Shown: piece by piece, positions 1 through 54,874 of the stretch
Layout: every line of letters begins with the position of its first letter
How positions within the stretch are numbered: position 1 is the first letter of the stretch
Assembly: GCA_013373085.1 (NCBI GenBank)
Contig: JABXIM010000092.1
Coordinates: 1 to 54,874, forward strand
Source of the DNA: Oceanospirillaceae bacterium
GTDB lineage: Bacteria; Pseudomonadota; Gammaproteobacteria; Pseudomonadales; Balneatricaceae
Direction: 5' to 3'
Length of the DNA: 54,874 nucleotides
Program-made: the position numbers and the translations under genes
The notes under the pieces: generated by a model
Seen by the model: only the letters and a program-made list of their open reading frames with translations
Told to the model about the DNA's origin: nothing
Databases searched by the model: none

Positions 1-129
1 CCGCGCAAGGTCGGCCAGCAGGTGCAGCAGCACGCTGGAATCGAGGCCGCCGGAAAAGGCAATACGCCAGGCCGGGGCCGCACGCCAGGGCTGCAGGGCC
101 TGGCGCAGTCGCAGTTCGAGAGCAGTCAT
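1..129 (-). CDS. tilS: tRNA(Ile)-lysidine synthase TilS, N-terminal fragment
   Basis: Only the first 43 codons are inside the window; the gene runs off the left edge. The start ATG is the complement of 127-129. The fragment contains the SGGLDSSVLL stretch, the N-type ATP pyrophosphatase P-loop (SGGxDS) of TilS, about 28 residues from the start. TilS uses ATP and lysine to convert the anticodon wobble C34 of tRNA-Ile2 to lysidine in the cytoplasm. It lies directly downstream of accA on the same strand, the usual accA-tilS order in gammaproteobacteria. Other PP-loop ATPases (TtcA, GuaA) share the motif, so the call rests on motif plus gene order. Confidence 0.85.
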   Translation of the reverse strand, partial: MTALELRLRQALQPWRAAPAWRIAFSGGLDSSVLLHLLADLAR

Positions 130-140
130 TGGCCAAGCTT

Positions 141-166
141 AAACAACAACGGGCCCGAAGGCCCGT
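141..166 (-). terminator. Intrinsic terminator between accA and tilS
   Basis: A perfect 7-bp stem (149-155 with 160-166) closes a 4-nt loop that reads TTCG on the minus strand. It is followed on that strand by a T-rich tail (GTTGTTGTTT). It lies 21 bp after the accA stop and just before the tilS start, so it would end accA transcripts or attenuate read-through into tilS. Confidence 0.75.
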
Positions 167-187
167 CGAGATGTGCGCGGATAGAAC

Positions 188-1138
188 TCAGGCGATACCG
201 TAGCTCATCAGGCGATCATAGCGACGCTTGAGCAGGGCGTCGGTATCGTGCTTCTGCAGGCTGGCCAGTTGCTTGCTCAGCTCCTGACGGATCGACTCGG
301 AAGCCGCCGCCGGATCACGGTGAGCGCCACCCAGCGGCTCGGCAATGACCTGGTCGACTATGCCCAGATTCTTCAGGCGCTCGGCGGTAATCCCCATGGC
401 CTCGGCTGCGTCCGGTGCCTTGTCGGCGGTACGCCAGAGGATCGAGGCGCAGCCTTCCGGCGAGATCACCGAATAGGTGGAATATTGCAGCATCAGCAGT
501 TCGTCACAGACACCGATCGCCAGCGCGCCGCCGGAACCGCCCTCGCCCACGACGGTGGAAATCACCGGGGTCTTGAGCTGGGACATCTTCGCCAGGTTGA
601 ATGCGATAGCCTCGGACTGGCCGCGCTCCTCGGCGTCGATGCCGGGATAGGCGCCCGGAGTATCGATAAAGGTCAGCACCGGCATCTTGAAGCGCTCACC
701 CATCTCCATGATGCGCAACGCCTTGCGGTAACCTTCCGGGCGCGGCATGCCGAAGTTTCGACGGATCTTTTCCTTGGTTTCGCGGCCTTTCTGGTGACCG
801 ATCACCACCACGGGCTTGCCGTCGAGGCGGGCGATACCACCGACAATCGCGGCATCATCGGCAAAGTGGCGGTCGCCGTGAATTTCGTCGAAGTCTTCGA
901 AGATGTGCTTGACGTAGTCCAGCGTATAGGGACGCTGCGGATGACGGGCCAGCTGCGAAACCTGCCAGGCCGAGAGATTGGAGAAGATGGACGCGGTCAG
1001 GCTGCGGCTTTTCTCCTGCAGCTTGCCCAGCTCGTCGGACAGGTTGATGTCCGAGTCGTCACCGACATGGCGCAGCTCTTCGATCTTCGCTTCCAGTTCA
1101 GCGATCGGCTGTTCGAATTCAAGATAATTCGGGTTCAT
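188..1138 (-). CDS. accA: Acetyl-CoA carboxylase carboxyltransferase subunit alpha
   Basis: Encodes 316 residues, the usual AccA length. With AccD it forms the alpha2beta2 carboxyltransferase that moves the carboxyl group from carboxybiotin-AccB to acetyl-CoA, giving malonyl-CoA for fatty-acid synthesis in the cytoplasm. The start [16 protein letters not shown] matches the family N terminus; an ATG 24 bp further upstream would add eight unconserved residues. Crotonase-fold glycine-rich stretches such as [12 protein letters not shown] and the [10 protein letters not shown] motif are present. It follows dnaE with a gap of about 113 bp and ends just before a strong terminator. Confidence 0.97.
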
Positions 1139-1251
1139 TTCGCGTCTGCTTCCGCTCTGCAATTCGGTTACTTGAAGATCATAAAACCGGCAATTCTACC
1201 TGTTGCCCCCGGCGATAACCACCCAAAGGCGGTGACGCGTTACGCGACACG

Positions 1252-4200
1252 TCAATAACACAGACTCACGGCTTTTTCGCCGAACTGGTCCTTGAGCCGC
1301 AGTACCAGGTCGTCGCTGGCCTCGACCTGCCAGCGTTCGCCGAAGGGCAGGCTGGCCTCGGCGTCTTCGCGGCGGTAGCGCAGCCGCACCGGCAGGCTGG
1401 CGTCGCCGCGATAGGCCTCGAGAATGTCCGCCAGCTGGCGCAGCCGCCGGCCGGCGATATCCTGGCTGACGCAGCGGATCTCCAGGCAACGGGCATACTG
1501 TGCACGGGCTTCCGGGATAGCCAGCACCCGGCTGCCCTTGACCTTGAGCCCGCCATTATAGTCGTCCTGGGCGACTTCTCCCTCGACGATCAGCACCGCG
1601 TCCTTGTTCAGCTTGTTGCGCGCCTCGTCGTAGGCTTCACCGTAAAGCGTCACCTCGATCCGCGCACTGCGGTCGTCGAGCGAGACGAAACAGAGGTTGT
1701 CGCCACGCTTGGTCTTCTTCAGGCGCAGGTCGACCACCAGGCCGGCAATCTTCTGCGGCCGCCCCCGCGCGGGCTGAATGTCGACGATTTTCTTGCTGAT
1801 GAAGTTCTTCAGCTCGGGCTCGTATTCATCGATCGGATGACCGGTCAGGTACAGGCCGAGAGTGTCCTTTTCCCCGGTCAGGCGCTCCTTGTCGGACCAG
1901 TTTCGCACCCGGGCGTAGTCGGCGTAGGGATCGCGCGCCTCCTCGACCTCGACTTCACCGAACAGGTCGAACATGCCCGCATCCTCATTGCGCGCGTTCT
2001 GATCGGCAGCCTTGAGGGCATCGGCGATCGACTCGAACAACACCGCGCGACTCGGGCCCAGCTTGTCCAGCGCACCGGAACGCACCAGCGCCTCGAGCAC
2101 GCGCTTGTTGAGCTTCTTGGCGCCGACCCGCTGACAGAAGTCGAAGATATCCTTGAAGTCGCCCTGCCCGTCCTGACGCGCCTGAACGATGGCGTCGATG
2201 GGGCCTTCGCCAACGCCCTTGATGGCACCGAGACCGTAGACGATCTGGCCGTCGTCGTTGACCGTGAACATGTACTCGCCGCCATTGACGTCCGGCGGCA
2301 GCGGCGCCAGACCCATCTTGCGGCACTCCTCGATGAAGATCACCACCTTGTCGGTGTTCTGCATGTCGGAGGAGATCACCGCCGCCATGAAGGGCGCGGG
2401 ATAATGCGCCTTCAGCCAGGCGGTCTGGTACGACACCAGGGCGTAGGCGGCCGAGTGCGACTTGTTGAAGCCGTAGCCGGCGAACTTCTCCACCAGGTCG
2501 AAGATGTTGCCAGCCAGATCCCGATTAATGCCCTGGCCTTCACAGCCTTCGAGGAAGACCGCACGCTGCTTGGCCATCTCCTCGGGTTTCTTCTTGCCCA
2601 TCGCACGACGCAGCATGTCCGCGCCGCCGAGGGTGTAGCCGGCCATGACCTGGGCGATCTGCATGACCTGCTCCTGGTACAGGATGATGCCGTAGGTCGG
2701 CTCCAGGATCGGCTGCAGGATGTCGAGCTGGTAGTCGGGGTGCGGCCACGCCAGTTCCGCGCGGCCGTGCTTGCGGTTGATGAAGTCGTCCACCATGCCC
2801 GACTGCAGCGGGCCCGGACGGAACAGCGCCACCAGTGCGACGATATCCTCGAAGCGGCTCGGCTTCAGCCGTCGTACCAGGTCCTTCATGCCGCTGGATT
2901 CGAGCTGGAACACCGCGGTGGTCTCGGCCGCCTGCAGCAGATCGAAGGACTTCTTGTCCTCGAGATCGATCAGCGCGATATCGAGCGGTTCCTGTCCTTC
3001 CTTGGCACGGATGCGATCGATGGTTTCGACCGCCCAGTCGATGATGGTCAGGGTCCGCAGGCCCAGGAAGTCGAACTTCACCAGCCCCGCCTCCTCGACA
3101 TCGTTCTTGTCGAACTGGGTCACCAGGCCCTCGCCGAACTCGTCGCAGTAAGTGGCGGCGAAGTCGGTCAGCTTGGTCGGTGCGATCACCACGCCGCCGG
3201 CATGCTTGCCGACACCGCGGGTGACCCCCTCCAGCTTGTAGGCCATCTCCATGATTTCCTGGGCTTCTTCGCTGGCCTCGACGAACTCGCGCAGTGCCGG
3301 CTCCACCTCCCAGGCCTTGCTCAGCGTCATCCCGACTTCGAACGGAATCAGCTTCGACAGCCGGTCGGCGAGGCCGAACGGCTTGCCCTGGACACGGGCG
3401 ACATCGCGTACCACTGCCTTCGCCGCCATGGTGCCGAAGGTGACGATCTGGGACACGGCGTCACGGCCATAGGTCCGCGCCACGTAGTCGATCACCTTGT
3501 CGCGGTTGTCCATGCAGAAATCGATATCGAAGTCGGGCATGGAAACACGTTCAGGGTTCAGGAAGCGCTCGAACAGCAGGTCGTATTCGAGCGGGTCCAG
3601 ATCGGTGATCTTCTGCGCGTAGGCCACCAGCGAGCCTGCACCCGAGCCTCGTCCCGGTCCCACCGGCACGCCGTTTTCCTTGCCCCACTTGATGAAGTCC
3701 ATGACGATGAGGAAGTAGCCGGGAAAGCCCATCTGGATGATGATGTCGAGTTCGAACTCGAGACGGTCGATGTAGACCTGGCGCTTGGCCTCGTACTCGG
3801 GATCATTGCGGTCGAGCAGGATCTCGAGCCGCTCCTCCAGCCCGTGGTAGGAAACCTGGCGAAAATAGTCGTCCATCAGCATGCCTTCCGGCACCGGGAA
3901 CTTCGGCAGGTAATAGGTGCCCAGCTCGATCTCGATGTTGCAACGCCGGGCGATCTCGACCGTGTTGGCCAGCGCCTCCGGGATATCGGCGAAAAGCTCC
4001 TGCATCTCGGCGCTGGAGCGGAAGTACTGCTGCTCGCTGTAGTCGCGCGGACGGTGGGCGTCTTCGAGGGTACGGCCAAGGTTGATGCAGACGCGCGCCT
4101 CGTGGGCGTCGAAGTCGTCCGCCTTGATGAACATGACGTCGTTGGTGGCGACCAGCGGACAGCCGGTTTCGTGCGCCAGCGCCACGCTGGCGTGAACCAG

Positions 4201-4746
4201 TTCCTCGTCATGCTTGCGTCCGGTACGCTGGATCTCGAGGTAGTAGCTGCCCGGAAAGATGTCCATCCACTCCTCGAGCACGCTGCGCGCCGAACCGTTG
4301 TCGGCCAGCAAAGCGCGCCCCACTTCCCCGAGGCGCGCGCCGGACAGCGCGATCAGCCCTTGCGCCTTTTCCTTCACCCAGGCCTTCTTCAGCAGCGCCT
4401 TCTCGGCGATGATGTTCTGCCCCTCGGCATAGGCGCGGGAAATCAGCTCCATCAGGTTGCGGTAACCCTGGCCGTTGCGCACCAGCAGCGTCAGCCGGTA
4501 AGGCTCGGCTTCCGGCTCGGCGTCGTTCATCACCAGGATATCGGCGCCACAGATCGGCTTCACGCCGGCCCCGAGCGCCGCCTTGTAGAACTTGACCACC
4601 GCGAAGAAGTTGCACTGGTCGGTCACGGCGACCGCCGGCATACCCTCGGCCTTGGCGGCATTGACTGCTTCCTTGACCCGCACCAGGCCGTCGACCAGCG
4701 AGTACTCGGTATGCAATCGCAGATGAACGAATTGAGGTGTTGCCAT
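1252..4746 (-). CDS. dnaE: DNA polymerase III subunit alpha
   Basis: A 1164-residue catalytic subunit of the replicative polymerase, close to the E. coli length of 1160. An N-terminal PHP domain opens with [14 protein letters not shown]. The C-family polymerase core has the catalytic aspartates in [13 protein letters not shown] near residue 400 and a third in [10 protein letters not shown] near residue 555. Helix-hairpin-helix and OB-fold regions follow, with the C-terminal domain that binds tau and the clamp. It starts 6 bp after the rnhB stop and precedes accA, the conserved lpxB-rnhB-dnaE-accA order. The [15 protein letters not shown] stretch in the palm/fingers is typical. No disruption is seen. 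Confidence 0.98.
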
Positions 4747-4752
4747 GGCAGA

Positions 4753-5355
4753 TCAGTCTCCGGATTGCAGCAGCTCGCGCACCGGGCGGAAGCTGCGGCG
4801 ATGTTCAGGCAGGGGGCCCAGCCTGCGCAGGGCCTCCAGATGGGCGGGCGTCGGATAGCCCTTGTGCTGAGCGAAACCATAGTCGGGATGTTCGAGGTGC
4901 AGCGCCTGCATCTCGCGGTCGCGCACGACCTTGGCGAGTATGGAGGCGGCGCTGATCGCCGGCACCTTGGCGTCGCCCTTGATCACCGGTTCTGCGGGAC
5001 AGCCCAGTACCGGGCAGCGGTTGCCATCGATAAGGGCATAATCGGGCACCGGCGAGAGACCCTCGACCGCACGCTGCATCGCCAGCATGCTGGCGTGCAG
5101 AATATTGATGTCGTCGATTTCCGCCGGGCTTGCCGACGCCACGCACCAGGCCAGCGCCCGCTCGCGAATCTCGTCATACAGCCGCAGCCGTTTCTTCTCG
5201 CTCAGCGCCTTGGAGTCGGCCAGCCCCGCGATGGGCCATGCCGGGTCCAGGATGACCGCAGCCGCCACGACGTTGCCGACCAGCGGCCCACGGCCGACCT
5301 CGTCGACGCCGGCAACGAGCTGTCCAACGGCGAAGTCGAAACCCATCGGTTGCAT
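4753..5355 (-). CDS. rnhB: Ribonuclease HII
   Basis: A 200-residue type 2 RNase H that cuts 5' of ribonucleotides embedded in DNA duplexes and starts ribonucleotide excision repair. The catalytic carboxylates are visible: Asp and Glu in [10 protein letters not shown] near the N terminus, Asp in ALIDGNRCP, and Asp in [17 protein letters not shown]. The ATG abuts the lpxB stop directly (TGAATG on the minus strand), so the two are probably translationally coupled. A second in-frame Met at codon 4 is an alternative start. It sits in the lpxB-rnhB-dnaE order. Confidence 0.96.
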
Positions 5356-6504
5356 TCAGCGCCCTCCGTTTTCCAGCAGCTCGACGATGGCATCGGCGGC
5401 GCGCTCGTCGGCATCGCGACTGAGCTGACGGTGAATCTCGCTGAAACGCGCGGTCAGGCGCCGCGCATGCTCCTGGTCTTCGAGCTGCTGCAACAGCAGT
5501 GGCCCGAGCACCTCGGGCCGCACGTCGGACTGCAGCACTTCGGGCACCAGCGGTGCGTCGGCCAGCAGGTTGGGCAGCGAGATGTAGGGACTCTTGATCA
5601 GCCGCGAAAGAATGAAATGGGTCAGCCCCGCCATCTTGTACGCCACCACCATCGGTCGCTTCAGCAGCATCGCTTCGAGAGTCGCGGTGCCTGATGCGAT
5701 CAGGATGGCGTCCGCCGCCTGCATCGCTTCACGCGAGTGCTTGAGCATCAGCTCGACGCCGAGATCCGCGAATTCGCCCTGCACCAGCTCGTGCAGCGTA
5801 TGCAGGCGCGCTTCGCTCGCGGCCGGCAGCACGAAGCGCACCTCCGGCCGACGCGCCTTGAGCCAGCGGGCGGTTTCGAGGAAGGGGCGCGCCAGGTACT
5901 TCAGTTCGCCGCCACGGCTACCGGGCAGCAGCGCCACCACCTCCGCCCCGTGCGGCAAGCCGAGAATATCCCGCGCTTCGTCGCGGTCCGGCTCCAGCGG
6001 AATGCGGCTTGCCAGCGGATGGCCGACGAAAGCGACACGCTGGCCGTGTTCCTGGTAGAAGCGCGCCTCGAACGGGAACAGCGTCAGCATCAGGTCGGTG
6101 GTGTGCAGGATCTTGAACACGCGCTTGCGGCGCCAGGCCCAGACCGACGGACTGACATAATGTACCGTGGGAATACCCGCTGCACGCAGCCGGCCCTCGA
6201 GATTGAGCGTGAAATCCGGAGCGTCGATACCGATGAAAAGGTGCGGCCGCTCGGCTTCGAAGTGTTCTGCCAATGATTTGCGGATGCCGAGCAGCTCCCG
6301 CAGCCGGCCGAGTACTTCGACCAGCCCCATCACCGACAGGCGTTCCATGGGGTACAGCGAACGGCAGCCGGCGGCGATCATCAGCTCGCCGCCGATACCT
6401 TCCACTTCCAGGTCGGGATAACGGCGCCGCAGTGCCTCGATCAGGCCCGAGCCCAGGATGTCGCCCGAGGCCTCGCCGGCCACAATTCCGATACGCAGGG
6501 CCAT
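5356..6504 (-). CDS. lpxB: Lipid-A-disaccharide synthase
   Basis: A 382-residue GT19 glycosyltransferase that joins UDP-2,3-diacylglucosamine and lipid X into the tetraacyl disaccharide of lipid A at the inner face of the cytoplasmic membrane. The N terminus IVAGEASGD and the internal VGHPLASRIPLEPDR and LLPGSRGGELKYLARP motifs are diagnostic. It starts 7 bp after lpxA and abuts rnhB, completing the lpxD-fabZ-lpxA-lpxB block. Confidence 0.97.
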   Translation of the reverse strand: MALRIGIVAGEASGDILGSGLIEALRRRYPDLEVEGIGGELMIAAGCRSLYPMERLSVMGLVEVLGRLRELLGIRKSLAEHFEAERPHLFIGIDAPDFTLNLEGRLRAAGIPTVHYVSPSVWAWRRKRVFKILHTTDLMLTLFPFEARFYQEHGQRVAFVGHPLASRIPLEPDRDEARDILGLPHGAEVVALLPGSRGGELKYLARPFLETARWLKARRPEVRFVLPAASEARLHTLHELVQGEFADLGVELMLKHSREAMQAADAILIASGTATLEAMLLKRPMVVAYKMAGLTHFILSRLIKSPYISLPNLLADAPLVPEVLQSDVRPEVLGPLLLQQLEDQEHARRLTARFSEIHRQLSRDADERAADAIVELLENGGR

Positions 6505-6511
6505 GCCAGCC

Positions 6512-7282
6512 TCAGCGGATGATGCCGCGGGTCGAAGCCTGCAGCGAGTCGATCAGCGGTTTCAGTTCCGCACAGGACGGCAGCATCTGGTTCAGTTGTT
6601 CCAGCGCCTGATCGAGCGTCAGCTTCTGCCGAAACACGAGCTTGTATGCCTGGCGCAGCGTGCGCAGCGCTTCCGGCGAAAAGCCGCGGCGACGCAGACC
6701 TTCGATGTTGAGCCCGTGGGGTTTGGCGGTGTTGCCGGATGCCATCAGGTAGGCCGGTATGTCCTTGAGCACTACGGTGCCGGTGCCGCACATGACATGC
6801 TGGCCGATCCGGCAGAACTGGTGCACCAGCGTGAAGCCACCGAGAATGGCATGGTCATCGACATGAACGTGCCCGGCAAGCGCGGTGTTGTTGGCCAGAA
6901 TGATATGATCGCCGACCACGCAGTCATGGGCCACGTGGGCGTAGGCCATCAGCAGGTTGTGGCTGCCGATCTTCGTCAGCCCCTGATCCTGCACGGTACC
7001 GCGATGGATGGTGACGCCTTCACGGATGACGTTGTGGTCGCCGATTTCCAGCCGGGTCGGCTCGCCGCGGTACTTCTTGTCCTGGCACTCCTCGCCAACG
7101 GAGGCGAACTGGAAAATGCGGTTGTGCTCGCCGATCCGGGTCGGCCCTCGCACCACCACGTGCGGCCCGATGACTGTGCCCGCGCCGATCTCGACGTCGG
7201 GACCGATGATGCTGAAGGGCCCGATCTCGACATCGGGCGCGATACGGGCACCGGGATCAACGATGGCGCGGGAGTCGATCAA
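6512..7282 (-). CDS. lpxA: UDP-N-acetylglucosamine acyltransferase LpxA
   Basis: A 256-residue acyltransferase for the first step of lipid A synthesis: transfer of a 3-hydroxyacyl chain from ACP to the 3-OH of UDP-GlcNAc. The left-handed beta-helix is evident from repeated hexapeptides ([15 protein letters not shown]). The catalytic histidine is in AYAHVAHDC (His119 here, equivalent to E. coli His125 by motif). It starts 3 bp after fabZ stops, so both draw on the same 3-hydroxyacyl-ACP pool and are almost certainly co-transcribed. Confidence 0.97.
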   Translation of the reverse strand: MIDSRAIVDPGARIAPDVEIGPFSIIGPDVEIGAGTVIGPHVVVRGPTRIGEHNRIFQFASVGEECQDKKYRGEPTRLEIGDHNVIREGVTIHRGTVQDQGLTKIGSHNLLMAYAHVAHDCVVGDHIILANNTALAGHVHVDDHAILGGFTLVHQFCRIGQHVMCGTGTVVLKDIPAYLMASGNTAKPHGLNIEGLRRRGFSPEALRTLRQAYKLVFRQKLTLDQALEQLNQMLPSCAELKPLIDSLQASTRGIIR

Positions 7283-7285
7283 GGG

Positions 7286-7723
7286 TTACACCTTTCTGTC
7301 TGCACAAAGAATAGTGGCGGAGCTGACCATATCGCCGTCGACGGTGGCCTGGACGTCGAATTTCCAGATACCGCGGCGTTCGGAGATCTTGCGCGCTTCG
7401 AGGCGCAGTTGATCGCCTGGCACGACCGGGCGCTTGAAGCGCAGATTGTCGGCACCCACGAAATAGTAGATAGAGCCGTCCTGCGGCTTCTTGTCCATGG
7501 TCTTGAAACCCAGAATACCGGCCGCCTGCGCCATGGCTTCGACGATCAGCACGCCCGGCATGACCGGGTGATCAGGGAAATGGCCGTTGAAGAACGGCTC
7601 ATTGACGGTGACGTTCTTGATTGCGACGATGGACTCACCTACTTCCAGCTCCAGAACCCTGTCCACCAGCAGAAACGGGTAACGGTGGGGCAGGTATTCC
7701 CGGATTTCCTTAACATCCATCAT
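7286..7723 (-). CDS. fabZ: 3-hydroxyacyl-ACP dehydratase FabZ
   Basis: A 145-residue hotdog-fold dehydratase that converts 3-hydroxyacyl-ACP to trans-2-enoyl-ACP in fatty-acid elongation and competes with LpxA for 3-hydroxyacyl-ACP. The active site is seen in [20 protein letters not shown], with His48 and Glu62. The N terminus [20 protein letters not shown] is typical. Its ATG overlaps the lpxD stop as ATGA; Met2 is an equally good start. lpxA follows after 3 bp. Confidence 0.97.
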
Positions 7724-8772
7724 TCTTTATGACCTTCAGTAGAGTTTTGCTCAATTAACTGTTCGAGTTTCGTCACCCGTCGGGCGAGTTCGTCGAGCTG
7801 GCGGAAGCGCACCACATTGCGCTTCCAGCTTTGGTGCGGCTGCAGCCCGGTCCCGGAAGAATAGGCGCCGGGCCGGGTAATCGACTTGCTGACAAGAGAC
7901 ATGGCGGTGACATGGGTCCCTGCCGCTATCGTCAGGTGCCCGGTAATCCCTGACAGGCCGGCGATGGTACAGCGCTCGCCAATTTTAGTGCTTCCGGCGA
8001 TGGCGGTACAGCCTGCAATGGCCGTATCGCGGCCGATCTCGACGTTATGCGCCACCTGGATCTGGTTGTCCAGCTTGACGCCATCGTCAATCCGGGTGTC
8101 GTCCAGAGCACCTCTGTCGACGGTGGTACCGGCGCCGATCTCGACATCGTCGCCGATCAGCACGCCACCCAACTGGCAGATTTTGCGCCAGCGGCCGGCT
8201 TCCGGTGCGAAACCGAAACCATCGGCGCCAAGCACGGCGCCGGAATGCACGATGCAACGCTCACCGATGCGCACATCGTCGTACAGTACCGCGCCCGCCT
8301 CGATACGGCTGTCCGCGCCGATCTCGCAGCGCGCACCGATCACCGCCTGCGGACCGATACTGGCGCCTGCCGCAATACGTGAGCCGGCGCCGACCACCGC
8401 ATGGGGACCGACCTCGGCTGCCGGGTCGACCTCGGCATCGGCGGCGATGACGGCCGATGTATGGATTCCGGGACAGACCGCGGCTCGCCAGTCAAACAGC
8501 TCACTGGCACGGGCGAAGGCGAGGTAGGGATCGTCGACGATAATGGCATGGCCGGATGCCGATTCCCGGCAGGCCTCGGTCAGCAGAACCGCACCGGCAC
8601 GGCTGGACTTGAGCTGGGCGAGGTATCGACTGTTGGCAAAAAACGACAGCTGGCCGGGGCCAGCTGTCTGAAGTGTTGCGAGTCCGCCGACCCGGTACTG
8701 CGGATCGCCGCTGATTCGGCCGCCGACGCGGTCGGCGACCTCCTGAAGACTGAATTGAATTGCGCGGGTCAT
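7720..8772 (-). CDS. lpxD: UDP-3-O-(3-hydroxyacyl)glucosamine N-acyltransferase
   Basis: A 350-residue enzyme for the third lipid A step, adding a second 3-hydroxyacyl chain at N-2 of glucosamine. An N-terminal uridine-binding domain ([15 protein letters not shown]) precedes a long left-handed beta-helix of hexapeptide repeats. The catalytic histidine is in the QVAHNVEIG motif, followed by [14 protein letters not shown]. The C terminus is a charged helix containing [15 protein letters not shown]. It starts 6 bp after skp and overlaps fabZ by 4 bp. Confidence 0.97.
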
Positions 8773-8778
8773 GCCGAC

Positions 8779-9276
8779 CTATTTTTTGTTCAGGGCTTCG
8801 ATGACGGCCGCAGTGATATCGACGCTCTTGTCTGCGTACACCGTTGCCTGCTTGGCGACGACCACATCGTAGCCCTGCTTCTTGATGATGTCGCGAATGA
8901 CCTCATCGAGCTTCGGACGCATTTCGGCAAGGAACGCCTGCTGGCGTTCGGCACGCTTCTGCTGCAGCTCCTGACCCTGTTTCTGGTACTGTCCGAATGC
9001 CTTCTGGAACTGCAGACGCAGTTTCTGCTCCTCGTCCTTCGATTGCAGCCCCTGGTTCTTGCGCAACTTTTCCTGCAGCGCCTTGGCCTGCTTTTCCAGC
9101 TCGAGCAACTGCTTCTCCTCGCCGGAGAACTCGGCCTGGAGCTGTTTGCGCAGGTCGGTTGCGGCGTCCGACTTCAGCACCGCTTCCTCGACCCCGAGCA
9201 CGGCCACCTTGTCGGCCGCAGCCTGCAGACTGAACAGCATGGCCAGGGCGAGTAGCGAAGACTGGATAAACTTCAT
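8779..9276 (-). CDS. skp: Periplasmic chaperone Skp (OmpH family)
   Basis: A 165-residue chaperone that holds unfolded outer-membrane proteins between the Sec translocon and the BAM complex. A short signal peptide ends near LFSLQAAA. The mature protein has the family opening KVAVLGVEEAV, then a long charged coiled coil (about residues 45-120, rich in Gln, Glu and Lys) that forms the tentacles of the trimer. An excellent Shine-Dalgarno (AAGGAGGT) lies just upstream of the ATG. It sits between bamA and lpxD, with a 9-bp gap from the bamA stop. Confidence 0.95.
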   Translation of the reverse strand: MKFIQSSLLALAMLFSLQAAADKVAVLGVEEAVLKSDAATDLRKQLQAEFSGEEKQLLELEKQAKALQEKLRKNQGLQSKDEEQKLRLQFQKAFGQYQKQGQELQQKRAERQQAFLAEMRPKLDEVIRDIIKKQGYDVVVAKQATVYADKSVDITAAVIEALNKK

Positions 9277-9285
9277 GATACCTCC

Positions 9286-11598
9286 TTAGAAAGACTGGCC
9301 GAGAGAGAACTGGAACACCTCGGTTTCGTCGTCTTTGCGATCGTTAAGCGGCATCGCCAACGAAATCGACAGCGGGCCCACCGGCGTCAGCCAACTCAGA
9401 CCAAGACCCGCCGAATAGCGGATTTCGTCCAGCTCGAGCCCCTCGGTGCAGTCGCCCGTCCCGCCCAGACAGTCGGTGGTGAAGACGTTACCAGCATCGA
9501 CGAACGCCAGGGTTCGCCAACTGGTGTTGTCGTCCAGATAGGGCGTCGGGAAGATTAGCTCCAGCGAGCCCAGGGTCAGCACATTGCCGCCAAACGAATC
9601 GTCATTGGAATCGCGCGGACCCAGGGAGTTGTTTTCGAAGCCGCGCACGCTGTTCAGACCACCGGCATAGTAGTTCTTGAAGAACGGATAGTTGTTGCTG
9701 CCGAAACTATCACCGTAACCGAGGCGGCCGCTGGCGCTGACGACCCAGGTTTCAGTCGTGTTGAGCGGCAGGTAGTACTCCCCGCGATACTGCGTACGGA
9801 AGTAGCTCAGGTCGCTTCCCGGTATCGCCACTTCCGCCGTCAGGCTCTGGTTATAGCCGCTGGTCGGGAAGAGGCCACGGTTCAGGTGGTTGTCGCTCCA
9901 GGTCGCCTTGAGCAGCCAGTCGAGGTAGCTGTCCCCCTCTTCATCGATGAAGTCTCCGACCTCTTGCGCCGTGGAGTCGAAGGTATTGATCTCGATGTTT
10001 TCGAAGCCGGCGCCGAAACTCAGGCGCTGGAAGTCGTCGATCGGATAACCGAAGTTGATGCCGGCGCCGTATTCGTCGGTGGTATAGCTACTGACGTCGT
10101 CTTCGTCGTAGTCGCGCTCGCGATAGAAGAAGTTGAAGCCCCGGCTGACGCCGTCCACCGTATAAAAGGGATCGGTATAGTTGAAGCTGTACTCGGTCAG
10201 CGTCTCGCTGTTGGAGAAATTGAAGCCCACCTGCTTGCCGCTGCCGAAGAAGTTGTCCTGCTGCACACCGAGCTGGAAGATGATACCGGCGCTCTGGGAG
10301 AAGCCGACCGCGGCAGTGAACTGGCCGGACGGCTGCTCTTCGATGGTGTACTCGACGTCGACCTGGTCGTTGGTGCCCGGAACCGGACGGGTTTCGACAT
10401 CAACGGTCTTGAAGTAGCCGGTACGGGACAGTTTTTGCTTCGACTGCTCGATCTTTTCGGCCGAGGCCACTGCGGCCTCCATCTGGGTCAGCTGCTGGCG
10501 CAGCACCTCGTCGGCGGTGGTGGTGTTGCCCTTGATCAGGATGCGGCGCACGTAGGTGCGCTGCCCCGGCTCTATGAAGTAACGCAGCGAGACGCTGTTG
10601 TCCTCTTCATGCAGTGTTGGCACCGGGCTGACGTTGGCGAACATGTAACCGCCATCGCCGAGCACCCGCTGCAGACGCGTCTGGATATCGGTCATTTCCT
10701 GACGCGAGAAGACATCGCCGGGCTCGAAGCTGAGCTCGGATTCGAGGTTCGTCTCGGGCACCGCCAGGTTACCCGCCAGGTCGACCTCGCGAATCTTGAA
10801 TTGCTCGCCTTCGGTCACGTTTATGGTGATATAGACGTGCTGGCGGTCCGGGGAGATCGACACCTGGGTCGAATCGATGGAGAAATTGATGTATCCGCGA
10901 TCCAGATACCAGGAACGCAAACGCTCCTGATCGCCCGCCAGCTTTTCGCGGGAATAGCGGTCGCTGTCGGTGATGAAGCTCCACATGTTGGGCAGCTGCA
11001 GCTCGAACAGCTCCTTGAGCTCGTCGTCGCTGAAGACCTTGTTACCGACGATATTGATATGCTGAATCGACGCCACCGAGCCTTCGGTAATATCGATATT
11101 CAGCGCCACGCGATTGCCCGGCAGCTCTTCGACCTCGGTCTCGACGCCGGCACCGTATCGTCCCTGGGCAACATACAGGCGCTGCAGTTCGAGCTGGATA
11201 CGATCCAGCGCCGCGCGCTTGAATACTTCGCCTTCCTGCAGACCGCTCTGCTTGAGCCCCGCCATCAGCGCCTCGTCCTTGACGACCTTGTTGCCCTCGA
11301 GACGGATCAGGCTGACCGCCGGGCGCTCGGTGAGTCGTACAACCAGGACATCGCCATCGCGGAACAGCTGGATATCGTCGAAGTTGCCGGTCTCGAACAG
11401 CTCACGGGTTGCGCGACTAAGTTCGTACTCGGTCACCAGGTCCCCGGATGCGATCGAAAAGTTGCGGAATACGCTACCGGGTTCGACCCGCTGCAGACCT
11501 TCGAGGCGGATGTCGGTGACGGTGAACGGTGAGATGGCGGCTCTCGCCAGGGTTCCCCAACAAAGGAGCGAGAAGAAGAGTCCCAGTCTGCGTTTCAT
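9286..11598 (-). CDS. bamA: Outer membrane protein assembly factor BamA
   Basis: A 770-residue Omp85 protein, the core of the BAM machine that folds beta-barrels into the outer membrane. A signal peptide (MKRRLGLFFSLLCWGTLARA) is followed by five POTRA domains (to about residue 420), starting with FTVTDIRLEGLQRVEPG. A 16-strand beta-barrel follows, with the VRGFENNSLGPRD motif that carries the conserved VRGF of barrel loop 6. The final residue is Phe, as expected for a BAM-recognised beta-signal. It follows rseP and precedes skp, the standard order. Confidence 0.98.
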   Translation of the reverse strand: MKRRLGLFFSLLCWGTLARAAISPFTVTDIRLEGLQRVEPGSVFRNFSIASGDLVTEYELSRATRELFETGNFDDIQLFRDGDVLVVRLTERPAVSLIRLEGNKVVKDEALMAGLKQSGLQEGEVFKRAALDRIQLELQRLYVAQGRYGAGVETEVEELPGNRVALNIDITEGSVASIQHINIVGNKVFSDDELKELFELQLPNMWSFITDSDRYSREKLAGDQERLRSWYLDRGYINFSIDSTQVSISPDRQHVYITINVTEGEQFKIREVDLAGNLAVPETNLESELSFEPGDVFSRQEMTDIQTRLQRVLGDGGYMFANVSPVPTLHEEDNSVSLRYFIEPGQRTYVRRILIKGNTTTADEVLRQQLTQMEAAVASAEKIEQSKQKLSRTGYFKTVDVETRPVPGTNDQVDVEYTIEEQPSGQFTAAVGFSQSAGIIFQLGVQQDNFFGSGKQVGFNFSNSETLTEYSFNYTDPFYTVDGVSRGFNFFYRERDYDEDDVSSYTTDEYGAGINFGYPIDDFQRLSFGAGFENIEINTFDSTAQEVGDFIDEEGDSYLDWLLKATWSDNHLNRGLFPTSGYNQSLTAEVAIPGSDLSYFRTQYRGEYYLPLNTTETWVVSASGRLGYGDSFGSNNYPFFKNYYAGGLNSVRGFENNSLGPRDSNDDSFGGNVLTLGSLELIFPTPYLDDNTSWRTLAFVDAGNVFTTDCLGGTGDCTEGLELDEIRYSAGLGLSWLTPVGPLSISLAMPLNDRKDDETEVFQFSLGQSF

Positions 11599-11644
11599 GA
11601 ACTACGTCTTATTCCATCGAAAAAAACCGGCAACCATGCCATTT

Positions 11645-12997
11645 CTACAGCCGCATCAGGTCATTCACGATTGCAACTGCCATCAGGGTAAACAGTACGG
11701 CCATACCTATCCGGAGCCCGAACATCTGTACCCGCTCACTGACGGGCCGGCCCCGCAGCGCCTCGATACCGTAGTAGAACAGGTGACCCCCATCGAGCAT
11801 CGGGATGGGCAACAGATTCAGTACACCGAGACTGATGCTCAGGTACGCCAGAAAACTGATAAAGGACTCCAGACCAGAGGCGGCCGAAGCCCCCGCCACT
11901 TTAGCAATGGTGATCGGGCCACTCAAGTTTTTTACCGAGATGACCCCTTCGAGCATTTTCCAGATCGATTCGAGGGTAAGGCCGATCATCTGTCCGGTCT
12001 TGTCGCCGGCCACGGCAAAGGCTTCGACCGGCCCGTAGCGCAGGGTACGCAGCAGCTCCTGCGGCCATTCAACCGGCTGCACGCCAGCACCGATGTACCC
12101 TATCGGACCCGCTTCACTGTCACGCAGGGCCGGCGTCAACCCCAACGTCAGCGTATCGCCATCACGTTCGACTTCGAGCGTAAGCGGCGTCTCGGGCGAG
12201 GCGCGCACATGTTCCACCAGCGCGCCCCAGTCGGCTATGGCATCACCATCGATGCTGAGCACTCGATCGCCGCTTTGCAGCCCCGCCGCCGCAGCGCGAC
12301 CGTCCGGCAACAGCTGACCGAGCACCGGCGGAATCTCCGGCTGGAAAGGCACGAGCCCAAGGGCCCGCAAAGGACTTTCCCGCTCGATATCGACTGACCA
12401 GCCATCGAGTCGGATTGGATAGGTGACAGCAGTGGTGGCGTCAGGGTAGCGGACACGCAGGGACAGGGTCCGGCTTTCACCGATGTGGGACACCAGCAGC
12501 AGGTTGAGCGCCTCCCAGGAGCGCGCTTCGTCGCCGTCGAGACCGACGACTTCACCGCCCGCCTCGACACCGGCCTGCCAGGCGGGAGTATCCGGGCGCA
12601 CTTCGCCTATCACCGGCGCCACCGTATTGACACCGACAATGAACATCACCCAGTAGGCCAGCAGCGCAAAGAGCAGATTCACCACGGGGCCAGCGGCGAC
12701 GATGGCACTGCGGGCCCAGAGAGGCTTGTTGTTGAACGCCTGGTCACGCAGCGCTTCCGGCACTTCGCCCTCGCGTTCATCGAGCATCTTGACGTAGCCA
12801 CCGAGCGGAATTGCCGCGACCACGTACTCGGTTCCATTGCGCCCGCGGCGCGACCAGAGCGGCTTGCCGAAACCGACAGAGAAACGCAGCACCCGAACAC
12901 CGCACCGGCGCGCCACCCAGAAGTGTCCCCACTCGTGAATGGTCACCAGCACCCCAAGAGTGCCGATGAAAGCCAGTACCGTGGTCAGTATGCTCAT
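11645..12997 (-). CDS. rseP: Intramembrane zinc metalloprotease RseP
   Basis: A 450-residue site-2 protease that cuts the anti-sigma factor RseA/MucA after the first cut by DegS/AlgW, releasing sigma-E. The zinc motif HEWGH is at residues 21-25 in the first membrane segment, and the third ligand is in PMLDGGHLFY near residue 402. Two PDZ domains lie between. I chose MSILTTVLAF as the start because its ATG shares one base with the cdsA stop (TAATG); an in-frame start 21 bp upstream would lie inside cdsA. dxr is missing between cdsA and this gene. Confidence 0.96.
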   Translation of the reverse strand: MSILTTVLAFIGTLGVLVTIHEWGHFWVARRCGVRVLRFSVGFGKPLWSRRGRNGTEYVVAAIPLGGYVKMLDEREGEVPEALRDQAFNNKPLWARSAIVAAGPVVNLLFALLAYWVMFIVGVNTVAPVIGEVRPDTPAWQAGVEAGGEVVGLDGDEARSWEALNLLLVSHIGESRTLSLRVRYPDATTAVTYPIRLDGWSVDIERESPLRALGLVPFQPEIPPVLGQLLPDGRAAAAGLQSGDRVLSIDGDAIADWGALVEHVRASPETPLTLEVERDGDTLTLGLTPALRDSEAGPIGYIGAGVQPVEWPQELLRTLRYGPVEAFAVAGDKTGQMIGLTLESIWKMLEGVISVKNLSGPITIAKVAGASAASGLESFISFLAYLSISLGVLNLLPIPMLDGGHLFYYGIEALRGRPVSERVQMFGLRIGMAVLFTLMAVAIVNDLMRL

Positions 12998-13809
12998 TAC
13001 AACTCCGTCATCAGCCACATGCCCAGCACGAACACTGGCGCCGCCGCCGTCAGACTGTCGATACGGTCGAGCATGCCGCCGTGCCCCGGCAGCATGCGAC
13101 CACTATCCTTGATGCCCTGATAGCGCTTAAGCATGCTCTCGAACAAATCCCCCAGCACCGATGCCAGACCGGTACAGAGCGACAACACGACGAGATAGAC
13201 CAGTTGCGCCAACGGGAGTTCAAGCCACAAGCCGAATACCACACCGACCAGCACGCAACTGACCAGACCGCCCCAGAGCCCTTCGCGGGTCTTGCCGGGG
13301 CTGACTGCCGGCGCCAGCTTGTTGCGTCCCCAGGTCTTGCCGGCGACATAGGCACCGACATCCGCGGCCCACACCAGCAGCAGCAACAGCAGTATCATCA
13401 GATTGCCGCGCTCCAGCTGCTTCAGTTCGACCAGCGCGAACCAGCTCGACGTCAGCACCAGATAACCGATTAGCAGACGGCCGAGCGAACTTGCCCAGAT
13501 GCCGGCGGCGGGAAAACGCACGACCCAGTACAGCGCCAGCAGCCAGAACAGCACCGTGACCAGCATCAGTGCCGGCACCGGCACCCAGGGCCGAACCAGG
13601 ATACAGACCAGCAGCAGCACGCCGAGACCGGCACCGAACAGCAACCGGGCACGGCGACTGTCAAAACCGGCCAGACGGCCCCATTCCCAGGCGCCAAGCA
13701 CCATGGCCACCGCCACGAACACCGCAAACCAGGGTTGCGGCAACAGAAACACACCCGCCAGCGCAGCAGGCGCCAGCACCAAAGCTGTCAACAATCGCTG
13801 TTTAAGCAC
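12997..13809 (-). CDS. cdsA: Phosphatidate cytidylyltransferase
   Basis: A 270-residue integral membrane enzyme that makes CDP-diacylglycerol from phosphatidate and CTP, the branch point for phosphatidylethanolamine, phosphatidylglycerol and cardiolipin. Seven or eight hydrophobic segments are evident. The family signature is near the C terminus: KRYQGIKDSGRMLPGHGG followed by MLDRIDSL. Its start overlaps the end of uppS by 8 bp and its stop shares a base with rseP. A dxr gene would be expected directly downstream and is not there. Confidence 0.97.
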   Translation of the reverse strand: MLKQRLLTALVLAPAALAGVFLLPQPWFAVFVAVAMVLGAWEWGRLAGFDSRRARLLFGAGLGVLLLVCILVRPWVPVPALMLVTVLFWLLALYWVVRFPAAGIWASSLGRLLIGYLVLTSSWFALVELKQLERGNLMILLLLLLVWAADVGAYVAGKTWGRNKLAPAVSPGKTREGLWGGLVSCVLVGVVFGLWLELPLAQLVYLVVLSLCTGLASVLGDLFESMLKRYQGIKDSGRMLPGHGGMLDRIDSLTAAAPVFVLGMWLMTEL

Positions 13810-14566
13810 CCTCGCCCGCCTCTATCTGCTCGCTGGTCTTGCCAAAGCGACGCTGTCGGCCGCAATAGTCCCTGATTGCGTCTGCCAACTCCTCCTCGCC
13901 AAAATCAGGCCAGTAGCAATCGGCAAAATAGAACTCGGTATAAGCCATCTGCCACAACAGAAAGTTGCTGATACGGCGCTCACCGGCGGTGCGGATACAG
14001 AGATCCGGCGCCGGCTGGCCGGCCAGGCAGACATAGTCGCCAAGCAGGGTTTCGTCGATAGTATCAGGATCGAGGCGACCGTCACGACAGTCACGGGCGA
14101 TACGCGCGGCAGCCTGGGCAATATCCCAGCGTCCGCCGTAATTGGCTGCAATGTTGAGCTGCAGCCGCCCACAATCGGCGGTCAGCGCCTCGACCTCGGC
14201 AATCTTGTCCTGCAGCACGGGACTGAAGCGACTGCGATCTCCGATGATGCGCAGACGTATGTCGTTCTTCAGGAGCTTGCGGGCCTCTCGCCTGAGCGCC
14301 AGCATGAACAGCTCCATCAACCCCTTGACTTCGAGCTGCGGCCGCCGCCAGTTCTCGCTACTGAAGGCGAACAGCGTCAAATGACCAACTCCGTGCCGAA
14401 TGCAACCTTCGATCAGTTGACGAACGCTTTCAACACCGGCCTTGTGGCCGGCCAGACTGGGAAGATGGCGGGCCTTGGCCCAACGGTTATTGCCATCCAT
14501 GATGACGGCGATGTGGCGCAGCGACGCCGTGCCCGCACCTTTATTGGAATCGTTCTTTACCGGCAT
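13802..14566 (-). CDS. uppS: Undecaprenyl diphosphate synthase
   Basis: A 254-residue cis-prenyltransferase that extends farnesyl diphosphate with eight isopentenyl units to C55-PP, the lipid carrier precursor for peptidoglycan and O-antigen. The catalytic Asp24 is in HIAVIMDGNNRWAK, and the C-terminal RTAGERRISNFLLWQ motif binds pyrophosphate. I chose MPVKNDSNK as start for family length. A longer reading from 14605 would begin at an ATG overlapping the frr stop (TGATG) but would translate through a terminator-like hairpin and add 13 atypical residues. It overlaps cdsA by 8 bp. Confidence 0.94.
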   Translation of the reverse strand: MPVKNDSNKGAGTASLRHIAVIMDGNNRWAKARHLPSLAGHKAGVESVRQLIEGCIRHGVGHLTLFAFSSENWRRPQLEVKGLMELFMLALRREARKLLKNDIRLRIIGDRSRFSPVLQDKIAEVEALTADCGRLQLNIAANYGGRWDIAQAAARIARDCRDGRLDPDTIDETLLGDYVCLAGQPAPDLCIRTAGERRISNFLLWQMAYTEFYFADCYWPDFGEEELADAIRDYCGRQRRFGKTSEQIEAGEGA

Positions 14567-14597
14567 AAGAAAAGGCACGGGGTGCAAAGCACCCCGT
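14567..14597 (-). terminator. Terminator or attenuator between frr and uppS
   Basis: On the minus strand a perfect 9-bp stem (14577-14585 with 14589-14597) closes a 3-nt TTT loop and is followed by GCCTTTTCTT running straight into the chosen uppS ATG. It has the form of an intrinsic terminator inside an otherwise compact operon. Confidence 0.65.
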
Positions 14598-14604
14598 AGC
14601 GTCA

Positions 14605-15162
14605 TCAGATTTCCATCAGGTCAGCTTCTTTGTGCTCGAGCAGCTTGTCCACTTCACCGACGAATTTGTCGGTCAGTTTCTGAACCTGATCTTCGGCGCG
14701 ACGACCTTCGTCTTCGGTGATTTCCTTCTCTTTGAGAAGATCCTTGATGGTACCGTTGGCATCACGACGGACGTTGCGGATTGCGACGCGGCCGTTTTCC
14801 GCTTCCTGGCGCGCCTGACGGATAAAGCCCTTGCGGGTCTCCTCGGTCAGCGCCGGCATGGGCACGCGAATGGTGTCACCGGAAGTAGACGGATTCAGAC
14901 CGAGGTCTGATTTCATGATCGCCTTTTCGATAACCGGCACCATCTGCTTTTCCCAGGGATTGATGGCCAGGGTACGGGCATCCTCGACGGTGATGTTCGC
15001 CACCTGGCTCACCGGCACGTCGGAGCCGTAGTAGTTCACCATCAGCGAATCCAGAATGCTCGGATGCGCGCGACCGGTACGGATCTTCTTGAAGTTCTCG
15101 ACCAGGGCGTCAACGCTTTTCTTCATGCGCCCTTCGGCGTCTTTCACGATTTCATTCAGCAT
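14605..15162 (-). CDS. frr: Ribosome recycling factor
   Basis: A 185-residue protein that, with EF-G, splits the post-termination ribosome. The full family sequence is recognisable, from [20 protein letters not shown] and the [13 protein letters not shown] stretch to the three-helix bundle ending in [15 protein letters not shown]. Its start overlaps the end of pyrH by 11 bp, so the two are co-transcribed. A terminator-like hairpin follows within 10 bp of the stop, upstream of uppS. Confidence 0.98.
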
Positions 15163-15910
15163 ACTTCTCTCCTACCGTCTCACCGTTATCGATCAGGGTA
15201 CCTTCCTTGCCTCCGACGACCAGATTCACCAGCGCGCCAGGACGGTTCATATTGAACACCCGCACCGGCATATCGTGGTCGCGAGTCAGGCAGATCGCGG
15301 TCAGATCCATAACGCCGAGCTGCTTCTCGAGACACTCGTCGTAGCTCAGGTGCAGGTAGCGACGAGCCGTCGGATCCTTCATCGGATCTGCGGTATAGAC
15401 ACCGTCCACCTTGGTGGCCTTGAGCACCACATTTGCCTCCACTTCGATACCCCGCAGGCAGGCAGCCGAATCGGTGGTAAAGAAGGGATTGCCGGTTCCG
15501 GCGCTGAAGATTACCACATCACCCTGACCCAGGTAGCGCATGGCGTTGCGGCGGTCGTAATGCTCCACGACTCCGCTCATCGGAATCGCCGACATCACGC
15601 GGGTCTTGATGTTGTTGCGCTCCAGCGCGTCACGCATTGCCAGCGCATTCATGACGGTAGCCAGCATACCCATGTGGTCGCCGGTCACGCGATCCATTCC
15701 GGCGGCCTGAAGCGCCGCTCCGCGGAACAGGTTACCGCCACCGATGACCATACCGACCTGGACGCCGATCCCGACCAGCTGACCGATTTCGAGCGCCATG
15801 CGATTGAGCACCTTGGGATCGATACCGAAGTTATCGTCCCCCATCAGAGCTTCGCCGCTCAACTTGAGAAGAATGCGTTTATACCTGGTTTGTCTTTCGC
15901 TGGCAGGCAT
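15152..15910 (-). CDS. pyrH: UMP kinase
   Basis: A 252-residue hexameric kinase of the amino-acid-kinase fold that phosphorylates UMP to UDP in pyrimidine synthesis. The motifs [17 protein letters not shown] and [14 protein letters not shown] are diagnostic. The start [12 protein letters not shown] is preferred: a GGAG Shine-Dalgarno lies 8 nt upstream and the length fits. Two more upstream in-frame Mets would add 6 or 26 unconserved residues. It overlaps frr by 11 bp and follows tsf. Confidence 0.97.
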
Positions 15911-15960
15911 CAGGGAGTCTCCGCTCATCGAGGTCAGATCAGTGTAGCAGGAAGGCAGAC

Positions 15961-15978
15961 TGCGCCCGGACGGGCGCA
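15961..15978 (-). terminator. GC-rich hairpin between tsf and pyrH, weak terminator
   Basis: A 7-bp perfect stem (15961-15967 with 15972-15978) with a 4-nt loop lies in the 88-bp gap between tsf and pyrH. The downstream minus-strand tail (GTCTGCCTTCC) is only moderately T-rich, so partial termination or RNA stabilisation is more likely than a full stop. Confidence 0.4.
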
Positions 15979-15998
15979 ATCTGTACATCGGGACGGGA

Positions 15999-16859
15999 TC
16001 AGCCTTTCAGCTGAGCAGCCACTTCGGCAGCGAAGTCGGTCTTCTCGACTTCGATACCTTCGCCAACTTCGACGCGAACGAAGGATACAACATCGCAACC
16101 GGCGTCCTTGACCAGCTGACCGACTTTCTGGTCCGGGTTCTTGACGAACGGCTGTTCGACCAGGCTGTTCTCGGCCAGGAACTTGTTGATACGGCCGACG
16201 ACCATTTTCTCGGCGATTTCCGCCGGCTTGCTGGCCATGTCCGGCTGTGCCAGGATGATTTCCTTCTCCTTGGCAACAACGTCTGCGGGCATGTCTTCCT
16301 TGCTCACAACCTGCGGGTTGACAGCAGTGACGTGCATCGCGATGTCCTTCGCCAGCTCGGCTTCGCCGCCGCTCAGGGCGACCAGTGCAGCCAGCTTGTT
16401 GGTGCTGTGGACGTAAGCACCGACGGTCTGGCCCTCAACCAGGATGACGCGACGGACGGAGATGTTCTCACCGATCTTCTGAACCAGCGCTTCACGGGCA
16501 GCTTCCAGCTCGCCGGACATCAGCGCGGCAACGTCGGCCTGCTTGTCAGCGAAGGCTTTCTCAACGACCTGGTCGACGAACGCCAGGAAGCCGGCATCGC
16601 GGGCAACGAAGTCGGTTTCAGAGTTCACTTCGACAGCAACACCGTAGCTGTTGTCATCGGCAACCTTGATAGCCACGACGCCGTCAGCGGCGGTACGGCT
16701 CGCCTTCTTGGCAGCCTTCATACCGGAAGCCTTGCGCAGGTCCTCGATCGCCTTATCGATGTCACCATCGGCTTCAGCCAGTGCTTTCTTGCACTCCATC
16801 ATGCCCAGACCGGTACGCTCGCGCAGTTCCTTGACCAGCGCTGCAGAGAAGTTCGCCAT
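15999..16859 (-). CDS. tsf: Elongation factor Ts
   Basis: A 286-residue guanine nucleotide exchange factor for EF-Tu. The UBA-like N terminus ([20 protein letters not shown]) and the core motif [12 protein letters not shown], which contacts EF-Tu, are intact. It follows rpsB with a terminator-like hairpin between them, the usual arrangement, in which S2 autoregulates both genes through the rpsB leader and tsf receives partial read-through. Confidence 0.98.
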
Positions 16860-16898
16860 GTCGATTTACCCCATTTATTAACGCATTAATTCACATTC

Positions 16899-16923
16899 AA
16901 AAAAGGGGAGCAGCGCCCCCCTT
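16899..16923 (-). terminator. Intrinsic terminator downstream of rpsB
   Basis: On the minus strand AAGGGG (16918-16923) pairs with CCCCTT (16903-16908) and the stem is followed by a run of T residues. It lies in the 106-bp rpsB-tsf gap and probably sets the rpsB:tsf ratio by partial termination. Confidence 0.7.
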
Positions 16924-16965
16924 ATACAAGTATGAAGAGACTACCCGGCCTGCTTGACAGGCGGA

Positions 16966-17700
16966 TTACTCGCCAGCCGGCTCTTCTACTTCGACGAATT
17001 CGTTCTTGTCGCCGGCACCTGCATCCAGACCTTCGACGCAAGCGTCAGCCGCCGACTTGGCGTAGATCTGAATGGCGCGCAGCGCATCGTCGTTACCCGG
17101 GATAACGAAATCGATGCCGTCCGGATTGCTGTTGGTATCAACAACGCCGATGACCGGGATACCCAGCTTGTTGGCTTCGTTGACAGCGATGCGCTCGTGG
17201 TCGACGTCGATCACGAACAGCGCGTCCGGCAGGCCGCCCATGTCCTTGATACCGCCGATGGAACGCTCGAGCTTGTCCATCTCACGCTGACGCATCAGCG
17301 CTTCTTTCTTGGTCAGCTTCTCGAAAGTACCGTCCTGGGCCTGGGCTTCCAGGTCACGCAGACGACGGATGGACTGACGAATGGTCTTGTAGTTGGTCAG
17401 CATGCCGCCCAGCCAACGGTGGTTGACGTAGGGCATGCCGGCACGCAGGGCTTCTTCCTGTACGATCTTGCTGGCCGCACGCTTGGTACCAACGAACAGG
17501 ATCTTGTTCTTGTTGGCAGCCATGCCCTTGACCACGTCCAGCGCGTTGTTCAGCGCCGGCAGGGTGTGCTCGAGGTTGATGATATGAATCTTGTTACGAG
17601 CGCCGAAGATGTACTTGGACATTTTCGGGTTCCAGTAGCGGGACTGGTGACCGAAATGAACGCCTGCTTTCAGCAGGTCACGCATGGTGACTTTTGCCAT
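16966..17700 (-). CDS. rpsB: 30S ribosomal protein S2
   Basis: A 244-residue ribosomal protein of the small-subunit back, needed for S1 binding. The start [20 protein letters not shown] and the [20 protein letters not shown] region are typical of the family. The C terminus is short and acidic ([13 protein letters not shown]). It heads the long minus-strand cluster and has a strong promoter and a conserved leader upstream. Confidence 0.98.
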
Positions 17701-17724
17701 GGATCTAACTTCCTGATATTAAGT

Positions 17725-17836
17725 GGGTTAAACCTCCACGTATCCCAGCATCCAACCGCAAGCGGCACCCTGAATACTGTGTCGATACGTGTGTGTGGTC
17801 TGTATAGCCTTGATTGGCTCCCTTTCGGGAGGCGGA
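17725..17836 (-). promoter_or_regulatory. rpsB mRNA leader with conserved S2-type motif
   Basis: The minus-strand leader between promoter and start codon opens with a small hairpin (CTCCC-GAAA-GGGAG) and contains GGATACGTGGAGGTTTAACC (complement of 17725-17745). As I recall, the E. coli rpsB leader carries an almost identical GGATACGTGGAGG segment and mediates S2 autoregulation. The match is strong enough to infer the same control here. Confidence 0.7.
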
Positions 17837-17865
17837 TTTATACCACAGCGGGCGGCCATTTTGAA
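17837..17865 (-). promoter_or_regulatory. rpsB promoter
   Basis: On the minus strand, -35 TTCAAA (complement of 17860-17865) and -10 TATAAA (complement of 17837-17842) are separated by exactly 17 bp. A GC-rich discriminator (TCCGCC) follows, the form expected for a stringently controlled ribosomal promoter. Confidence 0.7.
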
Positions 17866-17873
17866 GCGCCGCT

Positions 17874-17902
17874 TTCGCACCGGGAGCAACATTCGATACA
17901 AT
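17874..17902 (+). promoter_or_regulatory. Candidate map promoter
   Basis: TTCGCA (17874-17879) and TACAAT (17897-17902) are 17 bp apart, about 60 bp before the map start and back to back with the rpsB promoter. The -10 matches 5 of 6 consensus positions and the -35 matches 4. Confidence 0.5.
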
Positions 17903-17961
17903 TCAAGTTCATCGCCGGAGACAACCGGCTGCACAGAGCTGAAAGATCACACCGAGACCCC

Positions 17962-18735
17962 ATGACCATTACCATCAAAACACCGGAAGAGATCGAAAAA
18001 ATGCGCATCGCCGGCCGCCTCGCGGCCGAGGTGCTGGAGATGATCGAGCCGCACGTCCGGGCCGGCGTCACCACCAACGAACTGAACCGGATCTGCCACG
18101 ACTACATCGTCAACGAACAGAAGGCGATCCCGGCACCGCTCAACTACCATGGTTTTCCGAAGTCGATCTGCACCTCGATCAACCAGGTGGTCTGCCACGG
18201 CATCCCGAACGACAAGCCGCTCAAGAACGGTGACATCATCAATATCGACATCACCGTGATCAAAGACGGCTTCCACGGCGATACCAGCAAGATGTTCTTC
18301 GTCGGCAAGCCCGCCCCCCATGCACAGCGCCTGGTCGAAATCACCCAGGAGTGCATGTACAAGGGGATCGAAGTGGTCCGTCCCGGCGCCCACCTCGGCG
18401 ATATCGGGCATGTGATCCAGCAGTATGCCGAGTCGATGCATTACTCGGTGGTGCGCGAGTACTGCGGCCACGGCATCGGACGGGAATTCCATGAAGACCC
18501 GCAGGTACTGCACTACGGCCGTGCAGGCACCGGAGTAGAACTGCGCGAGGGCATGATCTTCACCATCGAGCCAATGATCAACGCCGGCAAGCGCCACGTG
18601 AAACTCTCCAAGAAGGACGGCTGGACCGTCGAGACCGTCGACCGCCGCCTGTCGGCGCAGTGGGAGCACATGATACTGGTCACCGCGGACGGCCACGAAG
18701 TCCTGACCCTCCGTTCCGAAGAAACCTTCCAGTAG
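17962..18735 (+). CDS. map: Methionine aminopeptidase, type I
   Basis: A 257-residue enzyme that removes N-terminal Met from nascent proteins when the second residue is small. The dinuclear metal ligands are visible in NIDITVIKDGFHGDTSKMF (two Asp), CGHGIGREFHEDP (His), FTIEPMIN (Glu) and SAQWEHMILVT (Glu). It is divergent from rpsB, a conserved arrangement, and glnD follows 8 bp after its stop. A long in-frame upstream extension is an artefact of the open frame through rpsB; the ATG at 17962 gives family length. Confidence 0.97.
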   Translation: MTITIKTPEEIEKMRIAGRLAAEVLEMIEPHVRAGVTTNELNRICHDYIVNEQKAIPAPLNYHGFPKSICTSINQVVCHGIPNDKPLKNGDIINIDITVIKDGFHGDTSKMFFVGKPAPHAQRLVEITQECMYKGIEVVRPGAHLGDIGHVIQQYAESMHYSVVREYCGHGIGREFHEDPQVLHYGRAGTGVELREGMIFTIEPMINAGKRHVKLSKKDGWTVETVDRRLSAQWEHMILVTADGHEVLTLRSEETFQ

Positions 18736-18743
18736 GACTGCCT

Positions 18744-21440
18744 ATGACAGCTGCCGTCACCGCTCCGAATGAAACCGAACTGCTGGACGTCGGAGCTCTC
18801 CGGCAGGCACTCGCCGAAGCAAGATCGCCGATTCCGGTCTTCAAGCAGCACATCCGGACGGCACAGGAGCGCATGCACAAGCGCTTCCGCGATGGCGAGG
18901 ACATTCGCAAGCTGATCTATGGCCGCGCCTGGCTCATCGACCAGATCCTGGCCGCCGCCTGGGAGCTGTTCGAATGGCCGGCGGACGAACATATCGCGCT
19001 GGTGGCGGTCGGCGGATACGGCCGCGGCGAGCTGCACCCGCACTCCGACATCGACATCCTGATCCTGCTCGAAGGTGTCGAGGCGGAATCCGCCGGCGAG
19101 AGTATCAGCGGCTTTCTGACGCTGCTCTGGGATATGAAGCTGGACATCGGTTCCAGCGTGCGGACAGTGGAGGAATGCTATCAGGAAGCGCGCAACGATA
19201 TCACCATCGCCACCAACCTGCTGGAATCACGGACCCTGGTCGGCAATACCGATTTGCAGGAGATCGTCTACGAGAAGGTCACGTCGGAAGGCGCCTGGAC
19301 CGACCGCGACTTTTTCCTGGCCAAGCTCAATGAGCAGCAGGACCGCCACGAACGCACCAACAATACCGAATACAACCTCGAGCCGAACCTCAAGACGTCG
19401 CCGGGCGGACTACGCGACCTGCAGACCATCGGCTGGGTCGCCAAGCGTCACTTCGGCGCCACCTATATCCGCGACCTGGTCGATCACGGCTTCCTGACCG
19501 AGTCCGAGCTGGACACCCTGAACAAGGGCGAGCTCTATCTATGGACGCTGCGCTATGCGTTGCATATGCACTGCAACCGTCGCGAAGACCGGCTGCTGTT
19601 CGACCACCAGCGCACCCTGGCAGAATTCTTCGGTTACAAGGACCAGCACGGCGCGCTTGCCGTGGAGCAGTTCATGAGCAAGTACTACCGGGTCGCCAAG
19701 GCGATGTCGGAGTTCAACAACATGCTGCTGCAGTACTTCGACGAAGCCATTCTGCGCGCCGACGACGAGCAGCGGATCAAGCCGCTGAACAACCGTTTCC
19801 AGATTCACAACGACTATATCGAGGCCCGGCACTCGCAGATTTTCGAGCACCACCCGTTCGCGCTGATGGAACTCTTTGTGCTGCTGGCGCAGAACCAGGA
19901 CATCAAGGGCGTACGCGCCTCCACGATCAAGCTGATCCGCGACCACCGCCATCTGATCGACGACGCTTTCCGCAACGACATCCGCAATACCTCGCTGTTC
20001 ATGGAGCTGCTGCGCTCGCCCGACGGCGTCTCCACCGAACTCAAGCGGATGAACCGCTACGGCATTCTCGGCCGCTACCTGCCGGAGTTCGGCGAGATCG
20101 TCGGCCAGATGCAGCACGACCTCTTTCATATATACACGGTCGATGCTCATACCCTGAAAGTCATCCAGATGATGCGCCAGCTGCGCCACATCGAACACCG
20201 CGAGCAGTTCCCGATCGTCTACCGCATCGTCAACCAGCTGCCCAAGATCGAACTGCTCTATATCGCCGGCCTGTACCACGACATCGCCAAGGGGCGCGGC
20301 GGCGACCACTCGGAACTCGGCGCCGAGGACGTACTGGAGTTCTGCCGCCGCCATCACCTGGGGAAATGGGATTCGCACCTGGTCGCCTGGCTGGTGCGCA
20401 ACCACCTGTTGATGTCGATGACGGCGCAGCGCCGCGATATCTCGGACCCGGAAGTGATACACCGCTTCGCCAAGCAGTGCGGCGACAGCGTTCACCTCGA
20501 CTACCTCTACGCGCTGACGGTGGCCGACATCAACGCCACCAACCACACACTGTGGAACAGCTGGCGCGCCACCCTGCTGCGTCAGCTGTACACCGAAACG
20601 CGCCGCGCGCTGCGCCGCGGCCTGGAAAATCCGGTCAACATCGACGACCGCATCGAACAGCTGCAAAAGGACGCACTGGCCGCACTGCGCCGCCGCGGTA
20701 TCCGCGAAGAAGCGGCACTGGCGGTCTGGAGCAACCTCGGCAACGACTACTTCCTGCGCGAAGACGCCCAGAGCGTCGCCTGGCACACCGAGGCGATCGT
20801 CGAGCACGGTGCCGAGCGGCTGCCGCTGGTACTGGTGCGCAAGACCTCGTACCGGATCAGTGAAGGCGCCACGGAAATATTCATTTACAGCGATGACCTG
20901 CCGACCCTGTTCCCGGCCACGGTGGCGACCCTGGACCAGCTTCACCTGAGCGTCCAGGATGCGCGCATCATCGTTACCGAAGATGGCCGTTCGCTGAATA
21001 CCTACTCGGTCCTGACCGAGGACAACCAGCCACTGTCCGAAAACCCGGACTACCTGGCGAACATCCGCGACACCCTGATCGAAGAGCTGGACGACCCCGA
21101 CGATTTTCCGGATATCATTCAGCGCCGCGTGCCGCGCACGCTGAAGCTGTTCGCCGCACCGACCCGCGTGATCATCAGCAACGATCCGCTGATGCAGCAC
21201 ACGGTACTGGAAGTCAGCAGCCCGGACCGCCCCGGCCTGCTGGCGCGAATCGGCCGTATTTTCGTCGACTTCGGCATTTCGGTACGCAAGGCCAAGATTG
21301 CCAGCATCGGCGAGCGCGTGGAGGACTATTTCTTCATCACCGACGCCAATGAACAGCCGATCAGCGACCCGGACCTCTGCCACCGGCTGCAGGAATGCAT
21401 CTGCAAGCAACTCGACGAGCAGATACAGCAGGAATCTTAG
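18744..21440 (+). CDS. glnD: Bifunctional uridylyltransferase/uridylyl-removing enzyme GlnD
   Basis: An 898-residue nitrogen sensor that uridylylates PII when glutamine is low and deuridylylates it when glutamine is high. The nucleotidyltransferase motif GGYGRGELHPHSDID is near residues 89-103. The HD hydrolase site (LYHDIAKGRGGDHSELG) is near 510. Two C-terminal ACT domains that bind glutamine start near 700 and 810 (EVSSPDRPGLLARIG). The ATG at 18744 has TAGGA 7 nt upstream. It follows map after 8 bp. In Pseudomonas, dapC usually comes next; here a REP-type palindrome starts at the first base after the stop codon. Confidence 0.97.
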   Translation: MTAAVTAPNETELLDVGALRQALAEARSPIPVFKQHIRTAQERMHKRFRDGEDIRKLIYGRAWLIDQILAAAWELFEWPADEHIALVAVGGYGRGELHPHSDIDILILLEGVEAESAGESISGFLTLLWDMKLDIGSSVRTVEECYQEARNDITIATNLLESRTLVGNTDLQEIVYEKVTSEGAWTDRDFFLAKLNEQQDRHERTNNTEYNLEPNLKTSPGGLRDLQTIGWVAKRHFGATYIRDLVDHGFLTESELDTLNKGELYLWTLRYALHMHCNRREDRLLFDHQRTLAEFFGYKDQHGALAVEQFMSKYYRVAKAMSEFNNMLLQYFDEAILRADDEQRIKPLNNRFQIHNDYIEARHSQIFEHHPFALMELFVLLAQNQDIKGVRASTIKLIRDHRHLIDDAFRNDIRNTSLFMELLRSPDGVSTELKRMNRYGILGRYLPEFGEIVGQMQHDLFHIYTVDAHTLKVIQMMRQLRHIEHREQFPIVYRIVNQLPKIELLYIAGLYHDIAKGRGGDHSELGAEDVLEFCRRHHLGKWDSHLVAWLVRNHLLMSMTAQRRDISDPEVIHRFAKQCGDSVHLDYLYALTVADINATNHTLWNSWRATLLRQLYTETRRALRRGLENPVNIDDRIEQLQKDALAALRRRGIREEAALAVWSNLGNDYFLREDAQSVAWHTEAIVEHGAERLPLVLVRKTSYRISEGATEIFIYSDDLPTLFPATVATLDQLHLSVQDARIIVTEDGRSLNTYSVLTEDNQPLSENPDYLANIRDTLIEELDDPDDFPDIIQRRVPRTLKLFAAPTRVIISNDPLMQHTVLEVSSPDRPGLLARIGRIFVDFGISVRKAKIASIGERVEDYFFITDANEQPISDPDLCHRLQECICKQLDEQIQQES

Positions 21441-21534
21441 GTAGGAGCGGCGCCCCCAAAAATACGGACACGTCCCCGCCGCAAATGGTTTCGGCGTCGC
21501 CAGACACTATTCGCACCGGGGGCGGCGCTCCTAC
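21441..21534. repeat. REP-type inverted pair after glnD
   Basis: Two REP-like units face each other: GTAGGAGCGGCGCCCCC (21441-21457) and, on the other strand, GTAGGAGCGCCGCCCCC (complement of 21518-21534), 16 of 17 matching. The left unit also carries CCCAAA at offset 14, TACGG at offset 22 and CAC at offset 28. The pair inside lnt has the same three blocks at identical offsets. It begins at the first base after the glnD stop. Confidence 0.8.
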
Positions 21535-21563
21535 GATCGCAGTTTCAATCAGAGGAGATACCC

Positions 21564-21860
21564 ATGGACAGCAACACCCGCACCGAAATCGAAGCGGCGG
21601 TCTTCCGCCGCCTGCTGCAGCACCTGGACAGCCGCAAGGATGTGCAGAACATAGAACTGATGAACCTGGCCGGTTTCTGCCGTAACTGCCTGTCGAAATG
21701 GTACGTTGCTGCCGCCACGGAGCGTGGTGAGGATGTCGATTACGATCAGGCCCGCGAGCTGGTGTACGGCGAGCCCTACGCCGACTGGAAGGAGAAATAC
21801 CAGCAGGAAGCGACACCGGAGCAGCTGGCCGCATTCGAGGCGAAAAACAAGAAAGGGTGA
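21564..21860 (+). CDS. DUF1244 family protein
   Basis: A 98-residue protein of the DUF1244 family, recognised from FRRLLQHLDSRKDVQNIELM and GFCRNCLSKWY, and the acidic DVDYDQARELVYGEPYADWK stretch. Two Cys in a CRNC arrangement could bind metal, but no function is established. A strong Shine-Dalgarno (GAGGAG) lies 6 nt before the ATG. It is on the same strand as glnD, separated by the REP pair, and convergent with flgP across repeat element A. No signal peptide or membrane segment is seen. Confidence 0.85.
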   Translation: MDSNTRTEIEAAVFRRLLQHLDSRKDVQNIELMNLAGFCRNCLSKWYVAAATERGEDVDYDQARELVYGEPYADWKEKYQQEATPEQLAAFEAKNKKG

Positions 21861-21870
21861 CGGGGATTGG

Positions 21871-22080
21871 CACGGACAGGAGGGTGGGTCTAGCGATGCA
21901 ATCGCAACCACTTACACGTTACTCCGACCGTTCGGACATCGCGTAACCCGCCATATCGATCACAGGCAGGATGGGCCAAGCGATGCAATGGCACAACATT
22001 TCCGCCAACCCGCAGCCGGGGCATCGTGGACCCATCATATCCATCGCGGTACCGATCGATTGCGTTCAGCCGGCATGGCG
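21871..22080 (+). repeat. Composite palindromic element, copy A
   Basis: Starts with CACGGACAGGAGGGTGGGT, shared with copies B and D. A first dyad pairs GGGT..GCGATG with CATCGC..ACCC. A second pairs GATGGGC..GCGATGC with GCATCG..ACCCATC around 21968-22035. The central block near 22037-22070 (ATCCATCGCGGTACCGATCG and onward) matches the other copies. It fills most of the 299-bp gap between the convergent DUF1244 gene and flgP; I see no gene in it. Confidence 0.75.
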
Positions 22081-22083
22081 CCA

Positions 22084-22106
22084 CCCCGAAACGCCCGGTT
22101 TCGGGG
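22084..22106. other. Perfect 9-bp hairpin near the flgP 3' end
   Basis: CCCCGAAAC (22084-22092) and GTTTCGGGG (22098-22106) form a perfect stem with a 5-nt loop. No T-run follows on either strand, so it is a stable structure between convergent genes rather than a clear intrinsic terminator. Confidence 0.55.
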
Positions 22107-22159
22107 TACGCTCCTGCGGCCCTCCAGCCAAGCTACGAGGCGACCAGCGACCGGGACCG

Positions 22160-22648
22160 TCAGGGCGCCTGGCAGGGGCTGCGCTTGCGGGCGCAGCCCT
22201 CATATTCAGTGCCATCCGATACCACCCAGGCCCGCTGCACCTGGTTCAGGTCGAGCTCCAGCGTGGTGGCGTAGGTGTCGTCCTGCACCGGGAAGGTCTT
22301 GACCACCCGCGCGCCACGCACGATGCCGGCTACCGCCGCACGAAAGCGGTCATTCTGCAGCACCATGTCGCTGACCTGGGTTGTGCCGTAGAGGTACTGG
22401 CCGTGTACGACCGCCGCCAGCTCCTGGTAGGCCCGCAGTTTGGAGGCCCGCATCGCCATCAGCATGCGGTGCTGCTGGGTTTGCCCCGGCTGCAGGCTGA
22501 TCGGCGCATAACCGGTCACGCTGACGATATCCGGCCCCGACGCCTGCGGTGGCACGCTCCCGCTACCCGCCCCCAGGCTTCCGCAACCGGCCAACACCAG
22601 CACGGCCGACAGCACCAGGGCGGTCCTGGCCGCCAGTTTTTCCATCAT
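22160..22648 (-). CDS. flgP: Flagellar outer-ring lipoprotein FlgP (LPP20 family)
   Basis: A 162-residue lipoprotein with a signal peptide and lipobox (VLVLAGC). The mature part has the LPP20/FlgP look: an ALIS-like segment SVTGYAPISLQPGQTQQHRM, a helix (MLMAMRASKLRAYQELA), then VHGQYLYGTTQVSD and RGARVVKTFPVQDD. In Vibrio and Campylobacter FlgP is needed for motility and forms outer rings around the flagellar motor. Its start overlaps the flgO stop (ATGA), so the two are translationally coupled. The basic C terminus (CARKRSPCQ) with two Cys is not family-typical. Confidence 0.8.
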   Translation of the reverse strand: MMEKLAARTALVLSAVLVLAGCGSLGAGSGSVPPQASGPDIVSVTGYAPISLQPGQTQQHRMLMAMRASKLRAYQELAAVVHGQYLYGTTQVSDMVLQNDRFRAAVAGIVRGARVVKTFPVQDDTYATTLELDLNQVQRAWVVSDGTEYEGCARKRSPCQAP

Positions 22649-23340
22649 TGCGGACTCACCTCGCCATTGCGGTTCTCGATAATCATGCCCTGACCCAGCG
22701 CGGTCAGTGGATCGTAGCCCGGCAAGGCGCCCTCCAGACGGGCATCGGTCACATGGGTCTGGGCGCTCGCCAACACCTGGCGCGTGGTCGTATCCAGCAC
22801 CCGGGCATTTAGGACCACGCCGTCCGGATAGCGTGCGTAAGTACCGGTGAGCACGAAGTAGATGCGGTAGCGGCTATTGAGCAGTGACAGGGATTGACGT
22901 GAAAGCGGCGGTTTCTCGGTCGTATTAAGACTCACGGCACGGAAATCGATGAGGTTGTACTGGGCCTGCTGTAACTGATAGATGAAGCTCTCCGCCAGGC
23001 GCTCCCCCACCGGACTGGTCGCCGGCACCTCGGCGCGGTCGAGGTCGGTGAACGGCAGCACTGCCATCGGCAGGCGCCGGACGCGATGCTCTCGCAGCCC
23101 CGTCGAAAGCTGCTGCGCCATCTGCGCGACCGCCTCGCTCATCGGATCGGTCGGCGCCTCGGGCGCCACCAGTACGAGCCCCGCGGATGCAGTCGCGTCC
23201 GGATCAGCCCCGAGTGCACCGCCCCCGCGCAGCTGCTGCAAGGCGCCTTCCCCGAGCGACTCGACCTGCACCGGCACCGGCTGCTGCGTCGTGCATCCTG
23301 CCAGCAGCAATCCGAAACTGACTGCGAACACTCTATTCAT
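22645..23340 (-). CDS. flgO: Flagellar outer-membrane lipoprotein FlgO
   Basis: A 231-residue FlgO-domain lipoprotein. I chose the ATG at 23340 because AAAAGGA lies 9 nt upstream; an ATG 9 bp earlier abuts the same Shine-Dalgarno with no spacing. The signal peptide ends in SFGLLLAGC. A Gly/Ala-rich linker follows, then the FlgO domain (AVLPFTDLDRAEVPATSPVG, GERLAESFIYQLQQAQYNLI, SRYRIYFVLTGTY). In Vibrio FlgO works with FlgP and FlgT to anchor the polar sheathed flagellum. It is divergent from flgT and coupled to flgP. Confidence 0.85.
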   Translation of the reverse strand: MNRVFAVSFGLLLAGCTTQQPVPVQVESLGEGALQQLRGGGALGADPDATASAGLVLVAPEAPTDPMSEAVAQMAQQLSTGLREHRVRRLPMAVLPFTDLDRAEVPATSPVGERLAESFIYQLQQAQYNLIDFRAVSLNTTEKPPLSRQSLSLLNSRYRIYFVLTGTYARYPDGVVLNARVLDTTTRQVLASAQTHVTDARLEGALPGYDPLTALGQGMIIENRNGEVSPQ

Positions 23341-23381
23341 CGAATTCATTCCTTTTGCGGCCAGCCTACGCCAAGCCATGT

Positions 23382-23397
23382 TGGCACACAAGCCGCA
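23382..23397 (+). promoter_or_regulatory. Candidate sigma-54 promoter toward flgT
   Basis: TGGCAC (23382-23387), 5 bp, then CCGCA (23393-23397): the -24 GG and -12 GC are present at correct spacing, with a poor TT in the -12 box. A weaker minus-strand candidate (TTGCGC-N5-TTGCA, near 23413-23428) points at flgO. Polar flagellar T-ring genes are sigma-54 dependent in Vibrio, so the position is plausible. Confidence 0.4.
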
Positions 23398-23549
23398 ACC
23401 AAGGCGGCGATTTGCAAGGGCTGCGCAAATTGCATACTTTACCGGGGACAAGCCGCAAGTTGTAAGCAACGAGCCGTAAGCAGCGAGCCCCTTCCGGCGG
23501 CTCGACGCTTAGAACGTGCAGTTTTCTTAGTATCGGTCAGGATGCCCAG

Positions 23550-24743
23550 ATGTTTAGCCACTTGATTCGCGCCCTCGGACTTTTCCTGCTTCTCCAGGCC
23601 CAGGTGGCGGGCGCCCACAGCATCGAGGCCGAAGGCCGCGCCGCCATCGTCGGCAACGACCTAGCCTCGGCCCGCCGACACGCCATCCTGGACGCGACCG
23701 AGCAGGCCTCGCTGCAGGCGGCCGCTTACATCAGCGTGACCCAGCAGGTCAACAACGGTGTGCTGGAAGTCGATAATCTGCACATGGGGGCGCTCGGCAC
23801 CGTCAGCAACGTCCAGGTCATCAGTGAAGAGCGGCAGGGTCACTGGCTGCTGGTACGCATCCGCGCCGACATCGAGACGGAGCAGGGCTGCAGTAATGGT
23901 TCCGGGCACGCCTACCGCAATCACGTCGCGGTGACCGCGTTCCCGCTGCTGCACCCCCTGCAGGCGAACCTGGGCCGGCTCGACGGCATCGAAAGTGCGC
24001 TGCCGGCACTGCTGGCACAGGCCCTGGACCACAACCCGAACCTGCAGAGCCACGATGCCAGCCATTACAGCCTGATGCAGAATCCCGCAACGGCGCCCAC
24101 CCGGCAACTGTCCGATGCCAGCCTCAGCAATCTCGCCCCTGACGCTGGCCAACTCGGTGTGCAGTACCTCGTTTCCGGGGTTATCCGCGACCTGTCAATG
24201 GCATCCCCGGCAATTCATGGCGAGCAAAACCAGCTCAAGCACTGGTACAACCGCCTGCGCACACAGGACGCACGTTACCTGCGCACGCTGGAACTGGAGT
24301 TGTACGTACATGATGCCCTGACCGGCGCCCTACTGCTGCGCCGGCCTTACCGTACCGAGGAGCTCTGGAACCTGCCGCAGCACGAGGCCACCGGTTTCGA
24401 CACCGCCGCTTTCTGGGAACAGGATTTCGGCCGCGCAACCCGGCAGCTCGTCAACCGCATCAGCAGCGACATCGGCGAGCACCTGGCCTGCCAGCCATTC
24501 CGCGCCGAGATTCTAAGGGTCGAGAACGACCGCGTCTGGTTCCGCGCCGGCCGCAGCGACGGAATTGCCCGCGGCGATCGCCTGAGCCTCTACCGCCTCG
24601 AGCACAGCTTCGGCACCACGCTGGCCAACACGCGCCAGACACTGATCGTCGACGATGTCCAGGGCACCACGGCCAGCGGCACCTTCGCCGTTCTGGGGGA
24701 ACAGGTCAATATCCAGCGGGGCGACATGGTGGTGGCGCATTAG
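23550..24743 (+). CDS. flgT: Flagellar assembly protein FlgT
   Basis: A 397-residue secreted protein with a signal peptide (GLFLLLQAQVAGAHS). The N domain has the ALIS-like opening IEAEGRAAIVGNDLASARRH and then AILDATEQASLQAAAYIS. A middle TolB-N-like domain covers roughly residues 130-300 and a C-terminal domain holds RVWFRAGRSDGIARGDRLSL. This N-M-C layout matches Vibrio FlgT, which forms the H ring around the basal body and helps recruit MotX/MotY of sodium-driven motors. It is divergent from flgO-flgP. No other flagellar genes are in the window. Confidence 0.82.
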   Translation: MFSHLIRALGLFLLLQAQVAGAHSIEAEGRAAIVGNDLASARRHAILDATEQASLQAAAYISVTQQVNNGVLEVDNLHMGALGTVSNVQVISEERQGHWLLVRIRADIETEQGCSNGSGHAYRNHVAVTAFPLLHPLQANLGRLDGIESALPALLAQALDHNPNLQSHDASHYSLMQNPATAPTRQLSDASLSNLAPDAGQLGVQYLVSGVIRDLSMASPAIHGEQNQLKHWYNRLRTQDARYLRTLELELYVHDALTGALLLRRPYRTEELWNLPQHEATGFDTAAFWEQDFGRATRQLVNRISSDIGEHLACQPFRAEILRVENDRVWFRAGRSDGIARGDRLSLYRLEHSFGTTLANTRQTLIVDDVQGTTASGTFAVLGEQVNIQRGDMVVAH

Positions 24744-24902
24744 CGTTAAGCGTTCACAGTGGATCCGTTTCGCCTCACACCTCACACCAATTTTTCCGAT
24801 CGCCCCACGCTGGCAATAGTGAGCGCCGGCGTTTTTCCCTATACTGAGTGACCTTCGCCATCCCGGCGCATGTATCACCACGGATTCAAGGTTACCGATA
24901 CG

Positions 24903-25106
24903 ATGCAACAGAGTGAAATGTTCGCGTTACTGGAACGCAAGATCGAAGAGATGCTGGAAGAGGTCGAGCTGCTGCGTATGGAAGTCGCCGAACTGCGCGA
25001 TGCCAAGGCAGCACTGGAAACAGACAAGGCAGATTCCGTGCGTCGACTGCAGGGCCTGCTGGAGCGCTTCGAAAGCGCCGCCCAGGAACAGCAGTCCGCC
25101 GCCTGA
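24903..25106 (+). CDS. zapB: ZapB-like cell division coiled-coil protein
   Basis: A 67-residue protein that is almost wholly coiled coil (MFALLERKIEEMLEEVELLR and onward, with Leu/Met heptads). It resembles ZapB, which bridges Z-ring-associated ZapA and the nucleoid-bound MatP and assists divisome assembly in the cytoplasm. I took the ATG at 24903; an in-frame ATG 33 bp upstream lacks a good Shine-Dalgarno. The Gln-rich tail is short. Small coiled coils are easily confused, so TIGR02449-type or unrelated proteins remain possible. A bidirectional terminator follows. Confidence 0.6.
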   Translation: MQQSEMFALLERKIEEMLEEVELLRMEVAELRDAKAALETDKADSVRRLQGLLERFESAAQEQQSAA

Positions 25107-25120
25107 TGAGCGCCAGAAAC

Positions 25121-25151
25121 AAAAAGCCCGGCCAAATTGCCGGGCTTTTTT
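25121..25151. terminator. Bidirectional intrinsic terminator
   Basis: AAAAAGCCCGGC pairs with GCCGGGCTTTTTT around a 6-nt loop, giving a GC stem flanked by an A-run and a T-run. It serves both convergent genes, the ZapB-like gene on plus and the OmpA-type lipoprotein on minus. Confidence 0.93.
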
Positions 25152-25169
25152 GCGTTCGGAGCCGGCAAA

Positions 25170-25823
25170 TCAGCCGGCAGAGCCGCGAATAAAGACCTCG
25201 ACGCGACGGTTCTGCGACCGGCCGGCAGCGGTGTCGTTGCTCGCCACCGGATAGCGCGGACCGTAACCCTGGGTGCTGATACGCCCCTGAGCGACACCGC
25301 GACTGACCAGATAGCGGGCGACGCTGGTTGCGCGCTGCTCGGACAGATTCTGGTTCAGCTCGAAGGAGCCGGTGTTATCGGTGAAGCCATTGACGCCGAC
25401 AGCGGTCTTGTCGAACTCGTTCAGGACCAGCGCGACGTCATCCAGTACCGCATAAAAACCGGAGTCCAGCTGGGCGCTGCCGGTTTCGAAGGTGATATTG
25501 CCCGGCATGACCAGGCGGATATCGTCGCCGACGCGCTCGATACCGACACCGGTACCGTCGAGACGCTGACGCAACGCCATTTCCTGCTGATCCATGTAGT
25601 GACCGATGCCACCACCCACGGCACCGCCTACCAGCGCACCGACCAGGGCGCCACGGCCACGGTCATGATGATCCACGGCAGCCCCCAGCAAGGCTCCCGT
25701 GACAGCCCCGATACCGGCTCCCTTGGTGGCCTGAGCGGTTTTTTCCTCGCGGCTATAGGGGTCCAGCGTGGTACAACCGGCCAGAACCGCCATGGCCATT
25801 GCTAGAGTAATCGCTTTTTTCAT
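25170..25823 (-). CDS. OmpA-family lipoprotein (YiaD-like)
   Basis: A 217-residue outer-membrane lipoprotein. The signal peptide MKKAITLAMAMAVLAGC carries the lipobox. Next come glycine-zipper segments (KGAGIGAVTGALLGAA, GALVGALVGGAVGGGIG) that may insert in the membrane. An OmpA C-terminal peptidoglycan-binding domain follows from about residue 105, with FTDNTGSFELNQNLSEQRA and NRRVEVFI carrying the Asp and Arg that bind meso-DAP. The family tethers the outer membrane to peptidoglycan. It has its own promoter and a shared terminator, so it is probably monocistronic. Confidence 0.88.
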   Translation of the reverse strand: MKKAITLAMAMAVLAGCTTLDPYSREEKTAQATKGAGIGAVTGALLGAAVDHHDRGRGALVGALVGGAVGGGIGHYMDQQEMALRQRLDGTGVGIERVGDDIRLVMPGNITFETGSAQLDSGFYAVLDDVALVLNEFDKTAVGVNGFTDNTGSFELNQNLSEQRATSVARYLVSRGVAQGRISTQGYGPRYPVASNDTAAGRSQNRRVEVFIRGSAG

Positions 25824-25900
25824 CAGTGAAGTTCCCGTTTCAACTAGCGAGCCCGTAAATCCGGGGCACAAATCTGTAAACCCCCGGGCGGATAAAAAGC

Positions 25901-25928
25901 ATTATACCGCCCCCGCCTTAACCGGCAA
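25901..25928 (-). promoter_or_regulatory. Promoter of the OmpA-type lipoprotein gene
   Basis: On the minus strand a perfect -10 TATAAT (complement of 25901-25906) lies 16 bp from TTGCCG (complement of 25923-25928). The -10 sits inside an inverted repeat GGGCGG/CCGCCC (25886-25912), which could be an operator or a transcript hairpin. Confidence 0.6.
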
Positions 25929-25987
25929 TGAAAGCGATAGCTGCGGTTAACCGCCGGATTCTGCGCGGCTTCGTCCCGGAATAGCGC

Positions 25988-26016
25988 TGGTCAGCCCCCG
26001 GAACAACCGATAAAAT
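25988..26016 (+). promoter_or_regulatory. Candidate fabY promoter
   Basis: TGGTCA (25988-25993) and TAAAAT (26011-26016) are 17 bp apart, about 60 bp before the fabY start. The same -35 hexamer and spacing recur in front of miaB. Confidence 0.45.
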
Positions 26017-26077
26017 GTCTGCGCTCGAAAAAGGTCCTCTTTCATAATCAGTGTCCGTTCCATCCGAGGAGTCACCA

Positions 26078-27988
26078 TTGTCTCAGCTGCCTGTCATTGT
26101 CGGTTTTGGCGGAATCAACCCGGCCGGTAGAGCCTCGTCACACCATGCCTATCGCCGCCTGATTCTCGACAGGCTCGATACCGACAGCCGCCGCCAGACC
26201 CTACTGAGCCTGGCCACTCTGATGAACCTTGCCAGTTATGAGGACGGACACTACCTGAATGCCGCAGGGGAACGACTGGCGCTGGACGCGCTGCTCGAGC
26301 AGATCGGTCAGCAGGTGCTCGACAACACCCTGATCCGCCGTATTCACCCGGACTGGTTCGACGTCAACGCGGTTATGTTCAACCGCCCGGCGGACGTCGA
26401 AAGCCCCGATGGCACGCTGCGTTTCGTACTGCGCCGCCGTCAGTTGCCGCAGCAGATTCCGGCCAACTGGGAAGTGCGCGAGCTGTCGTCCAACCAGGTC
26501 GAGGTCAGCGTCAGCGGCCGCTGCGAAGTGATCTTCCCGGACAGCAAGGTGGCCCAGGTCCAGTCAGCCGGCATGCTGCCGACCGGCTTCGAGCCCGGCA
26601 AGCTTTACCAGTCGCGCAACCATCCGCGCAACCTGCAGATGACCGTTTATGCCGCGTCCGATGCGCTTTATTCCACCGGCATTCCATTCGAGCGGATACT
26701 CGAGCGGGTACATCCCGATCAGGTGGGCGTTTACGCCAGCAACTCCATCGGCCAGCTCGACGACTTCGGTTTCGGCGGCCTGACCAAATTCCCGGCGCTG
26801 GGCAAACGCACCACGTCAAAACAGATGCCGCTGGGCTACGCCCAGATGCCCGCCGATTTCGTCAACGCCTATATCCTGGGCAACGTCGGCGTCACCGGCG
26901 GCTCGCTCGGCGCCTGCGCCACCTTCCTGTACAACCTGCGTAACGCCGTCAACGACATCCGCAGCGGCCTGCGTAAGGTGGTACTGGTCGGTGGCAGCGA
27001 TGCCCCCGTGACGCCGGAGATCATCGAAGGCTTCCGCGCCATGGGCGCCCTGGCGGAGGACAAGGACCTGCTGGCCCTCGACGGCCTCACCGAACTGGGC
27101 GACAGCGACTATCGCCGCGCCTGCCGCCCGTTCGGCGAAAACTGCGGTTTCACCATCGGCGAATCGAGCCAGTTCGTGCTGTTGATGAGCGACGACCTGG
27201 CACTGGAATTCGGCGCCCAGATTTTCGGCGCCGTGCCCGAAGTGTTCGTCAACGCCGATGGCCACAAGAAGTCGATCTCGGCGCCCGGCATCGGCAACTA
27301 CCTCTCTCTCGGCAAAGCCGCCGGTATGGTACGCTCGATGCTCGGCGACGAGGCGCTGCGCCAGCGCAGCTTCGTCCAGGCTCACGGCACCAGCACACCG
27401 CAGAACCGTGTCACCGAATCGCACGTCATCAACGAGATCGCCCGCGCCTTCGACATCCCGTCATGGCCGGTGACCGCCGTGAAGTCTTATATCGGCCACT
27501 CCCAGGGTACCGCTGCCGGCGATCAGCTCAGCTTCTCGCTCGGCACCTGGCAGTACGGTTATATTCCCGGTATCCAGACCACGCCAGGGATCGCCGAAGA
27601 CGTCCACAGCAGCAACCTGAACTTCGCCCTCGACCACCTCGAGGTCGGCGCCGGCAATATCGACGCCGTGCTGCTCAACTCCAAGGGCTTCGGCGGCAAC
27701 AATGCCAGCGCGCCACTGCTTTCGCCGCAGGTAACGGAACAACTGCTGGCACGGCGCCACGGCAACGAGGCGATGAAGGCCTGGCGCCAGCGCCGCGAAG
27801 CCACCATCGAAGCGGCAGCCGCATATGACGACGCCAGCAGCAAAGGCCTCACGCGTCCGATCTACCTGTATGACCACTCGGTTCTGGAGGGCGCCGACCT
27901 GCAGATCAGCGCCGAGGAAATCCGCCTGCCCGGCTACGCCCAGGCCGTGAGCCTGGTAGACGACAACCCCTACAAGGACATGTGCTGA
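26078..27988 (+). CDS. fabY: Beta-ketoacyl-ACP synthase FabY
   Basis: A 636-residue condensing enzyme that looks like Pseudomonas FabY (PA5174), which joins acetyl-CoA to malonyl-ACP to start fatty-acid synthesis in place of FabH. The start is TTG at 26078, giving MSQLPVIVGFGGINPAGR, with GAGGAG 6 nt upstream. The thiolase-fold nucleophile is the Cys in GGSLGACATFLYN; histidines are in QAHGTSTPQNRVTE and KSYIGHSQGTAAGDQ, completing a Cys-His-His triad. Length is close to PA5174. It is followed with overlap by an unknown lipoprotein gene. It is a distinct KAS I/II-like enzyme, not FabB or FabF. Confidence 0.88.
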   Translation: MSQLPVIVGFGGINPAGRASSHHAYRRLILDRLDTDSRRQTLLSLATLMNLASYEDGHYLNAAGERLALDALLEQIGQQVLDNTLIRRIHPDWFDVNAVMFNRPADVESPDGTLRFVLRRRQLPQQIPANWEVRELSSNQVEVSVSGRCEVIFPDSKVAQVQSAGMLPTGFEPGKLYQSRNHPRNLQMTVYAASDALYSTGIPFERILERVHPDQVGVYASNSIGQLDDFGFGGLTKFPALGKRTTSKQMPLGYAQMPADFVNAYILGNVGVTGGSLGACATFLYNLRNAVNDIRSGLRKVVLVGGSDAPVTPEIIEGFRAMGALAEDKDLLALDGLTELGDSDYRRACRPFGENCGFTIGESSQFVLLMSDDLALEFGAQIFGAVPEVFVNADGHKKSISAPGIGNYLSLGKAAGMVRSMLGDEALRQRSFVQAHGTSTPQNRVTESHVINEIARAFDIPSWPVTAVKSYIGHSQGTAAGDQLSFSLGTWQYGYIPGIQTTPGIAEDVHSSNLNFALDHLEVGAGNIDAVLLNSKGFGGNNASAPLLSPQVTEQLLARRHGNEAMKAWRQRREATIEAAAAYDDASSKGLTRPIYLYDHSVLEGADLQISAEEIRLPGYAQAVSLVDDNPYKDMC

Positions 27989-28398
27989 TGATGCCTGGAT
28001 GCACTAAGCGAATGGCGGCTCTGGGTATTGCAGCCGCCATAGGCCTCGCCGGTTGCAGCTCACCCAACCTCAAGAACGAAGAGTTCTACACCCTGGATAC
28101 GCGCTACCTGCTGCTGTGCCGCGGCACCAGCAACCGTTGCCAGGAGCTTTCTCTGGTCGCCTCGGCCATCAGTCTGGTCGACCCGATCGAAGAAGCATAT
28201 GGCCGTAAGGTCCAGGGCCCCAATTACCCGTTGAGCCTGGCCCGGATCCTGCTGAATCCGGCCGACGGCAGCTACCAGGGACAGCCGCTCGACGGCAACA
28301 CCCGCTACTACACACTGCCGATCAACGACAAGACCAACATCGCCTGGGATACCCTCGACGAGATGCACGCCTGGATATACGAGGATGTCGGAGACTGA
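27988..28398 (+). CDS. Small predicted lipoprotein of unknown function
   Basis: A 136-residue protein whose ATG overlaps the fabY stop (TGATG), so expression is probably coupled to fabY. The N terminus has a hydrophobic stretch ending in AIGLAGC, a lipobox; the real start could also be the Met at 27991 or 28012. The mature part is a single soluble domain with two Cys (LLLCRGTSNRCQ) and an aromatic C-terminal half (RYYTLPINDKTNIAWDTLDE). I do not recognise the family. Coupling to fabY suggests a link to envelope lipid supply, but that is inference only. Confidence 0.7.
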   Translation: MMPGCTKRMAALGIAAAIGLAGCSSPNLKNEEFYTLDTRYLLLCRGTSNRCQELSLVASAISLVDPIEEAYGRKVQGPNYPLSLARILLNPADGSYQGQPLDGNTRYYTLPINDKTNIAWDTLDEMHAWIYEDVGD

Positions 28399-28442
28399 GG
28401 TGGATTCGGGCTGCTGATTTGCCAGCCGTAATCGATTGTTCC

Positions 28443-29231
28443 TTACTGACTATCCGGCAGCCCCAATATCCGATGGGCATTGGCCGTGGTCTGGCCCGCA
28501 ATCTCATCGGGCGGCTCCGGCCTCAGCTCACACAGTATCCTGAAAACATCCCGTACCCGCTGCGGCCGGTTTGGCTGGTCGCGCCAGTCGGCCAGCGGCA
28601 TATCCGGCGCATCGGTTTCCAGCGCCAGCGACGCCAGCGGCAGGGTCGCCGCCAGTCGGCGCAACTTGGTTGCCCGGTCGTAGCTGATGGCACCACCAAA
28701 CCCCAGGCAAAACCCAAGCTCGATATACTGCTGCGCCTGCTGCTCGCTACCGGAAAAGGCATGGACGATGCCGCCGCGCTCCAGACCTGCCTGCCGTAAC
28801 GCCTTCAACACCTGGTCATGCGCTTTGCGCACATGCAGCAATACCGGCAGGTCGAAGCGTGCGGCCAGCTCGAGCTGACCGTCGAGGTAGTACTGCTGGG
28901 CGTCACGATCGGCATCCTCGATAAAGAAGTCCAGCCCGATTTCACCCACGGCTCGCGCCGCCCCCATCGCCAGACGCTCGGCGAGCCGCTCCAGATGCTC
29001 TGGCCGGTGCTCGCTCAGGAAACAGGGGTGCAGACCCAATGCGGGGTAGAGCTTGTCGTCGCCAGCGCACAGTCGCTCGACCCGGTCCCAGTTCGCGGCG
29101 GTCACGCCCGGCACCAGTATCTCGCGCACACCCGCCGCCCGGGCCTCGCTCAGCGCGGTATCGCGCCAGCCGTCGAAATCCGGAAAGTCGAGATGGCAGT
29201 GGCTGTCGAACAGCGCCGGGATGGCATTCAT
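28443..29231 (-). CDS. tatD: TatD family metal-dependent hydrolase/DNase
   Basis: A 262-residue TIM-barrel hydrolase of the amidohydrolase superfamily. Metal ligands are visible: HxH in FDSHCHLDF, Glu in VGEIGLDFF, a His in VLLHVRKAHDQVL and the Asp in LETDAPDMP. Members of this family are 3'-5' exonucleases or tRNA/D-aminoacyl hydrolases; the exact substrate cannot be read here, and YjjV and YcfH paralogs look similar. It is convergent with the fabY-lipoprotein pair and followed upstream by repeat element B. Confidence 0.85.
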   Translation of the reverse strand: MNAIPALFDSHCHLDFPDFDGWRDTALSEARAAGVREILVPGVTAANWDRVERLCAGDDKLYPALGLHPCFLSEHRPEHLERLAERLAMGAARAVGEIGLDFFIEDADRDAQQYYLDGQLELAARFDLPVLLHVRKAHDQVLKALRQAGLERGGIVHAFSGSEQQAQQYIELGFCLGFGGAISYDRATKLRRLAATLPLASLALETDAPDMPLADWRDQPNRPQRVRDVFRILCELRPEPPDEIAGQTTANAHRILGLPDSQ

Positions 29232-29296
29232 GGGCTTTACCGCGAGCGTAATCCGGTGAATAACATCCAGAGCCTAGCACGGAAGGCTATCTATGC

Positions 29297-29473
29297 AGGT
29301 TGGGTCTAGCGGCAAAGCCGCGTAACCCGACAAGGGGAGTTCCGGGGCAATACAATACCAACCGAAATCAATCGATCTGTAATGCGATCGATATGATGGG
29401 GCCACGATACCCCGGCTGCGAGTTGGCGGAAAGGTTGTGCCATTGCATCGCCAGACCCACCCTCCGGTCCGTG
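29297..29473 (-). repeat. Composite palindromic element, copy B
   Basis: The clearest copy of the family, read on the minus strand from CACGGACCGGAGGGTGGGT. A first dyad pairs GGGTCTGGCGATGC with GGTATCG..CCC. A central block (complement of 29363-29397) holds ATCGATCGCATTACAGATCG. It ends in a hairpin pairing GGGTTACGCGGC with GCCGCTAGACCC around a 3-nt loop. It fills the 311-bp gap between tatD and prfC, both on the minus strand; I see no gene there. Confidence 0.8.
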
Positions 29474-29542
29474 GATTCGGAGGGATGGGTTCGGGATCTT
29501 TGCCCGTCACGTCACGCCTAACCGGTAACGGGCCACCCAATA

Positions 29543-31129
29543 TCAATGCTCGCGGGTAGCGCGGAAGGCGACGTCCGGCCAGCGTTCCTCGGTAAGACTG
29601 AGATTGACACGGGTCGGCGCCAGGTAGGTCAGCAGTCCACCGCCATCGATGGCCAGGTTGTCGTAGGCCTTGCGGCGGAAATCCTCGAGCATCTTGTTGT
29701 CCTTGCACTCGACCCAGCGCGCCGTCTGAACGGTGACGCCCTCGTAGACGCAGTCCACCTTGTACTCGTCCTTGAGGCGATAGACGACGACGTCGAACTG
29801 CAGCTGGCCCACCGCCCCCAGGATCAGGTCGTTGTTCTTCAGCGGCTGGAACAACTGTACCGCGCCCTCTTCCGACAGCTGCTGCAGGCCTTTCTGCAAC
29901 TGCTTCATCTTCAGTGGATCCTTGGGCCGCACGCGGCGGAACATTTCCGGCGCGAAGTGCGGGATGCCGGTGAACTTCATCAGCTCGCCAGCGGTGAAGG
30001 TGTCACCGATCTGGATGGTGCCGTGGTTGTGCAGACCGATGATGTCACCGGACCAGGCCTCCTCGACATTCTCGCGGTCGCCGGCCAGGAAGGTCACGGC
30101 GTCGGCGATCTTGACGTCCTTGCCGATGCGGGTGTGGCGCATCTTCATGCCGCGCTCGTAGCGGCCGGAGCAGATGCGCATGAAGGCGATGCGGTCGCGG
30201 TGCTTGGGGTCCATATTCGCCTGGATCTTGAACACAAAACCGCTGAAGCCCTCTTCGTCGGCCGCCACCGGACGCTGGTCGGTCTGACGTTCGGCCGGTG
30301 CCGGCGCCCATTCGACGAAGTCGTTGAGCATCTCGCGAACACCGAAGTTCGCTAGCGCGGTACCGAAGTAGACCGGAGTCTGTTTGCCGGCCATGAAGGC
30401 GTCCTGATCCCATTCATGGGTCGCGCCGCGCACCAGCTCCATTTCCTCGACGAAATCCTCGTACTCGTCGCCGAGCAGTGCCCGTGCCTCGTCGGAGTCG
30501 ATCCCCTTGATGCGGATATCGTCCGCCAGCACCGCGTTCTTGCCGGGCTGGAAGACGTGGATTTCGTCGTTGTAGAGGTTGTAGACGCCCTTGAACTGCT
30601 TGCCCATGCCGATCGGCCAGTTGATTGGCGCCGCTTCGATGTTCAGCACCTCCTCGATCTCGTCGAGCAACTCGATGGGATCGCGAATATCGCGGTCGAG
30701 CTTGTTGACGAAAGAGAAGATCGGGGTGTCGCGCAGACGGCAGACGTCCATCAGCTTGATGGTACGATCCTCGACACCCTTGGCGCCGTCCACCACCATC
30801 AGCGCCGAGTCGACGGCCGTCAGGGTACGGTAGGTATCCTCGGAGAAGTCCTCGTGCCCCGGCGTATCCAGCAGGTTGACGGTACGGCCGTTGTAGGGGA
30901 ACTGCATCACTGACGAGGTGATGGAGATACCGCGCTCCTGTTCCATGCTCATCCAGTCGGAGGTGGCATGGCGGTCGCTCTTCTTGCCCTTGACGGTACC
31001 GGCGGTCTGGATCAGCTGGCCGAGCAGCAGCAGCTTCTCGGTAATGGTGGTCTTACCGGCGTCGGGGTGGGAAATGATGGCGAAAGTCCGTCGTTTCGAG
31101 ACTTCTCGCTGAATAGCGGCATTGGACAT
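29543..31129 (-). CDS. prfC: Peptide chain release factor 3
   Basis: A 528-residue translational GTPase that ejects RF1/RF2 from the ribosome after termination. GTPase motifs are SHPDAGKTT (G1), DTPGHEDF (G3) and NKLD (G4); domains II and III follow, with [20 protein letters not shown] in the C-terminal part. The start [14 protein letters not shown] gives the family length of 527-529; a further upstream ATG would add 27 unlikely residues. It is downstream of acrR on the same strand but has its own promoter candidate. Confidence 0.97.
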
Positions 31130-31233
31130 GGGTGAAAATCTTCTGGTCAGTCGGGGAATGACAGCACCAGCCAGCCTCCGGGTTCGAGGTGGCTCGGCCT
31201 GTGCATCCATGGCGTTGGTCGGGAATGGCGCCT

Positions 31234-31262
31234 ATTTTCCCCGATCCGGCGCCGATACTCAA
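31234..31262 (-). promoter_or_regulatory. Candidate prfC promoter
   Basis: On the minus strand TTGAGT (complement of 31257-31262) and GAAAAT (complement of 31234-31239) are 17 bp apart, about 105 bp before the prfC start. Each hexamer matches 4 of 6 consensus positions. Confidence 0.35.
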
Positions 31263-31318
31263 TCGAAGCGGCGGCAAAAGCCGGCAGCTGGCAAACACTG
31301 TCGGCTACGGGGCGACAA

Positions 31319-31951
31319 TCAATCAGCCTGAGAGTACCCCTGCCGCAGCGAAACCAGCATGGCGTCGACGATCTGCGGCGCCTCGTTGCAGAGGTCGCGT
31401 TGGCGCCCCTCCTCCAGCCAGTTGAGCACCACGCCATCCAGCGTCGAATGCAGCACGAAAGCCCCCAGCTCCAGCGGGTAATTCCTCGGCAGCTGCTCGC
31501 GGCGCACCGCGTTGCTCAGGATTCGCTCGAATCGGACGCGAAAGCGCTTGTGCGCCGCCTGAAGGTTTTCGCCGATCTCCTTGAGGTCGCCTTCCAGCTC
31601 GGAGCGATTGACCATCATCCGGAAGATCTGTTGATGCTCGGACTGGCCGGCCACCGTGCGCATGATGGCCACGAGCAGCTCCCGCAGGCGGTCCAGCGGA
31701 TAGGGCTCATCGGGACTTTCACTGCTATCCGCCAGTGTCTCGAGCGGCTGGCGCAGCCGCGCCCAGATCGCTTCGAAAATATCGGCCTTGTTCTTGAAGT
31801 GCCAGTAAACGGCACCTCGGGTGAGGCCGGCCTCGTTGGCGATATCGGTAAGGGTGGTACTGACAATTCCTTTGTCACAAAACAGCTTCAGTGCCGTGTC
31901 CAACAGGCAGTTGCGGGTTTCCAGTGCTTCTTCTTTGGTACGACGGGCCAA
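31319..31951 (-). CDS. acrR: TetR-family efflux repressor, AcrR/TtgR-like
   Basis: A 210-residue TetR repressor. The start is TTG at 31951 (MARRTKEEALETRNCLLDTA), which matches AcrR/TtgR N termini and has GGAG 9 nt upstream; ORFs from further upstream run through the operator. The helix-turn-helix is TLTDIANEAGLTRGAVYWHF, close to AcrR. The ligand-binding domain covers about residues 55-200. It is divergent from the AcrAB-like pump, with a 34-bp palindrome between them, so it probably represses both genes until drugs or amphiphiles bind. Confidence 0.9.
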   Translation of the reverse strand: MARRTKEEALETRNCLLDTALKLFCDKGIVSTTLTDIANEAGLTRGAVYWHFKNKADIFEAIWARLRQPLETLADSSESPDEPYPLDRLRELLVAIMRTVAGQSEHQQIFRMMVNRSELEGDLKEIGENLQAAHKRFRVRFERILSNAVRREQLPRNYPLELGAFVLHSTLDGVVLNWLEEGRQRDLCNEAPQIVDAMLVSLRQGYSQAD

Positions 31952-32000
31952 GGGCAACGACTCCAGGGAATTGTAACTTTTTGTAAAGACGAGGTTCACA

Positions 32001-32034
32001 CATCTTACATACATACGCGTTTGTATGTAAGATG
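32001..32034. promoter_or_regulatory. AcrR-type palindromic operator
   Basis: A 34-bp palindrome with a single mismatched pair: half-sites CATCTTACATACA (32001-32013) and TGTATGTAAGATG (32022-32034). The core TTACATACA..TGTATGTAA is the known AcrR-type box seen upstream of acrAB. A GATAAT -10 candidate lies at 32047-32052 for the pump genes. TAAGAT hexamers 17 bp from TTACAT occur symmetrically on both strands inside the palindrome. Confidence 0.85.
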
Positions 32035-32113
32035 TTTAACAACCCTGATAATTCTTCGGCGGTACAGTCGTCATGATGGCCGTTCCGCTCGATCCTATTG
32101 TAAAGAACTTCCG

Positions 32114-33301
32114 ATGCTGAATACCTCACTTATCAGAACGCTCTCCGCTACGCTGCTGGCCGGCCTGCTGGTCGCCGGCTGCGACACCTCCGCGCCGACT
32201 GCAGCCGCAGCGTCCGCTGCGCCCGCCCCCGAGGTCGACGTCATCACCGTGAACAGCCGGCCGGTCAGTCTGCACAGCGAACTGACTGGACGCACCTCGG
32301 CCCATCGCATCGCCGAAGTACGCCCCCAGGTTTCCGGGATCGTGCTGCAGCGCCTGTTCGAAGAAGGCTCCGACGTCAAGGCCGGCCAGGTACTGTACCG
32401 TATCGACCCGGTGATCTACGAAGCGGAAGTGGCCAGCGCCGAAGCGGAGTTGGCCAAGGCGCAGGCAGCCGAGCACAGCGCCCGCCTCAGGGCCGACCGC
32501 TATACCGAGCTGGCGCAGCGCCAGGCGGTCAGCCGCCAGGACCAGGATGACGCCCGGGCGTCCTGGAAGCAGGCACAGGCGGAAGTCGCCGCTGCCAGGG
32601 CCGCCCTGCAGCGCGCACGCATCAACCTGGCCTACACCGAGGTGAAGGCGCCGATCGCCGGCCGTATCGGCACGTCCGGCGTCACCGAAGGGGCGCTCGT
32701 TACCGCGGAGCAGTCCGCGCCGCTGACCACCATCCAGCAGCTCGACCCGCTGTACGTCGACATGCGCCAGTCCACCAGCGAACTGCTGCGTCTCAAGCGT
32801 GCCTTCGCCGACGGCAGCCTGGTCGCAGGCCCCGGCGACAGCGCCGAAATCCAGATCCGGCTTGAGGATGGCAGCGTCTATGGCAAGCCCGGCACGCTGA
32901 AGTTCTCCGACGTTGCGGTGGACGAGAGCACCGGCATGGTTAACCTGCGTGCCGAAGTGCCGAACCCGGACCTGCTGCTGCTCCCGGGGATGTTCGTGCG
33001 CGGACAGCTGACCGAGGGCGAGCGCCCCCGGGGAATGCTGGTGCCGCAGGCAGGCGTCACCCGCACGCCTAACGGCGGTGCAACTGTGCTGCTGGTCGAC
33101 GCCGAGAACAAGGTGGAAAAGCGCCCGGTCCAGCTTGGCCGCGCCATCGACGGCAACTGGCTGGTCGAATCGGGGCTCGAAGACGGTGCCCGCGTGATCG
33201 TCGCAGGCTTGCAGAAGGTCCGTCCCGGCATGACCGTAACGCCAAGTGAAACCGCGACGGCCGCCGGAGACGCCGCGGCCAGCAACGTAAAGGACAGCTA
33301 A
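32114..33301 (+). CDS. RND efflux periplasmic adaptor subunit (AcrA/MexA-like)
   Basis: A 395-residue membrane fusion protein. Signal peptide and lipobox are LLAGLLVAGC, so it is anchored in the inner membrane. The lipoyl half-motif VRPQVSGIVLQRLFEEGSDV is followed by an alpha-hairpin (about residues 95-165), then IAYTEVKAP-type sequence (INLAYTEVKAPIAGRIGTSG), a beta-barrel and a membrane-proximal domain. It links the RND pump to an outer-membrane channel. The pump gene follows 3 bp downstream. acrA, mexA and ttgA are equivalents; without phylogeny I leave the symbol empty. Confidence 0.93.
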   Translation: MLNTSLIRTLSATLLAGLLVAGCDTSAPTAAAASAAPAPEVDVITVNSRPVSLHSELTGRTSAHRIAEVRPQVSGIVLQRLFEEGSDVKAGQVLYRIDPVIYEAEVASAEAELAKAQAAEHSARLRADRYTELAQRQAVSRQDQDDARASWKQAQAEVAAARAALQRARINLAYTEVKAPIAGRIGTSGVTEGALVTAEQSAPLTTIQQLDPLYVDMRQSTSELLRLKRAFADGSLVAGPGDSAEIQIRLEDGSVYGKPGTLKFSDVAVDESTGMVNLRAEVPNPDLLLLPGMFVRGQLTEGERPRGMLVPQAGVTRTPNGGATVLLVDAENKVEKRPVQLGRAIDGNWLVESGLEDGARVIVAGLQKVRPGMTVTPSETATAAGDAAASNVKDS

Positions 33302-33304
33302 GCC

Positions 33305-36300
33305 ATGGCAAGGTACTTCATAGACAGGCCCATCTTCGCCTGGGTCATCGCCATCGTAATCATGCTGGCCGGCGCCCTTTCGATCCTCAAGCTGCCGATC
33401 GCCCAGTACCCGAGCATCGCGCCACCCGCCGTGACCATCAGCGCCAGCTACCCGGGCGCCTCGGCCCAGGCGCTGGAGGAGTCGGTAACACAGGTGATCG
33501 AGCAGAACATGACCGGGCTCGACAACCTGGTGTACATGTCCTCCAGCAGTGACTCGACCGGCAATGCCAGCGTAACCCTGACGTTTGCCGCCGGCACCGA
33601 TCCGGATATCGCTCAGGTCCAGGTGCAGAACAAGCTGCAGGCCGCAACCACCCAGTTGCCGGCGGCGGTTCAGCAGCAGGGTCTCAACGTATCCAAGTCC
33701 TCCAGCAGTTTCCTGATGGTGGCGGCGCTGATTTCCACCGACGGCCGCCTCAACCGCGAGGACCTCGGCGACTACGTCGCCTCGAACCTGCGCGAGCCGC
33801 TTAGCCGCGTCAACGGTGTCGGCGACGTCACGCTGTTCGGCGGCCAGTACGCCATGCGCATCTGGCTCGATCCGCACAAGCTGACCAGCTACAGCCTGAC
33901 GCCGCAGGACGTACGCAATGCCATCCAGGCTCAGAACAGCCAGGTGTCGGTTGGCTCGATCGGCGCCCAGCCCGCCGTCGAGGGCCAGCAATTCACCGCC
34001 ACCATCACCGGCCAGAGCCGCAAGCAGAGCGTCGAGGATTTCCGCAACCTGGTCTTGCGTGTCACGCCCGCGGGCGCCCGTGTTTACCTCCGGGACGTGG
34101 CACGCGTCGAGCTCGGCTCCGAGAGCTATGGCGTCGAGGCCCTGTACAACGGCCAGCCCACGGCCGCTGTCGCGATCAAGCTGGCGACCGGCGCCAACGC
34201 GCTGGATACCTCAGATCGCGTGCGAGAGCGCATCGGCGAGCTGTCCGCCTTCTTCCCGGACGGCGTTGAGGTCGTGTACCCCTACGACACCACGCCGTTC
34301 ATCAAGATTTCGATCGAGGAAGTGGTACAGACCCTGTTCGAGGCCATTCTGCTGGTATTCCTGGTGATGTTCCTGTTCCTGCAGAATTTCCGCGCCACCC
34401 TGATTCCGACCATCGCCGTACCGGTGGTACTGCTCGGCACCTTCGGCGTGATGGCCGCGTTTGGCTTCTCGATCAATACCCTGACGATGTTCGGCATGGT
34501 GCTGGCGATCGGCCTGCTGGTCGACGACGCCATCGTGGTGGTCGAGAACGTCGAACGCATCATGGCCGAGGAGGGCCTTTCGCCCCGCGAGGCCACCCGC
34601 AAGTCGATGGGTCAGATCACCAGCGCCCTGATCGGTATTGCGCTGGTGCTGTCAGCGGTATTCGTGCCAATGGCGTTCTTCAGCGGCTCCACCGGCGCCA
34701 TCTACCGCCAGTTTTCCATCACCATCGTCTCGGCGATGGCGCTGTCGGTACTGGTCGCGCTGGTGCTGACGCCGGCGCTGTGCGCGACCATGCTCAAGTC
34801 GGGCCAGCACGGCAGTACGCGCGGCTTCTTCGGCTGGTTCAACCGCAGCTTCGAGCGCAACACCGAGCGCTACAAGCGCGGCGTCAGCGGCCTGGTGCGA
34901 CGGCCTGTCCGTTTCGCCGCGATCTATTTCGGCCTGGTGGCGGTGCTGGCACTGCTGTTCGTGCGCCTGCCCGGCTCCTTCCTGCCGGAAGAGGATCAGG
35001 GCGTGTTCTTTGCACTGGTGCAGCTGCCCGCGGGCGCGTCGCTGGAACGTACCGAAGAGGTTATGGCGCGCACCCGAGACCATCTGCTGGACACCGAAAG
35101 CGACTATATCGAGTCGGTACTGACCGTCTCGGGCTTCAGTTTCGCCGGCAGCGGCCAGAATGCCGGTATCGCCTTCGTCAAACTCAAGGACTGGAGCGAG
35201 CGGCAGTCACCGCAGAGCAGCGCCAATGCCATTATCGGGCGCACTATGGGGTTCCTGTCCCAGGTCAAGGAAGCCCAGGCATTCGCCTTCAACCTGCCGC
35301 CGATCCCGGAACTCGGCACTGGCAGCGGCTTCGATTTCTATCTGCAGGACCGCGCGGGTCTCGGTCATGAGCGACTGGTCGAGATCCGCAACCAGCTGCT
35401 GGGCATGGCGGCGCAGGACCCGGCGTTGATCCAGGTGCGCCCCAACGGCCTGAACGACACGCCGCAGCTGCATATTGCTATCGATTACGACCGAGCAATG
35501 GCGCAGGGTTTGAGCGTCGACGATATCAACTCGGCGCTGTCGATCGCCTGGGGTTCGGCCTATGTTGACGACTTCATCGATCGTGGTCGCGTCAAGAAGG
35601 TCTACCTACAGGCCGACGCGCCGTTCCGAATGGACGCCGAGGACCTGAAACTCTGGCACGTGCGCAACAGTAACGGCGAAATGGTGCCGTTCGACGCCTT
35701 CGCCCGAAGCGAATGGAGCTTCGGCTCGCCGCGCCTGGAACGCTATAACGGCATTCCGGCCGTCAACATTGTCGGCCAGGCCGCACCCGGCATGAGTACC
35801 GGCGACGCCATGGCGGCGATCGAGCGGATCGTCGACCAGTTGCCGGCCGGCGTCGGCATCGAGTGGACCGGTCTGTCCTATCAGGAGCGTATGGCCGGCG
35901 ACCAGGCCCCGATGCTGTATGCGCTGTCGATCCTGGTGGTGTTTCTCTGCCTGGCGGCGCTGTACGAAAGCTGGTCGGTGCCCTTCGCGGTGATCCTGGT
36001 GGTACCGCTCGGGGTGCTCGGGGCCATCGTTGCCGCCAGCCTCTTCGGCCTGTCGAATGACGTCTACTTCCAGGTCGGTCTGCTGACCACCATCGGGCTT
36101 TCGGCGAAGAACGCCATTCTGATCGTGGAGTTCGCCAAGCAACTGCACGATCAGGGCAGAGGCTTGTTCGAATCGGTGGTCGAGGCCTCGCGCCTGCGCC
36201 TGCGGCCGATCCTGATGACCTCACTGGCATTCATCCTCGGCGTGCTGCCGCTGGCGATCAGCAGCGGCGCCGGCGCCGGCAGCCGCAACGCCATCGGCAT

Positions 36301-36436
36301 CGGCGTGATGGGCGGCATGATCAGCGCGACGGTGCTCGCGATCTTCTTCGTACCGCTGTTCTTCGTGTTGGTGATGCGCTATTTCGGCGGCAAAAATCCG
36401 CAGCCTGCAGAGGCAGAGCTGGCGCAGGCGGCCTGA
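33305..36436 (+). CDS. RND multidrug efflux transporter, HAE1 family (AcrB/MexB-like)
   Basis: A 1043-residue inner-membrane drug/proton antiporter. The N terminus [20 protein letters not shown] is classic for HAE1 pumps. Twelve membrane segments and two large periplasmic loops are in the expected places. The proton-relay Asp pair is in [18 protein letters not shown] and the Lys in [17 protein letters not shown]. It is co-transcribed with the adaptor (3-bp gap) and controlled by the divergent TetR repressor. There is no outer-membrane factor gene next to it, so it probably uses a TolC/OprM-type channel encoded elsewhere. A terminator follows. Confidence 0.95.
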
Positions 36437-36489
36437 GCCAGAGAAGCAGCCCCCCCCTGGCCTGAAACGGCTGCGGGAGGGCAATCGGA

Positions 36490-36521
36490 GGGGCGTCCGG
36501 CGGGCGCCCCTTCGCGTTTTT
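36490..36521 (+). terminator. Intrinsic terminator after the RND pump operon
   Basis: GGGGCG (36490-36495) pairs with CGCCCC (36505-36510) and is followed by TTCGCGTTTTT. It separates the efflux operon from the RegB-like kinase gene. Confidence 0.75.
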
Positions 36522-36576
36522 GAGTTCCCGCGACTGGGATATACTGGGCGCGATTCGCATCCCCGGGGACCTGACA

Positions 36577-37851
36577 TTGTTCGGTAATCGACAACAGCTG
36601 CTGCAACTGACCTATATCCGCACCTTCGCGCTGTTCGGCCTCAGCGCCCTGCTGCTGTATGCGGTCTACGGCCTGCGCACCCAGGTCGACAACTGGCTTG
36701 CCAGCGCCACCCTGCTGGCGATGGCGCTGGTCAATTTTGCCACCTACAAGCGCCTGGGCTCCCGCCTGCCGGTAACGAACCCCGAACTGTTCGGCCAGCT
36801 GACCGCCGACGCCGTGCTTTACGGCGCCCTCTTCTACCAGACCGGCGGTGCCACCAATCCCTTTGTGTTCATGCTGCTGATCCCGCTGATCATCGCCGCC
36901 ACCACCCTGCCCTGGCGTTACACCTGGCTGACCGCAGCGCTGGTCGTCGCCATCTACGGCTCACTGCTGACGTACCACATCCCGCTGTGGAACCTCGCCG
37001 ACATCCATCAGCACCAGCTACCCAAGCTGTTCAACCTCCACGTCACCGGCATGTGGCTCAGTTTCCTGCTGACGGTAATGATGATCGGCTGGTTTGTCGC
37101 CCGGATGCACGACAGCCTGATGCTGCAGCAGCAGCGTCTGGAACGGGCACGGCAGAAGCGCATCGAAGACCAGCAACTGCTGGCGCTCGCCAACAATGCC
37201 GCCGGCACCGCCCACGAACTGGGCACGCCACTGGGTACCATGCGGGTACTGCTGCGGGAAATGGAGCTCGAGCACGGCGACGACAGTGACCTGCTGGACG
37301 ACATCCGGCTGCTGCAACAGCAGGTCACGGTCTGCTCGGAGCGGCTGCAGAGCCTGGCGCACTCGGTGCGGGACGAACCGCTGCAATCGTCGATCAGACC
37401 CGTCGACCAGGTACTCGACGAGGTCATCGATCAGTGGCAACTGATGCGTCCCGAGGTCCGCTTCTCGCGCCAGCGCACTGACGGCAGGGCCCCCGAAATC
37501 CGCTGCCAGACAGCGTTACGCCAGGCGCTGCTGAACCTGCTCAACAACGCCGCCGATGCCTGTCCGGAGAATATCGAGATCCGGCTGGACTGGGACGACC
37601 GCAATTGCTGGCTGCGCATCCGCGACCAAGGCCCCGGCCTGCCGCTGGAGCGCAGCGAGGAGCTCGGCAAGCCGTTCGTGACCACCAAAGGACGCGGACT
37701 GGGTATCGGCCTCTTCCTCACCACCAGCACCCTGGCCAGCCTCGACGGCGAGGTGCGCCTCTATAACCACCCCGACGGCGGCACCCTGACCGAGGTGCGG
37801 CTGCCCAGGGCAAAGCCACCTCCGTTGACTGATGAGCACAGCGATGACTGA
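36577..37851 (+). CDS. regB: Redox-sensing histidine kinase, RegB/PrrB/RoxS-like
   Basis: A 424-residue membrane kinase. The start is TTG at 36577 with GGGGA 7 nt upstream. Six hydrophobic segments cover about residues 10-185. The quinone-contacting heptapeptide GGATNPF (from residue 90) matches the RegB GGxxNPF motif. The H-box is GTAHELGTPLGTM with His213. Cys253 lies exactly 40 residues after that His, the same spacing as RegB His225 and the redox-active Cys265. N, G1 and G2 boxes (LLNLLNNAADACPE, RDQGPGLP, GRGLGIGLFL) are intact. The response-regulator gene overlaps its 3' end by 20 bp. Confidence 0.9.
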   Translation: MFGNRQQLLQLTYIRTFALFGLSALLLYAVYGLRTQVDNWLASATLLAMALVNFATYKRLGSRLPVTNPELFGQLTADAVLYGALFYQTGGATNPFVFMLLIPLIIAATTLPWRYTWLTAALVVAIYGSLLTYHIPLWNLADIHQHQLPKLFNLHVTGMWLSFLLTVMMIGWFVARMHDSLMLQQQRLERARQKRIEDQQLLALANNAAGTAHELGTPLGTMRVLLREMELEHGDDSDLLDDIRLLQQQVTVCSERLQSLAHSVRDEPLQSSIRPVDQVLDEVIDQWQLMRPEVRFSRQRTDGRAPEIRCQTALRQALLNLLNNAADACPENIEIRLDWDDRNCWLRIRDQGPGLPLERSEELGKPFVTTKGRGLGIGLFLTTSTLASLDGEVRLYNHPDGGTLTEVRLPRAKPPPLTDEHSDD

Positions 37852-38380
37852 CGCAATCCCCTTCCTGGTCGTCGACGACGATCCCACCTTTACCCGGGTG
37901 CTGTCACGAGCCCTGACCCGGCGTGGTTACGGCGTCAAAGTGGCGCGCAGCGTTGACGAAGCACGCCGCCTGTTGCAGGACTGGGTGCCATCGCTGGCCA
38001 CCGTGGACCTGAAGATGGAAGGTGACTCGGGCCTGGCACTGATTCCGGAACTGCGCGCAGCGTCCGCCGAGATGGGCATATTGGTACTGACCGGCTACGC
38101 CAGCATCGCCACCGCGGTGGACGCCATCAAGCTCGGCGCCACCCAGTACCTGCCCAAACCCGCCGACGCCGATCAGATCCTTGCCGCCCTGTCGCAGCAG
38201 GAGGTGAATATCGAAGCCGAAATCGAAGCCCAGCCCATGTCGGTGGACCGCCTCGAGTGGGAACACATTCAGAAGGTGCTGAACGAACACGACGGCAATA
38301 TTTCCGCCACCGCACGGGCGCTGGGGATGCACCGGCGTACGCTGCAGCGCAAGCTTTTAAAAAGGCCGGTGCGGCGATAG
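37832..38380 (+). CDS. regA: Redox response regulator, RegA/PrrA/RoxR-like
   Basis: A 182-residue two-domain regulator. The receiver has the acidic pocket VVDDDPTF, phospho-acceptor Asp59 in ATVDLKMEGDSG, the LTGYASIATAV segment and Lys in LPKPADADQ. A short linker leads to a Fis-type helix-turn-helix with GNISATARALGMHRRTLQRK, the RegA/PrrA/RoxR signature. In relatives it controls respiration, terminal oxidases, hydrogenase and carbon or nitrogen fixation in response to redox. ATG at 37832 or 37844 could be the start; both lie in the kinase gene. Repeat element C follows. Confidence 0.92.
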   Translation: MSTAMTDAIPFLVVDDDPTFTRVLSRALTRRGYGVKVARSVDEARRLLQDWVPSLATVDLKMEGDSGLALIPELRAASAEMGILVLTGYASIATAVDAIKLGATQYLPKPADADQILAALSQQEVNIEAEIEAQPMSVDRLEWEHIQKVLNEHDGNISATARALGMHRRTLQRKLLKRPVRR

Positions 38381-38401
38381 CGGCTGCCGCAGGTTCGGTG
38401 G

Positions 38402-38499
38402 CGCGGCGCAGCGGCATAACCCAACAAGCGGCTATCCGTTCACAACTCTGCCGCCGACGCCAATCGATCTGTACTGCGATCGATTTGACGGGTTACGCG
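38402..38499 (-). repeat. Composite palindromic element, partial copy C
   Basis: Carries the central block (complement of 38455-38488, with ATCGATCGCAGTACAGATCG) and a 3' part with GGGTTATGCCGC, but lacks the 5' dyad found in A, B and D. It lies between the convergent regA-like gene and the CbiM-like permease gene, ending at the permease stop. Confidence 0.65.
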
Positions 38500-39168
38500 T
38501 CACTGCTCGTCGATATACGCTCGGGCGTTGAAGGTACGGATCCAGTCCGGGTAGAACACCATCATGCCGGTCATCAGGATGCCATTGAGCAACCCTTCCG
38601 GGAACATGATCAGCGGCAGCAGCATCACATACTCGCGATGCAGGCGGGCCCAGTCGTAGGCGCCGTCGAGCCACAGCAGCAGCACCGTCGACAATCCGGA
38701 GGATGCCGCCGCGAGCCCGCCGCCGATGAAGGCGCAGAGAAACAGGTAGATGAAAAAGTTTTTCGGCAGCTTCGCTTCCACCAGCCGCAACAGGCCATAG
38801 CTGACCCAGGCCGGCAGCACGATCGAACAAAGGCCATTAACCGAGAAGCCCTCCCAGCTTTCCCGGCCGATCAGCGTCATGCCAAGCAGCGCCAGCGTCG
38901 CCGAAACCACCGCCAGGTCCCAGCCGAACATCAGCGTCAGCGTCGTCATGCCGAGGAAGTGAATGCCCAGCCCCGGCGAAATGCCGGCGCGCAGCACCCA
39001 GAGCAGCATCAATGCGACGGTGGCGCCGAAGAACAGATGCTGCAACTGGCGATTCGAGGCCAGCACCCGCCAGGGCAGGCGCCAGAGTGCAACCAGCAAC
39101 AGCAGGGCGAACAGCGGATGGGCGATCCACACCAGCAGCGGGCTCAGCAGCCCTTGCGAAATACTCAT
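38500..39168 (-). CDS. CbiM-like energy-coupling factor transporter permease
   Basis: A 222-residue protein with about seven membrane segments. The GISPGLGIHFLGMTTLTLMF and VNGLCSIVLPAWVSYGLLRL stretches and the C-terminal GLLNGILMTGMMVFYPDW resemble the CbiM/NikM family, which selects cobalt or nickel in ECF transporters. The N-terminal Met-His of true CbiM (MHIxDG) is not present (MSISQGLLSP), so metal transport is not assured. No CbiN, Q or O partner is nearby. The start at 39168 is 8 bp after rimI; a long upstream extension would overlap rimI. It is the last gene of the leuA-holD-rimI run. Confidence 0.65.
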   Translation of the reverse strand: MSISQGLLSPLLVWIAHPLFALLLLVALWRLPWRVLASNRQLQHLFFGATVALMLLWVLRAGISPGLGIHFLGMTTLTLMFGWDLAVVSATLALLGMTLIGRESWEGFSVNGLCSIVLPAWVSYGLLRLVEAKLPKNFFIYLFLCAFIGGGLAAASSGLSTVLLLWLDGAYDWARLHREYVMLLPLIMFPEGLLNGILMTGMMVFYPDWIRTFNARAYIDEQ

Positions 39169-39176
39169 CGTTGCCG

Positions 39177-39626
39177 CTACCCGGTAAAGGTTTTGCTCAT
39201 CAAAAGTGCATCCTCGGTGCCCGACGCACTGCTGTAGTATCCGCGCCGCCGACCGTCTTCCTGCATGCCCAGGATCCGGTACAGGCTTAGCGCCGCGGCA
39301 TTGGATGCACGCACCTCGAGCAACAGCCGCTGACAGCCGTCGCAGGCCAGGCGCGACATCATGTCCTCCAGCAACCGACGTCCCAGTCCTTCGCGTCGTC
39401 GCTGCGGCAACACCGCTATCTGCAACAGTTCGGCTTCGTCGAAGAGCCGGCTGCATAACGCAAAGGCAATCAGCTCGCCACCATCGTACAGCCCCAGGTT
39501 GAGGCCATCCGGTTTCTGCAGCTGACGACGCAACAGTGCTTCGCTCCAGGGCGGATCGAAACAAAGGGTCTGGAAATCACATAGCGCCGTCAGATCGGCA
39601 GCCGACAAGGCGCGCGCTTCAGCCAT
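39177..39626 (-). CDS. rimI: Ribosomal-protein-S18-alanine N-acetyltransferase
   Basis: A 149-residue GNAT enzyme that acetylates the N-terminal alanine of ribosomal protein S18. The acetyl-CoA motif is IAVLPQRRREGLGRRLLEDM (Q/RxxGxG/A), followed by LEVRASNAAALSLYRILGM and the C-terminal YYSSASGTEDALLMSKTF. The start MAEARALSAADL overlaps the holD stop by 8 bp; upstream in-frame Mets lie deep in holD. The holD-rimI order is the same as in E. coli. Confidence 0.92.
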   Translation of the reverse strand: MAEARALSAADLTALCDFQTLCFDPPWSEALLRRQLQKPDGLNLGLYDGGELIAFALCSRLFDEAELLQIAVLPQRRREGLGRRLLEDMMSRLACDGCQRLLLEVRASNAAALSLYRILGMQEDGRRRGYYSSASGTEDALLMSKTFTG

Positions 39627-40494
39627 CGGCGAGCGCCCGGACCAGCGGCTGCAGGTCGCGCCAGACATCACGCTTGCAGCCCGGGATCTGCAGCATCTCG
39701 CTGAGGCTGGCGCTCGCCAGCGCCGGCACATCGCCGCAGGGATGGAACAGGGTGCCACGCAGACCATCGCCCGCTTCGCGGGTGCGCAGCACCAGCTGCG
39801 CTGCGGCCTCGCCAAGCAGCAGCAGGAACCGCGGCGGCGAGGTTTCGGTCATGCGCCCCAGCTTGCGCTGCACTGCCGCCTCCGCCTGTGCCCAGCCCTG
39901 ATCCAGCGTACGGCTGGCGAATACCGGCCAGGGCAGCATCTGAGCCGCCGACGGCTGCTCCGCGTTCACGCCCAGCGCACGTACCAGCGCCACCGACAGG
40001 CGCTGGTGTGCTGATGTGAAGCCTCGGGACTGCGGCGGCAACGAATCGATCAGCAGTGCATCACCGATGGTCAGGAAAGCCAGCTTGAACTCCGGCACTT
40101 CCTGCGCCGCAACCGGCGGCAGGGGGGCGGCGGGCTGCTCGGGCAATACTGTTTCGGCAACGGCTGCCGGAACCGTGGCGGGTTTTGCAGGCGGCGGTTT
40201 CGGACCGGGCTTGCGCGCTTCGGTATCGGCACCAAGGCTGTCGAGCAGTGCGCTTCGCCCGGCCCCACTGGGTTGCGGCCGAACGCCGGACGACACCGGG
40301 CGGGAGACAGGCGAAGGAACAGCCTCAGCGACATCATCCTCGAAGAAGTCGCTGTCATCCGCCGGCTTATCCCCGTGCCGAAAGCTCCAGACCCAGTCCG
40401 CCGACGGGCGGGCGCCGGGCAGCGGCGCACGCGGCAGCCAGCTGGGAATCCCCAGGGCATCGAGATACTGGTGCCGCCGCCGTTCCTGCATCAT
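39619..40494 (-). CDS. holD: DNA polymerase III psi subunit HolD, large pseudomonad-type
   Basis: A 291-residue protein, about twice the length of E. coli psi (137). The N terminus RRRHQYLDALGIPSWLPR resembles the psi opening (RRDWQLQQLGITQW). A low-complexity region rich in Pro, Ala and Val (about residues 55-130) follows, then a globular domain with EFKLAFLTIGDALLIDSLPP and FLLLLGEAAAQLVL. As I recall, P. aeruginosa has a cryptic psi of this larger form. It links chi and the tau/gamma clamp loader to SSB. It overlaps rimI by 8 bp, as holD does with rimI elsewhere. Identity rests on gene order and the short N-terminal motif. Confidence 0.65.
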   Translation of the reverse strand: MMQERRRHQYLDALGIPSWLPRAPLPGARPSADWVWSFRHGDKPADDSDFFEDDVAEAVPSPVSRPVSSGVRPQPSGAGRSALLDSLGADTEARKPGPKPPPAKPATVPAAVAETVLPEQPAAPLPPVAAQEVPEFKLAFLTIGDALLIDSLPPQSRGFTSAHQRLSVALVRALGVNAEQPSAAQMLPWPVFASRTLDQGWAQAEAAVQRKLGRMTETSPPRFLLLLGEAAAQLVLRTREAGDGLRGTLFHPCGDVPALASASLSEMLQIPGCKRDVWRDLQPLVRALADG

Positions 40495-40502
40495 CGTTCA
40501 GG

Positions 40503-42044
40503 TCAGACCTGCGGATGCGCTTTCTGGACGTTGGCGTCAAGCATGTTGAGCGCGTGCACGTACGCCTTCGCCGAGGCGATGATGATATCGGTATCGGCAC
40601 CCAGGCCATTGACGATACGGCCTCCCAGTTCGAGACGCACCGTCACCTCGCCCTGGGAGTCGGTACCGCTGGTGATGGCGTTGACGGAGTACAGCTCGAG
40701 GCTGGCACCGGACTGCACCATGGACTCGATAGCCTTGAACGTGGCATCGACCGGGCCTGATCCCGCGGAAACCGCGGTTTTCTCGACACCGCCGATACTC
40801 AGCGTCACCGCAGCTTCCGGTACCTCGCCGGTCTGGGATGTGACCTTGAGGCTGCTGAGCTGATACTTCTCGTTGTTGGCGATGGCGCGGGCGTCCGACA
40901 CCAGCGCCATCAGGTCCTCATCGAAAATCTCGTGTTTCTTGTCCGCCAGCTCCTTGAAGCGGGCGAAAGCGGTATTCAGTTCCGCGTCGGAGGCGAAGCT
41001 GGTGCCCAGCTCCTCGAGCCGGGTGCGGAAGGCATTCCGGCCAGAGTGCTTGCCCAGCACCATGCGGTTGGTATGCCAGCCGACGTCCTCGGCGGTCATG
41101 ATCTCGTAGGTTTCACGGTGCTTCAGCACGCCGTCCTGGTGAATACCGGACTCGTGGGCGAACGCGTTGGCACCGACGATCGCCTTGTTCGGCTGCACCG
41201 GGAAGCCGGTGACGCTGGAGACCAGCTTCGACGCCGGAACGATCTGGGTGGTATCGATACCGGTTTCGAGCCCGAGGCAGTCGCGGCGGGTGCGCAGCGC
41301 CATGACGATCTCCTCGAGCGAGGCGTTGCCGGCACGTTCGCCGAGACCGTTGATGGTGCACTCCACCTGGCGGGCGCCAGCGGATACGGCCGCCAGCGAG
41401 TTGGCCACCGCGAGGCCGAGGTCGTTGTGACAGTGCACCGAGAACACCGCCTTGTCGGCGTTCGGGATTGTTTCGATCAGGCGACGAATGGTATTGGCGA
41501 ACTCCTCCGGCACGGCGTAACCCACAGTGTCGGGAATGTTGATGGTGCGCGCGCCGGCATTGATGACCTGCTCGATAATGCGACACATGAAGTCGAATTC
41601 GGAGCGGCTGGCATCCTCTAGCGAAAACTCGACGTCGTCGATCAGGCCGCGGGCCCGGGTCACCGCCCGCACCGCCTGCTCCACCACCCGATCCGGCTCC
41701 ATCTGCAGCTTGTACTTCATATGGATCGGCGATGTGGCGATAAAGGTATGGATACGACCGCTGTTGGCGCCACGCAGCGCTTCCCCGGCGCGGTCGATAT
41801 CGGCATCCAGCGCACGGGACAGGGAACAGACAGTGCTGTCCTTGACGGTGTCAGCAATCGACTTGACCGCCTCGAAATCACCGGGGCTGGCGATAGCGAA
41901 GCCTGCTTCGATGACGTCGACCCGCATTTTTTCCAGCTGACGCGCGATGCGCAGCTTTTCGTCCCGGGTCATGGAGGCGCCGGGGCTCTGCTCACCGTCG
42001 CGCAGGGTGGTATCGAATATAATGACTCTGTTGTTATCGCTCAT
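40503..42044 (-). CDS. leuA: 2-isopropylmalate synthase
   Basis: A 513-residue enzyme that condenses acetyl-CoA with 2-oxoisovalerate, the committed step to leucine. The catalytic barrel has [32 protein letters not shown] and the metal ligands in [14 protein letters not shown]. The HExxH-like [20 protein letters not shown] stretch follows. A C-terminal LeuA allosteric domain (about residues 385-510) confers leucine feedback; this separates it from citramalate synthase variants lacking it. The start [10 protein letters not shown] has GGAG 8 nt upstream. holD begins 8 bp after its stop, an unusual pairing. Confidence 0.93.
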
Positions 42045-42415
42045 CGGAAATACTCCATAAGGATTGCCCGGCCGCCGACGTCGTGCCTGGAAACAGATAA
42101 ACCGGCCGCGAGCCGCCATTGCTGATCAGTCGTTCGGTGACGCCTTTCGGCCTCGGTATTCGCGGCCCGAAGCCGTGGCGACAGGTCCCGCACCACGCCG
42201 CTTTTCCTGCGTTTCGACCGCCGGAACAATAAGGATACAGCCAAACCGGCAGGAAGGAGAACGTCGGCTGGAGCCGCAATAGTGCGGAGCCCGCCGGGGC
42301 GGGCGCGACGGGCGCCCTTGTTCGGGTGCCGGTAACTTAAACGCCGGCTTGACCATTTGCAACCCGCGCCCGTTACAATGCCGCTGACTGCCGCAAAACG
42401 AACGACAGGTGAAGC
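42045..42415. promoter_or_regulatory. Divergent leuA-patB intergenic region
   Basis: This 371-bp gap holds no convincing gene. Toward patB, TTGACC (42349-42354) and TACAAT (42374-42379) are good hexamers but 19 bp apart. Several GC hairpins lie in 42265-42330: CCGCA-ATAG-TGCGG; GCCCGC-CGGG-GCGGGC; and GGCGCCC paired imperfectly with GGGTGCC. I looked for a leucine-rich leader peptide upstream of leuA and found none. Confidence 0.45.
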
Positions 42416-43570
42416 ATGGCTCCAGAGAATTTCGACCGTGTTATCGACCGGCGCGAGACCGCCAGCGAGAAATGGGAAAAATACCGGAACACCGAGATCC
42501 TGCCGATGTGGGTCGCCGATACCGACTTCATGTCGCCGCCGGCGGTGATCGATGCACTCCGCCAGCGTATCGATCACGGTGTCTTCGGCTACACCCACAC
42601 GCCGGCGGAACTCGTCGAGCTGGTCGTCGACCGGATGCAACGCCTCTACGGCTGGAACATCGAACCCGAGTGGCTGGTCTGGTTGCCGGGTCTTGTCTGC
42701 GGCCTCAACCTCAGCTGCCGCGCCGTCGGCACGGACGGCGACAGCGTGCTGACGCCGAAGCCGATCTACCCGCCCTTCATGTCCGCGCCCCGACTCAGTT
42801 CCCGTCAGCTGATTACGGTACCGATGCAGCAGCAGGCCAACCGCTGGCTGATCGACTTCGATGCGCTGGAAGCCGTCATTACCCCCGACAGCCGGCTGTT
42901 GCTGTTTTGTAATCCGCACAACCCCGGCGGCACCTGTTACCGTCGCGATGAACTCGAACGGCTGGCGGCGATCGCCGGGCGGCACGACCTGGTGATCTGC
43001 TCCGACGAAGTGCACTGCGACCTGATTCTGGAGCCGGAGCTGCGCCATATCCCGCTGGCATCCCTGGGTGCCGGCATCGAGTCCCGCACCATTACGCTGA
43101 TGGCACCGAGCAAGACCTACAACATCGCCGGACTCGGCTGCTCCTTCGCCGTCATTCCGGATCCGGACCTGCGCCGCGCCTTCCGGCGGGTACGCAAGGG
43201 CATCGTGCCGGACGTCAACCTGCTCGGCTACACCGCAGCGCTCGCCGCCTACCGCGACGGTGACGACTGGAACCGGCGTCAACTGGCGTACCTGCGCGGC
43301 AACCGCGACTACCTGGTCGCCGAAATCAACAGTATTCCCGGCCTGCACCTGGAACCGGTGGAAGCGACCTACCTGGCCTGGATCGATATTACCGCCGCCA
43401 AGCTGGAAAACCCGGCCCGCTTCTTCGAACAGGCCGGCGTCGGCATGTCGCCGGGACGCGATTTCGGCGACGACCGTTACATGCGGCTCAACTTCGGCTG
43501 CCCGCGCGGCATGCTCGAGGAAGCGGTACGTCGCATCCGCAGCGCCATGCTCAATAGCCTGCCGGCGTGA
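42416..43570 (+). CDS. patB: PatB/MalY-family C-S lyase (cystathionine beta-lyase type)
   Basis: A 384-residue fold-type I PLP enzyme. The N terminus (ENFDRVIDRRETASEKWEKY, then ILPMWVADTDF) is the PatB/MalY signature. The PLP lysine is in MAPSKTYNIAGLG, with LFCNPHNPGGTC and ICSDEVHCDLIL around the cofactor site. These enzymes cleave cystathionine or cysteine conjugates to a thiol, pyruvate and ammonia; MalY also acts as a regulator. AGGTGAAG lies just before the ATG. It is divergent from leuA. Substrate cannot be set from sequence alone. Confidence 0.85.
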   Translation: MAPENFDRVIDRRETASEKWEKYRNTEILPMWVADTDFMSPPAVIDALRQRIDHGVFGYTHTPAELVELVVDRMQRLYGWNIEPEWLVWLPGLVCGLNLSCRAVGTDGDSVLTPKPIYPPFMSAPRLSSRQLITVPMQQQANRWLIDFDALEAVITPDSRLLLFCNPHNPGGTCYRRDELERLAAIAGRHDLVICSDEVHCDLILEPELRHIPLASLGAGIESRTITLMAPSKTYNIAGLGCSFAVIPDPDLRRAFRRVRKGIVPDVNLLGYTAALAAYRDGDDWNRRQLAYLRGNRDYLVAEINSIPGLHLEPVEATYLAWIDITAAKLENPARFFEQAGVGMSPGRDFGDDRYMRLNFGCPRGMLEEAVRRIRSAMLNSLPA

Positions 43571-43603
43571 ACGGCAAGTGCCAGCACCGCCACCAACCGA
43601 AAA

Positions 43604-43793
43604 CACGGACCGGAGGGTGGGTGAAGCGATGCACCGCAGCAGCTTTCACCCCGGCACCAGATTCCGGGCATCGTGGAACCCGCAATATCGATCGAAGTAC
43701 AGATCGATTGGTGTCGGTCGGCAAACCGGTGGGCGAAACTCATGGTCGGCTCGGGTCTCTTACGCGTAACCCGTAACCCGTAACCCGTAACCA
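43604..43793 (+). repeat. Composite palindromic element, copy D, with heptamer tail
   Basis: Begins CACGGACCGGAGGGTGGGT. A dyad pairs GGGTGAAGCGATGC with GCATCGTGGAACCC. The central block near 43684-43718 reads ATCGATCGAAGTACAGATCG and continues into ATTGGTGTCGG. The element ends in four tandem copies of the heptamer CCGTAAC/GGGTTAC (43764-43792), touching the epmA stop codon. It fills the gap between the convergent patB and epmA; no gene is seen. Confidence 0.75.
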
Positions 43794-43794
43794 A

Positions 43795-44763
43795 TCAAGC
43801 CAGATCGAACGGAAAGGCGATGACGTCACGAATGGAGCGGGTGCCAAGCGCCAGCATCACCAGGCGGTCGACGCCGAGGGCGACGCCGGCGCAGTCCGGC
43901 ATGCCCTGATCCAGGGCCGCGACCAGGCGGGTCTCCAGCGGTCGTTGCGGCAGGCCCAGTCCGGCGCGGCTGTGCTGATCTGCCTCCAGGCGTCTCCCCT
44001 GCTCGGCGGCGTCGGTCAGCTCGTGGTAGCCGTTGGCGATCTCCATACCATCGATGAACAGTTCGAACCGTGCCGCCACCGGGGTACCAAAAGCGTCCTC
44101 GCGCACCCGCGCCAGCGCCGACTGGGACGCCGGGAAATCGTAGACGAAGACACCGCCTTCGAGTCGCGGCTCGATAACGTGGGACATCAGCAGGTTGAGC
44201 CAGGTATCGCGGGAGTCGTCCTCGAAATCCGCGTCGACATGGCGCCGGCACAGCGACTGCAGTTCAGCCAGGCCCGCACGATGCGGATCGATACCGAGTT
44301 CACGCTCGAACAGCGCCCGATAGCTGAGTTGCTGCGGCGCGAAATCCGGCAGCACCGCAGCCACCAGCGCCTCGACCTCGTCCATCAGGTCGCTGTCGTC
44401 GAAGCCCGGGCGATACCACTCCAGCATGGTAAATTCGGGGTTGTGGCGTCCGCCCACTTCACCGTTGCGGAACACCTTGCCCAGCTGGTATATCGCGCCC
44501 GCGCCTGCGGCCAGCAGCCGTTTCATCGCGTATTCCGGCGAGGTCTGCAGGTACAGGCTTTGCGCCGGCGATTCCGGCGTCGGCCGGAACTGCGCCTCGA
44601 TCGAATCGATAAAGGGATCGCTCACCGCCCGGTGCGACAACTGCTGGGTATCCACCTCCATCACGTCGCGCGCGGCGAAGAACTGCCGGATACGGCCAAG
44701 GATCTCGGCGCGCCGGCGCAGGTTGTCGAGCGGGGCGCTCGGGCGCCAGTCTTCTGGAATCAT
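43795..44763 (-). CDS. epmA: EF-P lysine34 lysyltransferase EpmA
   Basis: A 322-residue paralog of the class II lysyl-tRNA synthetase catalytic domain (also called PoxA, GenX, YjeA) that attaches (R)-beta-lysine to Lys34 of EF-P. It lacks the tRNA anticodon-binding domain, as expected. Class II motifs are seen in LYLQTSPEYAMKRLLA, KVFRNGEVGGRHNPEFTMLE and CAGVALGVDRLVML. The start MIPEDWRPSA gives the family length of about 325; a longer frame would run into efp. It lies directly downstream of efp, its substrate. Confidence 0.95.
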   Translation of the reverse strand: MIPEDWRPSAPLDNLRRRAEILGRIRQFFAARDVMEVDTQQLSHRAVSDPFIDSIEAQFRPTPESPAQSLYLQTSPEYAMKRLLAAGAGAIYQLGKVFRNGEVGGRHNPEFTMLEWYRPGFDDSDLMDEVEALVAAVLPDFAPQQLSYRALFERELGIDPHRAGLAELQSLCRRHVDADFEDDSRDTWLNLLMSHVIEPRLEGGVFVYDFPASQSALARVREDAFGTPVAARFELFIDGMEIANGYHELTDAAEQGRRLEADQHSRAGLGLPQRPLETRLVAALDQGMPDCAGVALGVDRLVMLALGTRSIRDVIAFPFDLA

Positions 44764-44839
44764 CGTCTCTACCGTTTCAATCTCGCCGCTCCTGCGCATC
44801 CATGCGCCCGCGGCATACCGTACATCCTGTACATAACGC

Positions 44840-44865
44840 GCAACGGCAGCCGAAGCTGCCGTTGC
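44840..44865 (-). other. Very stable UUCG-type hairpin between efp and epmA
   Basis: GCAACGGCAGC (44840-44850) and GCTGCCGTTGC (44855-44865) form a perfect 11-bp stem; on the minus strand the loop is TTCG closed by C-G, an exceptionally stable tetraloop. No T-run follows, so it may act as an mRNA 3'-end stabiliser or rho-dependent boundary for efp rather than an intrinsic terminator. Confidence 0.6.
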
Positions 44866-44888
44866 AAGGTGGCGCGTCAGCGGCCGGA

Positions 44889-45452
44889 TCAGGCGCGGCT
44901 GACGTAATCGCCGGTGCGGGTGTCGATGCGCAGCACGTCGCCCACTTCGATAAACAGCGGTACGCGAACAACGGCACCGGTGCTCAGGGTTGCCGGCTTG
45001 GAGCCGCCCTGCGCGGTATCGCCTTTCAGGCCGGGATCGGTTTCGGTGACTTCCAGCTCGACGAAGTTCGGCGGCGTCACGGAAATCGGGTTGCCGTTCC
45101 ACAGCGTCAGCATGCAGCGATCCTGCTCCTTGAGCCACTGGTGCGCGTCGCCCACGGCGTTCTTGTCAGCGGCATACTGTTCGAAGGTGGCCGGCTCCAT
45201 GAAGTGCCACATTTCACCGTCGAAGTAGAGGTATTCCATATCACGGTCCATAACATCGGCGCCTTCTGCCGATTCGTTGGACTTGAAGGTTTTTTCCCAG
45301 GTGCGGCCGGTGATCAGGTTGCGCATCTTGACGCGGGTGAACGCCTGGCCCTTGCCGGGCTTGACGAACTCCACATCAGTCATGGTGCAGGGATCGCCGT
45401 CCAGCATGATTTTCAGGCCGTTCTTGAACTGGTTCGCGGAATAGTTTGCCAT
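44889..45452 (-). CDS. efp: Elongation factor P
   Basis: A 187-residue three-domain tRNA mimic that rescues ribosomes stalled at polyproline stretches. Lys34 in VKPGKGQAF is the modification site and matches the lysine-type (EpmA/EpmB) rather than the arginine-type (EarP) EF-P of Pseudomonas aeruginosa. The C-terminal [20 protein letters not shown] motif is typical. The start [14 protein letters not shown] is standard; upstream in-frame codons are not conserved. It is followed by epmA and divergent from epmB. Confidence 0.97.
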
Positions 45453-45604
45453 ATGAGACTCAGAACTTATGGTAGCTTGATGTAGTGCCGGCCCACATCG
45501 AAGCCGGAGGCGGAGCCCGGCACGGAGCCAGCGCATTCGACGGACGGGACGGTGGAAAACGGGCGCGAGCCCGAAAATTGACAGCTATTCTACTTGAAAG
45601 GAGA

Positions 45605-46642
45605 ATGCGAGCAAATTTCCGTGGTACGCTCACCTTGAATCTTCCCCTGACCCAGCTAGACGACTGGCAGTCGCTGCTCAGTCACACCCTCGACGATCCC
45701 GCTGAACTGCTTCACCGGCTGGCACTGCCTGAGACACTGCTGGCCGCCGCCCGCGAGGCTGCCGGGGATTTCCCGCTGCGCATCCCGCTGCCCTACCTCA
45801 CGCGTATCCGCAAAGGCGATCCGGACGACCCGCTGCTGCGCCAGGTTTTGCCGCTGGGCGCCGAGCGCATTGCCGTGCCCGGCTACGTGACCGACCCCCT
45901 TGCCGAGGCCGACGCCAACCACCGCGATGGCCTGATTCACAAGTACCGGAGGCGGGTGCTGCTGATTCTCACCGGCGCCTGCGCGATCAACTGCCGCTAC
46001 TGCTTTCGCCGGCACTTTCCCTACGACGACAACCGACTCGGCCCCGACCAGTGGCGCGGGGTACTCGATTACCTGCACGCGCACCCGGAGGTCAACGAGG
46101 TGATCTTCTCCGGTGGGGATCCGCTCGCCACCAGCGACAAACGCCTGGCTCGCTTCATCGCCGACCTCGAGCAGATCCCGCACCTGACCCGGCTGCGCAT
46201 CCATAGCCGACTGCCGGTCGTCATCCCGCAGCGTGTGACCGACAGTCTGATCGATACGCTCACCGGCAGCCGCCTCAAGCCGGTGCTGGTCCTGCACGTC
46301 AATCACGGCAACGAGATCGACGGCGAGGTCGAACACGCACTCGGGCGCCTGCGCCGCGCAGGTGTGACGTTACTCAACCAGTCGGTACTGCTGCGCGGCG
46401 TCAACGACAACGTGGCGGCGCTGCGCGATCTCAGCGAGCGGCTGTTCGATGCCGGTGTGCTGCCGTACTACCTGTTTGTACTCGATGCCGTCGCCGGCGC
46501 GGCCCACTTCGACGTGCCGGACGACGAGGCTCGCGGCCTGGTGCTTGAGTTACAGCGCGAGCTGCCCGGCTTCCTGGTACCGCGCCTGGCGCGCGAGATT
46601 CCCGGCCGCCCGGCGAAGACCCTGCTTGGCCTTCCCGAATGA
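45605..46642 (+). CDS. epmB: EF-P beta-lysylation protein EpmB (lysine 2,3-aminomutase)
   Basis: A 345-residue radical-SAM enzyme that turns L-lysine into (R)-beta-lysine for EF-P modification. The iron-sulfur motif CAINCRYCFRRHFPY (CxxxCxxC) is present, with GGDPLATSD and RIHSRLPVVIPQRV further on. The PLP lysine region near the C terminus (EIPGRPAKTLLGLPE) fits. I chose the ATG at 45605 for family length; AAGGAG sits only 1 nt before it, so a start slightly downstream is possible. TTGACA lies at 45578-45583 just upstream. It is divergent from efp. Confidence 0.94.
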   Translation: MRANFRGTLTLNLPLTQLDDWQSLLSHTLDDPAELLHRLALPETLLAAAREAAGDFPLRIPLPYLTRIRKGDPDDPLLRQVLPLGAERIAVPGYVTDPLAEADANHRDGLIHKYRRRVLLILTGACAINCRYCFRRHFPYDDNRLGPDQWRGVLDYLHAHPEVNEVIFSGGDPLATSDKRLARFIADLEQIPHLTRLRIHSRLPVVIPQRVTDSLIDTLTGSRLKPVLVLHVNHGNEIDGEVEHALGRLRRAGVTLLNQSVLLRGVNDNVAALRDLSERLFDAGVLPYYLFVLDAVAGAAHFDVPDDEARGLVLELQRELPGFLVPRLAREIPGRPAKTLLGLPE

Positions 46643-46816
46643 TGAAATTTTTTTGCAGCCATTAAGCGACAGTTCAAGCGAGCCCGGCATCGTGCGACAA
46701 TCGGCCACAGCTGGTGCAGAATGGAAGTTGCATAAATTTCAATCAGCTTAGATCGGCAAACGCCGATAAAGGGATCAAGAATAATTCTGTATGGACAAAA
46801 GCAGGAGCCTGGTCAG
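46643..46816 (+). other. AT-richer leader region upstream of the lipoprotein gene
   Basis: The 174-bp gap after epmB is less GC-rich than its surroundings. It has a T7 run right after the epmB stop without a clear stem, and a perfect hairpin ATCGGC-AAAC-GCCGAT (46752-46767) about 50 bp before the next start. I see no reading frame in it. Confidence 0.4.
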
Positions 46817-47377
46817 ATGAAACCCTGGAAACTACTGTTGCTTGCAACCTGCGCCACAACGATTACCGGCTGCAACAGTCTGTTCAAGAAAGAACCCGAA
46901 CCGGTCCCAGAACCGGTGGTAAAAGTCATCAAGCTCAAGGAACCGGTGGTACAGGTGCACGGTTTCAATCCCGGCAAGCCGGGGCGTGGCGGCATGACCG
47001 ACGCTCACATCAACTTCAGCAACGTCTCCGCCGAGCGATTGCAGTTCGTGATGTTCAAGACCACCGCCTACGACAGCCAAGGCCGGGTGGTGCGCGCCAA
47101 GAAGACCAATCGTCCCACTGCCTGGCTACGGGTCGCAGGCCCCTTTGAGCCGTTTAAGCCGGCCAGCGACCATAAGTGGGACAAGATCTGGCAGAGCAAG
47201 GATCTGGCCTGTTTCGAGGTCGAAGGCGTCGAGATCATCTACATGGACGGCGCCAACGAGTACTACAACGAGACTCGTCTCGGCGACATCCTCGACCCCG
47301 GCCTGAACAATAGCTGTCGCCTCAGCGAAAACGTCGTGGCGCAGCAGCAGACGCAGCTGCAACAACCGCAGCAGTAA
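46817..47377 (+). CDS. Predicted lipoprotein of unknown function
   Basis: A 186-residue protein with signal peptide and lipobox (MKPWKLLLLATCATTITGC). A Pro/Glu/Val/Lys linker follows (PEPVPEPVVKVIKLKEPVVQ), then one domain of about 110 residues that reads like a beta-sandwich (GGMTDAHINFSNVSAERLQF, VMFKTTAYDSQGRVV). A Gln-rich tail ends the protein. I do not recognise the family. It stands alone between epmB and the convergent DUF1820 gene, closed by a long inverted repeat. Confidence 0.75.
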   Translation: MKPWKLLLLATCATTITGCNSLFKKEPEPVPEPVVKVIKLKEPVVQVHGFNPGKPGRGGMTDAHINFSNVSAERLQFVMFKTTAYDSQGRVVRAKKTNRPTAWLRVAGPFEPFKPASDHKWDKIWQSKDLACFEVEGVEIIYMDGANEYYNETRLGDILDPGLNNSCRLSENVVAQQQTQLQQPQQ

Positions 47378-47383
47378 AACCAT

Positions 47384-47424
47384 CGATCGCCTCCCGGACC
47401 CGTTACCGATACGGGAGGCGATCG
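47384..47424. terminator. 13-bp inverted repeat between convergent genes
   Basis: CGATCGCCTCCCG (47384-47396) and CGGGAGGCGATCG (47412-47424) are perfect inverted copies with a 15-nt loop. On the minus strand ATGGTTTTAC follows, on plus AAAACTG. It is probably a shared transcription end for the lipoprotein and DUF1820 genes, though the T-tracts are weak. Confidence 0.55.
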
Positions 47425-47434
47425 AAAACTGCGG

Positions 47435-47755
47435 CTACTTGCGCGGCGGCACCGTAACCGGAAAGGCGGTGATGGTCCCCTTCGCCTCGCTGATCTTCGG
47501 CACGCCCTCCTGCTTCACCTCATCGATGCGGATAATCGCCTGCATCGGAATGAACGACCGCTTGACGTCGCCGAACTGCTTCTTCAGTTTTTCCTCGCCC
47601 GGGTCCACCAGCAGCTCGGAGCGGTTACCGAAGACGAACGCCTCCACTTCGATAAATCCCCACATCTCGCTCTGGTAGACGTGCCGGGCGTAAAGCTCGT
47701 ACACCTGATCCTGATTGACGAACTGTACCCGATACATGCGATCGTCACTGGCCAT
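47435..47755 (-). CDS. DUF1820 family protein
   Basis: A 106-residue soluble protein of the DUF1820 family, recognised from MYRVQFVNQDQVYELYARHV and WGFIEVEAFVFGNRSELLVD, with RSFIPMQAIIRIDEVKQEG near the end. The family is common in gammaproteobacteria, often beside miaB, and has no established function. It is divergent from miaB across a 228-bp promoter region. No signal peptide or membrane segment is present. Confidence 0.88.
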   Translation of the reverse strand: MASDDRMYRVQFVNQDQVYELYARHVYQSEMWGFIEVEAFVFGNRSELLVDPGEEKLKKQFGDVKRSFIPMQAIIRIDEVKQEGVPKISEAKGTITAFPVTVPPRK

Positions 47756-47843
47756 CGATTCTCGATCTCACTATTTGCAAAAAGTTGAACCCAATGTCCT
47801 CTATGTGGGGGCTGAGCTGCGAGATGCAAGGCTGCTCAAATTC

Positions 47844-47872
47844 TGGTCAGCCCAGGCGGCTTTCAGTATAAT
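47844..47872 (+). promoter_or_regulatory. miaB promoter
   Basis: TGGTCA (47844-47849) and a perfect TATAAT (47867-47872) are 17 bp apart. The expected transcript starts about 100 nt before miaB. Its leader holds a GC hairpin near 47889-47908 (GGGGGCCTG paired with CAGGGCCCC, one mismatch). Confidence 0.7.
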
Positions 47873-47983
47873 GCCCGGTCCTTTTCGGGGGCCTGCCCAG
47901 GGCCCCACCGCAGAAGTCCGTGCACGCCGTATCGTTAAGGCCGGATTTTGCGGCGCAACAGATCAACCAAATACAGGTGAGAG

Positions 47984-49333
47984 ATGGCGAAAAAGCTGTT
48001 TATCAAAACCCATGGCTGTCAGATGAACGAGTACGACTCCGCTCGCATGGCGGACCTGCTCGGCGAGAGCCATGCTCTGGAGCTGACAGACAATCCCGAC
48101 GATGCGGATGTGTTGCTGCTCAACACCTGTTCGATCCGCGAGAAGGCCCAGGAAAAGGTATTCCACCAGCTCGGACGCTGGCGCAAGCTCAAGGAACAGA
48201 AGCCGGACCTGGTGATCGGCGTTGGCGGCTGCGTCGCCAGCCAGGAGGGCGACGCCATCTACCAGCGCGCGCCTTACGTCGACATGATCTTCGGCCCGCA
48301 AACGCTGCACCGGCTGCCGGAGATGATCGATCTGACGCATCAGGGCCAGAAGGGCGTCGTTGACGTCAGCTTCCCGGAAATCGAGAAGTTCGACCATCTG
48401 CCGGCACCCAAGGTGGAGGGCGCAGAAGCCTTCGTCTCGGTGATGGAAGGCTGCAGCAAGTACTGCACCTTCTGCGTCGTGCCCTACACCCGTGGCGAGG
48501 AGGTCAGCCGCCCGCTGGATGACGTCATCGCCGAGTGCGTCGAGCTGGCCGAGCAGGGCGTGCGCGAGGTCAATCTGCTGGGGCAGAACGTGAATGCCTA
48601 CCGCGGCGCCACCCACGACGGCGACAACGCCGACCTGGCCGAGCTGATCCGCCTGGTCGCCGCGATCGACGGCATCGACCGCATCCGCTTCACCACCTCG
48701 CATCCGGTCGAGTTCAGCGACAGTCTGATCGACGTCTATGCCGAGGTGCCGGAGCTGGTCAGCCATCTGCACCTGCCGGTACAGAGCGGCTCGGACCGTA
48801 TCCTTATGGCGATGAAGCGCGGCCACACCGCGTTGGAGTACAAGTCGAAGCTGCGCCGCATCCGCAAACTGCGCCCCGACATCAGCTTTTCGTCCGACTT
48901 CATTGTCGGTTTTCCCGGCGAGACGGATGCCGATTTCGAGGCCACCATGAACCTGATCCAGGAAATCGGCTTCGACCACTCCTTCAGCTTCGTCTACAGC
49001 CGTCGTCCCGGCACACCGGCCGCGGACCTGCCGGATACCGTCACGGAAGAGGCCAAGAAGCAGCGCCTGCAGATCCTGCAGGACCGCATCATCGCACAGG
49101 CGATGCAGATAAGCCGTCGCATGGTCGGCAGTGTCCAGCGTATACTGGTGAACGGCTACTCCAAGAAGGATCCGGGGGAACTGTCGGGCCGCACCGAGAA
49201 CAACCGGGTAGTGAATTTCCGCTGCGACAACCCGGATCTGATCGGCCGCTTTGCCGACGTGCGCATCGTTGAGGCCTATGCCAACTCGCTGCGCGGGGAA
49301 CTGATCAGCTCGGAGCTGGATCAAACCCACTGA
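47984..49333 (+). CDS. miaB: tRNA-2-methylthio-N6-dimethylallyladenosine synthase MiaB
   Basis: A 449-residue methylthiotransferase that converts i6A37 to ms2i6A37 in tRNAs reading UNN codons. The N-terminal UPF0004 domain carries three cluster cysteines ([32 protein letters not shown]). The radical-SAM domain has [18 protein letters not shown] (CxxxCxxC), and a C-terminal TRAM domain follows. AGGTGAGAG precedes the ATG. It heads the miaB-ybeZ-ybeY-corC-lnt arrangement, but a 164-bp structured gap separates it from ybeZ. Confidence 0.97.
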
Positions 49334-49348
49334 ATGCCACATTCGTGA

Positions 49349-49476
49349 CCGGGCGGTACCGCCCGGACGCGTGATGCATGGATGCATCACCATTGACCAC
49401 AGGTCAATGCGAGTTCCTGAAAATCCGCGAATTTTCAGGAGCGACGATGAAACCGGTCTGGACGGTCCGTTTCATC
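49349..49476 (+). other. Five consecutive inverted repeats before ybeZ
   Basis: Five dyads lie back to back. (1) Perfect 18-bp palindrome 49349-49366, CCGGGCGGT/ACCGCCCGG. (2) 49371-49390, GTGATGCAT-GG-ATGCATCAC. (3) 49391-49409, CATTGACC-ACA-GGTCAATG. (4) 49416-49439, CCTGAAAAT, 6-nt loop, ATTTTCAGG. (5) 49446-49476, GATGAAAC, 15-nt loop, GTTTCATC. All arms are perfect. They cover almost the whole miaB-ybeZ gap. The first could end miaB transcripts; the others would fold in the ybeZ leader RNA. Confidence 0.75.
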
Positions 49477-49497
49477 TCAAGGTCATCAGGAGCCAAT

Positions 49498-50523
49498 TTG
49501 AACACTGCGCAAACGCTTAAAGTCACCCTCGAACCCGACAATCCCGAATACCTGGCCAATCTCTGCGGCCAGTTCGACGAACACCTCAAGCTGATCGAGC
49601 AGCGCCTGCACATCGAGATCCGCAACCGCGGCAATCACTTTCAGCTGATCGGCGACCTGGAAATCGTCAAGGTCGTCGCCGATATCCTCGAACGCCTCTA
49701 CCAGGACGCTGTCAAGGGCGCGCAGCTGACGCCAGAATCCGTACATCTGCTGTTGCAGCAGTCCGGGGTCGAACAGCTGCAGAGCCGACTCGAACAGACC
49801 GATGCCGACGTCAGCATCCGCACCAAGAAGGTCCATATACGCCCGCGTGGCGCCAACCAGCAGGCGTACGTGCGCGCCATCCGCGACTACGATATCAACT
49901 TCGGTATCGGACCTGCGGGCACCGGCAAGACCTACCTGGCGGTGGCCTGCGCGGTGGAGGCACTGGAGCGCGAGGAGATCAGCCGCATTTTGCTGGTGCG
50001 TCCGGCGGTCGAGGCCGGCGAGAAACTCGGCTTCCTGCCCGGCGATCTGGCGCAGAAGGTCGACCCCTACCTGCGCCCGCTGTACGACGCTCTCTACGAG
50101 ATGATCGGTTTCGAGCGCGTCACCAAGCTGATCGAGCGTAACGTTATCGAGGTGGCTCCGCTGGCCTACATGCGCGGCCGCACGCTGAACGGCTCTTTCG
50201 TTATCCTCGACGAAAGCCAGAATACCACCCGCGAACAGATGAAGATGTTCCTGACCCGCATCGGCTTCGGTTCCACCGCGGTCATTACCGGCGACATCAC
50301 CCAGGTCGACCTGCCGCGTAACATCCAGTCCGGGCTGCTGCACGCGATGCGGGTGCTCGACGGCGTCAAGGGCATCGGCTTCACCCACTTCTCGGCCAAG
50401 GACGTGGTGCGCCACCCGCTGGTACAGCACATCGTCGAAGCCTATGACCGTTTCGAGAAACAGGCTGAAGAGGCGGAAAAAGCCAAAAAGGCGGCCAGAA
50501 CCGCGGGAGTCGCGCAATCGTGA
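49498..50523 (+). CDS. ybeZ: PhoH-like ATPase YbeZ
   Basis: A 341-residue cytoplasmic PhoH-family ATPase that partners the endoribonuclease YbeY. The Walker A motif is [15 protein letters not shown], Walker B is [10 protein letters not shown], with [17 protein letters not shown] between. The start is uncertain. TTG at 49498 has AGGAG 5 nt upstream and gives the family N terminus. An in-frame ATG at 49447, inside dyad 5, also has AGGAG 5 nt upstream and would add 17 residues. ybeY overlaps its stop by 4 bp. The multi-hairpin leader upstream suggests post-transcriptional control. Confidence 0.94.
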
Positions 50524-50975
50524 GTGCCGATATCGATTTGCAGATCGGTACCGAGCGGTCCGGTCTGCCGACCGAGGCCCAGCTGCGGCAATGGGTTGAG
50601 GCGGCACTGGAGGACCGTCGCGACGGCGGCGAAATCTGCATCCGCATCGTCGACGCCGACGAAAGCCAGACGCTCAATCACCAGTACCGCGGCAAGGACA
50701 AACCCACCAACGTGCTCTCTTTCCCGTTCGAGGTTCCGCCCGGCGTGCCACTCGACCTGCTCGGCGATCTGGTGATCTGCGCCGAAGTGGTCGCTGACGA
50801 GGCGGTCGAGCAGCAGAAACCCGAGCTGCACCACTGGGCCCACATGGTTGTTCACGGGACCTTGCATCTGCTTGGCTACGATCATATAAATGACGAGGAC
50901 GCCGAGGAGATGGAGTCGCTTGAGCGACAGATCCTCGATCGCCTTTCCATTCCAGATCCCTACCAGGAACGCTAA
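50520..50975 (+). CDS. ybeY: Endoribonuclease YbeY
   Basis: A 151-residue zinc-dependent RNase needed for 16S rRNA 3'-end maturation and 70S ribosome quality control. The zinc site [11 protein letters not shown] (HxxxHxxxxxH) is intact. The start is GTG overlapping the ybeZ stop (GTGA), so the two are translationally coupled. The [10 protein letters not shown] stretch is family-typical. corC follows after 13 bp. Confidence 0.96.
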
Positions 50976-50988
50976 CCGAGGACCCCCA

Positions 50989-51831
50989 ATGAGCGTTGAC
51001 CGATCGGGAGGCCAACCCCGAAGTTGGTTGGGCCGGCTTGCCCAGGCCCTGACCGACGAACCCAGAACCCGTGACGACCTGCTGTATCTGCTGCGAGAAT
51101 CCGTCGAAGACAATATCCTCACCAGCGAGGCCCTCGGCATCATCGAAGGCGCCATGCAGGTATCGGACATGCAGGTCCGCGATGTCATGGTCCCACGCTC
51201 CCAGATGGTGGTGGTGCAGGTGGAACAGTCCCCGCGCGACTTCCTTCCGGTTATCATTTCCAGCGCCCACTCCCGCTTCCCGGTCATCGGTGAAAGCCCC
51301 GACGACGTGCTCGGCATTCTGCTGGCCAAGGAGCTGCTGCCGCTGATCCTCGAGGACAGCTGCGACAATTTCGATATCCGCAACGCCCTCCGTCCGGTGA
51401 CGGTCATTCCGGAATCGAAGCGCCTCAACACCCTGTTGCAGGAGTTCCGCGCCAACCGCAACCACATGGCGGTGGTGGTCGACGAGTACGGCGGTGTCGC
51501 CGGCCTGATCACCATCGAGGACGTGCTCGAACAGATTGTCGGCGAGATCGAGGATGAAACCGACATCGATGACGATGACGGCAATATCCGTCCGTTCGAC
51601 GACAACGGCTTCATCGTCAAGGCGCTGACGCCGATCGAGGACTTCAACGAATATTTCGACGTCGGCCTGCCGGACGACGATTTCGATACCATTGGCGGCC
51701 TGGTGACCCAGCGCTTCGGCCACCTGCCGCGCAAGGACGAGAGCGTCGATCTCGATGACTTCACCTTCAAGGTACTGGCGGCCGACAACCGCCGAATCCG
51801 CCTGTTGCAGGTCAGCCGCAACGGCCGTTGA
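50989..51831 (+). CDS. corC: CorC/YbeX transporter-associated CBS protein
   Basis: A 280-residue cytoplasmic protein with a pair of CBS domains (about residues 60-185; MVPRSQMVVVQVEQSP, NHMAVVVDEYGGVAGLITIE) and a C-terminal CorC/HlyC domain (LPDDDFDTIGGLVTQRFGHL). It has been tied to magnesium/cobalt efflux and, with YbeZ and YbeY, to ribosome maturation. The start MSVDRSGGQPR has GAGGA upstream. It precedes lnt by 14 bp, the usual arrangement. Confidence 0.95.
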   Translation: MSVDRSGGQPRSWLGRLAQALTDEPRTRDDLLYLLRESVEDNILTSEALGIIEGAMQVSDMQVRDVMVPRSQMVVVQVEQSPRDFLPVIISSAHSRFPVIGESPDDVLGILLAKELLPLILEDSCDNFDIRNALRPVTVIPESKRLNTLLQEFRANRNHMAVVVDEYGGVAGLITIEDVLEQIVGEIEDETDIDDDDGNIRPFDDNGFIVKALTPIEDFNEYFDVGLPDDDFDTIGGLVTQRFGHLPRKDESVDLDDFTFKVLAADNRRIRLLQVSRNGR

Positions 51832-51845
51832 GATCCCCGACTGAT

Positions 51846-53501
51846 ATGACTGCGACGGAACGCTCTCTACCCTTCCGGCTCAGGGCGCTCGGCGCCCTGC
51901 TCGCCGGCGGACTGACGCCACTGGCGTTCGCCCCGTTCGACCTCTGGCCGCTGGCATTGATCATGCCGGCGCTGTTCTGGCTGATCCTGCGCGACCAGAG
52001 CCCGGGACGTAGCGGCTGGCTCGGCTGGTGCTACGGCCTCGGCTTCTACGGAGTCGGCACCTCCTGGGTTTACGTCAGCATTCATACCTACGGCAACGCT
52101 TCGGTGCTGCTGGCGGGACTGCTGACCTTCGGCTTCGTCGCCGGCATGGCGCTGTTCATGGCCGCCCAGGGCTGGCTGTACGGCCGCCTGTTCGGCCGCA
52201 GCGGCCACTGGCTCGGTTTCGTCGGCCTGTGGGTACTGTGGGAATGGATCCGCAGCTGGCTGCTGACCGGCTTTCCCTGGCTCTACCTCGGCTATCCGCT
52301 GCTCGACACACCGCTGGCGGCCTGGGCACCGGTCGGCGGAGTCTGGGCCGCGAGTCTGGCGGCATTGCTGATCGGCGTCGGCGGCGCCCAATTGCTGCTG
52401 CCTGCACGCGCCTGTGGGAGCCGCGTACCCAAACTTACGGGCACTTCCTCGCGGCGAACAACAGTGCCATCCGAATATATTCGCCGCGGGGCGCGGCTCC
52501 CACAAGCGCCGCTCCCACGGCTTCTGCAACGCAATCAACGCATCGTGCCAGCCAGCCTGATCAGCATCGTGCTGCTCGGGCCGCTGCTGATGCCGGCGCA
52601 ATGGACACAGCCCGCCGGTACGCCGCTGAAGGTCGGCCTGGTTCAGGGCGACATCCCCCAGGAACTGAAATGGCAGCGCAACCTGCTGCCGGATATCCTG
52701 CTGCGCTACGAAACGCTGAGCCGTGATCTCGGGCCGGTGGATCTGCTGGTCTGGCCCGAGACCGCCATTCCGACCACCCGGGAGCGGGCCGAACCCTACC
52801 TCGCCCCCTTCCTGCAGGAACTCTCGGCCAGCGGCACCGGCCTGATCGCCGGGCTGCCATCGATCTTGCAGGACGCAAACGATCCGTCGCGACGCATCTT
52901 CCACAACAGCCTGGCGCTGCTGACACCCGACACCGCGGTCTACCATAAGCAGCGGCTGGTGCCCTTTGGCGAATATGTGCCGCTGGAAAGCCTGCTGCGC
53001 GGCCTGATCGACTTCTTCAACCTGCCCATGTCGAGCTTCAGTCTGCCGCGTGACGAGCAGGGACCACTGCCGTTCCGGGATCACCGTTTCGGCGCCGCCA
53101 TCTGCTACGAAATCGCCTATCCGGAACTGGTCCGCCGCGAAAGCCTCGATGCAGACCTGCTGTTGACCGTCTCCAACGATACCTGGTTCGGCCGCTCTTT
53201 CGCGCCGGACCAGCACCTGCAGATCGCCCGCATGCGGGCACGGGAAACCGGCCGCTGGCTGATCCGCGCCACCAACAACGGCATCAGCGCCCTGGTCGGA
53301 CCCGATGGCCGCATTCGTGCGGAGGCGCCCCGCTACCAGCCGGCGCTGCTGTCGGGCGAGGTCGAAGGTATGCAGGGACTCACTCCATACCAGCGTGTCG
53401 GTGTCTGGCCGGTACTGATGCTGGCGCTGTTCGGTTGCCTGATCGCGGCACGACCGCGCAACCAAACCGTCACGGCCGGAGCCGCCAGCCAGAGCTGCTA
53501 A
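51846..53501 (+). CDS. lnt: Apolipoprotein N-acyltransferase carrying an in-frame REP insertion
   Basis: A 551-residue inner-membrane enzyme that adds the third acyl chain to lipoproteins. The nitrilase triad is intact: Glu305 in VWPETAIP, Lys368 in YHKQRLVPFGEYVP, Cys420 in AICYEIAYPE. The protein is about 40 residues longer than typical Lnt. The excess is explained by residues about 190-225, which are encoded by a REP-type palindrome pair plus a third half-unit and lie in a loop between a membrane segment (AALLIGVGGAQLLL) and the next (IVPASLISIVLLGPLLM). The reading frame is kept, so the gene is probably functional. The start MTATERSLPF lies 14 bp after corC. Confidence 0.94.
   Translation: MTATERSLPFRLRALGALLAGGLTPLAFAPFDLWPLALIMPALFWLILRDQSPGRSGWLGWCYGLGFYGVGTSWVYVSIHTYGNASVLLAGLLTFGFVAGMALFMAAQGWLYGRLFGRSGHWLGFVGLWVLWEWIRSWLLTGFPWLYLGYPLLDTPLAAWAPVGGVWAASLAALLIGVGGAQLLLPARACGSRVPKLTGTSSRRTTVPSEYIRRGARLPQAPLPRLLQRNQRIVPASLISIVLLGPLLMPAQWTQPAGTPLKVGLVQGDIPQELKWQRNLLPDILLRYETLSRDLGPVDLLVWPETAIPTTRERAEPYLAPFLQELSASGTGLIAGLPSILQDANDPSRRIFHNSLALLTPDTAVYHKQRLVPFGEYVPLESLLRGLIDFFNLPMSSFSLPRDEQGPLPFRDHRFGAAICYEIAYPELVRRESLDADLLLTVSNDTWFGRSFAPDQHLQIARMRARETGRWLIRATNNGISALVGPDGRIRAEAPRYQPALLSGEVEGMQGLTPYQRVGVWPVLMLALFGCLIAARPRNQTVTAGAASQSC
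52414..52518. repeat. REP-type inverted pair inside lnt
   Basis: Outer arms GTGGGAGCCGCG (52414-52425) and CGCGGCTCCCAC (52492-52503) are perfect inverted copies; inner arms CGCGGCGAA (52450-52458) and TTCGCCGCG (52480-52488) are too. A third partial unit, GCCGCTCCCAC, is at 52508-52518. The left unit has CCCAAA, TACGG and CAC at offsets 14, 22 and 28, as in the pair after glnD. The 105-bp tract is 35 codons, so the frame is preserved. Confidence 0.85.
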
Positions 53502-53519
53502 CCTGAACAGGCATAGAAG

Positions 53520-53613
53520 CCGTAGATGGGTGAAGCCGCCACCGGCGCGAGCCCATCAGTTATAACCGAGCCCTGACGGCGGCGTAGCCCATCATCAGCG
53601 CCACCTACTACGG
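53520..53613. repeat. Inverted-repeat element after lnt
   Basis: Starts CCGTAGATGGG and ends with its near complement CTACTACGG. Inside, GATGGGTGAAGCCGCC is mirrored by GGCGGCGTAGCCCATC, and an inner GATGGG/CCCATC stem also forms. The GGGTGAAGC core resembles the dyads of elements A-D. A separate perfect hairpin TATCGCAA-AC-TTGCGATA (53619-53636) follows, close to the next gene. Confidence 0.6.
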
Positions 53614-53669
53614 TTTCCTATCGCAAACTTGCGATAAACCCTAATGGCTTGATAACTCGAGGTCCCGCA

Positions 53670-53990
53670 ATGGCCAACAAACAGCTTCCGCAGAACTATG
53701 TGCAGTTTCGCAGCCGCTACAAACAGCTCGCCGGTGCCGTCGACGCCCTGGGCAAGGCGGCACGGGACGAGGGTCCACTGGACGAAAAGAGCGCCCAGCT
53801 TATCCAGCTCGCCGCCGCCGCCAGCACCCGCTCCGAAGGCGCCGTCCACAGCCACGCCCGCCGTGCCCGCGATGCCGGTGCCAGCAGCGAGGAGATCCGT
53901 CACGCCGTGCTGCTGCTCGTCAGTACCATCGGTTTTCCCGCGGTGATGGCCGCGCTGAGCTGGGTGGATGATGTTTTAGAAGACAGGTAG
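53670..53990 (+). CDS. Carboxymuconolactone decarboxylase (CMD/AhpD-like) family protein
   Basis: A 106-residue protein of the AhpD-like fold. The segment EGAVHSHARRARDAGASSEE matches the family active-site helix, but the CxxC of AhpD peroxidases is absent: there is no cysteine in the protein. It may therefore be a non-redox family member or a binding protein; the substrate is unknown. The start MANKQLPQNY has GAGG 8 nt upstream. Its TAG stop codon lies inside the GTAGGG edge of the left RAYT-associated REP, so the REP supplies the stop. Confidence 0.82.
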   Translation: MANKQLPQNYVQFRSRYKQLAGAVDALGKAARDEGPLDEKSAQLIQLAAAASTRSEGAVHSHARRARDAGASSEEIRHAVLLLVSTIGFPAVMAALSWVDDVLEDR

Positions 53991-54060
53991 GGCGTCCCTG
54001 AGCGGAGCGAACGGCGCCGTAAAAAAGCCGGCACGTTTCGTTGCACTCAAGGTGCCCTAC
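53987..54060. repeat. REP pair upstream of the RAYT
   Basis: A GTAGGG..GGCGCC unit (53987-54018) faces a GGCACG..CCCTAC unit (54030-54060), separated by a short A-rich spacer. Both belong to the repeat family found after the transposase. The first overlaps the stop codon of the CMD-family gene. Confidence 0.85.
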
Positions 54061-54102
54061 GGTGGGCCGAGTGGCGCGTCGCAACAAAACCGGGAGGCAT
54101 GG

Positions 54103-54621
54103 ATGCCGAACTATCGTCGATTGTGGCAGCCGGGAGGCTGTTATTTCTTTACCGTTACCCTGCAACAACGCCAGGATAACGACCTGCTGATTCGTAAAAT
54201 CGCTCAGCTTCGGGACGCGGTAAGATATGTCCGGCAACGCCACCCATTCAGAATTCATGGCTGGGTGGTGTTGCCGGACCACCTGCATTGTCTGATTGAG
54301 CTGCCACCGGAGGACCGCGATTTCGCGATTCGATGGCGGCTGATCAAGAGCCATTTTTCGCGACAGGTCCCACCCCGGGTCTCGGCGCCGACGCGGGGTC
54401 GCGGCATTTGGCAACGCCGCTTCTGGGAGCACCTGATTCGGGACGAAGAGGACTTTCGAGCTCATATGGATTATATCCATATCAATCCGCTCAAACATGG
54501 GCTCGTGGAACGGGTAGCGGATTGGCCTTATTCAACCTTTCACCGACTCGTACGCCAGGGTATCTATGCCGCCGATTGGGCCGATGGACATCTGGCCGAG
54601 CGGTTACCCTACACGGATTAG
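54103..54621 (+). CDS. REP-associated tyrosine transposase (RAYT, Y1 HUH family)
   Basis: A 172-residue single-strand DNA transposase-like protein of the TnpA_REP group, related to IS200/IS605 enzymes. The HUH motif is in VLPDHLHCLIE (His60 and His62). The catalytic tyrosine is Tyr124 in HMDYIHINPLKHGL, and the opening MPNYRRLWQPGGCYFFTVTL is the RAYT signature. GGGAGG lies 5 nt before the ATG at 54103. RAYTs bind and cut REP hairpins and are held to spread them. REP pairs flank it on both sides within about 45 bp. The gene looks intact. Confidence 0.95.
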   Translation: MPNYRRLWQPGGCYFFTVTLQQRQDNDLLIRKIAQLRDAVRYVRQRHPFRIHGWVVLPDHLHCLIELPPEDRDFAIRWRLIKSHFSRQVPPRVSAPTRGRGIWQRRFWEHLIRDEEDFRAHMDYIHINPLKHGLVERVADWPYSTFHRLVRQGIYAADWADGHLAERLPYTD

Positions 54622-54628
54622 CGCTTGC

Positions 54629-54874
54629 GGCACGTTTCGTTGCACTCAAGGTGCCCTACCCAACGGGCACATCGTAGGGTGCCCCTGAGCGGAGCGAACG
54701 GCACCACCAAACGGCACCGCAGAAAAAAGCCGGCACGTTTCGTTGCACTCAAGGTGCCCTACCCAGCGGGCACATCGTAGGGTGCCCCTGAGCGGAGCGA
54801 ACGGCACCACCAAACGGCACCGCAGAAAAAAGCCGGCACGTTTCGTTGCACTCAAGGTGCCCTACCCAGCGGGC
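54629..54874. repeat. REP tandem array with 103-bp period, to window end
   Basis: Inverse units GGCACG..CCCTAC start at 54629, 54732 and 54835; direct units GTAGGG..GGCACC start at 54674 and 54777. The 103-bp spacing is exact in both series. The array begins 7 bp after the RAYT stop and runs off the right edge. Linkers are near identical, including an A-run, so it arose by tandem duplication of one REP pair. No gene is seen in it. Confidence 0.9.

Follow-up and report, generated by a model that had tools for sequence, protein, structure and literature searches.

Intragenic REP sequences have already been described: the main text of a 2013 study (PMC3733652) reports GTAG/CGTC REP units or dimers that lie wholly within genes of many kinds and are translated, with 20-30 residues contributed by dimers or groups and as many as 82 by clusters, and with different REPs at about the same recB site in X. 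campestris and X. oryzae. Palindromic repeats that sit in frame in genes and add residues are described likewise as Rickettsia palindromic elements (PMC10969869). REPINs, as presented in a 2011 report (PMC3116915), are inverted REP doublets that form hairpins and are associated with RAYTs; they are mainly extragenic, and only 14 of the most abundant 16-mers are reported there to overlap genes in P. fluorescens SBW25.

The locus analysed here lies in a genome of the genus Marinobacterium, within a window of 54,874 nt (the whole stretch of DNA that was analysed). The original prediction had placed a 105-bp REP pair plus half-unit inside lnt, an essential-type gene, and its coordinates were right: a head-to-head REP pair with a half-unit occupies 52414-52518, in frame, at about residues 190-225 of Lnt, with three exact head motifs. 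Gene and element are laid out as follows, most lines ending with evidence for the feature.

51846-53501, plus strand: lnt, apolipoprotein N-acyltransferase, 551 codons, its frame running through the REP element
About 52404-52523, plus strand: surplus of ~120 nt relative to five of seven genus members, boundaries placed to within a few codons (conserved-motif spacing, protein alignment)
52414-52458, plus strand: left REP of the long type, whose loop contains an additional small palindrome (head motif, near-identical copies)
52459-52478, no strand: spacer between the two REPs (position between units)
52479-52503, minus strand: right REP, standard short form, inverted (pattern match on contig C206 of G000, the genome under study)
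52507-52518, minus strand: extra half-unit, head motif only (exact head motif)
54103-54621, plus strand: RAYT gene in the window, bounded by another repeat (NF047646, 204.8 bits)

The head motif GTGGGAGCSGCG is found at 52414-52425 (plus), 52492-52503 (minus) and 52507-52518 (minus), and these are the only exact copies in the whole window (shuffle mean 0.07, with 0 of 100 shuffles reaching 3), a rarity that is gone once one mismatch is allowed (4 found, 3.43 expected). A GTAG-like head before a palindrome is present, as in REPs of the GTAG superfamily; the heads of the lnt element read GTGG, and members of its family in one and the same genome may have either GTAG or GTGG. The inverted arms (one of 18 nt with 94% complementarity, another of 12 nt with 92%) and the predicted RNA fold provide two opposed units able to form one hairpin, as in a REPIN. 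The strong hairpin anticipated for the lnt mRNA agrees with this predicted fold, which for 52400-52530 reaches -63.8 kcal/mol (z -5.05), a value that none of 200 shuffles equalled. Near-identical copies of the left REP occur on contigs C18 (96%) and C41 (98%) of the same genome, and extra heads like the half-unit also adjoin other REP copies (loci L009, L011 and L025). The codon score of the insert is -0.14, compared to 0.24 for the whole lnt frame.

Comparison of sequences across relatives confirmed that the element is an in-frame insertion in lnt. The spacing between the conserved motifs GFPWL and WTQ is 342 nt here versus 222 nt in the five of seven genus members from which the insert is absent, whilst Lnt homology resumes on either side of the insert in the protein alignment, so that the proposed alignment with relatives did localize the insertion to one loop. 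The ~35 extra residues first proposed are indeed in frame and in a single loop, but the surplus against uninserted relatives is 120 nt (40 codons) rather than 105 nt. Beyond the genus, the same Lnt region spans 48-58 residues in all 69 usable relatives (of 76 loci, seven being left out because no frame in them qualified) versus 93 in the Lnt under study; none of the 69 carries the insert, the presence of which in distant relatives had been set beforehand as the outcome that would count against an insertion. A family-wide Lnt search matched 113 of 116 genomes among the matches listed, and is not the basis for the insert counts.

The lnt enzyme looks intact despite the insert, and by its predicted translation the gene would be read through the insert into a full-length protein. 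No stop interrupts the reading frame across the REP element, and the product matched TIGR00546 at 302.3 bits (cut-off 132.9), the Pfam families LNT_N and CN_hydrolase and, in sequence and fold, the solved Lnt of P. aeruginosa and E. coli, with Lnt chains filling ranks 1-24 of a fold search made with its model. As originally predicted, all three catalytic residues remain: aligned with E. coli Lnt, E305, K368 and C420 correspond to what we take to be the catalytic triad, none of the three varies among the 42 sequences aligned, and the Glu, Lys and Cys positions are kept as well in the nearest relative, G002. Between the two genomes, dN is 0.077 and dS 0.511 upstream of the insert (dN/dS ~0.15), and 0.096 and 0.696 downstream (dN/dS ~0.14), and lnt therefore appears functional. 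That lnt is heading for loss, its expression split or cut short by the element, as the strong predicted hairpin in the message might suggest, is extremely improbable against an open frame with a full TIGR00546 match, invariant catalytic positions, a dN/dS of 0.14 beyond the insert and a frame that is open in G002 too.

The AlphaFold2 model of the product (mean pLDDT 87.6) has a low-confidence coil after helix 156-184 and before helix 225-248 (pLDDT 50-57 for blocks 191-220), and confidence is also low for residues 371-400 and at the very end of the chain. Since the insert has no counterpart in the aligned relatives, low confidence in the loop would be expected in any case, and is thus weak evidence of disorder. 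In the solved Lnt both termini are cytoplasmic and the catalytic domain bridges H7 and H8, of eight helices, in the periplasm (PMC5500888); from that description the H6-H7 loop would be cytoplasmic, and we infer that the insert lies between transmembrane helices 6 and 7 on this side. Its ~40 residues are arginine-rich. The loop has a net charge of +8, against a mean of +0.5 in 41 other aligned sequences, and the loop peptides of this Lnt and of G002 carry +9 and +15, respectively. Net-positive peptides are also what open REP-pair frames encode generally, in 95% of cases in the genome under study and 96% in G002. The 39 REP pairs of the former are stop-poor (open frames 0.744 versus 0.611 when shuffled) and the 38 of G002 show no stop depletion (0.636 versus 0.631), these pair counts replacing a stricter one that had yielded 6. 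Of the frame cases in the own-genome pairs, 39% are open in a pair with a length divisible by three.

The element belongs to a dispersed GTRGGAG-type family for which the pattern GTRGGAGSSGCG-(0-30)-GCGAA has 91 matches in the genome under study and 225 in G002; the five remaining members of the genus have 36, 11, 8, 4 and 3. A reversed-pattern control gave 0 in the genome under study, 2 in G002 and 0 to 2 per genome overall. Searching the genome by blastn with the lnt element returned at least 39 matches, itself included, from the best 40 of 84 candidates scored. An earlier pattern with a GTGG-only head and a stricter ending had found 35 in this genome, 51 in G002 and 0 in the five others; the notion that the REP family is absent from uninserted relatives was dropped when the GTRGGAG pattern found 3 to 36 per genome there. 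The two inserted species are merely the richest in GTRGGAG REPs among the genus members.

RAYTs are Y1-type transposases acting on single strands. Five RAYT matches were detected in the genome, four of these above the family cut-off, and the one on contig C1 has GTRGGAG-type REPs like those of the lnt element on both sides. Its 59% relative in G002 is likewise REP-bounded, lying on contig C5 (L138 1090-2390) between REP-pair arrays with repeated linkers and spacings of ~94 and 116 bp. GTAGGAG REPs also bound further relatives of this RAYT in G006 (62%) and G005 (56%), two genomes in which lnt is empty, and the RAYT/REP system is therefore older than the insert. The RAYT in the window was first suspected as the mobilizer because it lies ~600 bp downstream of lnt, but a different repeat bounds it (four copies, 54030-54865), which makes it an unlikely partner for the lnt element; the contig C1 RAYT is thus the better candidate.

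The repeat that bounds the window RAYT constitutes a second palindromic family at 54010-54874, and includes a 103-bp tandem array (2.4 copies, 99% matches) that reaches the contig end. Copies of this second family number nine in the genome under study, at least 45 in G002 (40 of 80 candidates scored) and one in G004, and on contig C8 of G002 they flank a related RAYT on both sides. Between lnt and the window RAYT lies a gene for a small carboxymuconolactone decarboxylase-family protein (53661-53990, plus strand), and the window also contains an Rfam t44 RNA (17727-17813, minus strand, 78.9 bits).

G002 carries REP-derived extra residues in the same Lnt loop. Its motif spacing is 420 nt (+198 nt, 66 REP-derived residues, in frame), and its insert comprises a related-type REP unit with a decayed possible partner, as judged by eye, and a REP pair that aligns better with the element under study when reversed (local score 79) than directly (36; maximum of 500 shuffles 28). 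The outer REP heads are read in the same frame in both inserts (ACGSR and RLPQ) and a 9-mer adjoining the REPs is common to both (p 0.0024, for a 9-mer picked after being seen), which together hint at common ancestry of the two inserts. The right REP of the lnt element is identical to 10 further genomic copies over 23-29 nt at a dS of 0.5-0.7 between the two lnt genes, which hints at recent insertion or conversion. This identity, together with the reversed pair orientation, would suit arrival or renewal of the REP through exchange with other REP copies, whether recombination or gene conversion, in place of RAYT-driven movement; we consider this improbable, given that a RAYT with the same REPs on both sides is present and that the loop is empty in five of the seven genus members, so that a first entry into unrelated sequence would be needed.

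The original prediction called the insert domesticated. A selected role for the basic loop or the mRNA hairpin, for example in contact with the membrane, in slowing translation between the membrane and catalytic parts or in the stability of the message, could be read from the retention by two species of basic, REP-derived, in-frame inserts in one loop, charged about +9 and +15, and from the strength of the hairpin in the genome under study (z -5.05). However, insert length, pair orientation, peptide and hairpin strength all differ between the two species, and domestication is therefore not supported; the RNA of the G002 insert folds no better than shuffled sequence (z -1.13, 27 of 200 shuffles as good) and the codon score of the lnt insert is un-genelike, leaving a selected role unlikely. 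A further, quite improbable possibility is that the H6-H7 loop is a recurrent REPIN landing or flipping site, at which the pair inverts between its arms with the frame open both ways and alternative basic loops alter Lnt folding, partners or rate; if so, this lineage would make Lnt with alternative basic cytoplasmic loops.

The expectation that REP pairs are normally intergenic held as far as examined, with 53 of the 56 pattern hits in the genome under study outside coding-like sequence. At a threshold of 0.1, the other three were coding-like on both sides in one frame and all belonged to the lnt element, one REP of which was counted twice, and such survivals are therefore rare. Two of 87 hits were coding-like in G002, namely lnt and L227, and a threshold of 0.0 added one hit in each genome (L188 and L206, respectively), the frames of which matched no Pfam or NCBIfam family. 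The L227 hit (1550-1574, G002 contig C3) is a single REP-like match, in frame, in a type I polyketide synthase KS-AT linker, and could be due to chance because the reversed-pattern control gave 2 in that genome. The totals of 56 and 87 are distinct hits in stretches taken from the genomes with 91 and 225 pattern matches, two own-genome hits near stretch ends being left out. Sensitivity of the coding call was 95% (300 random places in 12 window genes), a figure that is partly circular since the codon table was trained on the long frames of the window, which probably include at least one spurious frame.

Overall, we put at roughly four in five the probability that a REPIN was inserted in lnt, probably spread by a RAYT, and has been tolerated since it is in frame and in a permissive loop. 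A GTRGGAG-type REPIN, probably moved in trans by a RAYT, would have entered lnt where the short loop joining transmembrane helices 6 and 7 is encoded. It may have been kept because the frame was preserved, no stop arose and a basic, probably unstructured peptide could be tolerated in a cytoplasmic loop. The loop would later have gained or exchanged REP elements, so that the REP-derived insert at this position in G002 is a different one. We infer both the neutrality of the insert and the order of the insertion events. In the lnt insert, a mobile palindrome contributes protein sequence to a core enzyme of the envelope; relatives with and without the insert, and solved structures in the enzyme family, make it a clean natural example.

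As a phenomenon, in-frame REP insertion is already in print, and lnt is a further, well-documented example. Neither the lnt enzyme nor Marinobacterium had a match in the main text of PMC3733652, and a limited search of titles and abstract starts in the open literature found no lnt case of an intragenic REP. The lnt case fits the published idea that REP insertions in frame persist where a loop is permissive. It adds the point that REP-pair peptides are almost always net positive, suiting cytoplasmic loops of membrane proteins. Like REPINs as described in PMC3116915, the lnt element is an inverted doublet with a hairpin and a RAYT association, but it differs in being intragenic. Rickettsia palindromic elements, compared with it by description only (PMC10969869), differ in their length of ~150 bp, their frequency in genes and their host, Rickettsia. 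The lnt element resembles the intragenic REPs of PMC3733652, as its main text presents them, in the REP dimers inside genes and the different REPs at about one site in two species. It differs in its gene (lnt), its genus (Marinobacterium) and its site, a loop between membrane helices, and in that the matching pair is reversed in the sister species.
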